In this document: positions 1 through 64,000 of the stretch, piece by piece
How the letters are laid out: the number at the start of each line of letters is the position of its first letter
Position numbering within the stretch: the first letter of the stretch is position 1
Assembly: GCF_001510655.1 (NCBI RefSeq)
Contig: NZ_LMVC01000002.1
Span: 718,390-782,389 of the forward strand
DNA: 64,000 nucleotides
Source: Fictibacillus sp. FJAT-27399
GTDB taxonomy: Bacteria > Bacillota > Bacilli > Bacillales > Fictibacillaceae
Direction: 5' to 3'
Notes under the pieces: generated by a model
What the model was told of the DNA's origin: nothing
What the model saw: the letters and a program-made list of their open reading frames with translations, nothing else
Databases searched by the model: none
Made by a program: the position numbers and the translations under genes

Positions 1-27
1 CTTGCACCAAAAAGTAGGCGTTCACGC

Positions 28-106
28 CGGTAAGGCTCACCGCACGCCCCGCGGAAAGCGAGCAGCCTGGAACGGAAATCAACAGCTTACAGACTTCTTG
101 GACAGC
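28..106. repeat. GC-rich dispersed intergenic repeat fragment
   Basis: This GC-rich stretch in an AT-rich setting contains the strings cgcacgccccgcggaaagcg and cctggaacggaaatcaac. Such strings recur between genes in many Bacillus genomes (recalled, not searched). It is followed by a T run near 110-116 that may end transcription from the left. There is no open coding frame of note. Confidence 0.4.
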
Positions 107-131
107 CCCTTTTTTAAATAGGATATTTAAG

Positions 132-169
132 TTGACACTTAATTAAGTCAATGCTAAATTATATGTATG
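132..169 (+). promoter_or_regulatory. arsR promoter with palindromic operator
   Basis: A perfect -35 TTGACA (132-137) is followed by a 17-bp spacer and the -10 hexamer TAAATT (155-160). The spacer begins with the 12-bp palindrome ACTTAATTAAGT (137-148), well placed as an ArsR operator. The expected start of transcription, about 7 nt after the -10, falls on the ATG at 167. No Shine-Dalgarno sequence precedes that ATG, so the mRNA may be leaderless. Confidence 0.65.
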
Positions 170-481
170 ATTGAAAAAGCGATTCATTCATTATCCGTAC
201 CTACACGTCGTGCCATATTAGATGTATTGAGAGGTCGAGAGTTGGCTTCTAGTGACATTGCTTCACACTTTGAGTTATCAGCGCCTGCAATATCTCAGCA
301 TTTGAAAGTGCTGCATGACTCAGGCATGGTGGTTGTCCGCAAATCAGGAACTAAACGTTATTATCGAATCAGAAGGGAAGGTTTCGCAGATTTAAAAGAA
401 TTCGTAGATCAGTTCTGGGACAATAGCCTGTTCGCCTTGAAGGTAGCAGCTGAAGAGGAAGAAAGGAGAAAACATGAGTAA
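167..481 (+). CDS. ArsR-family winged-helix transcriptional repressor
   Basis: A 104-residue DNA-binding protein of usual ArsR length. The segment from about residue 10 to 75 fits the ArsR winged helix: PTRRAILDVL at the start, a recognition helix around SAPAISQHLKVLHDSG, then a wing ending KRYYRI. No metal-binding Cys cluster is visible, so it belongs with the non-metal ArsR proteins often paired with SRPBCC proteins. Its 3' end overlaps the next start by 8 nt, so the two are probably translationally coupled. It is probably autoregulated through the palindrome inside its promoter. The inducing signal is unknown. Confidence 0.88.
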   Translation: MIEKAIHSLSVPTRRAILDVLRGRELASSDIASHFELSAPAISQHLKVLHDSGMVVVRKSGTKRYYRIRREGFADLKEFVDQFWDNSLFALKVAAEEEERRKHE

Positions 482-923
482 GCCTACCGAAAATCTTAGA
501 AAAGAAATTTGGATTGATTGTAGTCCTAGTACGTTATTCACTTTTTTTACAGATCCCGACAAAATGAACCGGTGGATGGGAAGACATGTATTGCTGGAGC
601 CAAAAATCGGAGGGAAGTACTGGATTGACATAAACGGTGAAAACGTCGCTACTGGTGAGTACAAAGAGCTCATTCCAAATGAAAAGGTTGTACTTACTTG
701 GGGATGGAAAGATTCTGAGGTAATGCCCCCCGGATCAACGACGGTTGAATTTTTGTTGAAACCACAATATCAGGGTACTCTTTTAATATTAAATCATTAT
801 GACATCCCTGTTGAAAAAGTACCCACTAATCAAAAAGGATGGACTCATTATATTGACCGTATCAAACATTTAGGAGAAGGAAATGATCTCGGAGCAGATC
901 CTTGGTCAGTACAAGGTAAATAA
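474..923 (+). CDS. SRPBCC (AHSA1/START-like) domain protein
   Basis: A 149-residue protein with the Aha1/SRPBCC hydrophobic-pocket fold. It starts with a helix-strand region (KEIWIDCSPSTLFTFFTDP). The typical block GGKYWIDINGENVATGEY and the phrase PNEKVVLTWGW follow. The start has GAAAGGAG at good spacing and overlaps the arsR stop. Proteins of this family bind small hydrophobic ligands or act as stress proteins; no catalytic assignment is possible here. It forms a three-gene operon with arsR and the following paralogue. Confidence 0.82.
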   Translation: MSKPTENLRKEIWIDCSPSTLFTFFTDPDKMNRWMGRHVLLEPKIGGKYWIDINGENVATGEYKELIPNEKVVLTWGWKDSEVMPPGSTTVEFLLKPQYQGTLLILNHYDIPVEKVPTNQKGWTHYIDRIKHLGEGNDLGADPWSVQGK

Positions 924-937
924 AGGGAGGGAAAATT

Positions 938-1327
938 ATGTCTACAACTATTCAAGAAAAAATCAAATTTAACACCACTCCAGAAAGACTATATCAAGCG
1001 CTAACGGATTCCAAGAAGTTCAGCGATTTAACTGGTGCACCTGCAGAAATTCATTCTGAAGAAGGAGGATCTTTTTCCTGTTTCGGTGGAATGATTGCGG
1101 GAAGAATGATTGAGCTCATTCCTAATAAACGAATTGTTCAAGCATGGCGTGCAGGAAACTGGGATTCAGGAGTTTATTCAATAGTGAATTTCGAATTGTT
1201 TTCAGAAGGAGAAAATACTTTATTATACTTCAATCATATCGGTTTTCCTGAAGGACAAGGGGAGCACTTGAAGCAAGGATGGGAAGAAAATTACTGGAAA
1301 CCATTAAAAAAATATGTAAGTGAATAA
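938..1327 (+). CDS. SRPBCC domain protein, paralogue of preceding gene
   Basis: A 129-residue SRPBCC protein beginning 14 nt after the previous gene behind AGGGAGGG. It shares the Aha1-like layout: IKFNTTPERLYQALTDSKKF at the N-terminus, a GGSFSCFGG strand pair, IELIPNKRIVQAWR, and a C-terminal helix GEHLKQGWEENYW. The parallel phrases in the two neighbours (LIPNEKVVLTW and LIPNKRIVQAW) point to an old tandem duplication. It is probably controlled by the upstream ArsR. Its function is unknown beyond the fold. Confidence 0.82.
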   Translation: MSTTIQEKIKFNTTPERLYQALTDSKKFSDLTGAPAEIHSEEGGSFSCFGGMIAGRMIELIPNKRIVQAWRAGNWDSGVYSIVNFELFSEGENTLLYFNHIGFPEGQGEHLKQGWEENYWKPLKKYVSE

Positions 1328-1333
1328 GAAGTA

Positions 1334-1371
1334 GAGAAAGAGGGAGAACTCCATGTCTTTCTCTTTTTTTT
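1334..1371 (+). terminator. Intrinsic terminator of the arsR operon
   Basis: GAGAAAG and CTTTCTC form a stem around a 16-nt loop, followed by a run of eight T residues, directly after the last SRPBCC gene. Confidence 0.7.
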
Positions 1372-1424
1372 CATTTGGATTGCCTAAAAGACATTTCACT
1401 TTATTAAACAAAAAACAGAAACTA

Positions 1425-1931
1425 TTACTGAATATGGGTGTTTTCTAACACTAGTACCTTTTCTTGGGTAGAATGAGCCTTTTCTTTTGTATGATGAACT
1501 AATCTTATAATTTCACCCTGAGCCTGCTTGGCACCCTTTACTAATAAGGGAACACCCAATGAATCGATTTTTAGCCTTCTAGATAATAAGCCTCCAATTG
1601 TCATGGATAATGGTACCGTTGGTGATGTATTCGAAAAAATAATCTTTTCATTACTATTAAATTTTTCCTGTAACAATAAACTTAAATTTTTGAGGCTTGG
1701 AACTAAAACTTTTGAATTTCCTCGACCAATTGTATAAACTGAATCTCCGTCTTCATCAATACCATGAAATATAATTTTACCCATATCTGATGTATTAAGT
1801 TTATTAAAATATCTGACGCTTAAGATATCTTCGGTTGTAAGAGGTTTGTTACTTTGTAATTCTTTTAAGTGATAGGCAGCAGCTAAAGAAGTAGTATGCG
1901 TTCCACCATAGTCATTATAAATATAAATCAT
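1425..1931 (-). CDS. DUF3189 family protein
   Basis: A 168-residue cytoplasmic protein. Its N-terminus MIYIYNDYGGTHTT is the hallmark of DUF3189, seen in several sporeformers and of unknown function. The start is set by GGAGGAAAAC directly before the ATG. A longer in-frame extension to 1997 exists but lacks a ribosome site and the family homology starts only here. Later phrases such as KIIFHGIDEDGDSVYTIGRG and the C-terminal LVHHTKEKAHSTQEK are also typical as I recall them. It stands alone, without close co-directional neighbours. Confidence 0.75.
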   Translation of the reverse strand: MIYIYNDYGGTHTTSLAAAYHLKELQSNKPLTTEDILSVRYFNKLNTSDMGKIIFHGIDEDGDSVYTIGRGNSKVLVPSLKNLSLLLQEKFNSNEKIIFSNTSPTVPLSMTIGGLLSRRLKIDSLGVPLLVKGAKQAQGEIIRLVHHTKEKAHSTQEKVLVLENTHIQ

Positions 1932-2177
1932 GTTTTCCTCCATCATCAGTAACGACTTGAGTATTTCTTTATTTTTAGCTATCCATAAAGAAATCATACT
2001 TAATGAGTACAGGGGTAGATGATTAGAAAGAAGATAGTGGGGTGACGATAAAAACCATCTATAAATATTTCAGGTAATTTTAAAACATGAAGGAAAGATA
2101 ATTTTATTGATTCCCAGCGCCCTATAGACTGTCCTAATTAATATCTGCAATCTCTACTGAGAAATCCCTTTGGTTCA

Positions 2178-2260
2178 AGCATAGATAAAAATAATTGTAA
2201 ATCCTCCGATCAATCCTCCGTGTATAGCAATACCTCCAAACATTGAAAAAATAAAGCTAT
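2178..2260 (-). pseudogene. lgt: Remnant of prolipoprotein diacylglyceryl transferase (lgt)
   Basis: Read on the minus strand, one frame gives FSMFGGIAIHGGLIGGFTII. This matches the conserved Lgt membrane segment GGIAIHGGLIGG. Only about 27 codons survive; no start, no other Lgt motifs and no remaining length. A working lgt must lie elsewhere. The rest of the 1998-2503 interval shows no intact gene. Confidence 0.5.
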
Positions 2261-2503
2261 AAATTGAGAACTCACAAAAAAAACAAATATCTAAAAAAAA
2301 AAGCCTATTTTAAGGCTTCTTTTTGTGCTGTTATCCTTTTGGCTACAAACTCTTCTGGTATCTCTAAATTATTAATTTTTTCCTGTCATCAGTATGACCT
2401 AAACCGCTGTAAATTTTTGCTCTTTTTGAAAAAAGTAATAATCACTTCAGAAGATTGATTGTCAAAAGATTAATAACGCTTTCTACATCGAAATATTGAC
2501 CTT

Positions 2504-3415
2504 TTAAAATGGCTGCCATACAATTGTTTTTGCTTGATTGTATCGTTGCTCCACTTCTCTCCAATCCACGATTTTCCACCAATTATCAATATATTTAGCT
2601 CGTTCATTTTTATATTGCAGGTAGTAGGCATGTTCCCAAACATCTAGAACAAGCAACGGAATAACATCCCATTGAGTCAGATTCTGATGCTTTTCAGCAG
2701 TTAAAATCTCTAAACGATGGGATCGGGGGGCCCAAACGAGAATCGCCCAACCAACAGCTTCAACATTTTTTGCTGCTTCGGAGAATTGCTTTTTAAATTT
2801 TTCAAAGCTTCCAAATGTGTTATATATAGCTCTACTTAGATGTTCTGATGGTATACCCCCGCCATGCGGGCTCATAATACTCCAGAAAATTGTGTGTAAA
2901 TAGTGACCGGAACCGTGAAACGCTGCTTCTCTTTCCCAATGCTTAATCAAATGAAAGTCTCCATTTTCACGTGCTTTTTGCATTTCTAATTCTGCTTTAT
3001 TAAGTCCATCTACATAGCTTTGATGATGTTTATCATGATGTAATCTCATGATTTCTTCTGAAATGACAGGCTCTAAACCATTATATGGATAAGGAAGAGG
3101 AGGTAATCGATGTCCCCCAATTGGGACGACTTGAATTCTTTCATCTTCGTTATGACCGGATAACGGTTCAGCTCGGTTTAAGAAGCCATTAAGGTTATCA
3201 TATAAGGAGGCTGCTTTCTTACTTAATTCATGATGATCATGTATGCGGTTTTCCATTTCTATCTCATTTTTTAATAATAAGAAGGTGTCTTCCCATTGTT
3301 GAAGAATAGGATTTTCGATATTTATTAACTGTTCTCGAACTGATTCCCAAGTTATTTTGATATCTTCACACCATTTCAATAATGACTCTCGATACGTTTT
3401 TTCATTTATATGCAA
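2504..3415 (-). CDS. sodF: Fe/Mn superoxide dismutase with N-terminal extension (SodF type)
   Basis: A 303-residue enzyme that converts superoxide to hydrogen peroxide and oxygen. The C-terminal 200 residues are the Fe/Mn SOD core. Metal ligands are visible as His in LHHDKHHQSYVDGLN, His in GSGHYLHTIFW, and Asp/His in DVWEHAYYLQY. The first ~95 residues are a helical extension, as in B. subtilis SodF (about 280 aa), and distinguish it from the shorter SodA. The start is TTG, chosen because AGGAGG lies 8 nt upstream. Monocistronic, probably cytosolic. Confidence 0.88.
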   Translation of the reverse strand: MHINEKTYRESLLKWCEDIKITWESVREQLINIENPILQQWEDTFLLLKNEIEMENRIHDHHELSKKAASLYDNLNGFLNRAEPLSGHNEDERIQVVPIGGHRLPPLPYPYNGLEPVISEEIMRLHHDKHHQSYVDGLNKAELEMQKARENGDFHLIKHWEREAAFHGSGHYLHTIFWSIMSPHGGGIPSEHLSRAIYNTFGSFEKFKKQFSEAAKNVEAVGWAILVWAPRSHRLEILTAEKHQNLTQWDVIPLLVLDVWEHAYYLQYKNERAKYIDNWWKIVDWREVEQRYNQAKTIVWQPF

Positions 3416-3565
3416 TTGTTTCGCCTCCTAGGTAACCTGTCACTAACAAGATATGAGTAATTACCGTAAAAATTCACAGAGAAACATTAATAGGGAGTCA
3501 CTGAGCCAGCACAGCCTTTCCTTTTTGTCTCTCTTTTAATTTCGGTAGTTACTAAGTGAACAAGC

Positions 3566-3606
3566 AAAACCCTGAAATTGACCAAATAAGGTCAAATTCA
3601 GGGTTT
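3566..3606. terminator. Long hairpin, probable terminator
   Basis: An inverted repeat pairs AACCCTGAAATTGACC with GGTCAAATTCAGGGTT around the loop AAATAA, with one mismatch. It lies upstream of the sod gene. T-rich tails are poor, so the direction is unclear. Confidence 0.5.
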
Positions 3607-3708
3607 CTGAAATACACAAGGAATGAAAGTCGAAAGGGCGGTTTTCCATTTTATTTAGGTTTTCTCCCATTATCTAATGTCATTTGTCAATTTGGTGACA
3701 TAATTTAT

Positions 3709-3996
3709 GAGAAGAAGCAAATCTTGCTACAAAAAAACAAAAGGAAGAGCAAAGAGAATTGATGAAAAATTATGTGATTTATACTGAACAAGGGTATGTG
3801 AAATATGCTCAGATTACAGATAACGAGGGACATGTCGCAGTATGGAAGGCTCTTTATACGAGTAACCTGAAGTATAAGTATATACCGAAGAAAGTTACAA
3901 GGAAGATAAAACCGACTGGGAAACATTCTTGAACACAAAGGAAGATGAGGGTTTTTCTTTTGTGGAAATCGAATTTAAAATTAGGCTGTTTTCGTA
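3709..3996 (+). pseudogene. Frameshifted fragment of an unknown protein
   Basis: An open frame without a proper start reads KKQKEEQRELMKNYVIYTEQ, then VKYAQITDNEGHVAVWKALY. It then needs a frame change near 3880 to continue as SYKEDKTDWETFLNTKEDEG and SFVEIEFKI. The amino acid texture is that of a real protein in both frames, so this is a decayed 3' part of a gene. I do not recognise the family. The 56-codon piece from the ATG at 3762 is unlikely to be translated on its own. Confidence 0.45.
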
Positions 3997-4011
3997 AAGT
4001 TTGTTGCTAAC

Positions 4012-5565
4012 CTACTTGATTGTGATCCGAGTCCCATCAAACTTAGTAAATGAGAAACCAGTGAATTTCTCATGGTAGGTCGCGCTATAGTCCCTAAGAA
4101 TGCTGATTGCGACAGCTTCCCCAAGCTTTATCCCCTCGATCCCATCTGAACGCCAATGGACGCCGGCTGTGTTGCGGCCTAGAGAGATATTGGCGGCAAG
4201 TTTATTCAATTCCCCGCCTATGGTCAATGGTTTTCCTGAATAAGGAAGCAATGAGAGGCCATCCCAACTGGCGGTGACTGGATTTGGAATTTTAAATGAT
4301 TCTTTAAAGAATGCTTTGAGAACGGTGGCTCCGGCCCCAACGATGGCTGCGTGGCCTGCTGGATAAGCCGGATGAATGGGGCAGCCTTCCGGATAGGCCA
4401 TAGGAAGCAAGTAGCTGCGGAACTGGCTGAACACTTTTGAAATGACCTGGGAATGGAGGAGTTCTGAGTTTATCGGGTAGCTTGCGGCACCCATCAAATG
4501 GTTGTGGACGCGTCCTCCGAACTCCTCGGGACGGAGTCTGCGGTGGACAAGATACTTTTGGAACCAAGCGGCCTCAAGTGCTGCCCGCGCCACTTTAGTA
4601 ACTAAATCCAGAATATGCGGGGCGCCGAAGGTAATAAAACCATCCTGGGTTTCTGATTTAAGGTAGGGATTGTATATATCCAATGCTTCCCTGCCGAAAC
4701 TGAGCAGAACTAAACAAGCGGAAAGCGGACCCTGGAAGGAAAAGTCCTGATGAACATATTCACCCAGATCCCTTCCATTGCGGATATAGCGGGGTGTGGG
4801 GTCGAATAACGGTGCAGCAGGAGTTGAGCCGTTCTGGATCTTCAGCCATTGATCATAGGATGTCATATGATCAGACCCCGCCAAGGTTGTACGATAACGC
4901 TGAACGATTGTTGTCCCGCCATAGGGGACGTTTTTCAAAAGAAATTGCGAAATATAGGGACCTGTTAGGTCACCAGGTGTAATCCCGCGAAATAGCGTAC
5001 TCGTTGTGACTTTGCCGCCGGTTTTTGGCCCGCGAAAATCAGTGAATGACGATAACTCTGAAGCTGCCTCAATGGTCAGTGGATTGGTGCGGTACTCATG
5101 AAAAGACACATCGCGGGTCAGCGCCTGCCAATATAGTTCAGCCATCTCACCAGCCGCCCAAGCACTTTTGAAGGAAGGAGGAACAGCAATATCCAAGTTG
5201 TGGCAATCCGTTCCCGCAAGATCAAATACATATGCGGCTTGAGGATTTGCAATCTTGACGTCACCGCCGAGAGGAATGGATTCTAAATGGTCTTTGTTAC
5301 CGGTTTTTAGAGCCTTAATTAGTTGGTTATAGGCCTGAAGGTCAACCTCGCCAAGGGAATTATGTGGCAGCCCCTTAGAAAAGCTGGCAATTTTAGTTGG
5401 ATACAATTGTTCGTCACCATTACATGGATGTTCAGTAAGGGGAAGCTCCATTTGTGAACATGCTGCCTTATGACGAATACGAAATGCTTTCTCACTGCGC
5501 TTTTGTCCATTTAAAGGTCCGATTAAACACTTTTTTTTATTATTGGACTTGTTTCTTTTTGCCAT
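4012..5565 (-). CDS. Vanadium-dependent haloperoxidase / PAP2-like protein
   Basis: A 517-residue protein with the C-terminal acid-phosphatase-type active site shared by vanadium haloperoxidases. The segment HPAYPAGHAAIVGAGATVL carries one conserved His. SLGRNTAGVHWRSDGIEG carries the Arg and final His that bind the oxyanion. The Lys/Arg-rich start and lack of a signal peptide suggest an intracellular or spore-associated protein. The start at 5565 has AAAGGTGAT in front; a 38-residue upstream extension lacks a ribosome site. Halogenating activity is not proven by these motifs alone. It stands alone. Confidence 0.8.
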   Translation of the reverse strand: MAKRNKSNNKKKCLIGPLNGQKRSEKAFRIRHKAACSQMELPLTEHPCNGDEQLYPTKIASFSKGLPHNSLGEVDLQAYNQLIKALKTGNKDHLESIPLGGDVKIANPQAAYVFDLAGTDCHNLDIAVPPSFKSAWAAGEMAELYWQALTRDVSFHEYRTNPLTIEAASELSSFTDFRGPKTGGKVTTSTLFRGITPGDLTGPYISQFLLKNVPYGGTTIVQRYRTTLAGSDHMTSYDQWLKIQNGSTPAAPLFDPTPRYIRNGRDLGEYVHQDFSFQGPLSACLVLLSFGREALDIYNPYLKSETQDGFITFGAPHILDLVTKVARAALEAAWFQKYLVHRRLRPEEFGGRVHNHLMGAASYPINSELLHSQVISKVFSQFRSYLLPMAYPEGCPIHPAYPAGHAAIVGAGATVLKAFFKESFKIPNPVTASWDGLSLLPYSGKPLTIGGELNKLAANISLGRNTAGVHWRSDGIEGIKLGEAVAISILRDYSATYHEKFTGFSFTKFDGTRITIK

Positions 5566-5699
5566 CTTATCACCTTTTTTATTTATCATGTTACTAGATA
5601 GAAATCCTACTTTCTCGATGTCCCTATCTGATGATTTGGCCATCCTGATTTCCTGCTTCAATCCATTCATACTATTCATTTTTATTTTAAAAGTATAGG

Positions 5700-5888
5700 T
5701 TGTTCACCAATATGAATTACCTAATTATTCATTATTTCTACAAGAGTAGTTTTAGTAAAAATCAATATGTACTTGAAATCACTGCAAAAATAGATTTGGA
5801 AAATGAACATTACCTTGATATATTTGTGGAAAAAGAGGACAAGGTTATGTGGTTATGTACCCCTGACTTGGAAGAGAGGTTTGTTTAA
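5700..5888 (+). CDS. Doubtful small ORF or gene remnant
   Basis: A 62-codon frame, divergent from the haloperoxidase gene. The part KNQYVLEITAKIDLENEHYL, then EKEDKVMWLCTPDLEE, has protein-like composition, and similar sense continues after the stop. This suggests the end or middle of a decayed gene. There is no ribosome site before the ATG and no recognised family. Confidence 0.25.
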   Translation: MFTNMNYLIIHYFYKSSFSKNQYVLEITAKIDLENEHYLDIFVEKEDKVMWLCTPDLEERFV

Positions 5889-6051
5889 GCAGATCAAGTG
5901 ATGCTTAAGGAGATTTTTGTGCTTACTACAGAAGAAAAATGAAAAATAATAAATTAGCAATGATTGAACTTTAATATATCTCCCTCGAAATAGTGATAGA
6001 TTTTTTTTAGAAATATGTCAAGATAGGGAAGGAATATGAAATATATGCTGA

Positions 6052-6882
6052 GTGGTGAAAAAGATGACTTATAAACAAATTAAATGGTTAATTTTAATGC
6101 TGCCTACTGTATCTATAGGAATATGGGAGTATTTAAGACATACCTTGCTAATGCCTTATATATCGATGGAAACAGGTAATTTTTTATCTCCATTGATTGT
6201 TTTTGGGGTCACCATAATTTTCCTATTGAAACTTTTTAATATGCTGGAAAAGATTCAAGCGGAATTAAATGAAGAGCGATCTCAAAAAGGAGCTTTGCAG
6301 GAGAGGGCTAAGATTTCAAGAGAACTTCATGATGGAATCGCACAATCACTATTTCTATTATCTATTAAGATAAATAAAATAGGCAAACAGGCTAATCTGG
6401 ATAACAATCCTCATTTCATCAAAATGAAAAAAACACTTCAACATATCCATGAGGATACTAGACAAGCTATTAACAATTTACGTGTGCCACCTGTAGAATC
6501 AAACTTTAATTGGACAGATACGTTATTAAATCATATCCAAAGTATGGAAAAAGAACATCAATTCAAAGTTCAAATGACTTGGGAGATTGGAGAATCTTTG
6601 TTTTCAACGAAAGATAAGGTTGAGTTATATGCTTGCATAAAAGAAGCACTGATAAACGTTGTTAAACATGCAAGGACTAATCAAGTTTGGATTGATGCCC
6701 ATGAAACAAAAACGGGGTGGACCTGCATCATAAAGAATAAAACAGACCAACAATCCTTAGTTAACAGCCATAAGGGTTATGGGTTGCAAATATTAAAAGA
6801 CAGAGCCAAGGCGATGGGAAGCGATCTAAGTATTCATGTCCAGGATGGAGAAATGCTCATTGCTTTTGTAAAGGAGATATAG
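6052..6882 (+). CDS. Sensor histidine kinase, NarL/LiaS-type (HisKA_3)
   Basis: A 276-residue membrane kinase. Two hydrophobic segments (about residues 10-28 and 42-62) anchor it with almost no extracellular loop, so it may sense membrane state or a partner protein. The dimerisation/phosphoacceptor motif RAKISRELHDGIAQSLF has the conserved His. The HATPase part shows the N box (CIKEALINVVKHA) and G box (HKGYGLQILKDRAKAMG). The start may be the GTG listed or the ATG 12 nt later; neither has a strong ribosome site. It is followed 3 nt later by its response regulator. Confidence 0.87.
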   Translation: MVKKMTYKQIKWLILMLPTVSIGIWEYLRHTLLMPYISMETGNFLSPLIVFGVTIIFLLKLFNMLEKIQAELNEERSQKGALQERAKISRELHDGIAQSLFLLSIKINKIGKQANLDNNPHFIKMKKTLQHIHEDTRQAINNLRVPPVESNFNWTDTLLNHIQSMEKEHQFKVQMTWEIGESLFSTKDKVELYACIKEALINVVKHARTNQVWIDAHETKTGWTCIIKNKTDQQSLVNSHKGYGLQILKDRAKAMGSDLSIHVQDGEMLIAFVKEI

Positions 6883-6885
6883 ATT

Positions 6886-7527
6886 ATGCAAGAACCCATT
6901 CGTCTTTTGTTGGTGGACGATCACCAACATGCAAGAGAAGGAATCCAAGAACTTCTAGAGGAATATGAAGAGTTTCAAATTATCGGTGAAGCAACAAATG
7001 GCTCAGAAGCGATTGAATTAGCTGCTGAACTGCAACCGGACTTAATCTTGATGGACATTCGGATGCCAGTATTGGATGGTCTGGAAGCTACTAAAATCAT
7101 AAAATTTAAATACCCAACGATAAAAATCGTTATTATGACAGTTTCAGATGATATTACCGATTTATTTGAAGCGGTCAAACGAGGCGCGCAAGGTTATTTA
7201 TTAAAAAACTTAAATTCAAATGAATGGTACAGTTACTTGCGTGCTTTTGCTGTAGATGAAGCACCCATGTCACAAAATATGGCATTTCGAATTCTGGAAG
7301 AATTCACACAGAGCAAAAAACAAATAGAACAAACTCCTTTATCCGAGCGTGAAAAAGAAGTTTTACAACTGGTTGCCCAGGGTAAATCAAACCGTGACAT
7401 CGCTGAAACTATCTTTATTTCAGAGCATACGGTGAAAAGCCATCTAAAGAACATTCTAAGCAAGCTTCATCTGGATAACCGTGTTCAATTGACTAGTTAT
7501 GCTTACAGCAAAGGGTGGATTGAATAA
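6886..7527 (+). CDS. Response regulator, NarL/FixJ family
   Basis: A 213-residue transcription factor with an N-terminal receiver domain. Acidic pocket residues are in LLLVDDHQHA, the phosphoacceptor Asp is in LILMDIRMPVLDG, and the switch Lys is in RGAQGYLLKN. The C-terminal LuxR-type helix-turn-helix reads PLSEREKEVLQLVAQGKSNR and is followed by ISEHTVKSHLKNILSKL. It is the partner of the kinase just upstream. Likely targets are the adjacent envelope and metal genes, but no binding site can be named. Confidence 0.88.
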   Translation: MQEPIRLLLVDDHQHAREGIQELLEEYEEFQIIGEATNGSEAIELAAELQPDLILMDIRMPVLDGLEATKIIKFKYPTIKIVIMTVSDDITDLFEAVKRGAQGYLLKNLNSNEWYSYLRAFAVDEAPMSQNMAFRILEEFTQSKKQIEQTPLSEREKEVLQLVAQGKSNRDIAETIFISEHTVKSHLKNILSKLHLDNRVQLTSYAYSKGWIE

Positions 7528-7604
7528 CATAAAAATGATTAATAAAGTCATATTGAATGCTGAAAATTCCTGGAAAAAAAGTCTGAAAAAAAGTCGCTTA
7601 ACTA

Positions 7605-7701
7605 ATGAAGAAAAATATGGATCAGTGGATTTACTACCTACATGCTGTTAAGTGCATGTTCACTTCATACAAAACATGAAAATCATCATGAACATAAATA
7701 A
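7605..7701 (+). pseudogene. Tiny frameshifted lipoprotein remnant
   Basis: The ATG frame begins MKKNMDQWIYYLHA. A frame change within the first codons instead gives MKK then IWISGFTTYMLLSACSLH, followed by the His-rich KHENHHEHK and a stop. The second reading is a lipoprotein signal with lipobox LSAC plus a metal-binding-like tail. It resembles the His-rich lipoprotein at 12698 in style. It is too short to be functional. Confidence 0.3.
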
Positions 7702-7705
7702 TAGT

Positions 7706-7736
7706 AAAAAAATCAGACAAGTGTCTGATTTTTTTA
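7706..7736. terminator. Bidirectional terminator
   Basis: AAAATCAGACA and TGTCTGATTTTTTT form a near-perfect stem with A and T tracts on both sides. It lies between the two-component operon remnant and the end of the convergent FixH-like gene. Confidence 0.75.
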
Positions 7737-8147
7737 TTTAATCGTAAACTGTTTTTGCGGCATCGTGTGCATATCTCTGGCTGTAACATGAGAAATCACA
7801 TGATAGTTGCCAGCCTTACTATATGTACTTTGAATAGAATAGACTCCCTTTTTTGCTTTCTCCACCTTAACCTTTTTATGTTTTCGATTCCCGTCTTTCC
7901 AAATTTCAAATTGAACATCATCTGCATCATTTACAGCATGACCGTTTTGTGTGACCTTGGCCTGGATTCTGAAAGGTTTATTTGTCTTTGGCTGATTGGG
8001 ATCAATATTAATTTTAACCTGAACAGGCATTAGTGAATTTTCACTTTCACTTGTAGATTGCTGGTGGGTTTGATGTTTAGGATTTCCACAGGCCGTTAAT
8101 ACAAGGATTGAACTTAGAAAAAGTACAAGTTTAGATTTGAGTTGCAT
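7734..8147 (-). CDS. FixH/YtkA-like lipoprotein
   Basis: A 137-residue exported lipoprotein. The signal MQLKSKLVLFLSSILVLTACG ends in lipobox LTAC. After a short linker the chain has a beta-rich YtkA/FixH-like domain (VKINIDPNQPKTNKPFRIQA, then QNGHAVNDADDVQFEIW, and YHVISHVTARDMHTM). Related domains occur in copper-handling and cytochrome oxidase assembly proteins. The His/Met-containing end (HVTARDMHTMPQ) would fit metal binding. It lies 7 nt after the sco gene on the same strand, so the two form an operon. Confidence 0.75.
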   Translation of the reverse strand: MQLKSKLVLFLSSILVLTACGNPKHQTHQQSTSESENSLMPVQVKINIDPNQPKTNKPFRIQAKVTQNGHAVNDADDVQFEIWKDGNRKHKKVKVEKAKKGVYSIQSTYSKAGNYHVISHVTARDMHTMPQKQFTIK

Positions 8148-8154
8148 GTCAATT

Positions 8155-8766
8155 TCACCTCGGTTGATTTAAGACTTTTTTGGCATCTTTAACAATTTGA
8201 TCAAAGGGCACATTTTGAACACCATCATATCTTTTTACGACTTTTTTTTCTTGGTTCACCAGGTAAAACGAGGTTCCATGAACAAATTGGTCGGAGGTAG
8301 GATCAGCGGAAACAGCAGTCTTGAAAGAATTTTTGGCGAACGTCTCAATTTCCTTCTGTTCGTAGCCGGTCAAGAAGTGCCAGTGTGAAAAGTCTGCACC
8401 GAATTTTTTTCCAAAAGCGAATAAATTTTCCGGCGTATCCCTTTTTGGATCAACACTAAAGGATACGATTTGTGTATCAACTTTTTGATCTGCTAACATT
8501 TTTTGCAGTTTTGCCATGTGGGCTGTCATGGGAGGACAAACAGTTTCACAATTTGTAAAAATAAAATTAGCCAGCCAAACCTTACCCTTTAATTTGTCAA
8601 TTGAAAATGTTTTCTCATTCTGATCCGTATAAGAAAACGATTGGACTTTCCAGTTCAGGGAATCATTTGAAGCATTTTTATTTGGATGTTCACTGGTGGT
8701 GTTGATACAAGCCGACAATAAAAACAATAAAGAAATAATTAAGACTAAGAAATTGAATTTTTTCAC
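8155..8766 (-). CDS. SCO1/SenC family copper chaperone/thiol reductase lipoprotein
   Basis: A 203-residue lipoprotein (lipobox LSAC near residue 20) with a thioredoxin-like fold. The Sco motif FTNCETVCPPMTAHM gives the Cys-X3-Cys pair, and the distal His is in QFVHGTSFYLV. Together these bind copper for cytochrome c oxidase CuA assembly. PKRDTPENLFAFGKKFGADF is also characteristic. It matches B. subtilis Sco (YpmQ) in size and layout. Co-transcribed with the FixH-like gene, which supports a copper or respiratory role on the outer face of the membrane. Confidence 0.88.
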   Translation of the reverse strand: MKKFNFLVLIISLLFLLSACINTTSEHPNKNASNDSLNWKVQSFSYTDQNEKTFSIDKLKGKVWLANFIFTNCETVCPPMTAHMAKLQKMLADQKVDTQIVSFSVDPKRDTPENLFAFGKKFGADFSHWHFLTGYEQKEIETFAKNSFKTAVSADPTSDQFVHGTSFYLVNQEKKVVKRYDGVQNVPFDQIVKDAKKVLNQPR

Positions 8767-9034
8767 TAAAGATACCTTCTTTCAAACGTTTTCATTATCT
8801 TCATCCTGGAAAAAACATAGCTTTTTTTATCATGTCATATCTTTGCACATGAGAATATCCCTCTTAAGAGTGAATACGGTGATTTGAAATTTAATAGTCA
8901 ATAAGATTGGAAGCGTTCACTATTTAGTCTAACAATCCGCTCACCTTTTGCTAATTATCCCCCTTTAGAGTGATGACGAGGAAAATAATTTTACACTATA
9001 CTCAGCATAGCTTAACGGGGAGGTAGTTGGAAAA

Positions 9035-10435
9035 ATGTATTCTACAAACGTAGTAAGAAAAGAAGTTCCCGAGGATACGGCGAACAAGCAATCACAAAGA
9101 GGGAAAAGTTTGTACCAGGCTATATGGCGTTGGCACTTTTATGCAGGTATATTATTTGCTCCAATTTTGATCATGCTGGCTGTAACAGGCGGGGTATATT
9201 TATTTAAACCTCAAATTGAACCTATCCTCTATAAGGATTTATATTATGTTCATCAAGGAAAGCAAGAGGTCTCAGCCGATCAGCAAATAAAACAAGTGAA
9301 GGAAACGTATCCTAGAGCAACGATATTAAGTTTCCGCCCATCAGATGAACGAAGGCGCACCTCTGAAGTAGGAATTGTAAATCAAAAAAATGAAATGACA
9401 GTTTTTGTGAATCCATACACAAATAAAATCGTTGGTACACTGGATAACGAAGGAAAGCTCATGGAGGTTATGAAAAAGCTGCATGGGGAGATTATGGTTG
9501 GTACAATTGGGGATCGAATTGTAGAACTGTCTGCATGCTGGGTCATGATCTTATTAGTCACAGGAGTTTACCTATGGTGGCCGCGTGAAGGACAAGCAAA
9601 ACTATTTGGTACATTACTCCCAAGATTTACAAAAGGGAAGCGTATCTTCTGGCGTGATTTGCATGCTGTACCTGCTTTCTGGCTCTCGTTGTTTGCTGCC
9701 ATTCTCATTATGACAGGTCTCCCATGGGCGGGATTCTGGGGAAATAATGTAAACAAATTAGCAACTTCTACTCAATCAGGTTATCCAACAGGCCTATGGG
9801 ACAGTGTGCCAGAATCTACTGTACCTACAAAGAATGTATCCATAAAAGTTCCATGGTCAGCTGAAAATATGTCGATGCCCAAATCAAAAGCCGGCAAAAA
9901 CATTCAATCGCTTTCGGTAGATCAAGTGATAAGTATGGCCAATAAACAAAAAGTGCATTCGGGCTACAGCATTAATTTGCCACAAGGGAAAAAAGGAGTC
10001 TATACCGTCTCGGTTTTCCCTCCATTACCAAAAGACCAAGCAACTCTGCATATCGATCAATACAGCGGGAAGATTCTCGCGGATCTTCGTTATAAGGATT
10101 ATGGAGTGATGGCGAAGTTTATTGAAGTTGGGATTGCATTGCACGAGGGACATTATTTTGGATTGCCGAACCAGATTCTTGGCGCATTGGTCTGTCTAGG
10201 ATTAACCGGTGTAGCGGTTACCGGACTCATCATGTGGTGGAAGAGAAAGCCGCAGGGTAAACTAGGAGCGCCTTCAATTCCTAAAAGTTTTAAGTTAATG
10301 AAAGGTGTGGCCCTCATCATTGTTGCATTTGGCTTGTTTTTCCCGTTAGTCGGAGTATCATTACTCATCGTACTAATCTTAGATTGGTTTGTTATTAAGA
10401 AAGTCCGATTCATGAAAAAGTACTTAAGTGCGTAA
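9035..10435 (+). CDS. PepSY-associated transmembrane (iron-reductase-like) protein
   Basis: A 466-residue integral membrane protein. The first membrane segment, RWHFYAGILFAPILIMLAVT, carries the usual His. Further segments lie near residues 168-187, 210-232, 370-405 and 425-455. A large outside loop between them carries PepSY repeats. Conserved His residues recur in KKLHGEIMVG, DLHAVPAFWLS and ALHEGHYFGLP. Members are often encoded beside siderophore or metal genes and some reduce ferric chelates. GGGGAGG precedes the ATG. It is divergent from sco, and a terminator follows. Confidence 0.82.
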   Translation: MYSTNVVRKEVPEDTANKQSQRGKSLYQAIWRWHFYAGILFAPILIMLAVTGGVYLFKPQIEPILYKDLYYVHQGKQEVSADQQIKQVKETYPRATILSFRPSDERRRTSEVGIVNQKNEMTVFVNPYTNKIVGTLDNEGKLMEVMKKLHGEIMVGTIGDRIVELSACWVMILLVTGVYLWWPREGQAKLFGTLLPRFTKGKRIFWRDLHAVPAFWLSLFAAILIMTGLPWAGFWGNNVNKLATSTQSGYPTGLWDSVPESTVPTKNVSIKVPWSAENMSMPKSKAGKNIQSLSVDQVISMANKQKVHSGYSINLPQGKKGVYTVSVFPPLPKDQATLHIDQYSGKILADLRYKDYGVMAKFIEVGIALHEGHYFGLPNQILGALVCLGLTGVAVTGLIMWWKRKPQGKLGAPSIPKSFKLMKGVALIIVAFGLFFPLVGVSLLIVLILDWFVIKKVRFMKKYLSA

Positions 10436-10436
10436 T

Positions 10437-10475
10437 AAAAAACCCAGACATTACACATCGTGTCTGGGTTTTCCT
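10437..10475. terminator. Terminator after PepSY gene
   Basis: AACCCAGACA and TGTCTGGGTT pair around the loop TTACACATCG and are followed by TTCCTTT. The A-rich left flank lets it work for the convergent zinc-protein pseudogene too. Confidence 0.8.
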
Positions 10476-10527
10476 TTGCTGTTTTAATATTTGGAACATC
10501 TCCATAGCAACCTTTGATTTGTTAGAT

Positions 10528-11474
10528 TTATTGAAGAACTTTCTTTGGAATGGTGAGGTTTTTTTCCATTAGGCTAATATAATCCTCTTTACTCTCAATA
10601 TCTTTTTGGGCGGGGGACTCCATGTTATGGAAGGAGAGGGCTTCGGCACCCACTTCAGATTTTACAGGATCAGCCACCCGAGGTTTCACGTTATCTTCAA
10701 ACAAAACATAACGAATATGATGTTTCTTGGAAAGATCAATAATTTGCTGGAGCTGTTTCTGGGTTGGTTCATTGGACGGCGATAATCCGGAAATTGGAAT
10801 CTGTATTAATCCATATCGTTTCTCCCAATAACCATAAGCAGCGTGAGACACAAGGATTTCTTTCTTATCGCTTTTATTCATAAGGGTTTTGAAGTCTTGA
10901 TCAAGAGCTGTGAGCTGAGATTTTAACTCTTCAAAGTTTTTCTCGTAGTATTTTTTATGTGAGGAATCTTTTTTCACCATCGCATTTTTAATGTTTTCTG
11001 CCATCTTTATAGAATTTATGGGATCAATAAACACATGGGATCAACGTCCCCATGTTCATGGGCATGTTTTTCCTCATGGCCATTATGATGTTCCTCCTCA
11101 GGAGCAGCAAGCTGAATCCCTTCTGAAGCTTTAACTACATTCGTTTTATCTTTATCCAACGTGTCGATAGCTTTATCGGCAAAGCCTTCCATCCCAGCTC
11201 CATTGTAGATGAAAATATCTGCGTCTGACAGTTTCGACATCGTTTGGATTGTAGGTTCGTAATCGTGGGGTTCAACGCCTGCAGGTACTACATTTTGAAC
11301 ATCTACATACTTACCACCGATTTTTGCCGCAAAGTCTTTGAGAGGAAAAATAGTAGTAGTGATATGTAATTTCTTATTCTTTTGATCAGCTGAAACATCT
11401 GCTGAACTGGTTTTGTTTTGTTCAGAACAGGCTGAAAGAATAATAGAAAGAATTGTATACATGGGAAGCCACTT
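10528..11474 (-). pseudogene. znuA: Zinc ABC transporter substrate-binding lipoprotein (ZnuA/AdcA), broken
   Basis: Two overlapping frames together give a near-complete ZnuA. The N-part has the lipobox region ILSACSEQNK, the family start LHITTTIFPLKDFAAKIGG, and VVPAGVEPHDYEP with a zinc-ligand His. It also has a His-rich loop (EEEHHNGHEEKHAHEHGD). The C-part contains ILVSHAAYGYWEKRYGL and the ending IPKKVLQ. A one-base loss in the C run at 11037-11039 (DP/HVFIDP expected) splits the frame. The gene also lacks its first few codons: homology stops at a junction near 11474 where a glycosidase fragment begins on the other strand. No own start or ribosome site remains. Confidence 0.82.
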
Positions 11475-11846
11475 CAGTCGGCCGGCTGGATTAAAGAGCT
11501 TTCTATCGATATTCCACCAGATTCTAATAATTATAAGAATAATAATAATGCTCCATTCAATCACACCATTCTTGGAAAATATTGTGACTTTGTTGTATTT
11601 ATGGGGTATGACGAGCATTGGTCTACCGATCCCATTCCAGGGCCTGTTACCTCCAGACCTTGGCTGAAAGACTCTATAGTAGAGTTTATAGAAACTGGAA
11701 TACCAACTAAAAAGATTATCTTGGGTTTGCCTTCTTATACCAGAATTTGGAAACGAAATCAAAGTGGGCATATTATACGGAATCCTGCATTTTCAGCTAA
11801 GTATGTAGAAAATTGGCTATCCAATAATCACAGATCCTTAAAATAG
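11474..11846 (+). pseudogene. C-terminal fragment of a GH18 glycosidase
   Basis: An open frame without a start reads SAGWIKELSIDIPPDSNNYK, then CDFVVFMGYDEHWSTDPIPG and WLKDSIVEFIETGIPTKKII, then LGLPSYTRIWK. YDEHW and GLP.Y.R.W are typical of the later part of GH18 catalytic barrels such as spore cortex or germination glycosidases of the YaaH type. The catalytic DxxDxDxE segment would lie upstream and is missing. The fragment abuts the 5' end of the znuA pseudogene head to head, so the junction marks a deletion or recombination point. Confidence 0.65.
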
Positions 11847-12376
11847 GACCTTAAAGGAATATATTAACGAGGTTTTAAAACGGCTAGCAGAACCTGAGTA
11901 ATAATAATTGGAGGGACTTGTGAGAATTTTAAGGCTGGTGTACGAGTAAAGCAGTAAATGTAGAGGGGACAGCAATTCCGTTTTAGGTTAACAATAACGC
12001 GATAACACAGATATAGAAAAAATGTTGGCTGAACACCTTTATGGTGCGGTATTCAATAAAATAGAAAACAGTTGGAAGCCCTTTTAAATGAAAAGGCAAG
12101 AATTTTATAAGAATGATATGGAAACATTGATACTGTCCACCTTACTCCATTTTCTTAAGGTTGGTCCAATAATGGCTCATATGATTAAAAAATAAGTGGT
12201 CTTTTTTGTCATAAGAAGTGAGAAAATCACTCGTTGGGGTGATGACAGCCCTTCTAAGTAACCTCTATACTCTTATTAGTTCTTTTTTCAAAATATCGCG
12301 GCATAGTGAAAGAGGGAGAATCTCGCTCCAGCGTTCATAATCAAGGTGAATAATGGTATGAAGTTAGGAGTCTTGT
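11847..12376 (+). other. Gene-poor gap with tiny coding scraps
   Basis: No intact gene is visible. Two short frames look like leftovers of proteins: TLKEYINEVLKRLAEPE ending at 11901, and MLAEHLYGAVFNKIENSW near 12022-12087. Neither is recognisable. The last 20 bases carry the AGGAG ribosome site of the next gene. Confidence 0.4.
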
Positions 12377-12664
12377 ATGTATCGATTAATGAAAACCATT
12401 CATAGAACATTTGGCATCATCGGATCTTTGCTTGTCCTATTAATGGCGATAACAGGCTTATTATTGAACCACCGTTCCTGGATTGGGTATGGTTCTACTA
12501 ACGAATTGAAACTGCAGAAATGGGTATTCGGACTTCACTCGGGCTTTTTTGGCCATACTTCCATTGTATGGTTAACAGATCTTGGTGCCGTTTGTATGAT
12601 TGTATTTAGTTTGACGGGCATTTGGTTATGGTTTAAAGGAAGCCGAATGGCCAAAAGGAAATGA
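12377..12664 (+). CDS. Small PepSY-associated TM helix protein
   Basis: A 95-residue membrane protein behind AGGAG. It starts YRLMKTIHRTFGIIGSLLVL, a membrane helix with an n-side His, and continues AITGLLLNHRSW. A second helix (VWLTDLGAVCMIVFSLTGIW) ends in a Lys-rich tail. This is the short PepSY_TM type, lacking the outer PepSY domain of the 9035 protein. The conserved His residues suggest heme or metal involvement. It is followed 33 nt later by a His-rich lipoprotein, probably in the same operon. Confidence 0.68.
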   Translation: MYRLMKTIHRTFGIIGSLLVLLMAITGLLLNHRSWIGYGSTNELKLQKWVFGLHSGFFGHTSIVWLTDLGAVCMIVFSLTGIWLWFKGSRMAKRK

Positions 12665-12697
12665 ATAGACCGTATAAAAAGGAGAATGAATTAAAAC

Positions 12698-13141
12698 ATG
12701 AAAACAAAAGGATTTCTACTAATTCCGCTTACTTTCGCAATAAGCCTTGGTCTTGCAGGATGCGGCACTTCCCAGGATGCTGGCCATGATCACTCGAAAC
12801 ACGAGCATAAAGACACCAATACCAGCAAGCCAAATAACAGCCAAACCGGCAAGGCCATCAAAGAAGAACTTAATGGACTGGATGTCATCGAAAAAAATGT
12901 TAATAAAAAGGATTTTAAAAGTGCTGCTGACCAATTTGAGTCGATGCATGAAGAATATCATTCTGCCGTCCTTCCTCCGATCGAAGCAAAAAATAAAAAA
13001 ATGGGAGAGGATATGCACGGGAAGTTTGATGCATTAGAAGAAGCGATTAACAGCAAGGACAAATCTCAGATCCTAACCAATGTAAAAATTAATCGTGACA
13101 GCCTCCAGAAGGCTGCAAAAGAATTAGGGATTCAACTTTAA
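12698..13141 (+). CDS. His-rich lipoprotein of unknown function
   Basis: A 147-residue lipoprotein. The signal MKTKGFLLIPLTFAISLGLA ends before the lipobox Cys (AGC). A His/Asp stretch follows (AGHDHSKHEHKDTN), as in metal-binding lipoproteins. A helical domain comes next, with YHSAVLPPIEAKNKKMGEDM and IEKNVNKKDFKSAADQFESM. The helical part is reminiscent of small four-helix metal sensors, but I do not recognise the family. Good ribosome site AAGGAG. Grouping with PepSY, Sco and ZnuA remnants suggests metal handling on the cell surface. Confidence 0.62.
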   Translation: MKTKGFLLIPLTFAISLGLAGCGTSQDAGHDHSKHEHKDTNTSKPNNSQTGKAIKEELNGLDVIEKNVNKKDFKSAADQFESMHEEYHSAVLPPIEAKNKKMGEDMHGKFDALEEAINSKDKSQILTNVKINRDSLQKAAKELGIQL

Positions 13142-13192
13142 TCACTCGTTAGGGTAAGAACAGACCGCTGGTAACTGAATGTCAAAATTGGG

Positions 13193-13219
13193 CCATTCCA
13201 TCTTTGGAATGGTTTATTT
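13193..13219 (+). terminator. Terminator after the lipoprotein gene
   Basis: CCATTCC-ATCTTT-GGAATGG stem-loop followed by TTTATTTGTTT. Confidence 0.65.
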
Positions 13220-13499
13220 GTTTAAGGGATTCGGTAAAAGTAACGATGCAATAAATCAACAATCAGACGGAGGTATCATAAATGGATTTTTAAGTCCTGT
13301 TCGTAAAAGCACACTAAAGTACTTCAGTTTTTAGTGGTAATGTTTATACATGGTACAGACGCCTAACAAGCCTAAAACGGCATATAGATAAGAGTTACGA
13401 AAAAAGAATAAAACCAAGTACTCTTTTCAACTTTTGATGTGAAATCTCCCAAAGACTTCCAATCAGATATTAGTTCAACAGCATGTTTTTGTTTGAATA

Positions 13500-13664
13500 G
13501 CAACACTCTTTACGAAAAGAGCCTTACTTAAAGATCAAGCGGCCATTTCAAATTTGGTCGAAGATTGTCCAATTGACGATATGGTAAACGAGACACAACT
13601 CCAAAAGAGATCTAAAGGAACCTCTTCTACTCTTGAGACCCAACCTGGTGATAATACGCAATAA
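13500..13664 (+). pseudogene. Unidentified 3' gene fragment
   Basis: A start-less 54-codon frame reads ATLFTKRALLKDQAAISNLV, then EDCPIDDMVNETQLQKRSKG, and ends ETQPGDNTQ. Its composition is that of a real protein C-terminus, but the family is not recognised. The remaining sequence between 13220 and 13718 shows nothing else. Confidence 0.35.
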
Positions 13665-13718
13665 TGGATTGCGGTAGTAATGAAAATTATGGATTAAGAA
13701 TCTGAAAGAGGGAATGGA

Positions 13719-14697
13719 ATGCTGGAGGAAATTGTGTTACAAACAGCAACAAATGCATTTGGACTTAATTTGAGTCTGCTTACACATGTTGGCGGCATGG
13801 TTAATGATGTATATCAATACCCAGCACAAAATGGGCATCCTTCACGGATATTACGTTTGACAAATCAGAAGTGGCGTAATGAAAGAAAAAGAGGCATATG
13901 CCGAGCTGCATTTCATGGACTATTTGTTTGATAACGGCGTTTCTGTTCCTGAGATACTCCCATCAAAAGCAGGAAAATGGGTTGAAAATGTAACGGGTGG
14001 TTATCACGCCTCTATGTTCACCAAAGCTCCTGGTCGAATCCCTACTGAAGAAGACTGGAACCAGAGAATGTTTGTAAATTGGGGACGCATAGTGGGACAG
14101 ATGCACTTACTTACCCAATCCTATGTCCCTCTACAAGATGCTAAACGCCGTGATTGGAAACAGGAACCCTGGATGGATATGATGCGACACCTACCATATG
14201 AAGAGCCGATTGTTCGGCAAAAAGCTATGGAGTTGTTAAATTGGTTAGAGACTCTTCCAAAAGAAGATATGAAAAACTATGGTCTTGTCCACTGTGACCT
14301 TCATGCACACAACTTTTTCGTAACTAATGACGGTGCGATTACGGCATTTGACTTTGATGATTGTTGCTATCATTGGTTCGCTTTTGACATCGCCATAATT
14401 CTTTACTCGGTCATCATAAAATACAACCGACAAGATAAAAAGGGTGATACTCTCGATGACCACGTTGCCTGGTTCCTCGACGGGTTTCTAAAAGGCTATC
14501 AAGAGGTACACACCTTGGATAATTGGTGGCTAAAAGCTATGCCGAAATTACTATGTTATCTTCGGTTGCTCTATTACAACGTTTGGCACCAACGTAATGA
14601 CTGGAGAACGGTAGAGGGTGAACTGAAGATGAAATGGTTACGTTTTAGAGAAGAGATTGAATCAGATGAACCTTTGACAAATTATCCATTTGGATGA
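13719..14697 (+). pseudogene. APH-family phosphotransferase, frameshifted
   Basis: Two frames overlap around 13880. The N-part (MLEEIVLQTATNAFGLNLSL, then HVGGMVNDVYQY and RILRLTNQKWRN) is the nucleotide-binding lobe of aminoglycoside-phosphotransferase-like kinases. The second frame has the catalytic loop GLVHCDLHAHNFFV and the metal-binding AFDFDDCCYHWFAFD. The shift lies in an A-rich stretch (gaaagaaaaagagg). Without it the protein would be about 320 residues. A GAGGGA ribosome site precedes the first ATG. Substrate unknown; many such proteins are not antibiotic kinases. Confidence 0.78.
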
Positions 14698-14724
14698 TCT
14701 TTCTGTATATAGGAGGCTAACAAA

Positions 14725-14805
14725 ATGATTAATCCTGTTGGTGCTGTTGAGGGAACGGTTGTAATTGTAGTGTTGTATTTCGGGGGAAGAGCAGTCATAA
14801 GGTAG
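14725..14805 (+). CDS. 26-residue hydrophobic peptide
   Basis: A very short frame (MINPVGAVEGTVVIVVLYFG and six more residues) sits behind an excellent AGGAGG site with 7-nt spacing, just after the phosphotransferase pseudogene. The body is a single hydrophobic stretch with an Arg-containing end. It may be a small membrane peptide of the kind common in sporeformers, or the truncated start of a longer one. No family assigned. Confidence 0.4.
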   Translation: MINPVGAVEGTVVIVVLYFGGRAVIR

Positions 14806-14938
14806 ATTAAAGTACAAAAAGACAGTAGGTGAAAACTAACGGGTTCCCTTTTGAGGTGCAAACATTGCAAAGCACATCACATTTTTTGTCACTGATATCA
14901 ATGGAATTCTCTAATTAAATAACAATAATAAACGCAGA

Positions 14939-14972
14939 GAAGGGATAGCTTAATCGCTATCCCTTCATTTTT
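14939..14972. terminator. Strong hairpin terminator
   Basis: GAAGGGATAGC and GCTATCCCTTC pair perfectly around TTAATC. The T-rich tail is on the plus side, and the hairpin also lies just beyond the convergent HTH gene. Confidence 0.72.
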
Positions 14973-15021
14973 ATTTCACTATCTAATCCCGTTGGTTGAA
15001 GAAAGTTGTTGTCTGTTTTTA

Positions 15022-15237
15022 TTAAGTGTCTTCGTCACTTTTGTACTCCAAAATATCACCTGGCTGACAATCCAAAGTCTTACATATCGCTTCTAATGTT
15101 GAAAAACGAACCGCTTTTGCTTTCCCATTTTTCAGAATGGAAAGATTCGCCATAGTAATTCCAACCCTCTCCGAAAGCTCCGTTACGCTCATTTTTCGTT
15201 TTGCTAACATCACATCAATATTAATAATAATTGCCAT
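15022..15237 (-). CDS. Small Xre-family HTH regulator
   Basis: A 71-residue Cro/C1-type protein consisting almost only of the helix-turn-helix: MAIIINIDVMLAKRKMSVTE, LSERVGITMANLSILKNGKA, FSTLEAICKTLDCQPGDILE. This is the YozG-like type usually encoded directly after a DUF2975 membrane protein, as here. The start is the ATG with GAGGTGG ahead; a GTG three codons earlier is also possible. It probably regulates its own operon or couples membrane state to transcription. Function of the pair is unknown. Confidence 0.85.
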   Translation of the reverse strand: MAIIINIDVMLAKRKMSVTELSERVGITMANLSILKNGKAKAVRFSTLEAICKTLDCQPGDILEYKSDEDT

Positions 15238-15247
15238 ATCATCCACC

Positions 15248-15733
15248 TCAGACCGTCAAATCATTTTCTGATTTTATGTTAATCGCTTCTTGTAGAAGCC
15301 GTTGGAGGATAGCGGCAAAAACAGCGATAACCAACGAAGCGAAAATGATGATGAGTCCCATTAATCCAATAGGAGGGTCAACTTTCTTCGCTATAAAACG
15401 AAAGAGTGGCAAACCTAATACATACAAACCACTGATTGTATTCGCACAGCACTTTATGTTCTTTAATGCCTTTACAGATAATTCCGAGAACGCTGTGTTC
15501 TCGTCAATGTACCATAAAAGCTTGAAAGCCTGATAGAGAGCAAAGTAAAAAGGCACAGCCGCTCCATACATCACGATGAAAACGAGATATTTCATTGGGA
15601 CAATATTTGGATACAATTTTGCCGCGAAATTCGCCATATAGGGCACTAAAAATATACATAAAGCAAGCACTGCAATTCCAGCCAGAAAAATAATTACCTT
15701 TAAGAAAGTGGTTGAACCTCGTTTAACATTCAT
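15248..15733 (-). CDS. DUF2975 family membrane protein
   Basis: A 161-residue protein with four predicted membrane helices, including FLKVIIFLAGIAVLALCIFL and YLVFIVMYGAAVPFYFALYQ. The third lies near residues 100-120 and the last is IGLMGLIIIFASLVIAVFAA. The loop WYIDENTAFSELSVKALKNI is characteristic of DUF2975. It is the first gene of a two-gene operon with the Xre regulator, whose start lies 11 nt after its stop. A good promoter lies just upstream. Confidence 0.85.
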   Translation of the reverse strand: MNVKRGSTTFLKVIIFLAGIAVLALCIFLVPYMANFAAKLYPNIVPMKYLVFIVMYGAAVPFYFALYQAFKLLWYIDENTAFSELSVKALKNIKCCANTISGLYVLGLPLFRFIAKKVDPPIGLMGLIIIFASLVIAVFAAILQRLLQEAINIKSENDLTV

Positions 15734-15765
15734 TTAAAACACCTCACTTATTTAATGACAACATG

Positions 15766-15794
15766 ATTTTATCATATGATTTATCGTTTTACAA
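15766..15794 (-). promoter_or_regulatory. SigA-type promoter of the DUF2975-HTH operon
   Basis: On the minus strand TTGTAA (15789-15794), a 17-bp spacer and TAAAAT (15766-15771) precede a GAGGTG ribosome site. The surrounding DNA is very AT-rich. Confidence 0.6.
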
Positions 15795-15893
15795 TAAATT
15801 CATATTGTTTTTTTATTATATTATTATTGTTATTTAAATATCCTTTAATTTTGACAAAAATAATAAGCATTTCTCATTACAAAGAAATGCTAT

Positions 15894-16226
15894 TATTTGG
15901 CCGCATGTGCCAGCTTACTGATCATCGCATTCCAGGCACACACTAATGCCTTAATTCCTTTATACGCGATTGGGGTCTTCCTATCCTTTACCATTGCTCA
16001 GTTTGGACTGATGAGGCGTTGGAAACGTGTAATAGGATCTCATTGGCATATGAAACTAGCGATAAATACAATTGGTGCTATCGTTACAGCTGTTGTTACG
16101 ATTGTTGTTGCATATACAAAGTTTACAGGCGGAGCTTGGATTGTATTGATTGTTATACCAGCTGTTATTATTTTCTCGTTAGCCATTGAAAAACATTATC
16201 AGGAAGTAGCCAAGAAGACCTTTTAA
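15894..16226 (+). pseudogene. C-terminal fragment of a KimA-like potassium/amino-acid transporter
   Basis: A start-less frame gives membrane-protein sequence: AHTNALIPLYAIGVFLSFTI, then AQFGLMRRWKRV, AINTIGAIVTAVVTIVVAYT and KFTGGAWIVLIVIPAVIIFS. This matches the late helices of APC-superfamily K+ importers of the KimA (YdaO) type. Everything upstream, including the start and half of the transporter, is absent, and the tail ends early at KKTF. Non-functional remnant. Confidence 0.68.
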
Positions 16227-16390
16227 CTGCCAAGCATGCTGTAAAACGATTTGAATATCGTGCGAATGGTATCCATTTTGAGGGCAAACCATTTCCACTT
16301 GAAACTTACGGCAATGTACTTCTAATCGGCTTACTAGCTTTGTTGGTAACTTTCTGTATTGACAGACGATTCATTATGAAGAAACCGTAA
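16208..16390 (+). pseudogene. Unidentified membrane-protein C-terminal fragment
   Basis: A frame overlapping the transporter remnant reads TAKHAVKRFEYRANGIHFEG, then PFPLETYGNVLLIGLLALLV, and ends TFCIDRRFIMKKP. One membrane helix followed by a basic tail. It has no start codon of its own and no family recognised. It could belong to a different gene fused here by deletion. Confidence 0.35.
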
Positions 16391-16704
16391 TTAAGAGAAA
16401 AACTAGACTCAAAAAAGAATTGTATTTCGTCTTAAATAAAAATATATGGCTTGACCTTTTCCGTACCATAAAAGATGTTTTCATATTGGCATTTTAACCG
16501 TCCGTTAAAAATCCTTAAATAAAGTTTACATTCTATATAAATCATTCGTTTATGCATACTGATATCAACGATGTGTGGGAAATTTGACGTGTTCTATATA
16601 AAAATTGTCTATTGAGGGCATGTTATAATGTTCACCGTATGCTCCGTGGCATATAAGCAATTTCCATTGTGTTTATTTAATAAAATTTAGAGGAGGAAAC
16701 ATTT

Positions 16705-18360
16705 ATGAAACGATTGGGGTTTTATTTTCTACTATCATCATTTGTTCTCAGCCTTTTCACAGGGTTTTCCGCACCTAAATCAGCGGACGCAGCAGAAACG
16801 GCTAAACCAGGAAAAATCCTTGGAGATTATGCCGGAGTAGTACGCGAAACCACTCCCCGCTCCGATGGAATCTATCATATTGATACACCCCGTTCCATCG
16901 AAAAGATGAAGGAATTACATATTAACACTTATTATTATCTGATTTGGGACGAGAAAACAGATTGGGATGATCTGAGAAACGAATTTTTGCCTGCTGCCAA
17001 AAAAGCCGGGATTGATGTGGTCGTCTATGTTGTCCCCCCAACTGAATCAACCGGTGAACGGAAATCCTATCCTTATACGACAGATTACCTTGCCTGGTCC
17101 AGAGAAATAGCAAAACTGTCTGTTCAATATCCAAATGTAATCGGCTGGGCAATCGATGATTTTAATCATAACCTTAATAAATTCACCCCAGAATATATGG
17201 ACCAAATGAAGAAAACGTCCGAAGCAATTAATCCTGATCTGTTTTTTTCTCCTCTCATGTATACCGATTCATTAAATGAATCTTTTCTTCAGACACGGGG
17301 AGCATATATCGATGGCGTCATCCTTGCTTTCAGGGATGGAATCTACCGGAATACCCAGGTATATGCGTCCGAACAGGAACAAATTGACAGCGCTTATAGT
17401 TTACTTAGCAAATATAACTTACCGTTGTATTGGATGATTTATGCCTCTCAATTATCCAAAACTCCTGCCAATCCTTCGGCAGACTATGTAAGAAAAGTGG
17501 CCCAAATCGCCTTGGAGAACATGAAGAAGGGAAAAATCGAAGGGACTATCTCCTACGTCCTCAAAAAGAACTTTGAACCAGAACCAACCGACGATAAGGC
17601 ATATGACGACACAGGCTATTTAAACTTTTTTATCGGCAGTGGCGTCCCAAGCTCAGCTGGCAATTACGCACAAGCTACTCAAAGAGTACGTGTGAATAAA
17701 GCCGACAACTATTCGTTAACGTTCCAGACGATGAACCTTGGAGCAGACGTATCTGGTTACCATAAAAAACAGTTGCTGATTGATGGAAAGTTGGTCTGGG
17801 AACAGGATACGGCTGAAATTGTTCCCGACCTCCTTTGGAAACCCATTACTGTAGACCTTAAACCCTATCTTGCCGGCAAATCCTGGGCTGATGTATCGTT
17901 CCGTTTTTATGAGAATAAGGGAGTAAATAACTTCTGGACGTACGCAGGTTTTGATGCACTGCAGCCTGTTGGTTTTACCGTGAATAACGCAAACTTTGCC
18001 GATAACGGCAGCTGGAATTTCTCATCTAATTATTCCGGAATCATCGGAGAAATTTTGCAATATGATGAGCAGAGACGTGAGCGTGCTTATAATCATATAA
18101 AGGTTTCCTACGCGACATATGAATTGTATTCTTCCATTTACACTTCAAATGTTGAAGCTGCGACAAAAAGCAGCCTCCTTAAAAAGGCAGCTGATATTAT
18201 GAACTACCACTTTGAAGAGCAAAATGACAGGGCCATTCAGGGTCTTAACAGTTTACAAAACCAGATTGCTTCGTTAAAAGGAAAGGAAATATCTGATGAT
18301 CAGGCTGAAACTTGGGACGCCTTGATCAAGGAGCTTAAGGAATATTATTCTGCTGTATAA
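16705..18360 (+). CDS. Secreted glycoside-hydrolase-like protein
   Basis: A 551-residue exported protein with an AGGAGG site. The signal peptide runs to about residue 30 (KRLGFYFLLSSFVLSLFTGF, cleaved after SADA). Residues 40-290 look like a TIM-barrel of the putative glycoside hydrolase kind: IEKMKELHINTYYYLIWDEK, VIGWAIDDFNHNL and LPLYWMIYASQLSK. WAIDDF supplies adjacent Asp residues that could be catalytic. Residues 320-430 are beta-rich and may bind carbohydrate, and a helical tail follows. I cannot assign a GH family. Solitary gene with its own terminator. Confidence 0.6.
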   Translation: MKRLGFYFLLSSFVLSLFTGFSAPKSADAAETAKPGKILGDYAGVVRETTPRSDGIYHIDTPRSIEKMKELHINTYYYLIWDEKTDWDDLRNEFLPAAKKAGIDVVVYVVPPTESTGERKSYPYTTDYLAWSREIAKLSVQYPNVIGWAIDDFNHNLNKFTPEYMDQMKKTSEAINPDLFFSPLMYTDSLNESFLQTRGAYIDGVILAFRDGIYRNTQVYASEQEQIDSAYSLLSKYNLPLYWMIYASQLSKTPANPSADYVRKVAQIALENMKKGKIEGTISYVLKKNFEPEPTDDKAYDDTGYLNFFIGSGVPSSAGNYAQATQRVRVNKADNYSLTFQTMNLGADVSGYHKKQLLIDGKLVWEQDTAEIVPDLLWKPITVDLKPYLAGKSWADVSFRFYENKGVNNFWTYAGFDALQPVGFTVNNANFADNGSWNFSSNYSGIIGEILQYDEQRRERAYNHIKVSYATYELYSSIYTSNVEAATKSSLLKKAADIMNYHFEEQNDRAIQGLNSLQNQIASLKGKEISDDQAETWDALIKELKEYYSAV

Positions 18361-18441
18361 AGTCCCATCTGAAAAGTTATGACGAGATCGAAGCGGTTTT
18401 GGATGGCAATAGAGGATATTATAAATCATGACAACACATTG

Positions 18442-18478
18442 AGCTGATGGCCGGTACTTCACTGGCAATCGGCTTTTT
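18442..18478 (+). terminator. Terminator after the secreted protein gene
   Basis: AGCTGATGGCCGGT pairs with ACTGGCAATCGGCT (with G-T pairs) and is followed by TTTTTA. Confidence 0.65.
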
Positions 18479-18537
18479 ACTGTATTTCATTACCAATTGT
18501 CAAATTACCATAAGTATTTTTAGTCATATAGAGCATT

Positions 18538-18739
18538 GCATTTGAAAGTTGAAAAATTCTTGGCATACAAACAGTATAAGCTGATATGTATGCGAATTTA
18601 TTGTGAGAAATGTGGTTTGACAAAAGATGAAGTTTTCCAATGGGCTCCAATTATAGCAGGGGCAAGATTGTCTGAAAACGTATCATCAGAAAAATCTGAA
18701 CTTCTGATGGAAATAGTCAATCATTACTATTCTTTATAA
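18538..18739 (+). pseudogene. 3' fragment of an APH-family phosphotransferase
   Basis: The C-terminal part reads YCEKCGLTKDEVFQWAPIIA, then GARLSENVSSEKSELLMEIV. It resembles the last helices of aminoglycoside-phosphotransferase-like kinases. The catalytic loops are missing and no ribosome site precedes the nearest start. A second APH remnant lies at 13719; whether they are related copies cannot be told because they do not overlap in content. Confidence 0.5.
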
Positions 18740-18743
18740 CTAT

Positions 18744-18806
18744 CGATTAATCCACAAACGGGTGTGTTTCTTTAAGAAAGGAATGTGCTCTTTTTTATTG
18801 AACTAA
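18744..18806. repeat. Dispersed hairpin repeat, copy a
   Basis: Shares the core tccacaaacgggtg, then a short hairpin with a T run, then attgaac with copies at 19757, 22024 and 22976. It lies directly after the phosphotransferase fragment and ahead of the hydrolase gene. Confidence 0.6.
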
Positions 18807-18846
18807 TAAAAGCTAGCAACTTTACACATATACGAGGTGTCTTTAA

Positions 18847-19750
18847 TTGAAGAGTCTTATGGATGGAGAATATAAAGTAAAATTAAATGGAATTACCCAT
18901 TGGATAAGGGTTGCAGGGAGTAAAAATAACACCACTCCTTTAGTTATTTTACACGGCGGTCCAGGTGGCAATCAGTATGTATTTGAACGAACTATTGGAC
19001 TTTTACTCTCAAATAGTAGGACAGTTATTTATTATGAGCAGCGTGGATGTGGTAGGACTGAAAAACCTTCTGATGATACTAAGTACTCTATAGATTTGTT
19101 GATTGAGGATTTTAAATCTTTACGGAAATGGTTAGAAGTTAAGAAATTAGATCTACTGGGGTATTCATTTGGGGGAGAGTTAGCTCTAGAGGTTGCTCAT
19201 GCTGATCCAAAAGTGATAAATAAAATTGTTCTATCCGGACCAAGTTTAATAAATTCAGAGATAAACAAGATGGTTCAGATTACAGGCTTTTGTTCGGTAG
19301 TTGATAACCAAATGTATAAACAGATGCAAAATGTTCTTAAAGAGGGATTAACTATTGATGAAACATATAACACGTTTTGGGAGCTGGTGGATAGTAAATC
19401 TGTTGATTTATTATTGTTCGAAAATCAAGAAATAGGAAAAAAGAATAGGACTGTGGGAGGAAAGTAACCTAGTTAACACAGGACTAATGTTTAAGGCATT
19501 ACAAAAAAATCCTGTAAAAATTCCTCTATTAGATCGATTGAAGGAAATTCAACAACAATCCTTAATCATTACTGGTGTATATGATCGTAATACTGGAATA
19601 TCTATTTCAAAGATAATCCATAAAGGATTAAGGAACAGTGACATTGTATTGTTTAACAATAGTGCTCATTTCCCCGATTTAGAGGAACCAGAAAAGTTTA
19701 ATATGACAGTACAAGAGTTTTTAGACCAAAAGGTTGTCTCTTTATTATAA
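18847..19750 (+). pseudogene. Alpha/beta hydrolase (prolyl-aminopeptidase-like), frameshifted
   Basis: The first frame has the oxyanion and nucleophile motifs of this family: LVILHGGPGGNQYVFER, YEQRGCGRTEKP and LLGYSFGGELALEVA (nucleophile Ser in GYSFGG). The second frame supplies the C-part, with LIITGVYDRNT for the acid residue and NSAHFPDLEEPEKF for the catalytic His. The frame changes at about 19440 in an A run. Read through, the sequence continues GLWEESNLVNTGLMFKALQK and the protein would be about 300 residues. Start TTG behind GAGGTG. Either a recent pseudogene or a homopolymer error. Confidence 0.78.
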
Positions 19751-19756
19751 GCATTA

Positions 19757-19815
19757 GTTATTCCACAAACGGGTGAAATTCTTGATTAAAAGAGGCACCT
19801 GTTTTCTTTGTTTCG
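19757..19815. repeat. Dispersed hairpin repeat, copy b
   Basis: Begins ttattccacaaacgggtg followed by an imperfect hairpin and T run. It lies about 120 bp upstream of the tyrosine recombinase, the same position as copy i relative to the second recombinase fragment. Confidence 0.55.
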
Positions 19816-19932
19816 TAATGATTATGAGAAACCGCATTTAATAGATTGTTGAACAACTATAGTATGATAATTGTTCATCACGCCAATACTAGAATATAGT
19901 GTAATTGGTTCTTTAATTGGAGAGTGAGTAAG

Positions 19933-20747
19933 ATGTTATTATCAATTGGATGGGACAAATATCAGCATTAACATTAAAAACCTATTCCTTTCAGTTCAAT
20001 ATGTTGCTTCGATATTTTGGAGATATTGATTTTAATAGTGTTACAACAGATCAGCTAAAGACCTATTTAATTGAGGAAGGAGAACACTTAAAGCCCTTAA
20101 GCTTAGGCCACCGTGTTCGATTCATTCGTTCTTTGTTCAAGTGGGCTTTTGACGAAGGGTTTATTAAGAATAATCCTGCAGCTAAATTAAAGGAACCCAA
20201 ACTTGGGAAGAGGATTCCCAAATTCCTTACTGAACTTGAAATCGAACATCTCAGGGAATCTTGTGAAAACGCTATGGAAAATGCATTGTTTGAGTTCTTT
20301 TACTCCACAGGTTGTCGCATTGGGGAAGTAGTAAAACTTAATCGTGATGATATTAATTTCACAACAAATTCTGTAATTGTTCATGGAAAAGGTGATAAAG
20401 AACGTGAGGTATACTTTAATACTCGCTGTTCTTTATGGTTAAAGAGATACCAAGGTTCACGTGATGATCTTTACCCTTGCTTATTTATTACAGAAAGAAG
20501 ACCCAAAAGAAGAATGAGTATTGATCTAATGAGATATATTATAACCCGTACATCAGATCGTACCGGAATTAAGAAGAGAATTCATCCACACCAGTTGCGT
20601 CACAGCTATGCCACTCATATGATGAATAACGGAGCGCCACTTGAGGTAATTCAGAGTTTACTTGGCCATGAGAAAAGCGAAACAACAAAGGTGTATGCAC
20701 AATTTAGTGGCAAGTTAAGACATGATTTATATAGTAAATATTTTTAA
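19933..20747 (+). CDS. Tyrosine recombinase (XerC/D-like integrase), N-terminus disrupted
   Basis: The main frame (from ATG 19950, 265 residues) holds the SAM-like core-binding domain (residues 5-85) and the full catalytic set. These are Arg in TGCRIGEVVKL, Lys in HGKGDKEREVY, HxxR in HPHQLRHSYATHM, His in LLGHEKSETT and Tyr in KVYAQF. The expected first codons (MLLSIGWDKYQ at 19933, behind GGAGAG) are in another frame. A small deletion and shift have removed roughly eight residues. The enzyme could still be made from 19950, but no ribosome site is there. A similar N-terminus sits at 31915. Confidence 0.8.
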
Positions 20748-20770
20748 AAGTAATAGCACAATAAAGTACG

Positions 20771-20800
20771 AAACCTCGTTTATAAATGACGAGGTTTTTT
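20771..20800 (+). terminator. Terminator after the recombinase gene
   Basis: AAACCTCGT and ACGAGGTTTTTT stem-loop with a T6 tail. Confidence 0.8.
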
Positions 20801-20885
20801 GATGTAATCTTACTTGTATTCTTATTTACTCTGAAGGATTGAGCGGTATCTTTCTAGAATACAATTTAGGATAAAATATTATGTT

Positions 20886-20918
20886 CTTATTCAACAAACG
20901 AGCAGGATTATGGAATAA
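20886..20918. repeat. Right-end half of the dispersed repeat, copy e
   Basis: attcaacaaacgagcaggat followed by tatggaata matches the right-hand end of copy c; the left half is missing. Confidence 0.5.
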
Positions 20919-21004
20919 CGGACACTGGATATCTCTGTTAATTAAAGGAAATTTAAGTTAGAATAGATCTAATATTAAGACATTAGGATCAGTGGGGTGT
21001 GGGT

Positions 21005-21115
21005 ATGATGGAAGGGGTATTTTTGGACGAGACAATTTATGGGTATGAAGATGTTTTAACAATGTTGGATTCTTTGTTGCAAGACTTTCCAATCGTATAT
21101 GTCTGCTACGCCTAA
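21005..21115 (+). CDS. Short ORF, likely gene 5' remnant
   Basis: A 36-codon frame (MMEGVFLDETIYGYEDVLTM, then LDSLLQDFPIVYVCYA) with protein-like texture. It overlaps the end of a methyltransferase fragment on the opposite strand, so the two pieces were brought together by a rearrangement. Function unknown; probably not functional. Confidence 0.3.
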   Translation: MMEGVFLDETIYGYEDVLTMLDSLLQDFPIVYVCYA

Positions 21116-21268
21116 GTCTCCACCTTGTAGAAAACAGGTGATTGCAAAGAAGCCATTCGGTTTTAAAGCTTTCTTGATTAGACCTATGTAGTTCATTCTA
21201 CGGTGAGGAGCAATATGTTGAAAGCAACCCAAATCATAAACAACGTCATATGCACCCTCTACATATCT
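21096..21268 (-). pseudogene. Fragment of a class I SAM-dependent methyltransferase
   Basis: On the minus strand one frame reads YVEGAYDVVYDLGCFQHIAP, then HRRMNYIGLIKKALKPNGFF and AITCFLQGGD. This is the motif IV to VI part of a class I methyltransferase (D-GCFQHI-P, LKPNG-F). The SAM-binding GxGxG motif and both ends are missing. Confidence 0.6.
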
Positions 21269-21303
21269 AATTCAAAAATATTATGAACAAAGGAGAACTG
21301 AAA

Positions 21304-21879
21304 ATGAGAAAGCTCGTTCTATTTCTGCACGCATCGCTTGATGGTTTTGTAGAAGGGCCGAACGGCGAAATGGACATTGGCTGGGTTTCCTACGATGCTG
21401 AATTGGAGAAACACGCGAAAGAAATTCTGAGTACTGCCGACACTGTTATTTGGGGACGTGGGACTTATCAGATGATGCACAATTACTGGCCATCTGTGCC
21501 TTCGAACCCATCAGCTTCGCAGCATGAACGGGATCATGCCGAGTGGATCGAAAAGACATCCAAAATCGTTTTTTCCACGACTCTGGAGAAAGTCGAATGG
21601 AACAATTCCAGACTGGTGAAAGAAGATGTCGAGAAAGAGATCAAGAACCTCAAAGAGCAGCCAGGCAAGGATATGGTCATCCTCGGAAGTCCTAGGTTCG
21701 CACACTACCTTATGCAGCTTGATTTAATAGATGAGTATAAAATTACGGTTTCACCCGTCCTGATTGGCAGCGGGTTGCCGTTATTCCAAGATCTCAAGGA
21801 GAAGATCAATCTTAAACTTATCGAAAACAAGACATTTGATTCTGGAGCCATAGGCCTCGTTTACCAGACGGTTAGATGA
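21304..21879 (+). CDS. Dihydrofolate-reductase-like (RibD C-terminal domain) protein
   Basis: A 191-residue protein of the RibD_C/DHFR-fold family common as single-domain enzymes in Bacillus. The N-terminal strand and loop RKLVLFLHASLDGFVEGPNG, the NADPH-site phrase VIWGRGTYQMM, and the late MVILGSPRFAHYLMQLDLID with YKITVSPVLIGSG are characteristic. The start at 21304 follows AAAGGAG; an ATG 21 nt upstream lacks one. It is not a true folA or ribD, and the substrate is unknown. Terminator follows. Confidence 0.83.
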   Translation: MRKLVLFLHASLDGFVEGPNGEMDIGWVSYDAELEKHAKEILSTADTVIWGRGTYQMMHNYWPSVPSNPSASQHERDHAEWIEKTSKIVFSTTLEKVEWNNSRLVKEDVEKEIKNLKEQPGKDMVILGSPRFAHYLMQLDLIDEYKITVSPVLIGSGLPLFQDLKEKINLKLIENKTFDSGAIGLVYQTVR

Positions 21880-21927
21880 ACTTGTCTCCTAAAGTAGATT
21901 ACGCTAACCGGATTACGTTTGCACAAT

Positions 21928-21981
21928 AAAAGCAGCGGCAGTCTAGGTCTTTCGAGTTCCTAGTCCGTCACTGCTTTTTTT
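21928..21981 (+). terminator. Terminator after the DHFR-like gene
   Basis: AAAGCAG and CTGCTTTTTT bracket a second stem (TCTAGG / CCTAG), giving a long imperfect hairpin with a T tail. Confidence 0.7.
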
Positions 21982-22023
21982 ACGAGTCAGTCTAATTCAG
22001 TTTGTCGGGTGATCGTGTCGTTA

Positions 22024-22125
22024 AGATTGGATCTTCCACAAACGGGTGCATTTCTCTAAGAAGGAGATCTGTACTTTTTTTATTGAACTTATTGAACAAA
22101 CGAGCAGGATTATTGAATAAGCAAT
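22024..22125. repeat. Dispersed repeat, full copy c
   Basis: Left end ttccacaaacgggtgcattt, internal hairpin with T run, right end cgagcaggattattgaataa. The two ends are imperfect inverted repeats of each other. This is one of the two longest copies in the window. Confidence 0.65.
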
Positions 22126-22237
22126 GGGTGGGTTTTATTAAGGTAGATATTTCTAAATCGTAAAGTTCTGGCAGGTCAAACAGGCTTTCTTGTAGAAACT
22201 TAGACATATGAAATTTATTAAATTGGAGGAAAAAACT

Positions 22238-22840
22238 ATGGCAGAAGTTTTGTTGTTACACCATGTTTTAGGCCGAACAAAGGGGATTGAAGCAATCGCC
22301 GATCAACTGAGAGATGCGGGGCATACTGTGCACGTGCCAGATTTATTTGACGGCCGCATGTTTTCCTCGCTGGAGGAAGGCTTGGTATTTGTTAAGGAAA
22401 TCGGATTTGAAGAAGTGACGGCGCGCGGCGTTCGGGCAGCCAGCGAGCTTTCACGCGATGTCGTCTATGCTGGTTTTTCACTCGGTGTCCCGGCAGCACA
22501 GCAGCTCGCTCAAACTCGTGAAGGCGCCAGAGGCGCACTGTTTTTTCATGCCTGCCTCCCGACCTCGGCGTTCGAATCTCAGTGGCCGGCCGACTTGCCT
22601 GTGCAAATTCACGCCATGAGTGCAGATCCTTTTTTCGTTGAAGACGGCGACATCAACGCGGCCCGTGAGCTTGTGGCGTCGGCCAATCACGCTGAACTTT
22701 TTCTGTACGAAGGCAAGGAACATCTCTTCACCGACAGCAGTTTACCATCTTACGATGCTGACGCGACGAAACTTGTGATCAAGCGGGTTCTCGACTTTCT
22801 CGAACTAATCAAGTTCGAGATGGAAGGTTCAATCGGTTAA
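22238..22840 (+). CDS. Dienelactone hydrolase family protein
   Basis: A 200-residue alpha/beta hydrolase. The start (GGAGG, ATG 22238) gives MAEVLLLHHVLGRTKGIEAI. The nucleophile elbow is YAGFSLGVPAAQQLA, with Ser where classical dienelactone hydrolase has Cys. The acid is in the SADPFFVEDGD region and the catalytic His in YEGKEHLFTDSS. Related short DLH-like proteins in Firmicutes are of unknown substrate. Its base composition is visibly more GC-rich than its neighbours, which suggests recent acquisition. A piece of its 3' end is duplicated at 26003. Confidence 0.84.
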   Translation: MAEVLLLHHVLGRTKGIEAIADQLRDAGHTVHVPDLFDGRMFSSLEEGLVFVKEIGFEEVTARGVRAASELSRDVVYAGFSLGVPAAQQLAQTREGARGALFFHACLPTSAFESQWPADLPVQIHAMSADPFFVEDGDINAARELVASANHAELFLYEGKEHLFTDSSLPSYDADATKLVIKRVLDFLELIKFEMEGSIG

Positions 22841-22846
22841 ATAACG

Positions 22847-22881
22847 AAAAGCCTTGGTGTAGGAATATGCCAAGGTTTTTT
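22847..22881 (+). terminator. Terminator after the dienelactone hydrolase gene
   Basis: AAAGCCTTGG and CCAAGGTTTTTT stem-loop; a related hairpin accompanies the partial copy at 26003. Confidence 0.75.
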
Positions 22882-22975
22882 ATATGGAGATTTATATAGT
22901 ACAAACATTGATTATTACTGTTAATCTTATTCCATAAAAAGGTCAACCAGAAATTCTGGCTAACCTTATATTACG

Positions 22976-23058
22976 AATGGGTGCATTTCTCGATGAAGGA
23001 GATTTGCACTTTTTTATTGAGCTTATTGGACAAACGTAGCAGGATTGTTGAATAAGAG
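22976..23058. repeat. Dispersed repeat, copy d
   Basis: Contains gaatgggtgcatttctcg, a hairpin ending in a T run, attgagcttattggacaaac and gcaggattgttgaataag. It lies just upstream of the lipoprotein gene. Confidence 0.6.
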
Positions 23059-23111
23059 TAATGAAACACCGATGGGAATTAAACGTCTTATCAGAAAAGG
23101 GGGGCATACTA

Positions 23112-23544
23112 TTGACATTAAAAAAATTCTTATTTACAGCAATTATAGCTTTTTTTATTAATGACAGGTTGCTCCAATAGTGATTTAAATAATTTGGTTA
23201 AATCAACAGACCAAAAGATAACTGTACAAAAACAAATCACTGAGAGTGAAAATTATGAAGATTTTAACGAAATCACTTATGAAAACAAGGTTCAAAAGGC
23301 AATTAAAATAGTAAAAAATGCAGGTTGGACATCTATAAAAGTAGAACTGTCCCGTTACCCTGATTATAAGTTCCAATTCCCGTTTAAGAGTAGAAACGGA
23401 AGTGAAGATAAAATAGCTTCTTATTCACTTTGGGTAAACTCGAATGGAAAGAAAATCGAGATTGTTACAGACAGTGGAAAATATGTTGAGTTAAACGAAC
23501 AAGAATCAAAAGTTTTATATAAAATTTTAACAGAAGAAAGCTAA
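23112..23544 (+). pseudogene. Small lipoprotein gene with frameshift in the signal peptide
   Basis: A TTG behind AAAGGGGGG opens a frame TLKKFLFTAIIAFFI, a signal-peptide core. A shift in a T7 run near 23150-23156 is needed to join it to MTGCSNSDLNN, which holds the lipobox Cys. The mature part (about 125 residues, e.g. NKVQKAIKIVKNAGWTSIKV and KIASYSLWVNSNGKKIEIVT) looks intact but is not a family I recognise. The lone homopolymer shift could be an error, phase variation or decay. Confidence 0.55.
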
Positions 23545-23565
23545 TACAAAATTATCCTAAAAGGC

Positions 23566-23606
23566 TGTTCAACAATTTCGGGCCAGATTGTGGAGTAGCA
23601 AACTTT
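23566..23606. repeat. Half copy f of the dispersed repeat
   Basis: gttcaacaatttcgggccag followed by attgtggagtag. It joins a left-type end directly to a right-type end with the hairpin centre lost. Confidence 0.45.
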
Positions 23607-23684
23607 CAATTTTTGTAGTACCGGACGCTTTTCATCTTTTTCATGTATTTTTGGTTTTATTTCCGTTTTGGAATTTGACCACAG

Positions 23685-23921
23685 TCAAAACATTGGAGCG
23701 AACGAATCATCAGGACACTGCTTAGGGATCGGTTTACATGGGTTAAACTTGTGATTATCGCGAACTTCGTATGGTCTCATCATTTCATGGTCTTCATGTT
23801 CAAGGATGTGGCAGTGCAACGGGTAGATTTCTGTAAATGGCCCAAAACGTGCAATGATACGGGTAACCTGCCCGGGATTGGCACGGACGGTATCTTTCCA
23901 ACCCCTCTCGTTGATATTCGT
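23685..23921 (-). pseudogene. 3' fragment of a multicopper oxidase (CotA-like)
   Basis: The minus-strand frame holds the signature of the last copper-binding segment: RIIARFGPFTEIYPLHCHIL, then EHEDHEMMRPYEV. The His-Cys-His and following His of the T1/T3 copper sites are present. This matches the end of CotA-type laccases of spore coats. All upstream domains are gone; the join to unrelated sequence is near 23920. Confidence 0.75.
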
Positions 23922-24636
23922 GAGATTATTCACCAGACTCTTGATCAAGTCATGAAAACTGTTGGGAAGTTACAGGAACTGGAAAAAATGAAAGCCATAG
24001 TTGGCGGCGATATGACTTTAACGGAAGATGTCTCCCTGTTGCCTAGGGAAACACAAGTCGCTCTGAAAATGTTTTGAACTGGAGCAGGCAAGCTTTGCCC
24101 CCTATGAAATGGTTTTACAAAATGTCCTGCAATTCTGGGGCAGTATTAGCGGCAATATCGAATCCATCAGCATTAATAATCGGATCACCATCTGTGATTT
24201 TGCCAATATTACCGTAACGAGAGAAACCATCATTGATAAGTATTTCACCAATGGAAAATACAAAATACTTACCTATGTCTATGAAGCGTTTGGTTACAAA
24301 AAAATTGTCACCCTAATTAATAAGATTAAAGCAAGTCATCCATGTCCATTCTGTAAAGGGAAGAAAGTAATTTCGGAAGATGGACTCCATGATGGCGTGC
24401 AAAAATTATCGGTACCATGTGTTAGTTGTTATGCAAGTGGCATCAATTATGAAGGGCGTAAGGAAAACGTCGATGGCATAGACGTGCAAACATGGCTAAC
24501 TGGCAAAGTAAGTGATGTTGTTGCTGAAAGCTTAAATCTTGAGGCTGTTGCAGATATTCCAATTTTCAAGCGTATTCGTGAGTTGAATAAACGAGATATG
24601 ATGGCGATTTACCAATTCCTTGAGCAAAATAATTAA
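23922..24636 (+). pseudogene. Unknown protein with two Cys-X2-Cys pairs, truncated and frameshifted
   Basis: A start-less frame (QTLDQVMKTVGKLQELEKMK, then LPRETQVALKMF) shifts near 24073 into a second long frame: EQASFAPYEMVLQNVLQFWG to the end FKRIRELNKRDMMAIYQFLE. The C-part has HPCPFCKGKKVI and VPCVSCYASGI, a zinc-ribbon-like pair of CxxC motifs about 25 residues apart. I do not recognise the family. The 5' end is lost at the junction with the oxidase fragment. Confidence 0.5.
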
Positions 24637-24682
24637 ATTAGAATTATTTTAATACAGAGCTAGATGTCAGTCAGTGAAGAAA

Positions 24683-24713
24683 ACTCATTTGCAATAATAA
24701 ATTGCAAATGAGT
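24683..24713. terminator. Perfect inverted repeat, terminator-like
   Basis: ACTCATTTGCAAT and ATTGCAAATGAGT pair perfectly around AATAA; T-poor tail. Confidence 0.55.
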
Positions 24714-24780
24714 ATTTATGCTATTCTGAAGAGGAGCTTGTTGGTTTAAAAGATTAAAAGTGTCAATCTAGATAGATAAA

Positions 24781-24808
24781 AAAAGGTAGAAAATCTACCT
24801 TTTATTTA
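24781..24808 (+). terminator. Hairpin terminator
   Basis: AAAAGGTAGA-AAA-TCTACCTTTT followed by ATTT. It lies just upstream of the YdeI-family gene. Confidence 0.65.
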
Positions 24809-24844
24809 AGCATGCCAATCAAAGCAAAAGAGGAGTGTTCCTTG

Positions 24845-25438
24845 ATGACAAATAGGAGAATGAATCCTAAGGTTGATGAATTTTTAAGTAAAGCTAAAAA
24901 GTGGAAGGGAGAATATGAGAAGTTGAGAAATATCGTTCTTGACTGTGAGCTGACCGAAGAATTTAAGTGGATGCATCCTTGTTACACGTTTGAGAAAAAA
25001 AACATCGTTTTAATACATGGATTTAAAGAATATTGTGCTCTTCTGTTTCACAAAGGTGCCTTGTTAAAGGATGCCCATGGGATTCTAATCCAACAAACGG
25101 AGAATGTACAGGCGGCGCGCCAGATTCGGTTCACAAATGTTCAAGAAATAGTTGAAATGGAAACCATCTTGAAAGCCTATATTTTTGAAGCCATTGAAGT
25201 TGAAAAAGCCGGTTTGGAAGTGAATTTTAAAAAGAATACAGAATTCATAATTCCTGAAGAATTTCAAAATAAATTAGATGAAATCCCTACCTTGAAAACT
25301 GCTTTTGATGCATTGACTCCGGGACGGCAAAGAGCATATATTCTTTATTTTTCTGCACCCAAACAATCTAAAACTCGAGAGTCAAGGGTTGAAAAATGTA
25401 TGCAGCAAATTCTCAATGGAAAGGGATTAAATGATTAG
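24845..25438 (+). CDS. YdeI/OmpD-associated family protein (DUF1801-like)
   Basis: A 197-residue cytoplasmic protein. The DUF1801-type core is recognisable: VDEFLSKAKKWKGEYEKLRN, EFKWMHPCYTFEKKNIVLIH and the following FKEYCALLFHKGAL. The C-terminal YdeI helix part reads ALTPGRQRAYILYFSAPKQS, then KTRESRVEKC. Start at 24845 behind GAGGAG. Length and layout agree with B. subtilis YdeI, whose role is unclear (induced by cell-envelope stress as I recall). Confidence 0.83.
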   Translation: MTNRRMNPKVDEFLSKAKKWKGEYEKLRNIVLDCELTEEFKWMHPCYTFEKKNIVLIHGFKEYCALLFHKGALLKDAHGILIQQTENVQAARQIRFTNVQEIVEMETILKAYIFEAIEVEKAGLEVNFKKNTEFIIPEEFQNKLDEIPTLKTAFDALTPGRQRAYILYFSAPKQSKTRESRVEKCMQQILNGKGLND

Positions 25439-25478
25439 AGGGCACTTATATATTTAATGATAGAGAATGAAATGACCA

Positions 25479-25715
25479 ATGGAATTTATTGTAGATTGTG
25501 AAGTATTAGTAGTGGAATCTTATGAGTTATCTTACACATGGGTAGGTGGTCCGATGAACACTATAGTCACATGGAGATTGAAGCAAGAGGATGGAACAAC
25601 CTACTTACATCTTGAACAAACAGGATTCGAAAGAGAAGATCAAGCGTTCAATGGTGCGAAATATGGTATGGCGAAAATGGGCGAAGAACTTAAAAAAGTG
25701 TTAGAGGAAATGTAA
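25479..25715 (+). pseudogene. C-terminal half of an SRPBCC (AHSA1) protein
   Basis: The 78 codons cover only the later SRPBCC strands and final helix: VDCEVLVVESYELSYTWVGG, TWRLKQEDGTTYLHLEQTGF and MAKMGEELKKVLEEM. The usual N-terminal helix and first strands (about 70 residues) are missing, and there is no ribosome site. It could still fold poorly at best. Treated as a remnant. Confidence 0.6.
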
Positions 25716-26002
25716 GACCAAATGTTTTTTTAGTATTAAGCTAACGTATTGGAAAGGACTGAGCCGTTTGCTTTTTTAGTAAAAATATTGATACAAAACA
25801 CATTACAAATTCAGATTCAATTTTGATTACAATTTCGATTTTTGCGAATACGGAACCCGTCCTCTTTTGTGGTTCCAGTTTTTCGTAATTTTGTGCCGAC
25901 TGAGTTTAATAAACTATGGAATTTTTTGAAAAGTTGCATTTTCAAAATGTTGATTTATCAATGTTTTTACATCTATACAAAACATGATAAAAGTGTTAAT
26001 TT

Positions 26003-26085
26003 ATCAAGTTCGAGATGGAAGGTTCTATCGGATAACGTCTGAAAAAACTTGGTATATAAGGAATATACTAAGGCTTTTTTATGTC
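26003..26085 (+). repeat. Duplicated 3' end of the dienelactone hydrolase gene plus terminator
   Basis: The first 33 bases differ from 22808-22840 at two positions, including the last codons and stop of that gene. They are followed by a diverged version of its terminator hairpin (acttggtatat, then actaaggcttttt). The rest of the 25716-26653 gap holds only this piece, a repeat half and two hairpins. Confidence 0.7.
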
Positions 26086-26242
26086 TAAATGAACCGTGTG
26101 CCTATTTCTTGCCGATTCACATTTTTTATGTGACTTGTTTTATGTACTGGATTATCTCCCAATCTAAAATATTTTACTTTATCTTTTAATAGAATTTTTA
26201 AATTTAATGTTACTACCTATTTAAAGTTATCCAATTTTCCTT

Positions 26243-26275
26243 ATTAAAGAATTGGGCCAGATTGTTGAAAAGGAG
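26243..26275. repeat. Right half of dispersed repeat, copy g
   Basis: aagaattgggccagattgtt followed by gaaaaggag; the left half is missing. Confidence 0.45.
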
Positions 26276-26366
26276 TTGCCGAATTTACAGAAGGTAAATT
26301 AGTTTAAGATTAATAGAGGTGAACCGTATCATAAGTAAATGAGTTTATCTGATAAAATGAGAATAG

Positions 26367-26403
26367 AGCCTATGCAAAAGGTAATTCACCTTGCATAGGC
26401 TTT
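26367..26403. terminator. Hairpin terminator
   Basis: AGCCTATGCAA pairs with TTGCATAGGCT, followed by TTTAATATT. Confidence 0.65.
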
Positions 26404-26525
26404 AATATTATTAGTGTTCAATTTTGGAGTGACTTACTTTTTCATAAAGACAAAAACTTCATTTATTTTTCCATAACCTGAATAGTGGACATTTTGAGTA
26501 TAGACCTTGATAAAAAACAAATAGA

Positions 26526-26567
26526 AAGAGCCTGTTTTTCGAAAAAGATTGAAAAAAACAGGCTCTT
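26526..26567. terminator. Hairpin terminator of the SDR operon
   Basis: AAGAGCCTGTTTTT and AAAAACAGGCTCTT form a perfect stem. It lies downstream of the minus-strand SDR gene and can act in either direction. Confidence 0.7.
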
Positions 26568-26653
26568 AATCACATTAATTAATAGAAATGACTTCAATTA
26601 AGATTGATAATTTTTGTTATATCTCATTTCCCTTTATACCGTATATTTAAGTT

Positions 26654-27388
26654 TTAATTAGCTGCAGTTGGTCTTACAATTATCTCGTTTACATCAACGT
26701 CTGCAGGTTGCTCAATCGCAAATAAGATTGTGCGAGCAATAGCATCTGGTGAAATAGCAATCTTCCGATACTCTTTCATCACCTGACTTGCTTCGTCATC
26801 CGTAATACTATCAGCCAGTTCAGATTCGGTTACCCCCGGTGAAACGATGGTTACGCGGATATCATCGCAAACCTCCATACGAAGCCCTTCAGATATAGCC
26901 CGGACTGCAAATTTAGTTGCACAATACACAGCCGCAGTCGGTGAAACGGTGTGTCCCCCAATTGAAGAGATATTAATGAATTGACCAAAACCTTGTTCCT
27001 TCATAATTGGAAGCCCTGCTGCAATGCCATGAAGTACGCCGCGAACATTAACGTCGATCATACGATCCCATTCGTCAACCTTCAGAGCTTCAAGTTTTGA
27101 GAGGGGCATCACTCCTGCGTTATTCACGATCACATCAACTTTTCCAAATCTGTTTTTCACATAGTTGATGAGTTCTTCCATTTGATCCCTTTTGGTGACA
27201 TCCAGTAACCTATAATCCGCTAAGCCACCTTCTGAACGAATTGCGGATGTAATAGCCTCTAGTTTTTCCGTGCGTCTTGCTCCTAATACAACATGTGCAC
27301 CGTTTTGAGCAAGAAGACGTGCAGTAGCTTTACCGATACCGCTGCTTGCCCCCGTAATTACTACAACTTTCCCTGCAATGTTAGACAT
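26654..27388 (-). CDS. Short-chain dehydrogenase/reductase
   Basis: A 244-residue classical SDR using NAD(P)H. Cofactor motif VVITGASSGIGKATARLLAQ, structural NNAGVMP, catalytic Ser in INISSIGGH and the YxxxK motif in AAVYCATKFAVRAI are all present. It resembles YdfG/NADP-dependent hydroxy-acid dehydrogenases in length and text, but the substrate is unknown. It lies 145 nt downstream of the MFS gene on the same strand; a separate promoter is possible in that gap. Confidence 0.9.
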   Translation of the reverse strand: MSNIAGKVVVITGASSGIGKATARLLAQNGAHVVLGARRTEKLEAITSAIRSEGGLADYRLLDVTKRDQMEELINYVKNRFGKVDVIVNNAGVMPLSKLEALKVDEWDRMIDVNVRGVLHGIAAGLPIMKEQGFGQFINISSIGGHTVSPTAAVYCATKFAVRAISEGLRMEVCDDIRVTIVSPGVTESELADSITDDEASQVMKEYRKIAISPDAIARTILFAIEQPADVDVNEIIVRPTAAN

Positions 27389-27533
27389 GTTTTTTCCCCC
27401 TTAGATTTTCTCACTTTTTCTCGATTTCTTTACATACTTTAACAACCATTAAGAAACCCGTCCCGTTCAGTTGGCCGAAAGGGGTTGTTACCGGTTTTGG
27501 TTGCTTGGCTCAACGAAATTTCAATTTACGAAC

Positions 27534-28733
27534 CTATGAGTTGATAATGGATTGTCCACCTAGCGCTTGGCTGGAAGTAGATCTGTCATATCTACGTGAT
27601 AAGAACACTGCTCCCACCGCAAAAGCGGTACCCACCGCCGCGACCCAGGTAACAGAAGAGAGTGATATTTGCTCTACGGCAGCACCACCGATTCCAGCTC
27701 CAGCTGCCATGGCAAGCTGAATGGTTGAATTATTCAAGCTAAGCATTATGCCTGAAGATTCAGGTGCTAGCCTGATTAAGTGTAATTGCTGCGGAGGACC
27801 CGGAGACCATGTTGAGCATGACCATATGACTAACACCGAGATCAAAATCACCGGTGATTGGGCAAAAAGCATGATTAGAAGTAATGCTGCGACATTAAGT
27901 GATAATCCTCCGATTAGGGTACGATGAATGCCCCATTTGTCCGTGCCGAAACCTCCAAACTTAGACCCGATCAAGCTTGCGATACCAACCGCAAATAAAG
28001 TGATGCTCAAAGTTTTATCACTCATTCCGGTTACTGTAAGAAGGAACGGTGAAATGTAGGAGTAAAAAATGGAGTATCCGACAATCCAGAAGAAAGATAC
28101 AGATAATCCAATCAACATTTTTGGTTGCTTCAGTAATGCGAGCTGACTCCGCAAGGGTACAGGAGCTTCTGCAGCCATTCGCGGAATTGTTATTGCAATA
28201 ATGAATAGCGCTAATAGTCCGACTAAACCAATTCCCCCGAAAATTGCCTTCCATTCGTAAGCCGAGGAAATCACTCTCCCAATTGGGACACCAAGAATCA
28301 AGGAAGCCGTGAAGCCCATAAGGACGGCCGCAATCGCACTTCCTTCCTTGCCTGGCAGCGCGACCTTGGTCGCTATCGTAAGGGAGGCAACAACCGTGAC
28401 CCCTGCGCTTATACCCATGAGGATCCGGGAAGCGATAAGAAGTTCATATCCCGTTAACATATAGGCGAGTACATTGCTGATGACAAATAAGGTTAGAGCA
28501 TAAAGTAACAGTTTCCGTCGTTCCATACGTGCTGTTAAAGCCATAACAATTGGAGTGCCAAAAGCGTAAGAGAGTGAAAAAATAGTAATTAACTGGCCGG
28601 CTGTTACCAATGTGACTCCCGTTGATTCCGCAATCTTATCTAGAATGCCGGCGATGATATACTCCGACGTTCCAACTAAAAAACTAAGAACCGCTAATGT
28701 GTAGATCTTTAAGGTACTGGACATGTTGTTCAT
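27534..28733 (-). CDS. MFS transporter, DHA1/AraJ-like
   Basis: A 399-residue membrane transporter with about 12 helices. The first helix region LSFLVGTSEYIIAGILDKIA and the MFS loop-2 motif (FGTPIVMALTARMERRKLLL) are characteristic of drug or arabinose-type efflux carriers. Helix 5 carries the antiporter-like GFTASLILGVPIGRVI. Start may be this ATG or the one three codons in; AGGGG lies close. Downstream of an Atu4866-type gene and opposite an AraC regulator, which probably controls the cluster. Confidence 0.88.
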   Translation of the reverse strand: MNNMSSTLKIYTLAVLSFLVGTSEYIIAGILDKIAESTGVTLVTAGQLITIFSLSYAFGTPIVMALTARMERRKLLLYALTLFVISNVLAYMLTGYELLIASRILMGISAGVTVVASLTIATKVALPGKEGSAIAAVLMGFTASLILGVPIGRVISSAYEWKAIFGGIGLVGLLALFIIAITIPRMAAEAPVPLRSQLALLKQPKMLIGLSVSFFWIVGYSIFYSYISPFLLTVTGMSDKTLSITLFAVGIASLIGSKFGGFGTDKWGIHRTLIGGLSLNVAALLLIMLFAQSPVILISVLVIWSCSTWSPGPPQQLHLIRLAPESSGIMLSLNNSTIQLAMAAGAGIGGAAVEQISLSSVTWVAAVGTAFAVGAVFLSRRYDRSTSSQALGGQSIINS

Positions 28734-28747
28734 TTCCCCTTGTTTAC

Positions 28748-29005
28748 TTATTTTTCTCGATATAAAATCATCCCTGCGTGGTAGAGAACGCCATTACGAA
28801 AATCCCCGTCAGCTGTGAAACCGGTATCGTCTACATAATCGATATGATCCCCATTAATAATATAGCGGCCTTGATAGGCGCTTTTCCGATTGCCACGCGC
28901 CTCGTCGTAACGTCCGTTAGGCAGAAGCTCATGTCGGATATATCCGTCACGGGTAACCCACATGCCTACATAAGATGTTTGTTCTTCATTGTTTCTTTTT
29001 TCCAT
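28748..29005 (-). CDS. Atu4866-domain protein
   Basis: An 85-residue protein with the compact Atu4866 fold: YVGMWVTRDGYIRHELLPNG, RYDEARGNRKSAYQGRY, YVDDTGFTADGDFRNGVLYH. Function unknown. Members are frequently found next to SDR and AraC genes, exactly as here. AAGGAG ribosome site on the minus strand. It heads a minus-strand cluster with the MFS and SDR genes. Confidence 0.82.
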   Translation of the reverse strand: MEKRNNEEQTSYVGMWVTRDGYIRHELLPNGRYDEARGNRKSAYQGRYIINGDHIDYVDDTGFTADGDFRNGVLYHAGMILYREK

Positions 29006-29178
29006 TTGTGATTTCTCCTTTTACTGTGGTTTGTGAAGGTTACTTCTCAAACAGTATGGAGGATATTGGGGTAGATACGGTAGCCGATTCGGAGAGAGTT
29101 ATTGCACAATCGTCCAAAATGTATAAAAATATATGTAAGAGCTATCGGAGCGAAAGAAAGGGAGTGTATGATAATTAC

Positions 29179-30093
29179 ATGACAATGAATGAGGAAATCA
29201 CGAGACAACAGCAGGAATTGGCAAGTCTTATCGATCGCCATACACCTAACTCTGGAAAACATGATACAGCTATTTCTTCTTTAAAATTATTTCGCTATCA
29301 AGGAGAGAAGCAACCGATCTATTCGGTCTATGATCCTGCGTTGTGCATTGTCGCACAAGGAGCAAAAATGGTGATGTTAGGACAAGAATGCTATGACTAT
29401 AATCCAGCGTCCTATTTGGTTGCCTCCGTAAATTTGCCGATTACCGGACAAATCATTCAAGCTTCTCACCAGCATCCTTACTTAAGCCTTCAACTGAATT
29501 TTAGTACGGATCAGATCGTAGATATTATCAAAGCGTCTCATTCGGAATGGGGTGATAAGGAAGGCTTGGGGCGAGGCCTGTTGGTGAGCCAAACGAGCCA
29601 GTCTCTTCTTGACGCTGTATTGAGATTAGTTCGGCTTCTAGATTCGGATCGACATATTCCTGCTCTTGCTCCTTTGGTCATTCGTGAAATTCTGTACTGG
29701 ATTTTGCAAGATGAACAGGGAGGGGCTTCGATCCGGCAGTTCGCCGTGGCCGGCAGCCATGCTGAGAGGATTGCAAAAGTGATTAGTTTCATAAACCGCA
29801 ATTTCGCTAAGCCTTTACGTATGGATGAGTTGGCAAAAGTCGCAAGCATGAGCCCATCTTCATTACACTTTCATTTCAAAGAGGTTACCGCAATGAGCCC
29901 CTTGCAATTTCAAAAGCAATTAAGATTGCAGGAAGCTCGCCGCCTATTGCTTTTAGATATACCTGAAGCGGCGAATGCCGGATTCCAAGTGGGTTATGAA
30001 AGTCCTTCCCAGTTCAGCCGTGAATACGCTCGAATGTTTGGTCTGCCTCCATTAAGCGATATCAAGCAACTTCGTGAGTCTTTAGCTGAGTAG
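29179..30093 (+). CDS. AraC-family transcriptional regulator
   Basis: A 304-residue regulator. The N-terminal AraC_N domain (about residues 20-150) has SLKLFRYQGEKQPIYSVYDP and ALCIVAQGAKMVMLGQECYD. The C-terminal double helix-turn-helix has RMDELAKVASMSPSSLHFHF and AANAGFQVGYESPSQFSREY. An open extension reaches 28975, but homology begins near MTMNEEITRQQ, so I place the start there; the ribosome site is weak. It is divergent from the Atu4866-MFS-SDR cluster, the usual target arrangement. Confidence 0.87.
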   Translation: MTMNEEITRQQQELASLIDRHTPNSGKHDTAISSLKLFRYQGEKQPIYSVYDPALCIVAQGAKMVMLGQECYDYNPASYLVASVNLPITGQIIQASHQHPYLSLQLNFSTDQIVDIIKASHSEWGDKEGLGRGLLVSQTSQSLLDAVLRLVRLLDSDRHIPALAPLVIREILYWILQDEQGGASIRQFAVAGSHAERIAKVISFINRNFAKPLRMDELAKVASMSPSSLHFHFKEVTAMSPLQFQKQLRLQEARRLLLLDIPEAANAGFQVGYESPSQFSREYARMFGLPPLSDIKQLRESLAE

Positions 30094-30364
30094 TATAGCC
30101 GAGTCCGGAAAAGGGACACAACCCGGTCTTTAAAAATCAAAATAAATTAAAAAATAACAGGGGGTGAACTACTGCTACATCTAATTTTTTTAAGTATCTA
30201 CAGATAGCATTCCAGACATGTGGATTTAACCTACAGGGGTTCTAACATTGGTCGCCATGAAATTTTATACGTAATCTTTATAATTCTTAACTTTTTGCTA
30301 CCTTTAAAGCGTTACGGTGAACCGTATCACAAGTTAAATATAGTAATCAAATTATGCAATACTT

Positions 30365-30442
30365 TGATCTTCAACAATCGGGCGCTTTCCTGTAACAAGG
30401 AACAGCGCTTTTTTAATTTTAGGGCCAGAATGATGAGGAAAA
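30365..30442. repeat. Dispersed repeat, copy h
   Basis: Left end atcttcaacaatcgggcgct, internal hairpin (GCGCT...AGCGC) with T6, right end ttagggccagaatgatgagg. The 30094-30683 gap contains no gene apart from this element. Confidence 0.6.
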
Positions 30443-30683
30443 CTTTCGAAAACAATAGGTCTCAGATTGTGAAGGTTTGCTTAAACCGGCGTATGCAGGT
30501 TAGCTAACAATTAGTATCATAAAATAAAGGAATTTGGATTTTAGTAAAGAAAGAATAAATTTAGAAAAATGCAAGGGTGGAATAGGGCTTCGGAACGAAA
30601 CTGGTTACAGATTGGTTCACTTGGTATACGATAGGGGAAATTCGCATATATTTTTGATTCACGATGATAGGGGGAATATACCA

Positions 30684-31679
30684 ATGAAAAAGCGAGCAAT
30701 TGGTTATAACGGTCCACTGGTTTCAGAGATTGGTCTCGGTTGTATGGGGATGTCATGGCTATATGGTAATGCTGACCGAAGGGAAAGCATTGCAACAATT
30801 CACGCGGCATTTGAGGAAGGCATTACACTCTTTGATACAGGTGATTTCTATGGCGATGGACACAATGAATTACTTCTACGTGAAGCCTTTCAAGGAATTC
30901 AACGAGAAAGAGCGTTCATTTCAGTAAAATTCGATGGTAAGCTACACTCACAAGGCAAGAGCCATCGGGAGGGTGAAAACCATCCTCACACAATAAAGAA
31001 TTTCCTTGAGGATACCCTAATGCGCCTAGGTGTTGAATACATTGATCTTTATCAACCAGGGACAGCCTGCCTCGATCCAAACGTACCAATTGAAGAAACG
31101 GTTGGTGCAATTGCAGATATGGTAAAGGAGGGATATGTGCGTTGCATTGGTCTTTCAGAAGTAGGAGTGGAAACAATTCGCCGCGCACACGCTGTACATC
31201 CAATTAGTTGGCTACAAATGGAATACTCACTATTTAATCGGAGTGTTGAATCAAATATTTTGCCGACACTAAGGGAATTAGGTATTTCTCTTTCGGCTTA
31301 TGGTGTTCTCTCAAGAGGTTTGTTGAGCGGTACATGGTCAAAAGACCGGATGTTAGATTTGGATGATAAACGCAGAAATGGTCCTCGGTTTGCCAACGAA
31401 AATATTGAAAAGAATTTAGCCCTTGTAGAAGCATTGCGTGAAATTGCTGAAGAAAAGCAGGTAACCGTTGCGCAGCTTGCTATCGCATGGGTTCTATCTC
31501 GTGGTGAAGATGTTATCCCATTGGTTGGGGCAAGAAAGCAATCACAACTACAGGATTCACTGGGTGCAGTTAACCTGAACTTAAGTTCAAACGATCTTTT
31601 ACGAATTGAAGAAGCAGTACCTCCAGAGCTTGTCGCCGGCGAATACTTCCCTGTACCACGGCAAAAATGGTTCTTTTAA
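30684..31679 (+). CDS. Aldo/keto reductase
   Basis: A 331-residue NADPH-dependent reductase of the AKR13-like group. GLGCMGMSWLYG opens the barrel. TLFDTGDFYGDGHNELLLRE holds the catalytic Asp and Tyr, FISVKFDGK the catalytic Lys, and IDLYQPGTACLDPNVPIEET follows. At the position of the usual catalytic His (typically LYxxH) the sequence reads DLYQPG, as in this subgroup. Start at 30684 behind AGGGGG; a 50-codon upstream extension has no homology. Substrate unknown. Confidence 0.88.
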   Translation: MKKRAIGYNGPLVSEIGLGCMGMSWLYGNADRRESIATIHAAFEEGITLFDTGDFYGDGHNELLLREAFQGIQRERAFISVKFDGKLHSQGKSHREGENHPHTIKNFLEDTLMRLGVEYIDLYQPGTACLDPNVPIEETVGAIADMVKEGYVRCIGLSEVGVETIRRAHAVHPISWLQMEYSLFNRSVESNILPTLRELGISLSAYGVLSRGLLSGTWSKDRMLDLDDKRRNGPRFANENIEKNLALVEALREIAEEKQVTVAQLAIAWVLSRGEDVIPLVGARKQSQLQDSLGAVNLNLSSNDLLRIEEAVPPELVAGEYFPVPRQKWFF

Positions 31680-31785
31680 CAAATTATTATTGATATAAAG
31701 GTTGCTAAATTAAAGAATGAGCTTCTGGTTGAACTGATTTCGTTAGTAAAATAACTTAGAAGCCATTTTTGCAGAACTTCTAAAT

Positions 31786-31855
31786 TATCAATCTTCCACA
31801 ATCGGGCGTTTATCTTTAATTAGGTAAGCGCCTTTTTTCATGTGCCACATCGACT
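31786..31855. repeat. Dispersed repeat, copy i
   Basis: atcttccacaatcgggcgtt, hairpin (CGTTTA...TAAGCG) and T6. It lies about 100 bp upstream of a recombinase N-terminal fragment, as copy b does for the complete recombinase. Confidence 0.55.
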
Positions 31856-31914
31856 CCACTTCCAGGCTAGACTAAAAAAGATTACTTGGTTCATAAACTG
31901 GGAGAGTGAAGCAA

Positions 31915-31986
31915 ATGTTATTATCGAAAGCTTGGGAGAAATACCAGCTTGATAAAAAAATTGATGGATATCTTCAACATCAATGA
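31915..31986 (+). pseudogene. N-terminal fragment of a second tyrosine recombinase
   Basis: MLLSKAWEKYQLDKKIDGY, ending in a stop, matches the expected N-terminus of the recombinase at 19933 (MLLSIGWDKYQ). The same upstream text, ggagagtga, precedes both. After GY it runs into a NUDIX-like sequence in another frame. Confidence 0.6.
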
Positions 31987-32230
31987 GAAACAAGGACTAC
32001 ACCTCATTTTTGAATGTACATTGAAGAATAACTCAATACCACGATTACCACAATTTCCAGATCCCCATCAATCTGGGGTGAAATGGATCCCTCTAGAAGA
32101 ACTAGACTCGATTTTACTGATACCCAATATTAATCAGCAAATTAAGAACTATATTAAAAACAAAAGGAATATCGAATTAATCGAGGATTATAGGCTGGAC
32201 AGACTCCGTTTAGAGCGAAGTAATTCGTAA
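31976..32230 (+). pseudogene. C-terminal fragment of a NUDIX hydrolase
   Basis: The frame NEKQGLHLIFECTLKNNSIP, then PDPHQSGVKWIPLEELDSIL and LIPNINQQIKNYIKNK, matches the part after the Nudix box. The box itself (GX5EX7REUXEEXGU) is missing. The fragment is joined to the recombinase N-terminus at about 31972, a clear deletion junction. Confidence 0.6.
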
Positions 32231-32470
32231 GACAATGAGTTGAAGAGATAAATCGATCTACTGATAAGATAGCCATCAAACAGGAAAATGAACAGAGGAA
32301 TTAAATAAAGAAAAAGCTTCAAGAAGTAAAGGATGCTTGAAAAGTGAATAGCAAAATCTCCTTCGCTTAATATGCCTTTGAGAGAAGCGGATGGTTACTG
32401 ACCATGATACAATGAAATTGAAAGGCTTGTTTGAAAAATGAAGGATTTACTAATTTAAGGAGGAAATGGA

Positions 32471-32968
32471 ATGTTTACATCAGTAAATGATTTCTTAAAC
32501 GAATGGAAACAAGAAGCAGCTGTTACCCAGAAAGTGCTGGATGTGCTGACGGATGAATCGTTGAATCAGGAGGTTTCTCGAGGATTATACAGCATTGGAA
32601 GCCTGGCTTGGCACATTACTGGAGCAGCTTACTACTTTCCTTCACAGGTTGGATTAATATTTGAGATTCCTGATCTTCAAAAAGAGACACCCAAATCAGC
32701 TGCAGAAATCAGTGAGACATACAAAACAGTAAGTGAGCGGTTAACACAAGAGTTTTCTGAACAGGTTTCAGATGAAAAAATGAACGAAATGGTGAATTTA
32801 TTTGGAATGGACATGCCTGTTCAGGCTGTTTTCCGTCTGCTCATTCAGCATCAGGCTCATCATCGCGGACAATTGACTGTCTTAATGAGACAAGCTGACT
32901 TGAAAGTTCCTGGCGTATATGGCCCTAGCAAAGAAGAATGGGAAGCAATGAATGCTCAAAAGTGCTGA
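32471..32968 (+). CDS. DinB family protein
   Basis: A 165-residue four-helix DinB/YfiT-like protein, probably a metal-dependent thiol (bacillithiol-type) transferase. Metal-site His residues appear as SLAWHITGAAYYF in helix 2 and LIQHQAHHRGQLTVLM near the end. Start behind AAGGAGG. Monocistronic with a strong terminator. Substrate unknown. A second DinB copy, broken, sits at 39068. Confidence 0.87.
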   Translation: MFTSVNDFLNEWKQEAAVTQKVLDVLTDESLNQEVSRGLYSIGSLAWHITGAAYYFPSQVGLIFEIPDLQKETPKSAAEISETYKTVSERLTQEFSEQVSDEKMNEMVNLFGMDMPVQAVFRLLIQHQAHHRGQLTVLMRQADLKVPGVYGPSKEEWEAMNAQKC

Positions 32969-32982
32969 TATTGTTATGATGC

Positions 32983-33010
32983 AAAAAAGCCGGCACCTGC
33001 CGGTTTTTTT
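32983..33010 (+). terminator. Terminator after dinB-like gene
   Basis: GCCGGCA-CC-TGCCGGT with A tract before and T7 after. Confidence 0.85.
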
Positions 33011-33016
33011 GTACGA

Positions 33017-33193
33017 TCAGAATTTACTTCATTTCTTAACTCAGTTGGGGCACAGAATCTAGCTCCAGATACCATTGGTTCGGAGACTACAGGCAAATCT
33101 GTTCAGAAGGTTAAAGAACAACCTTTAAGCAGGGAGCGGTACTTGTCGCGGATTCGCTCAGCTCTCTTAAGATGGACAGAACCATCAAATTAA
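33017..33193 (+). pseudogene. Unidentified coding fragment
   Basis: A start-less 58-codon frame reads SEFTSFLNSVGAQNLAPDTI, then GSETTGKSVQKVKEQPLSRE and RYLSRIRSALLRWTEPSN. It looks like a true protein C-terminus, in style like a phage structural or recombination protein, but I cannot name it. The rest of the 33011-34139 gap shows only a repeat copy and a hairpin. Confidence 0.35.
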
Positions 33194-33642
33194 CAGGGCT
33201 ATCCAGTTTATCTATTCCTGGTCGTTTAAAGGGTCGGGTTGTTTATTGGAATACTGAACATTTTTTAAAACCTATAAACACTTCACACTTTTAGAAAACT
33301 CTGTGGTAAATATAGTGGAAAAGAACTATAATTATATACTTGAATAGTTAGTCATTTAATATATGGATGCGTTAATTCTCTTTGGATTGTATTGCTAAGT
33401 AAATTTGGGATATTAGATTTACTCGCGTGCCGATTGAGTTTGAAAAACCTGTAAACGTTCTGAAAATGAAAAATGATCCACTTTGGAGAATCTCGCAGCC
33501 TTTACTGAATGAGCAAATATGATGATGTCATGAACAAAGAGCAAACATATACGTGGACTGGGGGAACTCCACAGACGCTGGCGACTGACCAAAGTTAATT
33601 GGTTCGCCACCTTGACTGGTTTAACCATGAACGCAGTTTAAC

Positions 33643-33722
33643 TAAAGATCTTCATGAAACGGGCGCTTACCTGAAATAAGGATTAGCGCTTATTTTCATT
33701 TTAGGGCCAGATTGTTGAATAG
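33643..33722. repeat. Dispersed repeat, copy j
   Basis: atcttcatgaaacgggcgct, hairpin, then ttagggccagattgttgaat, the best-preserved right end of the family. Confidence 0.6.
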
Positions 33723-33786
33723 GTTTTTACAAGAATAGCAAAATATCCTTCGATTAAGAGCAAAATCGATCAACTGATAAGATATT

Positions 33787-33820
33787 TAAAAAACCAGTGT
33801 CGGTAACGGACACTGGTTTT
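33787..33820. terminator. Hairpin in gene-free DNA
   Basis: AAACCAGTGTC-GGTAAC-GGACACTGGTTTT is a near-perfect stem with a T tail. No gene directly precedes it. Confidence 0.55.
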
Positions 33821-34139
33821 ATCTTGGTATGATCCAAAGCCTATCGATGCCCGCATAATGCAAAAGAGATGATCTAGGACTCTTGTACGTTTACTACAAT
33901 TTCCGTATACTGTGTCTCCTACATAAGCAGACACCAGGACCCTTTTGAGGGTAGAGATATCGCAATCGCAGTAGGAAGATGTGCGTTTGCCCCATTAATA
34001 GGAGGACCCAGTCTTTCTATACTCCATACACATTTGCGGAGGGATTTCCTCCTTTTTCTGTTCTGTCATCAATAGAATGTTGTCTTCCGGTGTGTTTTCG
34101 TTTTTGCAATTTGGGAATAAATCAGTAAGGAGGGTGAGT

Positions 34140-35240
34140 ATGACTGTAGAATTCCGTAGTATAAAAAACAAATGTGAACTAGAAGATGTATTTGTCCTGT
34201 TGGAAAAGGTATTCAATAAAGATAGAGCTTTTTTTGAAGAACGAATTAAGAGTAATCCTGCTTACCACCTGAAGACAACATGGGTTGCCATAGTTAATGG
34301 AAAGATTAGTTCGGTACTTCAAGTTTTTCCTTTTTGTATCAATGTTCCTCCTCTTACAATTAATGTAGCTGGTATTGGGAATGTTGCTACTATGCCGGCT
34401 AACCGTGGACAGAAATTAGGCCACCGCTTATTGGATAAAGCCCTCTCTTGGATGGAAGAGGAGGCGTTTGATTTATCGCTTTTATATACCGGTATTCCAT
34501 CCTTTTATGAAAAAGCGGGCTGGCACTCAATCCCTGAAAATTATCACTACCTTTATGATAAATGTGAAGAGCAGACTCTTGAAGATGGAATGAAAATTAC
34601 ACCCGTACAGCATAGTGATTTGCCAGAAATAATGGAAATCTATCAAAACTATTCCCAGCGGCTAAACGGGCCGATGGTACGGACAAAGGAATATTGGACC
34701 CAGCAGCTAAACAGTATGAAAGAACATGATCATTTTTTAGTAGCGAAACACCACAACCAAGTGACAGGGTATATCCGTTTTCAAAAAGCAGATGCGACTA
34801 TTGATATTATTGAATTATGTCATCAGAGCTGCTCCAATACCGTGTTTCGCTTGTACCAGGCCGCACTTTCACAGGAAGAAAATAAAGTGATTTTATTTCT
34901 CCCTCCGCATCATGAATTGTTTACTCATCTTAGCCATCAAACGTTATACCCTTTTGAAAATCATGAATCCATGTGGAAAATTATATCCAAATCTTCATTC
35001 ACCAACCAAGTAAACGACCTAATTAAGAAGGATAACGGATTAGAATATATTAAAACAAAAGATCATTATATAGATGGTTTTTATAAGAATGAAGTATGGA
35101 CCAGATTGTCACATTCGGACTTTTTAACGTTTTTTTTACAGGGAAAAGACACAAAAGAAATGACGACAAAAGACAAATCGATATTAAGAGACACCTTTAT
35201 ACATCGTCCTTATATTTTTTGGAGAAGCGATCACTTTTAA
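34140..35240 (+). CDS. GNAT-family N-acetyltransferase, two-domain
   Basis: A 366-residue protein. The first ~150 residues form a GNAT domain with strand 4 and the acetyl-CoA pyrophosphate loop (GIGNVATMPANRGQKLGHRL). YTGIPSFYEKAGWHSIPENY is the typical later strand. The remaining 200 residues are probably a second, degenerate GNAT-like domain (LVAKHHNQVTGYIRFQKADA), as in Eis-type enzymes. The start at 34140 follows AAGGAGGG. It is followed 12 nt later by a PIG-L-type deacetylase, suggesting paired acetylation and deacetylation of a sugar or amine. Confidence 0.82.
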   Translation: MTVEFRSIKNKCELEDVFVLLEKVFNKDRAFFEERIKSNPAYHLKTTWVAIVNGKISSVLQVFPFCINVPPLTINVAGIGNVATMPANRGQKLGHRLLDKALSWMEEEAFDLSLLYTGIPSFYEKAGWHSIPENYHYLYDKCEEQTLEDGMKITPVQHSDLPEIMEIYQNYSQRLNGPMVRTKEYWTQQLNSMKEHDHFLVAKHHNQVTGYIRFQKADATIDIIELCHQSCSNTVFRLYQAALSQEENKVILFLPPHHELFTHLSHQTLYPFENHESMWKIISKSSFTNQVNDLIKKDNGLEYIKTKDHYIDGFYKNEVWTRLSHSDFLTFFLQGKDTKEMTTKDKSILRDTFIHRPYIFWRSDHF

Positions 35241-35252
35241 GTGGAGGTAATT

Positions 35253-35765
35253 ATGGCGGAAATTAATAAATTAATGGTTGTAGCCCACCCAGATGATGAA
35301 ATTATTTTTGGCGGGGATGAATTGATACAGGAAAAAGGTTGGAAAGTGATTTGTATCTCAGAAGGAAATAATGATACTCGTTCACAAGAATTTAAAGCAG
35401 CTATGAAAAAGGTAGAAGCCGAATATGAAATCTGGAGTTTTAAGGATGCATGGACAGAACACGTTAACCGGCCGAAATTAGAACAGGAGTTACAACGGAT
35501 AATCCACGAGCGCCCCTATCGCAAAATTGTTACGCACAATTTACAAGGTGAATACGGCCACCCTGAACATAAAGCTCTTTCTGAAATTATGAACTCTATA
35601 GTAAAAGAAAACTTATTTATGTTTGATTTATCGCTAGAAGAAGTATTACAAGTGGATATATTAAAGCAAAAACTTGAAATACTTGAAGTGTATGAGAGTC
35701 AAAAACATGCTGTAGAACAACTCCTTCCTTATGTAATTAAAGCCAGGTCTATTCAGGTAAAATAA
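35253..35765 (+). CDS. PIG-L family deacetylase (short)
   Basis: A 170-residue metal-dependent deacetylase. The zinc motif is VVAHPDDEIIFGGDEL (AHPDDE), and the second ligand motif is HNLQGEYGHPEHKALSE, with His residues in YGHPEH. It is shorter than bacillithiol-pathway enzymes such as BshB (about 220-230), so it is probably a separate subgroup. The start behind GGAGGT lies just after the acetyltransferase stop. Substrate unknown. Confidence 0.83.
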   Translation: MAEINKLMVVAHPDDEIIFGGDELIQEKGWKVICISEGNNDTRSQEFKAAMKKVEAEYEIWSFKDAWTEHVNRPKLEQELQRIIHERPYRKIVTHNLQGEYGHPEHKALSEIMNSIVKENLFMFDLSLEEVLQVDILKQKLEILEVYESQKHAVEQLLPYVIKARSIQVK

Positions 35766-35784
35766 CTTTATTAATGAAGAATAG

Positions 35785-36006
35785 CAAAATACAAAAAAGG
35801 TCATTTATTTTAATTATCCAGAAGATAAAAACAACATAAAATGGCTTTCGAAAAATATTGTAAAAATTAGCGGTGAAAAATTAAACCTTAAATACGATAT
35901 CTATAATTACAAAAGAGATGTGATTATTTCAAAGGATTCTGACCGTAATGAGGTCATTTACCTTCTACATTATCCTTTCGTATTAGCAAAAGTGTACACC
36001 GAATAG
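35785..36006 (+). pseudogene. DUF5412 C-terminal fragment
   Basis: A start-less frame reads KKVIYFNYPEDKNNIKWLSK, then NIVKISGEKLNLKYDIYNYK and RDVII. This matches the end of DUF5412 membrane-anchored proteins (IYWNYPD... W... V.I.G..L). The N-terminal anchor is absent. It lies 20 nt after the deacetylase gene. Confidence 0.5.
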
Positions 36007-36027
36007 TTTTCATTATTCGGTGTTTTT
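35996..36027 (+). terminator. Terminator
   Basis: ACACCGAATA and TATTCGGTGT pair around GTTTTCAT with TTTTTTGT following. It serves the GNAT/PIG-L operon. Confidence 0.8.
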
Positions 36028-36186
36028 TGTTGTTATTTTAACTGTGATTCCAGCTGTGAAAGAGGATTAAAAAGCTATGGAGTAATAAAGCAATATATGA
36101 ATAAACAGGATGGAGATACGAAGAACAGCTTAACACAAAAAAATCAGCAATTCTACGTTACAACTGTTCAGTACACGGAGTAACTT

Positions 36187-36321
36187 TCTGTTTGGACGCT
36201 TCTTGAACAAGAATTGGACCAACTTACTCAATTGGAATTGGGGAAATTTCTTATGACAGACAGTAAACAACCTAAGATGGACTATATTAAGGGGGAGATT
36301 AATTTAGGGGAAAATACTTAA
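36187..36321 (+). other. Short start-less coding-like stretch
   Basis: VWTLLEQELDQLTQLELGKF, then LMTDSKQPKMDYIKGEINLG, in one frame. Protein-like but unrecognised and without start or ribosome site. The rest of 36028-36508 shows no gene. Confidence 0.25.
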
Positions 36322-36472
36322 TAAGGAAAATAATAAAGAGAGAATGATTTTCAGGTATATTAGCTATTTGTTTCTTGATAAAATTAATTGTTAATACTTA
36401 CCGATTCCCTAAGGAACTTGAAAAACACCTTACTTAATATGATGGGAAGAGAATCTCCGACGTTTTTCAATA

Positions 36473-36500
36473 AAAAAGCTACAAGAAAAATCTTGTAGCA
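36473..36500 (-). terminator. Terminator of the WGxxGxxG gene
   Basis: On the minus strand GCTACAAGA-TTTT-TCTTGTAGC is followed by TTTTTT. Confidence 0.8.
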
Positions 36501-36508
36501 GTCTTTAC

Positions 36509-36763
36509 TTATTTGTGTGCTTCTTCTCGATCTCGGCGTCTTAGTCCTAAAAGTCCAACTAATCCAAGTAGCCCAATCCATTCCCAGTTTGAATCATTAT
36601 CGTTGTTATCGTTAACTGTTGAGACATTTCTAGTAGCTGGAGTGCGATTATAATTATCGTCACTGCGGTCCATCATGTCCGTTCCACGTTCTGCGTAAGC
36701 TGGCATAGAAAATGTAACAATGGAAATAGCAATGGCACATATTAAAGTAGTTATTTTATTCAT
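36509..36763 (-). CDS. WGxxGxxG-type small exported protein
   Basis: An 84-residue protein. The signal peptide NKITTLICAIAISIVTFSMP is cleaved after AYA. A short polar, Asn/Asp-rich linker follows, then WEWIGLLGLVGLLGLRRRDR. This W-x-GLxGLxGL tail followed by Arg residues is the WGxxGxxG/GlyGly-CTERM-like sorting-type anchor found in Bacillus. AGGAGG precedes the ATG. Probably anchored in the membrane by its C-terminus; role unknown. Confidence 0.82.
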   Translation of the reverse strand: MNKITTLICAIAISIVTFSMPAYAERGTDMMDRSDDNYNRTPATRNVSTVNDNNDNDSNWEWIGLLGLVGLLGLRRRDREEAHK

Positions 36764-36972
36764 CAGTTATCCCTCCTTTCCAAACATCTATAATGTTTCC
36801 TAAAAGTAAAGCTTTATTCCTTAAAGCAAGGACAAATTTTTACCTTTTGCAGTAAAATATTTCACGGATATCTTTTAGTCGTCTAGACAATTCTATACAT
36901 TGTGGCCTGATATCAAGAGAGAGGTGGTCCACATTGAATAAATCGAATTTACTGCAAATAGGGAGGACGATT

Positions 36973-37491
36973 ATGGGAATCTTAAGCGGAAATCCGCAAA
37001 ATGAACCAATGCATTATGGGGAAGTTTTTAGTATGTGGACTTATCTTGCTGGAAATAAGGGATATGTCGCAGGCTATGAAACGCTAATAAATCATACTGG
37101 AGACGGGGACTTGAAAAAATTCCTGGAAGACTCTGTTCAAGCAATGAAACAAGAAATTGAACAGGTCGAAAAGGTCTTGAAGGCCAATGGAATTGGTATA
37201 CCGCCAGCACCTCCTGAACGTCCAGCTGCGTCTTTAGAAAGCATTCCTGCAGGAGCTCGCTTTAGCGATCCTGAAATTGCTGCGTCCGTTGCAAAAGATG
37301 GAGCAGCAGGATTAGTCGCTTGCAGCCAGATTATGGGCCAATCCATCAGGGAAGATATCGGAGCTATGTTTGGACAGTTCCACATGAATAAAGCACAGTT
37401 TGGCGTACGGCTCTTGAGGATGATGAAAGAAAAAGGATGGTTGGTTCCTCCTCCCCTTCACATGGAAATTCCTGAGGCTATTCACGCATAA
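36973..37491 (+). CDS. DUF3231 family protein
   Basis: A 172-residue helical protein. MGILSGNPQNEPMHYGEVFS is the standard beginning of short DUF3231 proteins, so the ATG at 36973 (GGGAGG upstream) is preferred over the TTG at 36934. The segment EQVEKVLKANGIGIPPAPPE and the ending MMKEKGWLVPPPLH are also typical. The fold is a ferritin-like four-helix bundle as I recall. Probably spore- or stress-related; function unknown. Terminator follows directly. Confidence 0.85.
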   Translation: MGILSGNPQNEPMHYGEVFSMWTYLAGNKGYVAGYETLINHTGDGDLKKFLEDSVQAMKQEIEQVEKVLKANGIGIPPAPPERPAASLESIPAGARFSDPEIAASVAKDGAAGLVACSQIMGQSIREDIGAMFGQFHMNKAQFGVRLLRMMKEKGWLVPPPLHMEIPEAIHA

Positions 37492-37507
37492 CCATCAAAA
37501 GAGAGAT

Positions 37508-37548
37508 GCCAGTCCGATTTTATAATCGACACTGGCTTCTTTTTTTTA
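37508..37548 (+). terminator. Terminator after DUF3231 gene
   Basis: GCCAGT.CGATT / AATCG.ACTGGC stem with T8 tail. From here to 37828 no further gene was seen. Confidence 0.8.
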
Positions 37549-37828
37549 ATATTATTTTTAAGCAGGGGTATCATTAGGTATCCATCGTTTCTTCAGAACA
37601 TACTTAGAGGGAAACAAGGAAATTGGTGTAAAAATAATACAGGCAGAGATTAGCGATCATTTTATCTCGTGGATTTTTCTATTTGTTTAAGCTTGGACGG
37701 GCAGTTTGGTGAAATTAAATAATGATGCAGTAGCTCTCAGTAAGCTATACTGTAGAGGATTCCTTAATAAACAAACGCTCAAAATTGTTTAAAAATAGTT
37801 AAAAAGAAAACAGATAGAGAGCGTTTGT

Positions 37829-38113
37829 ATGCAACCCCTCTCCGAAAATGAGGAGAAAGAATACTTAAAGCTGATGGCCGAGGGAGATCAGGAGGCCAGA
37901 AGCAAACTGATCGAACACAACTTGCGTTTGGTTGCACATATTGTAAAGAAATTTGAAAATACAGGTGAAGATACCGAAGATCTGATTTCAATCGGAACCA
38001 TTGGGCTGATCAAGGCAATAGAAAGCTATTCGAGAGGGAAGGGAACGAAGCTTGCGACGTACGCTGCGCGATGTATCGAAAATGAGATTCTAATGTCATT
38101 ACCATTGCTGTGA
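37829..38113 (+). pseudogene. sigK: SigK (sporulation sigma factor) region-2 fragment
   Basis: Ninety-four codons match mother-cell SigK almost word for word. They run from [20 protein letters not shown] through [38 protein letters not shown] and [18 protein letters not shown], then diverge (SLPLL, stop). The pro-sequence and first ~28 residues are missing upstream of QPLS. Regions 3 and 4 are missing downstream. Only the core-binding/-10 recognition region 2 remains, so it cannot recognise -35 elements. The break lies a few codons beyond the site where B. subtilis sigK is split by the skin element. No recombinase lies next to it. Confidence 0.78.
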
Positions 38114-38118
38114 ATGAT

Positions 38119-38141
38119 CGCCTTTAGAGGCGGTTTCTTTT
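38119..38141 (+). terminator. Terminator after the SigK fragment
   Basis: CGCCT-TTAG-AGGCG with a T-rich tail. Confidence 0.6.
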
Positions 38142-38228
38142 AAATTTGACTGAGGTCATAGCAACGGAAAAAGGTTACATGTGGTGGGTGTCTATCTGCA
38201 TATCAAACGTGATGATCAGCTCCCTATA

Positions 38229-38254
38229 CATAAAAGAACGCCTAAAGGCGTTCT
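38229..38254 (-). terminator. Terminator of the coat-like gene
   Basis: On the minus strand AGAACGCC-TTTA-GGCGTTCT is followed by TTTTATG. Confidence 0.75.
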
Positions 38255-38268
38255 CTAGAAATATTAAA

Positions 38269-38796
38269 TTACCAGCGATTTTTCTTCTTTTTCTTTTTGC
38301 AAATTTTGCAATTACATTTTGGAAAGCCAGGGTCTTTGATGTCATCTTGAAATTTCTTCTTTTTCTTTTTCTTTTTGCTGGAGCTGGAGCTGGAGCTGGA
38401 GCTCGATTCAACGTGTTTTTTGATGGGGCTGGAGCTGGAGCTCGACTCAACGTGTTTTTTGATGGGGCTGGAGCTGGAGCTCGACTCAACGTGTTTTTTG
38501 ATGGGGCTGGAGCTGGAGCTCGACTCAACGTGCTTTTTGCTGGAGCTGGAACTGGAACTAGACTCATCAAATTCTTTCTTCTTTTTCTTCTTGCAATCAC
38601 ATTTTGGAAAGCCAGGGTCTATGATCTCATGTATTGATTCTTCTTTATAGACATGGCGAGGGACATATTTGATATGCTCTTTTTTAATACGGATGATAGG
38701 GTGAACGAATATTACTTCTTTTTCGGTATATACGTCTTTAACAATATATTCCGGTTCACAATAAATCTTTTTTCGAGATTTCTTTTTTTCTCCCAT
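38269..38796 (-). CDS. Spore-coat-like (CotD-type) protein with Ser-rich 13-residue repeats
   Basis: A 175-residue, extremely basic protein. Residues 10-55 (IYCEPEYIVKDVYTEKEVIF, VHPIIRIKKEHIKYVPRHVY) look like the HP-rich core of CotD-type coat proteins. Then come two IDPGFPKCDC / KDPGFPKCNC boxes flanking the repeats. Between them are repeats of the 13-residue unit SSSSSPIKKHVES and long Lys runs. AGGAGG precedes the ATG. The Cys-pair boxes may cross-link in the coat. The opposite-strand frames are shadows of the repeat. Confidence 0.68.
   Translation of the reverse strand: MGEKKKSRKKIYCEPEYIVKDVYTEKEVIFVHPIIRIKKEHIKYVPRHVYKEESIHEIIDPGFPKCDCKKKKKKEFDESSSSSSSSKKHVESSSSSSPIKKHVESSSSSSPIKKHVESSSSSSPIKKHVESSSSSSSSSSKKKKKKKKFQDDIKDPGFPKCNCKICKKKKKKNRW
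38389..38544. repeat. Four tandem 39-bp repeats inside the coat-like gene
   Basis: Four units of 39 bp, each starting gctggagctggagct, read 38389-38427, 38428-38466, 38467-38505 and 38506-38544, with very few differences. Units are multiples of three, so copy-number changes keep the frame. Further partial gctgga tracts flank them. Confidence 0.85.
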
Positions 38797-38964
38797 TTAA
38801 ATGCACCTCCTACTCTATTAAATGCATATAGAGAGACGTTGGTATGGACAAACTACTAATTACTAAAAAATTGTGCTCCAGATGTTTCATCAGGAAGTAA
38901 ACCTGAAAGAGGGCGTATAATAATGTAAGCAACCTGTCTAATAAAGCAGGAAACTATAAATCTA

Positions 38965-39021
38965 AACAGGGCTGCATGGCAGCTTTTTTTTATTGAACTA
39001 ACTGGCGTTTAGTTGAAGAAG
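38965..39021. repeat. Diverged copy k of the dispersed repeat
   Basis: GCTGC-ATG-GCAGC hairpin with T8, then attgaactaactggcgttta and gttgaagaag, similar to the hairpin-attgaac part of copies a and c. Confidence 0.35.
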
Positions 39022-39067
39022 GTTTTCTGGAATTATTACAGAAGAAGTTAATAAAGTAATTATTATT

Positions 39068-39453
39068 GGATGCATTAAATTTAAAAGATTAAAAGAGCTT
39101 TCTGATGATGTTTACCATCAAGAAATTCAGAGCGTTTTCCCCTCTATATTGAAAGTGGTTTCTCACATGTACATCGTCGATCAACTTTGGTTTCATATTA
39201 TTTCTGGTAAAGATATGCCCATTGGAAGCAGAAAGAAACAGGGGAAGGGAAAGCTATTGAAGAAATGGATAGGTTGTTTTACATTTTATCTCAGAGGTAT
39301 CAAGAATTTTTAAACCAGCCAGAGGATTTTGAAAAGTTGAGGGTTCTTAATATTCCATGGGAAGAGAAACGCAAAACGAGTTTGTCTGAAATGGTAATGG
39401 ACGTTGTCACGACTGATTATTCGCGTTATTGGTATTCTGATAAAAATAATTGA
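39068..39453 (+). pseudogene. DinB family protein, broken
   Basis: One frame gives DDVYHQEIQSVFPSILKVVS, then HMYIVDQLWFHIISGKDMP. A second frame gives KAIEEMDRLFYILSQRYQEF, then NIPWEEKRKTSLSEMVMDVV. Together these follow the order of a DinB protein with the first metal His in VSHMYIVDQLW. The frame changes near 39215. The final helix with the HHR-type ligands is missing (TTDYSRYW instead). No start codon. Confidence 0.6.
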
Positions 39454-39526
39454 TTTGTACTGAAACTCTTAAATACAGAAAATTGTGCAAATAATAAGTT
39501 TTATATGAAAGGAAGGAAGAAATGTT

Positions 39527-39832
39527 ATGAATCCTAATTCCATCGTATTAGAAGTATATACTAGTAATCGGAGACTGCACCAAATAACACTGCCAGTAGA
39601 AAAGTGGAAAGAGTACAAAGAAAATGAACTGGATATAGAACATGAAGAATTTAGAAAAGAGCAAAAAATCGTGTCAATTACTAAATATCTTTATAATGTA
39701 AACGGAAATATAGTCGGATCCCGCCATTCTTTTTATAACGAGGAAGGCCGCCTAGTTCATTTTCAATTGTATGATAACAATTGGGAACCACTTGAATCAG
39801 TTTCTCTTTATATTCCCGCACAGAAAAGTTAA
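39527..39832 (+). CDS. Hypothetical protein
   Basis: A 101-residue soluble protein behind AAGGAAGG. It is rich in charged residues (KWKEYKENELDIEHEEFRKE) with a beta-like C-part (YLYNVNGNIVGSRHSFYNEE). No family recognised. Codon use and ribosome site support a real gene. It is the first of several small co-directional genes with unknown function. Confidence 0.6.
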   Translation: MNPNSIVLEVYTSNRRLHQITLPVEKWKEYKENELDIEHEEFRKEQKIVSITKYLYNVNGNIVGSRHSFYNEEGRLVHFQLYDNNWEPLESVSLYIPAQKS

Positions 39833-39919
39833 AGAGGTTAGGAAGCGGGAGAACTTGAGACGGGATATGAAAATGTACATAAAAACAAAGAAGAGAATAA
39901 TTTTAGAGAGGAGATTTGA

Positions 39920-40123
39920 TTGAATACAGGAGACATAATAGTTCAATTGATGTTCGTCGTATTCTTTGCATTTCTTATTACTATGGTTGTATTGTTATTT
40001 AGAAGTCAAAGCAATCGAAACAAACAACAGAATAATATAGAAAGTAAGATTGACGAAGTTAGTTCTAAAATGAATAACGGCAATAACCTAACCTTAACAA
40101 ACAGAGGTTGTAAACGAAATTAA
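39920..40123 (+). CDS. DUF4083-like small membrane protein
   Basis: A 67-residue protein with one N-terminal membrane helix (IIVQLMFVVFFAFLITMVVL) and a charged coiled-coil-like tail (QQNNIESKIDEVSSKM), the layout of DUF4083. TTG start with GAGGAG upstream. The tail ends unusually (TLTNRGCKRN) and an overlapping frame continues with sensible protein sequence. The normal C-terminus may therefore have been lost by a frameshift. Confidence 0.6.
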   Translation: MNTGDIIVQLMFVVFFAFLITMVVLLFRSQSNRNKQQNNIESKIDEVSSKMNNGNNLTLTNRGCKRN

Positions 40124-40268
40124 GAAATCCATCCGAGAATATGAAACGAAGTATGACCAATGTAAGTTTGATGGTAAAATGGATATCTATGAGCTTGACG
40201 AGCCGGACTACAAAGATTGGAAGCATTCAATAAAGGAACCACAAGAACCGGAGTCTTCCCAAGACTAA
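40104..40268 (+). other. Coding-like stretch overlapping the DUF4083 gene end
   Basis: The frame EVVNEIKKSIREYETKYDQC, then DIYELDEPDYKDWKHSIKEP, is protein-like but has no start codon. It could be the displaced C-terminal part of the preceding gene or a separate decayed gene. Confidence 0.35.
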
Positions 40269-40318
40269 TGCTGTTCGATGGTTTAAGGCTAGTAGATACA
40301 TAAAGGGGAAATCAACAT

Positions 40319-40540
40319 ATGAAATCAATCAAGATCAACATGTTCTTCAGTGTAGGGGAGGGCTATTTAAGAAGGGCCATTGAAGCAATGAAGCGGTCGT
40401 CCGATCTCGATGAAAAAACGTTTAAAGAGTATGATGAGGCTTGTTTTGTAGCGGGTTATCTAGCAGGAGATGGAAATAAGGTCACCGTAGAAAAAAATAG
40501 AGACGATTGGACAGTGAAAATTCTTGAACGGAGAACTTAA
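40319..40540 (+). CDS. Hypothetical protein
   Basis: A 73-residue soluble protein with AAAGGGG ahead. A predicted helix ([20 protein letters not shown]) is followed by [19 protein letters not shown], a strand-like end. No family recognised. It ends just before the truncated IS element. Confidence 0.5.
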
Positions 40541-40591
40541 AGAATCTAAAAAAACTTTGTTCGAAATGAGTTCTAAATAGCGCAATCTTTA

Positions 40592-41493
40592 AAAGATTGG
40601 GTGCGATCCTGCTAACTTCTCCTTTGTACGAACGATATTTTTTCACGCGTACGAGGCACTTTAAGCCCAATTCCTCCATGAGACGCACACCTTTTTATGA
40701 TTCACTGGGTCTCCTTGATGTCTAAGTTCATCGCGAATCCGGCGATAGCCAAACCGGCCTTCATGTTCATCATAAATCGCCTATATCCGTTTCTTTAACT
40801 CCGCATCCGGATCGGGACGATCTTTATGTTTCAACCAATAATAATAGGAACTGCGTGGGATTTCTGCGAGCTGGATAAGAGCTTTCACCGGAAATTCATG
40901 CCTTAACTCATAGACTACTTGCGCTTTGTCTTGTTTGGTGATTTTTCTTTGTTTTGAACTAAGGAATTCAACTTTTTTAAATACGCATTTTCCATACGTA
41001 ACGCTTCTAGCTCCTGTTGGAGGGCTTCTACAGATCCTTCAGCCGGTGTTGATTTCTCGGAGGATTTTTGGTTTTATTTCTTCATTTCAGGACGCCCCTT
41101 TTTTTAAAAAAATTGTAGGGCAGCCCATCCCAGCGTCTTTACTCTGTTTTGCCAGTCCAAAAGAGGAGTATGAGAAGACAGATTAAAGAACGCAGCTGTT
41201 TCAAAGAAAGACGTCCCATGTTCGTTCATATAGGTAAGTACGTCTAGTTTAAAGTCTACGGAATAATTTGGATAGCTTTTGATAAAAGCACGTTCTCCAT
41301 GGTATTCGTATCTTTTCACCCAGTATTGGAGGCTCCTTTTATTCGCGCCTATCTCTTTGGAAATAGACCCAAGCCCCTCACTTCCTTCTAAATACTGTTT
41401 TACAGCTTCCAATTTTTCTTCCTTCGAAAATTTAGCCATAAGAAAAGCACCTCCAAATTTTAGAATGTGTCTAAAATTTGGGGTGCAGTTCAA
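40592..41493 (-). mobile_element. Truncated, decayed IS3-family (IS150-like) element
   Basis: The minus strand starts with the IS end TGAACTGCACCCCAAATTTT (at 41493). orfA (from ATG 41439) has the helix-turn-helix KFSKEEKLEAVKQYLEGSEG, then GANKRSLQYWVKRYEYHGER, but stops early at 41104. Further frames show the orfA-orfB linker (VEALQQELEALRMENAYLKK) and orfB text ([47 protein letters not shown]). The DDE catalytic core and the other terminal repeat are absent, and stops and shifts interrupt all frames. Non-functional. Confidence 0.85.
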
Positions 41494-41513
41494 GGAGGCA
41501 GAGGTCACTATTG

Positions 41514-41909
41514 TTAAAATTCATATTCTTCTTTATTTTCCTTTGAAGCGAATACCGCTGAGCTACCTTTTACGACTCTATCGTAACTTGTCATAAATTT
41601 AGCTGTCGGTAATTGTGAACCTTGTTGGAAGTAACCATGACCTTCTTCGAAATCATCGTATTCTTCTCCGTTCTTTTCTGCGATCTTCTTGAATAATTCC
41701 TCTTTTAGGCCAACTTCTTCATAAGCAGTTATTATTTCCTGCAATTGTTTAACGTAAGTTTTGTACGGCAATCCAACATGATACCAAATTTGTTCATCGA
41801 TCCCATCAACTCTAACTTTCGCGGTATCAAAAACTTCCCATCCTTGTTGCTGAAGTTTATGAAGTGCGCTCTGATCCCTGACTTGATCAAACCTTACGTA
41901 TTCTCTCAT
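41514..41909 (-). CDS. Hypothetical protein
   Basis: A 131-residue soluble protein with AAAGGAGG upstream; start ATG 41909 or TTG one codon earlier. Residues DQSALHKLQQQGWEVFDTAK and WYHVGLPYKTYVKQLQEIIT suggest an alpha/beta fold. I do not recognise the family. The IS end lies only 20 bp after its stop, so its own terminator may have been removed. Confidence 0.6.
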   Translation of the reverse strand: MREYVRFDQVRDQSALHKLQQQGWEVFDTAKVRVDGIDEQIWYHVGLPYKTYVKQLQEIITAYEEVGLKEELFKKIAEKNGEEYDDFEEGHGYFQQGSQLPTAKFMTSYDRVVKGSSAVFASKENKEEYEF

Positions 41910-41995
41910 CAATAATCAGCCTCCTTTGAGTCTAATTATATGGCACAAGATTCCGAATTGTCTATTTAATATGTATATAATACACACTCGATGAA

Positions 41996-42127
41996 TTTAT
42001 CCAGCATTTTTCGAGTGGGTTATCGAGTGATTTCGCAGGTATAAGGCTATTATTAGTTCCTTATTATTTAGCTCTGTTTTCCATACTGATCAAAAAGTAT
42101 CAGCCGAAGTTTGCTTTGAAACAATAA
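41996..42127 (+). pseudogene. Membrane-protein C-terminal fragment
   Basis: A start-less frame reads SSGLSSDFAGIRLLLVPYYL, then ALFSILIKKYQPKFALKQ, one membrane helix and a basic tail. Family unknown. A hairpin terminator follows at once. Confidence 0.35.
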
Positions 42128-42158
42128 ACTCTCTTTAAAAATTAAGGGAGTTTATTGG
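42123..42158 (+). terminator. Terminator
   Basis: AATAAACTC and GAGTTTATT stem around a 16-nt AT-rich loop. Confidence 0.55.
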
Positions 42159-42210
42159 CAGTAAAATATAAAAGACTGTTAAATCTGTCGGTCTATGTTT
42201 TGGATTAGTG

Positions 42211-42390
42211 CCTAATTTATCTTCTTATTATCCTTGTTGAACACTTTGATTTTATAAGGATCATGGCGAACTTCTTTTGTTGTCTTATCTGTTTGAATAA
42301 AGGAATGGATTTCTTTCTCAATCCTTACAGCCAACTGTGATGCGTTGAGATTATTTGCTTGGTTTAATTTTCGAATTAAAAAGTGTTTTT
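42211..42390 (-). pseudogene. Unidentified C-terminal fragment
   Basis: The minus-strand frame reads RKLNQANNLNASQLAVRIEK, then EIHSFIQTDKTTKEVRHDPY and KIKVFNKDNKKIN. Protein-like, no start, not recognised. Together with the fragment at 41996 it is all that the 41910-42450 gap contains. Confidence 0.35.
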
Positions 42391-42477
42391 TTAACTATTA
42401 CCACCATATTTCTCTCAATTTCAGCTGAATTTTTAACTAGAACACCTATCTATTAATTTGCTTTGACTTCTTTGTTC

Positions 42478-42606
42478 TGTTATAATAAAAAAGAATTATT
42501 TTTGTTCGGTGTAAAAGCATATATGTATTCGACTTTTCATCTTGATGATTACTTTGGGCAAGGATAGTAACACATTGTGCGTTTAACGCACTAGGAGGCA
42601 ACAAAT
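42478..42606 (+). promoter_or_regulatory. Cold-shock gene promoter and long 5' leader
   Basis: An extended -10, TGTTATAAT, lies at 42478-42486, giving a leader of about 110 nt before the ATG, as is usual for csp mRNAs. The leader ends with the hairpin GTGCG-TTTAA-CGCAC (42575-42589) directly before the AGGAGG site, a likely temperature-dependent control of translation. Confidence 0.55.
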
Positions 42607-42810
42607 ATGGAACAAGGTACAGTTAAATGGTTTAATGCAGAAAAAGGTTTCGGATTTATAGAACGCGAAGATGGAGACGACGTATTCGTTCATTTCTCTG
42701 CTATCCAAACTGAAGGTTTCAAATCATTAGACGAAGGTCAAAAAGTTACTTTTGACGTTGAGCAAGGTGCCCGTGGAGCTCAAGCTGCAAACGTTAAAAA
42801 AGCAGCATAA
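42607..42810 (+). CDS. cspD: Cold shock protein (CspD-like)
   Basis: A 67-residue single OB-fold RNA chaperone of standard length. RNP1 is KGFGFIE and RNP2 is [25 protein letters not shown] is the classic start. Binds single-stranded nucleic acid and keeps mRNA unfolded in the cold. AGGAGG site and long leader fit post-transcriptional control. Assignment to CspD rather than CspB or CspC rests on general resemblance only. Confidence 0.93.
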
Positions 42811-42830
42811 TACATTATTTAATAAAAAAA

Positions 42831-42858
42831 ACAGGTCCCTTCTTTAAAAAGGACCTGT
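42831..42858 (+). terminator. csp terminator
   Basis: ACAGGTCC and GGACCTGT pair around a 12-nt loop; A7 precedes. Confidence 0.7.
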
Positions 42859-42870
42859 CAGACCGTAGAC

Positions 42871-42903
42871 AAACCCCTTTTCAATTTTTTTGAAAAGGGG
42901 TTT
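42871..42903. terminator. Second hairpin beside intron fragment
   Basis: AAACCCCTTTTCAA and TTGAAAAGGGGTTT form a perfect 14-bp stem around five T. It ends 6 bp before the group II intron 5' boundary. Confidence 0.7.
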
Positions 42904-42909
42904 GTCGTG

Positions 42910-43170
42910 GTGTGCCCGGCATGGGTGCAGGCTATAGCGTGAAAGTCCTGAACTGTGAAGGCAGTAGTAGTAGAAGCCTAAGACAAGATGGTGCGAGGGA
43001 CTCGCATAGCTGAAGGAAGTCGGCGGCAAACTTCCGCCCCAGGAACACGAACTTCATACGAGGCTAGGTGACATTGGATGAGGCTGCCATACAAGCCAAA
43101 GTCCTTACTGCCAAAGGTTGTCACAGAGTAAATGAAGTGGGGACATGGAAGAAAAGTCTGCACTCTTACT
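42910..43170 (+). mobile_element. 5' fragment of a group II intron
   Basis: Begins GTGTGCCCGGC (consensus GUGYG intron start). It continues with the typical domain I text: ggtgcaggctatagcgtgaa, ctgaactgtgaaggcagtag, gaaggaagtcggcggcaaac, ggaacacgaacttcatacga and cagagtaaatgaag. These are recognisable from the leader of bacterial intron-encoded reverse transcriptases. No reverse transcriptase/maturase frame and no domain V/VI follow, so only about 260 nt of the ribozyme remains and it cannot splice or move. Confidence 0.75.
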
Positions 43171-43248
43171 GACAACTTGAATTATTTACATTAACTTAAC
43201 GAGATCAGTAAAGCTGCAAATATGCATTCTAATTAAAGATCAGGCTTT

Positions 43249-43761
43249 TCACCATGGCAAACCGGTACCGAAGTCCTTTGCCAGGTTCCCACTTTCTTTT
43301 CTTCTTTTTTTTCGGTTCGCTGCTCTCTCCGCTGCAGAATTGAATAATCCTTTTTCCTCATTCGTTTCTGGAATGACTTTTGGCACGTGGGTAGGCTTAC
43401 CGTCTTGATCAACTGCGACCATTGTTAAAAAAGAAAGTGCGCATACATTCCGTTCTCCTGATAGTAAGTCCTCTGCTATTACTTTAACAAATACTTCCAT
43501 TGATGTTCTGCCTGCATATGTAACAAAAGCCTCTAGACAGACGGCATGACTGACATGAATAGGGTGCAAGAAGTCTACAGAATCAGTCGAAGCTGTAACA
43601 GTATTTCTACGGGAATGGCGCATTGCGGCAATTGAAGCTACATCATCTATATAAGCCATTAGTTTTCCACCAAACAACGTTCCATGATTGTTTGTATCAG
43701 GTGGTAACACAATGCTCGTTTTTACTACAAAAGAATCCCTGCATTTTTTTTGATCTATCAT
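43249..43761 (-). CDS. ykhA: Acyl-CoA thioesterase, hotdog fold (YkhA-like)
   Basis: A 170-residue single-hotdog thioesterase that hydrolyses acyl-CoA. PPDTNNHGTLFGGKLMAYID contains the conserved N-x-x-G-x-x-FGG-x-L-x-x-xD motif with catalytic Asn and Asp. DSVDFLHPIHVSHAVCLEAF and the tail rich in Lys/Arg (ERAANRKKRRKE) match B. subtilis YkhA. Start behind AAAGG. Cytoplasmic hexamer in relatives. Single gene. Confidence 0.9.
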   Translation of the reverse strand: MIDQKKCRDSFVVKTSIVLPPDTNNHGTLFGGKLMAYIDDVASIAAMRHSRRNTVTASTDSVDFLHPIHVSHAVCLEAFVTYAGRTSMEVFVKVIAEDLLSGERNVCALSFLTMVAVDQDGKPTHVPKVIPETNEEKGLFNSAAERAANRKKRRKESGNLAKDFGTGLPW

Positions 43762-43826
43762 AAAATAACGACCTTTCTTTTCTTTTTATAGGAAGTTAGC
43801 AGTTTCCTGAAATAATCCATAGGGAA

Positions 43827-43952
43827 CTATTTATCATCTTGGTATTTAATAACTTCTATATGTTCATAGGTTTTTTTAACAACCATTAATAGTTGTTCAT
43901 CATCCATATGGTTAGTAATTTCATTCGGTTTTTCACTTCTTTCCTCCGCCAA
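43827..43952 (-). CDS. 41-residue hypothetical protein
   Basis: A short frame starting TTG behind AAAGGAG reads AEERSEKPNEITNHMDDEQL, then LMVVKKTYEHIEVIKYQDDK. Strongly acidic N-part, helix-like body. Too short for family recognition, but the ribosome site and coding texture are convincing. It lies upstream of ykhA on the same strand. Confidence 0.45.
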   Translation of the reverse strand: MAEERSEKPNEITNHMDDEQLLMVVKKTYEHIEVIKYQDDK

Positions 43953-44127
43953 AAGAGTCAACTCCTTTCTCAACCACAGTATTAACGTTAGTTTTCTATT
44001 TCAATCAATTATAATTTCTATTGTCCAAATTGTTACTTACTGCAAGGGGATGTTGCAACAGGTTTCCTTTCTTAATGTATTTTTTACATCGCTCTAACTA
44101 CTATTAGACTTGCCTTCGGAGGCGATT

Positions 44128-44292
44128 ATGTGCGTTCCCATTTGTTTATACCGACAATTTATAGTCGATCAACCTCCTTTATCATACGGTTCCTATCAAT
44201 TCAACTTTTATACTTATCCAGAGGTTTGGTATAAGGATATTGAAGTTTATAATTTGGGGTATGAAACATACTGTCAAGAAGAGTTGAACTAG
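44128..44292 (+). CDS. Small Tyr-rich hypothetical protein
   Basis: A 54-residue frame behind GGAGG: MCVPICLYRQFIVDQPPLSY, then GSYQFNFYTYPEVWYKDIEV. Nine Tyr and three Cys residues give it a spore-coat-like or structural flavour. No family recognised and no partner gene. Confidence 0.4.
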   Translation: MCVPICLYRQFIVDQPPLSYGSYQFNFYTYPEVWYKDIEVYNLGYETYCQEELN

Positions 44293-44363
44293 AAGGGATA
44301 TCAAAGGTGCAAGCATTTATGGATAACATGGAAAGTGGCTTACCTCGAGTGCTATACTTTTGA

Positions 44364-44486
44364 AGGCAGAAGGGTTTTCCGAAAAAGTCGTGGCGGTTTA
44401 TCCAAAGGGAGGCGGATCTTATGATCTTAATCAAATCTTTAGAACAAAAGGGCTACATCACCAAAAGGGGGAAGGTTCTTGGCTAA
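44364..44486 (+). pseudogene. C-terminal gene fragment before the phosphatase
   Basis: A start-less frame RQKGFPKKSWRFIQREADLM, then ILIKSLEQKGYITKRGKVLG, ends overlapping the next start. It looks like the last 40 residues of a gene that once preceded the phosphatase in an operon. Family not recognised. Confidence 0.35.
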
Positions 44487-45093
44487 AATCTATTTATTGC
44501 GACACGGAGTTACCGAGTGGAACGCGGCAGGAGACCGCTATTGCGGCTTAACAGATATCGATCTTTCCAAGCAAGGGGGCATACAGGCAGAGTGCGCTGC
44601 TGCCTATTTAAAGGATATTAAGTTTGATGCTGCCTATTCTTCTACTTTATGCCGTGCGTATAATACAGCTCAAATCATTGCGAAAAAACACTACCTGTCT
44701 GTTCAAAAAGACGACCGGATTGTGGAAGCCGATTTCGGGTTGTGGGAAGGAAAAACAAGAACAGAATTTGAACAAGAAGACCCGCAAAGCTGGGAGGCAT
44801 GGGTGATTGATCCCAAAAGCAATCCGGCTGGGAAGACCGGTGAGACAGCGGAGAAGATCTTTAGCCGCATGAAATCATTTTTTGATGAAATTTCCAAAAA
44901 TCATCCGGATGAAACCGTACTTGTCGTCGCCCATAGTACCGTTAACCGTATTTATATAGCAGGTGCCCTCGAGATGCCGTTCAAGCATTATCGCCGACTT
45001 TATCAGGAAAACACCGGTATAAATATCTTTGATCTCGAAAAGGACAGCTTCAAACTCCTGCACATGAATGTCGCAGAACATCTGAACGACTAA
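44479..45093 (+). CDS. Histidine phosphatase family protein
   Basis: A 204-residue phosphoglycerate-mutase-like phosphatase. The phosphoacceptor motif is YLLRHGVTEWNAAGDRY (RHG). Catalytic Glu lies in the VEADFGLWEGKTRTEFE region and the second His in VVAHSTVNRIYIAGAL. The text resembles CobC/PhoE-type enzymes rather than glycolytic mutase. Start TTG at AAGGGGGAAGG, overlapping the preceding fragment. Substrate unknown. Confidence 0.87.
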   Translation: MAKIYLLRHGVTEWNAAGDRYCGLTDIDLSKQGGIQAECAAAYLKDIKFDAAYSSTLCRAYNTAQIIAKKHYLSVQKDDRIVEADFGLWEGKTRTEFEQEDPQSWEAWVIDPKSNPAGKTGETAEKIFSRMKSFFDEISKNHPDETVLVVAHSTVNRIYIAGALEMPFKHYRRLYQENTGINIFDLEKDSFKLLHMNVAEHLND

Positions 45094-45176
45094 TTCCCTG
45101 GTGCCGTAGGGTGCTTTTGGAAGAGCAGGAATTAGGAATTAAACCTTATACATTTGAATTTAACAAACGGAACAAT

Positions 45177-45212
45177 ACCCGCTTTCAAATTATCATTTGA
45201 GAGTGGGTTTTT
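45177..45212 (+). terminator. Terminator after the phosphatase gene
   Basis: ACCCGCTTTCAAAT and ATTTGAGAGTGGGT pair around TATC with TTTT after. No gene lies between here and 45424. Confidence 0.7.
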
Positions 45213-45424
45213 GACTTTTAGGATCTTTGTAAGGATAGGGTACTATCTGATTCACTGTGCTCCAACGAAGCATCGTTTGAATTCATGGTTGGTTGTAATA
45301 GGTAAGGAGTTCATAAGGCTTCACGTTTCACAATCGTTTGTATAAATCCAGTTTGAGTGACCGCCTTCCATTTTGGATAAACCATTGCTTTCATTTGCTA
45401 TACTTCTTTTTTTCAAGGCGGAGT

Positions 45425-45784
45425 TTAGGCAAAGGTATCTATGGTCTTATTGTTCTTGCCTTCCATCATTTCCATAAGCCCTGTTATCTCAAATAGTCGA
45501 CGGACGCGATTCGTCATGCCTTTTAGCATTAACGTACTGTTGTTCCTGATCGTTGAACTAATCACTCCAGCGAAAACTCCTAATCCAACACTATCTATGA
45601 AATCAATTTGCTCAACATCAATAATTATTACTTGTTTTGTTTGTTCTGATAATGGGACAAGTATTTTTTTTAACTTCGGTGCCGTGTAGCTCTGAACGTC
45701 TCCCACTAATTTTAAATAATGTGTGCCGTTCGATTTTTCATGTGTAATTTTAAGATCCATAACAATCTCCATTGACATCGTCAT
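45425..45784 (-). CDS. STAS-domain anti-sigma factor antagonist (SpoIIAA/RsbV-like)
   Basis: A 119-residue single STAS domain: LKLVGDVQSYTAPKLKKILV, VIIIDVEQIDFIDSVGLGVF, RRLFEITGLMEMM. In SpoIIAA and RsbV the DS(S/T)GLG loop contains the phosphorylated Ser; here it reads DSVGLG. The first Ser is kept but the second hydroxyl residue is Val. Two starts are possible: this ATG behind GGAGG, or the ATG 24 nt downstream behind GGAG. No cognate kinase gene is adjacent. Confidence 0.83.
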   Translation of the reverse strand: MTMSMEIVMDLKITHEKSNGTHYLKLVGDVQSYTAPKLKKILVPLSEQTKQVIIIDVEQIDFIDSVGLGVFAGVISSTIRNNSTLMLKGMTNRVRRLFEITGLMEMMEGKNNKTIDTFA

Positions 45785-46007
45785 AAGGCAAACCTCCAGG
45801 AGAAAGATTAGTCAACTTTATCGCAATTGTAGGGCACCTGTTTATACCAGGGCTCGTTGATTATTGCGTAAAGGGGAAAAGGCATTCATGACCGTTCTTT
45901 CAGTTATAGTTTAATACACAAATATAAAAGATTAATGTGTAGATTATAAAGAATTATTAAGTACACATTAAACCTGTATTTGGATGGCTGACGGTTTTGT
46001 CTCAAAC

Positions 46008-46070
46008 GCTCATTTCCCTGATTTAGAAGAAACGAGCAAATATATACAAGACTTTTTGCGTTTTAAATAA
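46008..46070 (+). pseudogene. Tail fragment of an alpha/beta hydrolase
   Basis: AHFPDLEETSKYIQDFLRFK matches the C-terminal end of the hydrolase at 18847 (AHFPDLEEPEKF), including the catalytic His. Only 20 codons remain. Nothing else of note lies between 45785 and 46300. Confidence 0.5.
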
Positions 46071-46300
46071 GCGACCACTGGCGTGCTCAATATGAAGCAA
46101 CAGAGTAGATACGAATGGTCAACCAATGTAGAGGGAAACCATATCATTCGCCGTAAAAAGGGTGGAAATACTCACATAAAAACTACAGTTTTGCTGTTGG
46201 TTTTTGTTACTGAAACTGTATTAAAATTTGGAGAGAACATGCCAGCTTTTAAACAAACGTTTAAAAGTGTAAATAAAAAAAAGCGCTCTTTCTGATAAAT

Positions 46301-46342
46301 AACAAAACCCATTGGGTTTTTAAACCAATGGGGTTTTGTTAT
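46301..46342. terminator. Bidirectional terminator
   Basis: AACAAAACCCATTGG and CCAATGGGGTTTTGTT form a long stem. It ends the minus-strand peptidoglycan-binding gene. Confidence 0.8.
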
Positions 46343-46801
46343 TTACTTGGCGTATAGCCGATATCCGTCAGTTTTATCCGTTCCATTACCGAAGATGGTC
46401 GCAGTTGAAGGAGAGGAATCTGACTTATTGTCATACTTCCATTCCAATCTTAGACCCATAAACCCACCAGCTCCGTAGGTGGAAGTGTTTTTCTTCTTTA
46501 TATACTGTGAAAAGCTGTTCCAGGTTTTTGGACCGACGATGCCATCGGCAGTTAATCCATTTTCTTTTTGATACTTCTTTACACCTGCTGCTGTTTTCGG
46601 TCCAAATATGCCATCAACATCAACGAGTCCAGTTTCAGTGTAATAAGACATTACGTTAAGAACATACTGCATATTCCTAACCTCTTTGTTCGCCTTGCCT
46701 TGCTTAAGAACAGAATTGTGTTTCCAATTTTCAGGGTGATGAAACCCGCTTGCCGAAGCAATGGAAGGGGTTGACAGCATAAAGGCAGGGAACCATACCA
46801 T
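46343..46801 (-). CDS. Exported peptidoglycan-binding (PG_binding_1) protein
   Basis: A 152-residue protein. One PG_binding_1 domain is clear: VRNMQYVLNVMSYYTETGLV, DVDGIFGPKTAAGVKKYQKE, GLTADGIVGPKTWNSF. The N-terminus is hydrophobic and ends in a signal-peptidase-like PSIASASG. The given ATG lacks the positive n-region and a ribosome site. A better start (TTG 46884 behind GGAGG, MTKDQYVNKFSNMRASVT) is in another frame, so a small frameshift in the signal peptide is likely. No catalytic domain is attached. Confidence 0.7.
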   Translation of the reverse strand: MVWFPAFMLSTPSIASASGFHHPENWKHNSVLKQGKANKEVRNMQYVLNVMSYYTETGLVDVDGIFGPKTAAGVKKYQKENGLTADGIVGPKTWNSFSQYIKKKNTSTYGAGGFMGLRLEWKYDNKSDSSPSTATIFGNGTDKTDGYRLYAK

Positions 46802-47047
46802 AAGAAAATTTGCGAATAAACCAATAGTGACGTGACCGAAGCTCGCATGTTGCTAAATTTATTTACGTATTGGTCTTTAGTCAACCTCTATTGATTTCCT
46901 CCAAATCCTTTGAGATATAAAGTTTAGCATGGAGAAGTAGAATAAGAAGCACATGCGAATTAAAAGTGTGAAAACTGAAAAACGATTACCTATAGTAATT
47001 AATTTGCTACACTGGACCTATATCTTATTAAGAAATAGGTGAATGAG

Positions 47048-48592
47048 ATGCATTTAGCTGGTGTCACAATAAGAGAATTGCTCCGCCTTCCTGTTTTAAA
47101 AGATGCCAAAGTAATAAGTGGTGAAAAAGGATTAAGCCGTATCGTTCGCTTCGTGGACATTATGGAAGTCCCTGATGTTGAGGGTTGGCTTAGGGAGGGC
47201 GAATTACTACTCACCACTGCCTATTCTATCCGCCATGATACCGCCTTACTTTCGGAGTTAGTGGAGCAGCTAGTGCAAGCTGGTGCCGCAGCTTTAGCTA
47301 TTAAACCGGAAAGATTTATTTATGATATGCCGTTGGAAATGATAAAGGTGAGCAATCATCACAATTTACCTATTATCGAACTTCCTAGCGGGGTACCCTA
47401 CATGGATATAACCCATTCAGTTATGGAACAAATCATAGACAAGCAAGCATCCCTGCTGAGAAGATCAGATGAAATTTTCAAAACTTTAACGACCTTAGTA
47501 CTTGAGAATAGTGGCATTCAAGCAGTGGCGGATAATGTTTCAGCCTTAGTAAAATCGCCGATCTGGGTAATTGATAAATCTGGAGAGACCATCGTTTCAT
47601 CACCTTCTACACTGGCTTCTCCTCAGACGCGGGATAATACACGTTGTTGGGATATTACGGTAGATAAACAATTTGTTGGTAAATTAATCTTAAATAAGGA
47701 ACAATTAGATGATTTAGAGGTAGTTTGTGTGGAACAAGCACGACTCGTGTTTTCTCTAGAATTAATGAGAAGAAAAACAGTTTTGGACACGGAAAATAAA
47801 TTAAGAGGCGATTTTATTGAAGAACTATTAACCGGTTTGCCTTTTTCAAAACAAGAAGTAGAAAGTAAAGGCGCAAAATTCGGTTTGATGCCAGGGTGGA
47901 TATGGGAGATCGCTATCATTGAAGCGGAAAACTGCCTTTTTGATGAGGGTTCCCCTTTTTTAATGCAATTACATGAACGATTGAAACAAGAATTACCAAA
48001 AGGGCAGATTAAAGCGCATATCCACAAACAAGGACAACGGTTAGTACTATTGCTTGCTTCCCCAAGGTTAGAAGATTCCTCTATAAATCAGACTTTAAGT
48101 CATGAGAACTCTGAAAGTTGGAAACAAATTTTCACTCCCCTTATTGAAGAACAGAGCGGGATTTGTATCGGTTTTGGGGAGAAGTGTTTTTTATGGGAAG
48201 TCCAGAGGAGTTATTTGGAAGCCAAAAAGTCCATAATGATCGGGATGAGGATGGAAAAACATGGGAAAGTGTTCATGTTTAAAGAGATAGAAATGTTCCA
48301 AATGTTGTTGGATGCTGCTGATTATATCAATATGGATACATTTGTGGAGAAAAAAATCGGAATGCTATGTCAACATGACAAGGAAAATGGAACAGATCTT
48401 GTATCAACATTTTATTACTATTTAGCATCAGGTGGTAGCTTAATCCACACAGCAAATCATCTTTTCATTCATCGAAATTCTGTTAAGTACCGAATGAACA
48501 AAATTCGAGATATTGTCGGCATCGATTTAGAAAATTTTAGAGAGCGATTTGTGTATTATTGTTGCCTTACTTACCATCTATTAAAAAAATAG
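47048..48592 (+). CDS. PucR-family transcriptional regulator
   Basis: A 514-residue regulator. The N-terminal PucR domain (about residues 5-125: LAGVTIRELLRLPVLKDAKV, GWLREGELLLTTAYSIRHD) is followed by a CdaR/GGDEF-like middle. The C-terminal PucR helix-turn-helix is SLIHTANHLFIHRNSVKYRM. Start ATG behind AGGTG; a GTG three codons earlier is possible. PucR regulators control purine, proline or other nitrogen-compound catabolism genes. Own terminator follows. It is the presumed activator of the racemase/DUF917 genes downstream. Confidence 0.9.
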   Translation: MHLAGVTIRELLRLPVLKDAKVISGEKGLSRIVRFVDIMEVPDVEGWLREGELLLTTAYSIRHDTALLSELVEQLVQAGAAALAIKPERFIYDMPLEMIKVSNHHNLPIIELPSGVPYMDITHSVMEQIIDKQASLLRRSDEIFKTLTTLVLENSGIQAVADNVSALVKSPIWVIDKSGETIVSSPSTLASPQTRDNTRCWDITVDKQFVGKLILNKEQLDDLEVVCVEQARLVFSLELMRRKTVLDTENKLRGDFIEELLTGLPFSKQEVESKGAKFGLMPGWIWEIAIIEAENCLFDEGSPFLMQLHERLKQELPKGQIKAHIHKQGQRLVLLLASPRLEDSSINQTLSHENSESWKQIFTPLIEEQSGICIGFGEKCFLWEVQRSYLEAKKSIMIGMRMEKHGKVFMFKEIEMFQMLLDAADYINMDTFVEKKIGMLCQHDKENGTDLVSTFYYYLASGGSLIHTANHLFIHRNSVKYRMNKIRDIVGIDLENFRERFVYYCCLTYHLLKK

Positions 48593-48604
48593 AAGTATCT
48601 TTTC

Positions 48605-48643
48605 GCCCATTGTGCTGGAAGGACAATGGGCTCTATTTATTTT
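48605..48643 (+). terminator. pucR-type gene terminator
   Basis: GCCCATTGT-GCTGGAAGG-ACAATGGGC followed by TCTATTTATTTT. Confidence 0.8.
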
Positions 48644-48759
48644 GGTTAATGGGGACATTGTAGGAGATATCAGAAATCTATACAATTGTTGTAAGTATTC
48701 AATATATTCTCTTTTTTCAGAAATTTATAGTTACTACTTAAAGAAAGGGGATACATCTT

Positions 48760-49392
48760 ATGATTGGTGTTATACGTGTATTTACGACGGAAGATGATGA
48801 AGTTCTTGAACAGCATGGTAAGGTGATTTCAGATCGTTATAGAGTTCCAACGATAAATAAATGCATACCTAATCAGCCATTAGGGATCTTTAATGACGAG
48901 ACTGAAAAAATCGCTGTTCCAAAAATAGTGGAATTAGGAAAAATATTGCAACAAGATGGCTGTGAGGTTTTGGTTATTAGTTGTGCAGCGGATCCCGCGA
49001 TAGAGGAGCTTCGCAGTGAAGTAACAATTCCGGTAATTGGGGCAGGCAGCTCTGCTTCTCTCACTGCTTTAGCTATAGGGCAACCGGTCGGTGTCTTAGG
49101 TATCACAGACACTCCCCCAGCGATCATTAAAAATCTCTTAGGTGATTTGATGATTGGATACGCAAGGCCGGAGGGCGTTTCAAATACAACAGACTTGATG
49201 ACACCTTCCGGAAGAGAAAAAGGACTGGAAGCAGCTCGATCACTATTAGACCAGGGAGCGAAAGGTATTGTGTTTGCCTGTACCGGTTTTTCTACGATTG
49301 GGCTCGCTGATGTATTGAGGAAGACATTAAATGTTTATATAATTGATGCTGTGGAAGCAGAGGGATTGTATGCAGCGTCATTATATCAGTAG
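48760..49392 (+). CDS. Aspartate/glutamate/hydantoin racemase family protein
   Basis: A 210-residue cofactor-independent racemase-fold enzyme. The paired catalytic Cys are visible: Cys75 in LVISCAADPAIEEL and Cys174 in GIVFACTGFSTIG. The nearby AGSSASLTALAIGQPVGVLG belongs to the fold. Hydantoin racemases of this family are found with hydantoinases, as here. Start behind AAAGGGG. It sits alone between two terminators, so it may be separately regulated. Whether it racemises a hydantoin or an amino acid is open. Confidence 0.85.
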   Translation: MIGVIRVFTTEDDEVLEQHGKVISDRYRVPTINKCIPNQPLGIFNDETEKIAVPKIVELGKILQQDGCEVLVISCAADPAIEELRSEVTIPVIGAGSSASLTALAIGQPVGVLGITDTPPAIIKNLLGDLMIGYARPEGVSNTTDLMTPSGREKGLEAARSLLDQGAKGIVFACTGFSTIGLADVLRKTLNVYIIDAVEAEGLYAASLYQ

Positions 49393-49456
49393 GTCTGTTT
49401 CTCAGTGTTAAATTTCAGCTATCCAGTTAAGCGGGTTCTACTCTGATAGAACTGAA

Positions 49457-49495
49457 AGAAGGTGTACCTTTGGCGAAATCTTACCTTCTTTTTGT
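49457..49495 (+). terminator. Racemase gene terminator
   Basis: AGAAGGT and ACCTTCTTTTT pair around a 19-nt loop; T5 then GTTTGTGTTTTTATTT. Confidence 0.6.
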
Positions 49496-49592
49496 TTGTG
49501 TTTTTATTTGGGCTGCCAATTATCTTGTTCGCCAATTTTTACAGTCAGTGAAAAAACTTTAATTCTGTATTCAAAAAGTGAGGCGGGAAACT

Positions 49593-50654
49593 ATGGCAAA
49601 GATTAAATTAGATGAAGAATTAGTTAAGTATGCGGTTTATGGGGGAGCTATCCTGGGAGGCGGTGGAGGCGGCTGGATTGAAGATGGTCTTCAAATTGGA
49701 CGTCTGGCGACTGAAATTGGCGAGCCAGAACTTTATACCGTAGATGAGCTTAAAGATAAAGACTTGGTTGTAACGGTATCGTTAGTAGGTGCCCCTGCTG
49801 CCAAAGATAAATTCGTAAAACCGATTCATTATGCGAGAGCATTGGAAATTCTTACTGAAAAAATCGCTAAACCTATCCAAGGCATTATTACAAATGAAAA
49901 TGGAGCTGGAACAACAGTTAATGGATGGTTTCAATCGGCAGTAACTGGAATCCCCGTAATTGATATTCCTTGTAACGGACGAGCACATCCGACGGGTTCA
50001 ATGGGATCGATGAATTTATCGGAACAATCCGACTATGTTTCTCACCAGGCTGCGGCAGGCGGAAAAGGTACTAATTATCTGGAAATGAGCATTTCAGGTT
50101 CCCTTGACAAGGCGTCTACAATGATCCGTCAAGCATCAATAGAAGCAGGCGGCCTTTTAGCTGTTGCGAGAAACCCTGTTACCATCGGTTATGCTAAACA
50201 ACATGGTGCGGCTGGAGCCATTCAGCAAGCTATTGAAGTTGGTAAAGCCCTGTTAAGCTATCAAGGCGAAGCTGCCCTTGATGCTGTTGTGACAAAACTA
50301 GGCGGTAAAGTTGTTGCTGAAGGAACAGTTACTGATCACACCCTGGAAACGACAGGGGGATTTGATGTAGGAACAGTCACGATCAATGACACGTACGAAA
50401 TGACTTTCTGGAACGAGTACATGACGCTGGAACGAAATGGAGAGCGCTATGGCACATTCCCTGATCTTATTATGACCTTTGACGCAAAAACCGCAAAACC
50501 TATTGTTTCAGCAGCCATCGAAAAGGGACAGCAAATTGCCGTCATTGCAATTCCAAAGGAAAATTTAATTCTTAGCAGTACAATGAGAAATGAAAAGTTG
50601 ATGAAACCGGTTGAAGACATTATAAAGAAATCCATTCTTCAATATAGTTATTAA
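49593..50654 (+). CDS. DUF917 (S-methyl-thiohydantoin desulfurase-like) protein
   Basis: A 353-residue protein. KYAVYGGAILGGGGGGWIED and the segment VTVSLVGAPAAKDKFVKPIH define DUF917, later linked by name to S-methyl-thiohydantoin desulfurase. NENGAGTTVNGWFQSAVTGI, then VIDIPCNGRAHPTGSMGSMN, contains the conserved Cys and His. Start ATG 49593 (GAGGCGGG upstream). First of four tightly spaced genes (DUF917, DUF1177, AroM, M29-like). It probably acts on a hydantoin-like ring; this is inference from family naming and neighbours. Confidence 0.85.
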   Translation: MAKIKLDEELVKYAVYGGAILGGGGGGWIEDGLQIGRLATEIGEPELYTVDELKDKDLVVTVSLVGAPAAKDKFVKPIHYARALEILTEKIAKPIQGIITNENGAGTTVNGWFQSAVTGIPVIDIPCNGRAHPTGSMGSMNLSEQSDYVSHQAAAGGKGTNYLEMSISGSLDKASTMIRQASIEAGGLLAVARNPVTIGYAKQHGAAGAIQQAIEVGKALLSYQGEAALDAVVTKLGGKVVAEGTVTDHTLETTGGFDVGTVTINDTYEMTFWNEYMTLERNGERYGTFPDLIMTFDAKTAKPIVSAAIEKGQQIAVIAIPKENLILSSTMRNEKLMKPVEDIIKKSILQYSY

Positions 50655-50674
50655 GAAAACGGGGGACGATAAAA

Positions 50675-51625
50675 ATGGTACTGAAACAAACTCTGATCGC
50701 ACTAGATACGCTGGACAGTGCTTATGTCGATGGGGGAATTGTGCAAGAATTGTTCAATAAATATCCCGATGTTTCTGTAACGGTTAAAACAGTTACTAGC
50801 GAAAGGGGGAGCACTGATTTTATTAAGATTGTCATTCCGGGAACCAGGGGAAAAATCAAAGGCGGGGACACGCCTACCTTTGGAATTATCGGCCGTCTTG
50901 GTGGAGTCGGAGCGCGCCCTAGTCGCATTGGTATGGTTTCCGACGGTGATGGTGCAGCGGCCACAATTGCTTCTGCTTTGAAACTTGCGGACATGCAAAC
51001 CAAAGGAGATACCTTGGAAGGAGATGTTATTGTCACTACTCACATTTGTCCAAATGCACCGACACTTCCACATGAACCAGTAGACTTTATGGATTCCCCA
51101 GTCGATATCTTGACTATGAATAAACATGAAGTGTTACCGGAGATGGATGCGATTCTTTCGATTGATACGACCAAGGGAAATCGTATTATCAACCATAAGG
51201 GAATTGCCATATCGCCAACGGTGAAGGAAGGGTATATCCTTCGTATCAGTGATGATCTGCTCCGGATTATAGAGATGACAACAGGGCAATTTGCTGTCAC
51301 ATTCCCAATAACCACACAGGATATTACACCCTATGGAAACGGTCTCTATCACTTGAATTCGATTTTACAGCCGGCTGTAGCCACCGATTCTCCAGTAGTG
51401 GGAGTAGCGATCACCGCACAATCTATAGTGCCTGGCTGCGGTACGGGGGCTAGTCATGAAAATGACATCGCAGATGCTGCTCGTTTCGCCATAGAGGTGG
51501 CAAAGGAAACTACGAATGGCACATGTCAATTTTATAGCAAAAATGAATTTGACCAAATCACACAACTCTACGGTTCTATGAAAATGTTACAGACCATGGG
51601 CGAAAAAGCTTCTCATCATGGATAA
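50675..51625 (+). CDS. DUF1177 domain protein
   Basis: A 316-residue protein filling the DUF1177 family length. Conserved blocks: DTLDSAYVDGGIVQELFNKY, RIGMVSDGDGAAATIASALK, VTTHICPNAPTLPHEPVDFM, SIVPGCGTGASHENDIADAA. The SDGDGA, THICP and PHEP pieces resemble metal-binding motifs of zinc peptidases, so a metallohydrolase role is possible but unproven. Start behind GGGGG, 20 nt after DUF917. Always seen (as I recall) with AroM and hydantoinase genes. Confidence 0.8.
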   Translation: MVLKQTLIALDTLDSAYVDGGIVQELFNKYPDVSVTVKTVTSERGSTDFIKIVIPGTRGKIKGGDTPTFGIIGRLGGVGARPSRIGMVSDGDGAAATIASALKLADMQTKGDTLEGDVIVTTHICPNAPTLPHEPVDFMDSPVDILTMNKHEVLPEMDAILSIDTTKGNRIINHKGIAISPTVKEGYILRISDDLLRIIEMTTGQFAVTFPITTQDITPYGNGLYHLNSILQPAVATDSPVVGVAITAQSIVPGCGTGASHENDIADAARFAIEVAKETTNGTCQFYSKNEFDQITQLYGSMKMLQTMGEKASHHG

Positions 51626-51670
51626 TCAGGGGAGTTTCCCCTGTATTCATTAAACAATGGGGGTCAGGAG

Positions 51671-52342
51671 ATGGAGAGACTAGGAATGATTACAATCGGC
51701 CAAGCTCCGAGGACTGATATAGCTCCAATTATTGAAAAATTTTTGGATGGGCGAGCTGAACTTGTTCAGGTTGGAGTCTTGGACGGAATGACAAAAGAGC
51801 AGATTGAACAGCATTTATATCCAGAATCCGATGACTATGTGTTAACATCCAGATTGGTCTCAAATGAATCTGTCGTCATGTCTCGAGAGAAAATTAAACC
51901 TATTTTACAAGCAAAAATTAACTACCTTGAAGAAATAGGAATCAAACAAATGTTGCTTCTTTGTACAGGCGTTTTCCCGGGACTTACAACTAGCAATTCC
52001 TACTTGATTGAACCGGATCGTATCATTCCGCCAACAGTAAATGCACTCGTTGCTAGGCGCCGTTTTGGCGTAATTGTGCCTCTTGTTGAGCAAAAATACA
52101 TTCTGAAACCAAAATATTCCCCATTTGGACTGGAACCAGTCTTTGCAGTCGCTTCCCCCTATGAAAATGATGAAGCTAGCTTTATTGAAGCAGCAAGTGA
52201 GCTTAAGGGCAAAGTGGACATTATTTTACTCGACTGTATGGGTTACACTGAGAAAGCAAGAGAGTTGTTATCAAATGCTATGGGATTGCCGGTTCTACTT
52301 TCTAATTCGATGATGGCAAAATTGGTATCAGAAATGATTTAA
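51671..52342 (+). CDS. AroM family protein
   Basis: A 223-residue protein related to E. coli AroM (function unknown). Start MERLGMITIGQAPRTDIAPI is typical. Two Cys lie in racemase-like settings: Cys98 in KQMLLLCTGVFPGL and Cys189 in DIILLDCMGYTEKA. The spacing of 91 residues is similar to the 99 in the neighbouring racemase. This suggests the Asp/Glu racemase superfamily fold and a possible isomerase or racemase role. GTCAGGAG site; in operon with DUF1177 and the M29-like gene. Confidence 0.82.
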   Translation: MERLGMITIGQAPRTDIAPIIEKFLDGRAELVQVGVLDGMTKEQIEQHLYPESDDYVLTSRLVSNESVVMSREKIKPILQAKINYLEEIGIKQMLLLCTGVFPGLTTSNSYLIEPDRIIPPTVNALVARRRFGVIVPLVEQKYILKPKYSPFGLEPVFAVASPYENDEASFIEAASELKGKVDIILLDCMGYTEKARELLSNAMGLPVLLSNSMMAKLVSEMI

Positions 52343-52358
52343 CAAAGGATGATAAAAA

Positions 52359-53309
52359 ATGAACGAGCAGATGACTATAATCAGTAAAACCGTTCTAAAA
52401 GACTGTCTTGGTCTTCAAGAACAGGAAACGTTTCTTGTTGTGACTGATGATAGTAAGAAGGATCTTGCGTCATCATTATATGAAGCAGGCAAAGCGCTGG
52501 GGGCAGAATCTATTCTCCTCGTCATGAAGGAAAGAGAAAAATCAGGGCAAGAACCGCCTAGTTCAGTTGCCACTGCCATGACACAAGCCAATGTAGTTGT
52601 TTGCATAACTGAACATTCTTTAACCCATACACATGCCCGCAAGAATGCTGCTGCTGCTGGTGCCCGGTTGGCCACGATGCCCGGAATTACTGAGGATATG
52701 TTTCTACAAGGTGCTATTTCCGCTGACTATTCAAAAGTAAAAGAATTGACGGAACGTGTTACCGAATTTTTGACAAAAGGAAACAATGTGAGGATTCAAA
52801 AAGGGGGATATACCCTTTCGTTCTGCATTACTGATCGAAAAGGGATACCTAGTACTGGAATGTATTTAAATCCGGGTGAATCTGGTAATCTACCCTCGGG
52901 TGAATCGTATATTGCTCCAGTAGAAGGGACCGCATCTGGCCAAGTTTTAATAGATGGGTCTGTGGCTGGAATCGGAAGATTACAATCTCCGTTGCTGCTG
53001 AACATTGAACAGGGTCGAATTGTAGGAGCAGAAGGAGAAGCAGCAGAAGAATTAATGAACATCTTAGGAGACAGCGACGGAAGGCTTCTTGGAGAGTTTG
53101 GTATAGGCACCAATGACAAAGCGAGGATTACAGGCGTAGTGCTTGAAGATGAAAAAGTATACGGAACGATCCATGTTGCTTTTGGAAGCAATAATACCTT
53201 TGGAGGAACGATTTCGGCAGGTGTTCACATTGATGGAGTCGTCATAAAACCAGATATCTATATCGATGAACAATTAATTATGAAAAACGGACAATTAAAC
53301 GAATCGTAA
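52359..53309 (+). CDS. M29 aminopeptidase / NicX-like metalloprotein
   Basis: A 316-residue protein with the C-terminal metal site of M29 aminopeptidases and the related NicX dioxygenase. Candidate ligands are Glu182 in NLPSGESYIAP, Glu246 in LGEFGIGTND, His272 in TIHVAFGSNNTFGG, and His290/Asp292 in HIDGVVIKPDI. The N-terminal ~140 residues are a Rossmann-like domain (LVVTDDSKKDLASSLYEAGK). It lies 16 nt after AroM and ends the four-gene unit. It may cleave a dipeptide or open a ring; the family contains both activities. Confidence 0.8.
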   Translation: MNEQMTIISKTVLKDCLGLQEQETFLVVTDDSKKDLASSLYEAGKALGAESILLVMKEREKSGQEPPSSVATAMTQANVVVCITEHSLTHTHARKNAAAAGARLATMPGITEDMFLQGAISADYSKVKELTERVTEFLTKGNNVRIQKGGYTLSFCITDRKGIPSTGMYLNPGESGNLPSGESYIAPVEGTASGQVLIDGSVAGIGRLQSPLLLNIEQGRIVGAEGEAAEELMNILGDSDGRLLGEFGIGTNDKARITGVVLEDEKVYGTIHVAFGSNNTFGGTISAGVHIDGVVIKPDIYIDEQLIMKNGQLNES

Positions 53310-53373
53310 ACTAAATTTTTGTATATAATGGATTGAATTACCCACTCGTTTAAAATTGAAGAGGCCGCCTGGT

Positions 53374-53403
53374 AAACACTCAGATATTAATGAGTGTTTT
53401 TGA
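53374..53403 (+). terminator. Terminator of the DUF917-M29 operon
   Basis: AAACACTCA-GATATTAA-TGAGTGTTT with T-rich tail. Confidence 0.75.
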
Positions 53404-53438
53404 TACTTAATCTTACCGAATCATAAAAATGAGTTAGA

Positions 53439-53468
53439 GGTTGTCGTTATTTTCCGACAGCCTTTTTT
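53439..53468 (+). terminator. Second terminator, tandem
   Basis: GGTTGTCG and CGACAGCC pair around TTATTTTC, T6 tail. It insulates hyuAB from the upstream unit. Confidence 0.75.
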
Positions 53469-53527
53469 GGTTGATTAGAATTCCCTGATATCTCGCTCAC
53501 AAAAGAAAAAATAATATTAATAATATT

Positions 53528-53556
53528 TTGTCTATTTATAATATTTGGTGTATAAT
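53528..53556 (+). promoter_or_regulatory. hyuAB promoter
   Basis: TTGTCT (53528-53533), exactly 17 bp, TATAAT (53551-53556). Expected transcription start is near 53563, just before the shared 19-bp motif. Confidence 0.7.
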
Positions 53557-53570
53557 TAAATAGAACCATC

Positions 53571-53589
53571 GGTTCTCAAATAGAGACAA
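53571..53589 (+). promoter_or_regulatory. Putative IclR operator, copy 1
   Basis: GGTTCTCAAATAGAGACAA, 17 of 19 bases identical to the copy upstream of the iclR gene at 57603. It contains the dyad TCTC-N5-GAGA. Placed just downstream of the promoter, where a bound repressor would block transcription. Confidence 0.6.
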
Positions 53590-53674
53590 AATAGTTCTAT
53601 TTTTTGGAATTGGACTTGTTTTTTTACATTTCATCCGCTTAAAAAGACAAAATTAAAAATGAAAGGTGATACAT

Positions 53675-55720
53675 ATGCGAATTTCTACAGATATTGGCGG
53701 GACATTTACTGACCTTGTTTATGTTGATGACAAGGGTGTGTTTGGTCATGCCAAAGCTCATACTACTCCACCTTATTTCGAAAAAGGAGTCATCGATGTT
53801 ATTGAGAAAAGTGGAATTGATTTGAAAACGGTTCAAACGTTTATTCATGGTTCTACTGTCATCATCAATGCTCTTACGGAACGTAAAGGAGTAAAAACAG
53901 GATTAATTACAACAAAAGGAACAAGAGATGTTTTAGAAATAGCCAGAGGCAACAGGCCGGATCTTTATAATTTTCGTTACCAAAAACCAAAACCGTTTGT
54001 TGAACGATATTTGCGCAGGGAAGTAGGGGAACGGTTGAATTACAAAGGGGAAGTGATCACTCCCTTAAACGTAGAACAAATAAAAGAGATTGTTTCTTTC
54101 TTTAAAAAAGAAAATGTACAAGCGATTGCAGTAACTTATTTGCACTCATATGTAAATCCAATACATGAAAAACAAACGGTTGAACTGATACAACTATTAT
54201 GGCCTGAAGTCGCGGTCACTGCTTCACATGAGGTTACGAAAGAATGGCGCGAATACGAAAGAACAAACACCACTGTTTTTAACTCCTACGTAAAACCGAT
54301 TGCTGCTTCCTACGTGGATAGGCTTCATGACCGACTTCGTGACGTTGATATAAACGGAAACAATTACATAATGCAATCGAATGGGGGCACCACAACCTTT
54401 GATTATGCGAAACAAACACCCATTAATATGGTGGAATCGGGGCCAGTTGCCGGGGTTTATGGAGCGGCCGTTTTGGGTGAAATTTTAGGAGAAGAGAACA
54501 TAATTGCCTTCGACATTGGAGGAACAACGGCAAAATGTTCGTTAATCAATAAAGGGGAAGTAAAAATAACAACCGATTATTATGTAGAAAAGACAGATAA
54601 AAACGCTGGTTATCCAATCAAAGTCCCAGTTGTTGACATAGTAGAAATCGGAAATGGTGGCGGCTCCATTGCTTGGATTGATGAAACCGGCTCGCTTAAG
54701 GTTGGGCCACAGTCCGCAGGATCGATACCAGGTCCAGTTGCATATGGACAGGGAGGAACAGAGCCCACAACAACAGATGCTAACCTTATCACCGGCCGTC
54801 TGTCCAAAGAAAATTTTGATTACGAAGTAGACCTAGAAAAGGTTAAAGACGCTATAAATAACAAAGTAGCAAAACATTATGAGACCACGATAGAAGAAGC
54901 CGCACTTGGAATTATACAGATTGCTAATTCGAACATGCTTAATGCATTAAAATTAATATCTGTCCGAAAAGGTTATGATCCACGAGATTTTTCGCTCATG
55001 GCGTTTGGAGGAGGAGGTTCCATGCATGCAGCTGCCTTGGCCAAAGAATTGGGCGTCAAAAAGGTCATTGTCCCTGTGGCTTCCTCCGTTTTTTCCTCAT
55101 GGGGTATGTTGATGACCGATTTACGTCACGACTATATTCAAACTCATATCAAACGATTAACCAATGTAGATTTACATGCATTAAACTCGGAATGGAATAA
55201 GTTAGAGTCCGAGGCCATAGCTCAATTCATGGAGGAAGGTGTACAAGCGATCCGTGTTGTCTGCAGTCGTTTTGCCGATATGAGGTATTTAGGCCAAGAG
55301 CATACCGTTAAGGTACCGGTACCAAATGGCGAATGGACAGAGGATGATTTAAAACACACGATCGAAAAATTCCATTATCTTCATGAGCAAAATTACACTT
55401 TTCAACTGCCTGAATCACCAACAGAGATTGTCAATTTGCACTTAACCGCTTTTGGAAAGGTAGACAAACCAGAGTTGCGAATATTGGAATCAAAGGGCGG
55501 ATCGTTAAAAGAGGCTTTGAAAGAAAAGCGACCAGTGTTTTTTGAGGAAGAGGGATGGCTAGAAGCTGAAGTCTATAATCGTGATAAATTGGAACCTCTA
55601 CTGAAAGTAGTAGGGCCAGCAATCATAGAAGAATCTTCGGCTTCGACCGTCATTTATCCAGGACAGTCCCTTGAAGTTGATCAATATGGAAATCTTATTA
55701 TTGAAACAGGAGTTGAATAA
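53675..55720 (+). CDS. hyuA: Hydantoinase/5-oxoprolinase subunit A
   Basis: A 681-residue ATP-dependent amidohydrolase subunit of normal length. The actin-like ATP site starts RISTDIGGTFTDLVYVDD, with NIIAFDIGGTTAKCSLINKG as the second phosphate loop. FIHGSTVIINALTERKGVKT and MESGPVAGVYGA-type text (VESGPVAGVYGAAVLGEILG) are typical. Start at ATG 53675 behind AAAGGTG. It works with subunit B to hydrolyse a cyclic amide (hydantoin, 5-oxoproline) at ATP expense. Controlled by the promoter and motif just upstream. Confidence 0.92.
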   Translation: MRISTDIGGTFTDLVYVDDKGVFGHAKAHTTPPYFEKGVIDVIEKSGIDLKTVQTFIHGSTVIINALTERKGVKTGLITTKGTRDVLEIARGNRPDLYNFRYQKPKPFVERYLRREVGERLNYKGEVITPLNVEQIKEIVSFFKKENVQAIAVTYLHSYVNPIHEKQTVELIQLLWPEVAVTASHEVTKEWREYERTNTTVFNSYVKPIAASYVDRLHDRLRDVDINGNNYIMQSNGGTTTFDYAKQTPINMVESGPVAGVYGAAVLGEILGEENIIAFDIGGTTAKCSLINKGEVKITTDYYVEKTDKNAGYPIKVPVVDIVEIGNGGGSIAWIDETGSLKVGPQSAGSIPGPVAYGQGGTEPTTTDANLITGRLSKENFDYEVDLEKVKDAINNKVAKHYETTIEEAALGIIQIANSNMLNALKLISVRKGYDPRDFSLMAFGGGGSMHAAALAKELGVKKVIVPVASSVFSSWGMLMTDLRHDYIQTHIKRLTNVDLHALNSEWNKLESEAIAQFMEEGVQAIRVVCSRFADMRYLGQEHTVKVPVPNGEWTEDDLKHTIEKFHYLHEQNYTFQLPESPTEIVNLHLTAFGKVDKPELRILESKGGSLKEALKEKRPVFFEEEGWLEAEVYNRDKLEPLLKVVGPAIIEESSASTVIYPGQSLEVDQYGNLIIETGVE

Positions 55721-55721
55721 G

Positions 55722-57464
55722 ATGCCGTCTAACATAAAGAACAAAATTAATCCGTTTACCATAGAGATCATTAAGGATTCGCTTATTTCCATTGGTGATG
55801 AAATGTTCCATGCACTCGCTCGCACATCGATGAGCCCGATTATATACGAGGTGCTCGATTATGCTTGTGGTTTAACGGATGCCAAAGGCAAATTAGTAAG
55901 TCAAGGAAATGGTGTAACCAGTTTTATCGGTATGTTAAGCCCAATGGTTCAGCATGTATTACAAAAGTTTCACGACGGTAAGACCTTAAAGCAGGGGGAT
56001 ATTATTATCATCAACGATCCTTATGTCGGTGGTGGCTCCCATTTGTCCGATGTCGGTTTGGTTATGCCGATTTTTTATGATGGGGAATTGGTGGCTTTTT
56101 CAGCAAATAAAGGTCACTGGACGGAAGTGGGAGGAAAAGACCCCGGATCGTTTACAAGTGACTCTACAGAAATCTACCAAGAAGGGCTACAGCTTCCCGG
56201 AATCAAACTCTTTGATGAAGGCCGTTTAAATCAAGCAGTGGTTGATATTATTGAGACAAATGTAAGGTTTCCTCAACTTTCTCTTGGTGATATGTGGGCC
56301 CAAATCGCTGCCTTACGCACAGGAGAAAGAAGATTTCTTGAGCTATGCGAAAAATATGGAAAGGAAATGGTGGTTTCCTCTATTGAGCACTTATTGCAAC
56401 AAGGAGAACAATTCGCCATAAAGGAACTTAAAAAATTGCCGATGGGAACGTATACGGCAAAAAGCTATATTGAGGATGATGGAGCAACGGGCGGGCCATT
56501 TCCTATTCAAGTTAAGGTGACTATTACTGAAGATGAATTCATTTGTGATTTTCGAGGTAGCCACCCACAAGTGATATCACCCGTCAATTGTTCTTCCTAT
56601 GCTTTATTGGCCAGTGTGCGGGTAATGTTTCTTGCGGTAATTAAACCGAGCCAAGATGTAAATGAGGGAATGTTCCTTCCATTAAAAATCATCACAGACG
56701 AAGGATCCATTGTTTCTGCTAAACGACCAGCACCAGTATCCATGAACTTTGAAGCTCGAATGGGAGGAGCAGATGTCATTTGGCAAGCTCTAGCACCGTT
56801 GCTTCCCGAACGATTAACGGCAGGTAACTTGCTCTCAGTCTGCTCAGTAGTATTAACTGGTAACCATCAGGATTCAAATGAGCCATTTTTAATAGTAGAA
56901 CCGTCTGTCGGAGGATGGGGAGCAGGAAAAGGCAAGGATGGCGAGCGTGGGCAATTTTGTATGGGGAATGGTGAGACTTATAACGTTCCAATCGAAGTTG
57001 CCGAAACCAGATACGGTGTATTAGTTGAGGACTACGCATTGCGCTGTGATGGAGCTGGGTTAGGGAAGTATAATGGCGGGTCAGGGGTAATTCGTTCTTA
57101 CCGTGCTTTAAGCAATAATCAAAAGTTGTCCGTTAACTTTGGCCGTCATCAATTTGCGCCATGGGGAATGAACTCTGGCGAGAATGGATCTCCAAACTAC
57201 GTGGTCATACAAAAAGCAAACGGCGAAACGGCAGGCCCTTTTGGGATTTCCGCAAGATTCCCGTTAGATGAAGGGGATCTGGTCCAACTAGTGACGGCAA
57301 CAGGCGGCGGATACGGTAATCCGTATGACCGGCCGGTTGAAAAGGTCGTTAACGATGTAAAAAATGGCTATATTCCATTGGAAAAGGCAAAAGAAATATT
57401 CGGTGTCATTATTAACCCGGATAATTTTGAAGTACAGGAGTTAATGCGTGACCGAAAAAAATAA
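55722..57464 (+). CDS. hyuB: Hydantoinase/5-oxoprolinase subunit B
   Basis: A 580-residue partner subunit. INPFTIEIIKDSLISIGDEM, IIINDPYVGGGSHLSDVGLV and DVNEGMFLPLKIITDEGSIV match HyuB. The C-terminal GNPYDRPVEKVVNDVKNGY is the usual ending. The start lies one base after the hyuA stop, with CAGGAG inside hyuA, so translation is coupled. The metal-binding His and Asp of the B subunit are in the NDPYxGGxHLxD motif. Followed by a perfect terminator. Confidence 0.92.
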   Translation: MPSNIKNKINPFTIEIIKDSLISIGDEMFHALARTSMSPIIYEVLDYACGLTDAKGKLVSQGNGVTSFIGMLSPMVQHVLQKFHDGKTLKQGDIIIINDPYVGGGSHLSDVGLVMPIFYDGELVAFSANKGHWTEVGGKDPGSFTSDSTEIYQEGLQLPGIKLFDEGRLNQAVVDIIETNVRFPQLSLGDMWAQIAALRTGERRFLELCEKYGKEMVVSSIEHLLQQGEQFAIKELKKLPMGTYTAKSYIEDDGATGGPFPIQVKVTITEDEFICDFRGSHPQVISPVNCSSYALLASVRVMFLAVIKPSQDVNEGMFLPLKIITDEGSIVSAKRPAPVSMNFEARMGGADVIWQALAPLLPERLTAGNLLSVCSVVLTGNHQDSNEPFLIVEPSVGGWGAGKGKDGERGQFCMGNGETYNVPIEVAETRYGVLVEDYALRCDGAGLGKYNGGSGVIRSYRALSNNQKLSVNFGRHQFAPWGMNSGENGSPNYVVIQKANGETAGPFGISARFPLDEGDLVQLVTATGGGYGNPYDRPVEKVVNDVKNGYIPLEKAKEIFGVIINPDNFEVQELMRDRKK

Positions 57465-57478
57465 AGTTACGTCGAGAG

Positions 57479-57509
57479 AACAAAAGCTCTGATTGATAGA
57501 GCTTTTGTT
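57479..57509 (+). terminator. hyuAB terminator
   Basis: AACAAAAGCTCT and AGAGCTTTTGTT perfect stem. Confidence 0.8.
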
Positions 57510-57551
57510 ATGTTATTTAGCAATTAAATTTCAGAAAATTCAACAAATATA

Positions 57552-57580
57552 TTGATTATTTTTATTTTGAAAGCTAAAAT
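57552..57580 (+). promoter_or_regulatory. iclR promoter
   Basis: TTGATT (57552-57557), 17-bp spacer, TAAAAT (57575-57580); start of transcription expected near 57587. Confidence 0.6.
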
Positions 57581-57602
57581 AATCATAATAAAAGGAAACG
57601 TT

Positions 57603-57621
57603 GGTTCTTATATAGAGACAA
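57603..57621 (+). promoter_or_regulatory. Putative IclR operator, copy 2
   Basis: GGTTCTTATATAGAGACAA, differing from the hyuA copy at two positions, and in the same place relative to the promoter. It lies 12 bp before the iclR start codon, so autoregulation is likely. Confidence 0.6.
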
Positions 57622-57633
57622 CAGAGGTGCATA

Positions 57634-58398
57634 ATGGCATTAAAAACATTAGACAATTCATTAGAACTTCTTAAGTATTTTACAAAGCAACATCCATCTT
57701 GGGGCGTTCGTGAATTAGCAAAAGAAATCGGTATTAGCCATTCTATTGTTTATAGGATTTTGGCTACATTTCAAAATCATGGGTTCTTGGTTCAAAATAA
57801 AGAATCGAAAAAATACGAATTGGGTATCCGCTTCTTAGAATACGGTCATATAGTTCAAGACAAAATGCGTTTATCAGATGTTATTTTCCCTATTATGAAA
57901 GGGCTATCGGAGAAAACGGAGGAATCTATTTTTCTTACTTGGCTTGATGCAATGGAAGGCATCACCGTTGAGATTGCAGAAAGTAATCAAAGAATTAAAT
58001 TTGCCGTGTCTTTAGGAACAAGAACTCCTCTATATGCTGGTGCATCTTGTAAAGTCATCATGGCTTTTCTACCAAAAGAAAAACAAACGGAGATTGTTCA
58101 TAAAGGGATTGCACCATTTACTGATAAAACTATCCTTGACACTGAAAAATTGCTGATGGATTTACAAGATATACGGAAAAAAGGGTGGTGTTATTCCATT
58201 GGGGAATACTCAGAATCCGTATTTGGATTAGGTGTACCCTTATTTAATAGTAAGAATGAAATTATTGCTTCTTTAACCATGGCAGGACCTGAATTTCGAA
58301 TGCCGGAACATAAAGTCCCAAATGCTTTAGAAATACTTCAAATGGAAGCACAAAAAATTCAAAGCCATTTAAAAAATTATAGTTTCATGTACGTCTAA
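57634..58398 (+). CDS. IclR-family transcriptional regulator
   Basis: A 254-residue regulator. Winged helix: LDNSLELLKYFTKQHPSWGV, RELAKEIGISHSIVYRILAT, FQNHGFLVQNKESKKYELGI. The effector domain runs from about residue 75 and contains YAGASCKVIMAFLPKEKQTE and YSESVFGLGVPLFNSKNEII. AGAGGTG precedes the ATG. It lies between hyuAB and the OPT transporter, and a shared motif sits in front of both hyuA and this gene. It probably senses the pathway substrate or an intermediate. Confidence 0.92.
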   Translation: MALKTLDNSLELLKYFTKQHPSWGVRELAKEIGISHSIVYRILATFQNHGFLVQNKESKKYELGIRFLEYGHIVQDKMRLSDVIFPIMKGLSEKTEESIFLTWLDAMEGITVEIAESNQRIKFAVSLGTRTPLYAGASCKVIMAFLPKEKQTEIVHKGIAPFTDKTILDTEKLLMDLQDIRKKGWCYSIGEYSESVFGLGVPLFNSKNEIIASLTMAGPEFRMPEHKVPNALEILQMEAQKIQSHLKNYSFMYV

Positions 58399-58492
58399 CA
58401 AGGGGGTGATTTGCCCATCAACTGGTAAACAATGCATCTGGTGTTTTGGCTTTTAACAATACTAAAGATTATTGTAAAGGGGGAAAAAACCA

Positions 58493-60121
58493 ATGAAAAA
58501 ACAAAATGAGGAATTAAAGGAAAAAAAGAATCATCCCAAAGCTACGGATCCATTTACATTATTTTTAACGATAGCAACGGCTGTCATTGGGGCAATTATA
58601 GGGTTACAACTTATCGTTACACTCGGGATTTCAGCTAATACGGCTATTATTGGTGCTTTACTTGCTATGGTTATATCGAGGATTCCTATTCGAGTTTTAA
58701 ATAAATATCGTTCGGTACATCGTCAAAACCTTATACAAACCTCGATATCATCCGCAACATTTGGGGCTGCTAACAGCCTAATGATACCAATTGGAATTCC
58801 ATTTATCATGGGGGAAACCGGCTTAATTCTTCCGATGCTTATTGGGGCCGCACTTGCAATGCTGCTGGATGCCACCATTTTATACAAGCTATTTGATACA
58901 AAGATATTTCCTGCTTCAGAAACCTGGCCACCTGGTGTTGCCACTGCAGAATCCATTGTTGCTGGCGATCAGGGAGGAAAAAGGGCAGGACTCCTAGGTA
59001 TTGGTGCTGCTGGAGGGATATTCGGTTCATTTTTAGGTGTCCCAATGTCTGCTTTTGGTGTAGCATTTATCGGTAATATATGGGCTATTACCATGTTCGG
59101 CATAGGTCTTCTACTTCGGGCATATTCCGGCCCTTTATTCGGTGTAGACTTAAACAAATCCTACATTCCTCATGGTTTTATGATCGGTGCAGGATTAGTA
59201 GCCTTAATACAAGTAGCACTTATTATATTTAAGAAGAATAAGAGTGTAAATGTTTCTAAAAAAGAGATTGCTGCTTCCGTAGATTCACCCATTCCGGATG
59301 AGACAAGAACAGATAAGGATATATCAAAAGCATTCGGATATGGTTTCTTAGCGTACTTGGCAGTCGCGTTCATTCTAGCCATAATGGGTGGAATCCTAAC
59401 AGATATGTCCCTGGGTATGTTCATTATCTATTTACTTTTTGCATCGTTCGCTGCCTTTGTACATGAAATCATAGTAGGGATAGCGGCCATGCATTCTGGA
59501 TGGTTTCCGGCATTCGCCGTAGCACTTATTACTTTAATTATAGGTATGTTAATAGGATTCCCTCCGGTTGCACTCGGGTTACTTGTAGGCTTTAGTGCAG
59601 CAACCGGCCCAGCGTTTGCGGATATGGGTTATGATCTTAAAACAGGCTACATGTTAAGGGGTAATGGGAAAGATCGAGAATTTGAATTATCAGGGAGAAA
59701 ACAACAATACATTACATCGATGATTGCTTTTGTCGTGGCCACTCTCGTCGTTTTCTTTGCCTATAACAGTTATTTTGCTCAAAACTTAGTAGCTCCCGTA
59801 GACAAAGTTTACGTAGCCACTATTGAAGCGGGTGTGTCTAAGCATATAGCATGGGAATTATTCCTATGGGCCATTCCAGGAGCATTGTTACAATTTTTCG
59901 GAGGAACCAAACGACAAATGGGTGTTTTGTTTGCCACAGGATTACTAATTTTTTATCCTATGGCTGGATGGGCAGTGATTGCAGGAATTCTTATCCGTGT
60001 AATTGTCTTGAAGGTAAAGGGGCAACAGGCCGAAACTCCAATGAGTATTTTGGCCGCTGGATTCATTGCAGGAGATGCTCTATACAGTTTCTTTAGTTCC
60101 ATTTTTAAAATAAGCAAATAG
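58493..60121 (+). CDS. OPT-family (oligopeptide/YSL-like) transporter
   Basis: A 542-residue integral membrane protein with about 13-15 helices, e.g. LFLTIATAVIGAIIGLQLIV, GLILPMLIGAALAMLLDATI and MFIIYLLFASFAAFVHEIIV. Family features include FPASETWPPGVATAESIVAG and the NxxxE/PxG-rich loops. OPT carriers import oligopeptides, glutathione-like thiols or metal chelates with protons. AAAGGGGG precedes the ATG. No IclR motif was found in the 94-bp gap, so it may be read through from iclR. Likely imports the island's substrate. Confidence 0.87.
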   Translation: MKKQNEELKEKKNHPKATDPFTLFLTIATAVIGAIIGLQLIVTLGISANTAIIGALLAMVISRIPIRVLNKYRSVHRQNLIQTSISSATFGAANSLMIPIGIPFIMGETGLILPMLIGAALAMLLDATILYKLFDTKIFPASETWPPGVATAESIVAGDQGGKRAGLLGIGAAGGIFGSFLGVPMSAFGVAFIGNIWAITMFGIGLLLRAYSGPLFGVDLNKSYIPHGFMIGAGLVALIQVALIIFKKNKSVNVSKKEIAASVDSPIPDETRTDKDISKAFGYGFLAYLAVAFILAIMGGILTDMSLGMFIIYLLFASFAAFVHEIIVGIAAMHSGWFPAFAVALITLIIGMLIGFPPVALGLLVGFSAATGPAFADMGYDLKTGYMLRGNGKDREFELSGRKQQYITSMIAFVVATLVVFFAYNSYFAQNLVAPVDKVYVATIEAGVSKHIAWELFLWAIPGALLQFFGGTKRQMGVLFATGLLIFYPMAGWAVIAGILIRVIVLKVKGQQAETPMSILAAGFIAGDALYSFFSSIFKISK

Positions 60122-60147
60122 CAGGTAAATCATACGTAATCCACTCG

Positions 60148-60176
60148 TTGCCAGTCATCTGACTGGCAATTGTTTT
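60148..60176 (+). terminator. Terminator after the OPT gene
   Basis: TTGCCAGT-CATCTG-ACTGGCAA, followed by TTGTTTTAT. Confidence 0.75.
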
Positions 60177-60231
60177 ATAGATCGTTTTCTATACAAAACA
60201 GTAAAAATCCTAAAAGAAGGAATGATGCCAT

Positions 60232-61347
60232 ATGATAGAAACCAGGAGAGGCAAATTGGTAGAACGTCTGAAAGAAAAAGGCTTAGACGCAGTAGTAATT
60301 GTACCCGGAGCCAATATGAGCTATTTTACAGGAATATCCTTAAAACAAACTGAACGGTTAATTCTAACCGTGATAACTACAAATGGGGATTTATTTTTTA
60401 TTGTTCCGCAAGTCGAGAAAAGTAAGTTCGAAATGGAAGGAAGTGGACTTGTTTTTTGGTATACCGATGAGCAAGGAGCTACTAAAGCGTTAACAGAATT
60501 TTTATCGAAATCGGGGACGCTTGAAAAAGTAGGAATTGAATATGGCAGGATGACAGTTAAGGAATTAAAAGCAGTAGAATCTTTGGATCCTATCACTATT
60601 GACGATATTAGCGATCTTGTTGACTCACTTAGGTTATATAAAGATGAACAAGAAATTGATATGTGTAAAAAGGCCGTAAATATAGTAGAAGAAAGTTTAC
60701 ATAACACTTTACCTTTTATTAAACCGGGAGTAAAGGAAACAGAAATAGCTGCTCGATTAGAATATGAAATGCGTAAAAGAGGTTCCCAAGCGACTCCTTT
60801 TGAGACAATAGTGGCTTCCGGTTATCGAGGTGCTCTACCTCATGGACGTGCATCTGAAAAACAGATTCAAAACGGAGAATTAGTGGTTCTTGATTTCGGT
60901 GCGGTTTTCCAAGGTTATGTAGCTGATATAACTAGAACGGTGGCTGTTGGTGAGATTTCAAATGAGTTTAAAGAGATTTATGACATCGTGAAGGAAGCGC
61001 AGCAGGCAGCTATAAATGCAGCTAAAGCTGGTATAACCTCTCATGAAGTGGACGAGGCCGCCCGAAAGGTGATTAGACATAAAGGTTATGGGGAATTTTT
61101 CACTCATCGTACAGGACACGGTATTGGCTTAAACGGTCATGAACAGCCATATATTATGCAAACAAACCAGCTTGTTTTAAAACCTGGAATGACTTTTACC
61201 ATTGAACCGGGTATTTATCTTCCACACAAAGGAGGAGTTCGTATTGAGGACAACATCGTAATTAACAACCACGGAGTGACGAACCTTATGACTTATACAA
61301 AAGAATTAATCATATTAAACGGGGAGTGTTCTAGAGTTGAATCTTGA
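60232..61347 (+). CDS. M24 family Xaa-Pro-type aminopeptidase
   Basis: A 371-residue pita-bread metallopeptidase. The N-terminal creatinase-like domain (about residues 5-130, VIVPGANMSYFTGISLKQTE) precedes the catalytic part. Metal ligands: Asp in VLDFGAVFQGYVADITRTVA, His in FTHRTGHGIGLNGHEQPY, Glu in TFTIEPGIYLP and Glu in GGVRIEDNIVI. AGAAGGAA precedes the ATG. Its last codons overlap the next gene start. It could release an amino acid from an imported dipeptide or cleave a modified peptide produced by the island. Confidence 0.9.
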   Translation: MIETRRGKLVERLKEKGLDAVVIVPGANMSYFTGISLKQTERLILTVITTNGDLFFIVPQVEKSKFEMEGSGLVFWYTDEQGATKALTEFLSKSGTLEKVGIEYGRMTVKELKAVESLDPITIDDISDLVDSLRLYKDEQEIDMCKKAVNIVEESLHNTLPFIKPGVKETEIAARLEYEMRKRGSQATPFETIVASGYRGALPHGRASEKQIQNGELVVLDFGAVFQGYVADITRTVAVGEISNEFKEIYDIVKEAQQAAINAAKAGITSHEVDEAARKVIRHKGYGEFFTHRTGHGIGLNGHEQPYIMQTNQLVLKPGMTFTIEPGIYLPHKGGVRIEDNIVINNHGVTNLMTYTKELIILNGECSRVES

Positions 61348-61615
61348 GAAAGTCAGAACAGACACCCCTTTACATCAACAATATTCATATTTTGATACGG
61401 CTGCCGCCTCCACACCGCCTCGTCAAGTAGTGGAACAAATGGTGGACTATTTAGAAAAGACGAGTAATTTGAGAACGTATCATCCTACATTTCGAAAACA
61501 CATTTATCAAACAGTCAATGACATCAGAAAAAAGGTAGCAGACCTTTTAGGCGAAAATTCCAGTGAGATTGCGTTTACGAGAAATGGAACAGAAGGGATA
61601 AATTTAATTGGTTAA
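61337..61615 (+). pseudogene. Class V aminotransferase, N-terminal fragment
   Basis: Ninety-two codons match the beginning of NifS/CefD-like PLP enzymes: YSYFDTAAASTPPRQVVEQM, TYHPTFRKHIYQTVNDIRKK, SSEIAFTRNGTEGINLI. The rest (about 290 residues with the PLP Lys) is absent. A stop follows directly where the sequence turns unrelated. TTG start overlaps the M24 stop, so it once belonged to that operon. The break near 61615 marks the right edge of the catabolic island. Confidence 0.75.
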
Positions 61616-61890
61616 AAGTGAAATGAAGGTTAGTGTTACTGATAACTATCACTCATGATTTCCTTCGCTTCACTGATTGTCGTAGTAATCCGCGGTTACC
61701 AACACAAAAAAACAACCCACACTGCATGGCCAATGCAGGTATAGATTACTTTTTTGTTGCCTTTTTTACTTAGCCACTGCACTTCATACTGGGAGTTTTG
61801 GTTAGGGCCCCAACTCCCTTTTTCTACTATATTCCTTATATATATAATATAAACATTTATAGTTTTCAAATTTCTTCTTAAATCTTTTTT
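61616..61890. other. Junction region without intact genes
   Basis: AT-rich DNA with no supported gene. One minus-strand frame around 61700-61800 (QYEVQWLSKKGNKKVIYTCI) looks weakly coding. The region separates the truncated aminotransferase from a start-less oxidoreductase fragment, so both sides are broken ends. Confidence 0.4.
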
Positions 61891-62249
61891 TTGGGGGACC
61901 TGGCCGCACACAGCATCGATCTGGCAAGGTTCTTAGTCGGTGAGTTTAAAGAAGTAAACGGGATCCTGGAAACATTTATTAAACAGCGGCCTATTGTCGA
62001 AGACAGCTCCGGTTTAAGCGGAAAAGCATCGAGTGATCAAATGGGAGAAGTGGATGTAGATGATGCAAGCGTGTTTATGGCCCGGTTTGAAAATGGTGCG
62101 ATTGGTACGTTTGAAGCGACTCGTTTTGCTGGCGGAAACCGAAATGGCAACCGTTTCGAAATTAAAGGAGAAAAAGGGTCCATCCGCTGGGATATGGAGA
62201 ACATGAATAACCTCGAAGTATTTTTTCAGGATGATGAACCGGGTGCGGA
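61891..62249 (+). pseudogene. Gfo/Idh/MocA oxidoreductase, internal fragment
   Basis: A start-less frame reads GDLAAHSIDLARFLVGEFKE, VDVDDASVFMARFENGAIGT and FEATRFAGGNRNGNRFEIKG. These are from the C-terminal domain of Gfo/Idh/MocA sugar dehydrogenases (the DLAAHSID motif with catalytic His). The NAD-binding domain is missing upstream. At 62249 it runs directly into a ThuA fragment in another frame. Confidence 0.72.
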
Positions 62250-62619
62250 ATTGCTGGCTGCCACGGTGGTATGGGAGATTCATTTCGCAATGAAGTTGAT
62301 TATCAATACATGGTCGGTGGACAGTGGGTAGCTCATCCTGGCAATGACGGTGTTTTGTATGAAGTGAATATGAAAGACCCGGAGAATCCTCTCACCAAAG
62401 GGATCGAAGATTTTGAAGTGAAGTCAGAGCAGTATTACATGCATATCGATCCTGCTGTGAACGTTCATGCAACAACGAGTTTTAGTGACGTAAAAATGCC
62501 CGTTGTTTGGACAGAAAAATGGGGGAAGGGCAGGATGTACTACAACAGTCTCGGACATTGTGGCAATGCCACCCGTTAAGGAACTAATGCGCCGTGGATT
62601 TTTATGGGCTGCTAAATAA
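62247..62619 (+). pseudogene. ThuA-like domain, C-terminal fragment with frameshift
   Basis: Reads [52 protein letters not shown] and [20 protein letters not shown] one-base shift is then needed to finish with [16 protein letters not shown]. This is the second half of a ThuA (trehalose-utilisation) protein. The first half is missing. Both junctions show that sequence between sugar genes was deleted. Confidence 0.7.
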
Positions 62620-62637
62620 TAAGGGAGGCTTTAAAAA

Positions 62638-62959
62638 ATGAAACAAATTAAAGTGGGAATTATAGGCTGTGGGTATATTAGCCGCATCTATATTACCAAT
62701 TTAAAGAAATATCCCGGCGTTGCCACTTACGCACGGATATACCGATAATAACCGAGGAATCAGCGTTGCGGACCTCGCACGAGCCATTACAGAAAGTGAT
62801 GATCATAGAGCTCATGGAGATATGGCGTATCATGTTTTGGAAGCGATGCAAGGTTTCCATAATGCATCTCTTGAAGGTAAACATTATTTAATGCAAAGTA
62901 CATGCAGTCGCCCTGCAGCAATGCCGCAACAAAATGTAGAGATTAAGGGAGTTCGATGA
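62638..62959 (+). pseudogene. Gfo/Idh/MocA dehydrogenase with internal deletion
   Basis: It begins properly (GGGAGG, MKQIKVGIIGCGYISRIYIT, the NAD-binding GxGxxS). After LKKYPGV it jumps into a different frame that holds only the C-terminal tail: PLTHGYTDNNRGISVADLAR, HGDMAYHVLEAMQGFHNASL, MQSTCSRPAAMPQ. About 250 residues in the middle have been lost in a single deletion near 62718. Confidence 0.75.
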
Positions 62960-63420
62960 CAGCCTACATTGAAGAGATAGTATGTTTTAATGAAGCGGCG
63001 ATTAGGGCCGGAAATGAGTATCTGGAGGTAGTTCTGGTACCTAAATGGGGAAGTAACCTTATTTCTCTAAAATGGAAAAAGGGAAACTTAGAACTATTAA
63101 GAACTCCCTCCACAAAAGAGGAATACATCTCAAAGCCTTATTTATATGGTATTCCTATTTTATTTCCGCCAAATCGCATTGACCGCGGTGAATTCACATA
63201 CAATCAAAAAACATACCGGTTTTACTATTAATGAAAAAGACAATAATACTCACCTTCATGGATTGTTATATGATAAGCCTTGGAAGTTTACGAATGCATG
63301 GCTCCGATATATCCTTGAACTCAATAACAATACCACCTTTCCTTCTCATCCGTTGGAAAGGTTTTTGTGTTGTTACGATCCAACATGAACCGCCATATGT
63401 AGATGGAAGCGGAGGTACGC
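62956..63420 (+). pseudogene. Aldose 1-epimerase family protein, frameshifted and truncated
   Basis: First frame: NEYLEVVLVPKWGSNLISLK, YGIPILFPPNRIDRGEFTYN, QKTYRF. Second frame after a shift near 63222: TINEKDNNTHLHGLLYDKPW, then KFTNAWLRYILELNNNTTFP. FPPNRI and the THLHG motif with the catalytic His are typical of galactose-mutarotase-like proteins. The C-terminal third, including the catalytic Glu, is missing. It overlapped the preceding dehydrogenase gene by 4 bp, an old operon. Confidence 0.72.
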
Positions 63421-63471
63421 TGCGCTAATCACGCCTTCAAAAGATGCGGTAAGCTAATAAGCTAATGTTGT

Positions 63472-63726
63472 TCAGCAAAGAACTTGTTTTAGGCGTTCTC
63501 CGTCCTTGATAGCGTTGATTCCATCGACAATAATAAGAAGAACATCACGTTCCTTAATGGTTAGGATAAAAGAAACGATTTTTGGAATGCAGTCCACTCT
63601 GAACGACTCTCCGTTTTTTTTATATAGGTAAATGTCACTATCAATTGCTTTGGATAGTCGATAAAAGTCTACAATTTTCAAGATCGTAAATGCAGAAGCG
63701 GATACCTTGAAAGATAAAATGTTCAT
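63472..63726 (-). CDS. HPr-like protein without the active-site histidine
   Basis: An 84-residue protein of HPr length and layout: MNILSFKVSASAFTILKIVD, DFYRLSKAIDSDIYLYKKNG, IPKIVSFILTIKERDVLLII, VDGINAIKDGERLKQVL. The H-A-R-P site of true HPr and the regulatory Ser46 position do not appear (T-I-L-K and a Cys respectively). It is unlikely to carry phosphate. Similar degenerate HPr-fold proteins occur in Bacillus with unknown role. Start at ATG 63726 with AGGA ahead; upstream extension unlikely. Confidence 0.62.
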   Translation of the reverse strand: MNILSFKVSASAFTILKIVDFYRLSKAIDSDIYLYKKNGESFRVDCIPKIVSFILTIKERDVLLIIVDGINAIKDGERLKQVLC

Positions 63727-63903
63727 AATTCCTACTCTCCCTTCTCCTGAAGACTTCACGGTTCTCTTAATTTCATTGTTACACAATACAGTTATATCAA
63801 GTAGAGGGTTATTTTGTCATAAAACCACTTGTTTTGATGAAGGAAAATAATAGATTGTTTCTACTCACCAGTTTGACTATCCAGGCGGCATGAAATCGAT
63901 AGC

Positions 63904-63933
63904 TAGACCTTTCGGATGAAGGGTCTTTTTTTT
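63904..63933 (+). terminator. Hairpin terminator near window end
   Basis: TAGACCTT and AAGGGTCT pair imperfectly with a T8 tail. No gene is visible between 63787 and the window end. Confidence 0.6.
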
Positions 63934-64000
63934 ATCTTTCAGATTCAGAGCGACTCGTCTCCGTTTTCAGAACAGACAGGCTTATAGCCGATCTCTTTTC

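Follow-up and report, generated by a model that had tools for sequence, protein, structure and literature searches.

Two 26-bp elements, each composed of three half-sites of alternating direction at fixed spacing, were found in front of hyuA and iclR of Fictibacillus sp. FJAT-27399. This element is very probably an operator of the IclR-family regulator, because related bacteria carry it with the same spacing before the gene of the regulator and before the adjacent genes of peptide metabolism. The window analysed here comprises 64,000 nucleotides of contig NZ_LMVC01000002.1 (assembly GCF_001510655.1, positions 718,390 to 782,389 of the forward strand). With high confidence, both elements are regarded as sites of the protein encoded at 57634-58398, which would thereby repress hyuAB and iclR. 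Comparison established where the sites lie, how their boxes are spaced, that they go together with iclR and that promoter-like sequences precede them. The features of the window are as follows.

53528-53556, plus strand: predicted sigma-A promoter of hyuA, TTGTCT-17-TATAAT (10/12)
53562-53587, plus strand: predicted three-box operator of hyuA, AGAACC-atc-GGTTCT-caaat-AGAGAC, matrix score 32.2 (leave-one-out 26.8)
53562-53567, 53571-53576 and 53582-53587, plus strand: the boxes of the hyuA operator, from the alignment of related sites
53675-55720, plus strand: hyuA, A subunit of the hydantoinase/oxoprolinase/caprolactamase type (Pfam PF01968, PF05378, PF19278), proposed IclR target
55722-57464, plus strand: hyuB, B subunit (Pfam PF02538), proposed IclR target
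57552-57580, plus strand: predicted promoter of iclR, TTGATT-17-TAAAAT (9/12, weak on its own)
57594-57619, plus strand: predicted three-box autoregulatory operator, GGAAAC-gtt-GGTTCT-tatat-AGAGAC, matrix score 35.1 (leave-one-out 30.7)
57594-57599, 57603-57608 and 57614-57619, plus strand: the boxes of the iclR operator, from the alignment of related sites
57634-58398, plus strand: iclR, IclR-family regulator (HTH_IclR, IclR_C), proposed binder of both operators
58493-60121, plus strand: gene of an OPT-family oligopeptide transporter (Pfam PF03169)
60232-61347, plus strand: gene of an M24 (Xaa-Pro-type) peptidase (Pfam PF00557)

Architecture of the three-box element

A preliminary description of the window had pointed to two similar 19-mers, GGTTCTCAAATAGAGACAA (53571) and GGTTCTTATATAGAGACAA (57603), each behind a promoter with a 17-bp spacer. 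Both 19-mers lie at these positions on the plus strand and are identical at 17 of 19 positions, with two positions differing, and promoter-like hexamers spaced by 17 bp are present ahead of each (10/12 at hyuA, 9/12 at iclR). Within the window alone this match is only suggestive, since no ungapped 19-bp alignment of the two intergenic regions exceeds 17 identities and 7 of 500 dinucleotide shuffles gave at least 17. A degenerate form of the 19-mer occurred three times in the window with up to three mismatches (shuffle mean 0.28) and 14 times in the 4.5-Mb genome of the strain (reversed control 9); the two places in the window were the only ones in this genome that matched it free of mismatches. 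The dyad TCTC-N5-GAGA, which had been described for the hyuA copy, is present there, but it was rejected as the conserved symmetry because it requires a C that the iclR copy does not have; it is outside that symmetry and incidental.

The 19-bp motif is thus real, but it was drawn too short: each 19-mer is preceded, at a distance of 3 bp, by a third conserved half-site that had been overlooked. In G022, a genome of the same family, the iclR orthologue (71% identity) carries GGTTCTAATATAGAGACAA 12 bp before its start codon, and related sequences stand in front of the hyuA and OPT genes. The upstream half-site is common to both sites of the window and to the hyuA and OPT sites of G022, and it is degraded at iclR of G022. 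As a result of this comparison the element was redrawn as the three-box sites 53562-53587 and 57594-57619, with the pattern GAAMC-N3-GKTTC-N7-GARAC, the conserved parts being GKTTC-N7-GARAC and the upstream GAAMC. In the alignment of 15 sites, information content reached 2.4 to 3.2 bits at the G and the C in each box and about 0.2 in the flanks.

Boxes 2 and 3 represent the IclR 'group 1' inverted repeat (core GKTYC-N7-GRAMC), with which the 15-site consensus GKTTC-N7-GARAC agrees; the third base of box 3 deviates, being G in 9, A in 5 and T in 1 of the 15 sites. Boxes 1 and 2 form an inverted repeat with 3 bp between the hexamers, as in 'group 2', so that the middle box is common to both pairs. 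In the 17 homologous iclR loci described below, sites were also picked by boxes 2 and 3 without regard to box 1. Eleven of these loci then showed box 1 (GRWMC) precisely at the offset expected for it (+1); a single case each occurred at +2 and +15, and the 26 offsets from -25 to 0 gave none. This test supersedes an earlier count of 14/16, which was biased because the sites had been chosen with a matrix containing box 1. A fourth box downstream of box 3 showed no preferred offset in 16 sites.

Box 1 was intact in 18 of 22 sites at iclR promoters (L009 left out) and in 11 of 11 sites at target promoters, the latter found with a matrix that favoured box 1; the difference is not significant (Fisher p = 0.28), and the four sites without box 1 include two genomes of one genus. 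It is conceivable, although rather doubtful, that boxes 1 and 2 or boxes 2 and 3 are bound by alternative arrangements of the IclR dimer that compete for the middle box, and that feedback and target control are tuned separately through loss of box 1 at the autoregulatory site.

Occurrence in related genomes

A scan for the three-box pattern with at most four mismatches covered ten sequences, namely the window, L009 and eight loci from the sampled genomes. The pattern was detected at iclR in the window, G022, G377, G131, G286 and G169 and before the more distant iclR genes of G336 (48% identity) and G057 (43%), at hyuA in the window, G022, G286 and G169, and at the OPT gene in G022, G377 and G131. 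The preliminary description had proposed to look for the motif before orthologous iclR and hyuA genes, and here the comparison bore it out and added the OPT genes. At this threshold L009 and L026 gave no match, and three extra matches in L015 overlapped sites already counted or read them on the reverse strand. L009 (Sporolactobacillus, 70% identity) holds a degenerate site with a score of 10.5; it was one of two loci returned by a search of genome contigs with iclR, and the other, L010 (27% identity, Rhodobacteraceae), was set aside.

For a test on unseen sequences, 398 sampled genomes of the class yielded 17 iclR homologues (E 1e-70 or better, 45-66% identity) from 15 genomes other than that of the strain, none of which had been used for the matrix of 15 sites. 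Within 200 bp upstream of 14 of the 17, the matrix found a site whose score was not equalled in any of 300 first-order Markov resamples of that stretch. Twelve of these 14 sites scored at least 14 bits, and the weak ones were L047 (12.9) and L054 (5.7). The 200 bp upstream of iclR held no site in L049, L057 and L056 (45% identity; genome G746, examined in its 1.5-kb flanks only). In L049 (extended as L072) and L057 (extended as L073) a site precedes the OPT gene heading a same-strand row that ends in iclR (scores 20.2 and 18.8). Upstream of the homologue in L014 (43% identity) no site was found. Sites were also found at iclR loci where hyuAB was not detected nearby.

When 397 sampled genomes of the order were searched with at most one mismatch allowed, the pattern matched 11 times, in 9 genomes, and the reversed control once. 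Promoters of iclR, hyuA or OPT genes in G000, G131, G169, G286 and G377 account for seven of these matches; the remaining four (L037-L040) fall within open reading frames of other genes, one of them a distant IclR gene (29% identity). All 5 of the sampled genomes whose iclR orthologue reaches 66% identity or more had a match, compared with 4 of the 392 others (p = 1.6e-9), which shows rarity of the pattern elsewhere and not an independent discovery, since the pattern was drawn up after the sites of all five were known; G336, with its 48% homologue, is counted among the 392, and its site with three mismatches stays unmatched at this threshold. In the genome of the strain, the sites of the window have 0 and 1 mismatches, and three weak matches with three mismatches stayed at the level of the reversed control (4) and are not counted as further members of the regulon.

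Near the regulator gene, three-box sites thus stand at the starts of iclR itself and of adjacent operons (hyuA, OPT and M24 genes), as expected for autoregulation. The earlier proposal of an IclR operator with autoregulation and control of hyuA is well supported by this association with orthologous iclR genes and likely target promoters.

Position relative to promoters and alternative explanations

In the 5.4-kb region, 18 promoter-like matches were counted, no excess over the shuffle mean of 16.1. Before hyuA of L015, L023 and L024, the corresponding sequence is TTGAAA or TTGATA-17-TATAAT. A sigma-A-like promoter with at least 10/12 matches and a -10 element ending 0-25 nt before box 1 was present at 19 of 31 sites, a set that excludes the weak sites of L047 and L054; Markov resamples averaged 0.9, with 5 at most, and 0 to 2 were counted in other windows. 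The remaining 12 sites, including that of iclR in the window (9), fell below 10/12, and L068-L070 scored at most 6. At the sites with a good promoter match, the distance from the -10 element to the start of box 1 is 2 to 22 nt. With the transcription start taken as 7 nt after the -10 element, the boxes would lie at about -1 to +25 at hyuA and +8 to +33 at iclR.

Such a position just behind promoter-like sequences fits repression by blocking of initiation or of promoter escape. The preliminary description had favoured a roadblock. A true elongation roadblock is compatible with the position of the site as a special case, and blocked initiation or promoter escape appears at least as likely, the site lying about the predicted transcription start. 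One operator would be situated at the predicted start of hyuAB transcription and the other at that of iclR, with the OPT and M24 genes downstream. Unliganded IclR, as dimer or tetramer, would cover the sites and block initiation or promoter escape, and an imported peptide-like compound, possibly cyclic or a lactam, might free the protein from the sites and switch on uptake and breakdown. IclR would also hold down its own synthesis. For binding, repression, effector and pathway we infer what the arrangement suggests, and the direction, repressor or activator, is read from position alone.

With the site still assigned to IclR, it is unlikely that this protein activates transcription, as PcaU or PobR do, instead of repressing it, as a protein bound where box 1 lies at 19 of 31 sites, behind the -10 element, would normally obstruct RNA polymerase. 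The usual place of activators is upstream of -35. In favour of activation, the IclR family includes activators and dual regulators, as stated in the study of Suvorova and Gelfand 2021 (PMC8222616). The 254-aa protein of the window was assigned to the family by PF09339 (47.3 bits, cut-off 22) and PF01614 (120.5 bits, cut-off 24), and its best NCBIfam profile is that of PcaR/PcaU/PobR (TIGR02431), at 134.6 bits below the cut-off of 284.75. Improbable as well is the binding of a different regulator, either a second IclR paralogue or PucR. A first look at the genome of the strain gave seven candidate iclR-like places including this iclR, of which no other passed E 1e-40, and there is a pucR gene at a distance of 10 kb on the upstream side. 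However, the site occurs at the promoter of iclR itself across genomes, including L021-L024, L059 and L060, in which no pucR homologue was found (E 1e-20), and it was not found in the scanned intergenic regions of the pucR cluster. No third site with a score of at least 14 was detected in the whole window, and the regions upstream of pucR and between pucR and racemase, racemase and DUF917, DUF1177 and AroM, iclR and OPT, and OPT and pepQ gave none (best score -6.2).

The hyuA leader could also act at the RNA level, as a hairpin, attenuator or terminator, since the stretch 53558-53602 can form an AT-rich 9-bp stem (AAATAGAAC/GTTCTATTT) followed by T's that encloses most of the three boxes; its fold reached a z of -2.19, with 6 of 200 shuffles folding as well, and a terminator-like match is present on the minus strand at 53562-53576. 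Fold prediction for three other hyuA leaders (z 0.61, -1.04 and -0.41), in which the boxes are conserved, did not give this stem, the fold of the iclR leader is unremarkable (z -1.27), and no Rfam family reached its gathering score between 46500 and 62000. A structured RNA or riboswitch was rejected on the missing Rfam match and the absence of the fold from the three leaders, and control at the RNA level is very improbable; the hairpin is possibly a local extra. A mere chance similarity of two AT-rich leaders is hardly credible, because other genomes and the unseen homologues show the element in the same place with the same spacing, even though shuffling of the two intergenic regions equalled 17/19 in 7 of 500 cases. 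The reading preferred here remains that of an operator for repression by IclR.

Putative regulon and comparison with known IclR operators

In the window, the OPT gene is probably cotranscribed with iclR, as suggested by their adjacency. It has a three-box site of its own in L015, L021, L022, L072 and L073 and none in the window, and the same applies to the M24 peptidase gene, with sites of its own in L065 and L066. Genes that recur behind or beside the sites encode OPT, DUF917 (S-Me-THD-like), DUF1177, AroM, an M29-type peptidase, an Asp/Glu/hydantoin racemase, the M24 peptidase and HyuAB. L025, L061 and L062 yielded no OPT homologue; there, genes for proteins of an Opp-type peptide ABC transporter stand between iclR and the DUF917/DUF1177 genes (20 chosen reading frames were scanned in all, for L062 the binding protein alone, and one of the 20 was AroM of the window). 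Opp-type proteins occur together with an M19 dipeptidase in L027. This exchange of OPT for an Opp-type transporter suggests a peptide-like substrate. Genes for hydantoin racemase, DUF917, AroM and OPT are enriched in cyclodipeptide oxidase gene clusters, according to PMC11055893, which makes cyclic dipeptides or hydantoin-like rings candidate substrates, as a lead.

Just upstream of hyuA (47039-53309), the window contains a pucR-racemase-DUF917-DUF1177-AroM-M29 cluster without a three-box site. In several relatives, the enzyme genes of this cluster stand behind IclR sites. The cluster is possibly the same pathway, placed under a different regulator, PucR, in the genome of the strain. A 92-aa frame of the window (61337-61615) looks, as judged by eye, like what is left of the N-terminus of a class-V aminotransferase. 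In L015 the gene after that of the M24 peptidase is a complete frame of 404 aa (6125-7339) that begins similarly, and in L065 a class-V aminotransferase (Pfam) occupies this place. In L072 (11958-15358), OPT and AroM were each matched in two pieces, possibly due to frameshifts.

The three boxes with their common middle box offer a clean test of the published, unproven idea, set out in PMC8222616, that IclR proteins are able to dimerise on DNA in two ways. The operator and its regulon are also open to test for poorly characterised peptide/lactam genes in Bacilli-type genomes, namely those of the OPT transporter, DUF917, DUF1177, AroM, the M29- and M24-type peptidases and HyuAB. A literature search returned no paper that brings together at least three of IclR, hyuA, hydantoinase and operator, and for DUF1177 an unrelated mention only.

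TtgV is an IclR-family regulator of an efflux pump that binds DNA as a tetramer. It is a distant sequence relative of the IclR protein of the window (PDB 2xrn/2xro; E 9.5e-12), and the TtgV-DNA structure, in contrast to the site described here, does not show the three-box geometry. The operators of PcaU and PobR of Acinetobacter, as described in PMC8222616, also consist of a palindrome and an extra half-site that is needed for binding in PcaU. Their 17-bp core TGTTC-N7-GMACA compares with GKTTC-N7-GARAC. They control aromatic catabolism, whereas the neighbours in the window encode peptide or lactam enzymes, and unlike them the present sites lie downstream of promoter-like sequences.

PMC8222616 also reports a three-box architecture predicted for 32 IclR orthologous groups and proposes two modes of dimerisation. 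As in those motifs, the boxes of the window alternate in direction and the sites lie near the gene start; one pair fits the GTT-11-AAC subtype of group 1, which is over-represented in Firmicutes, and the other fits group 2. The IclR regulators treated there usually control themselves and one or two adjacent operons, as is proposed here. In contrast to the published motifs, box 3 is often GAGAC instead of GRAMC, and in the group 2 pair A and T frequently take the outer positions where the published motifs have T and A. The present site would thus add to the published three-box IclR operators, or is possibly already contained among the 32 groups.
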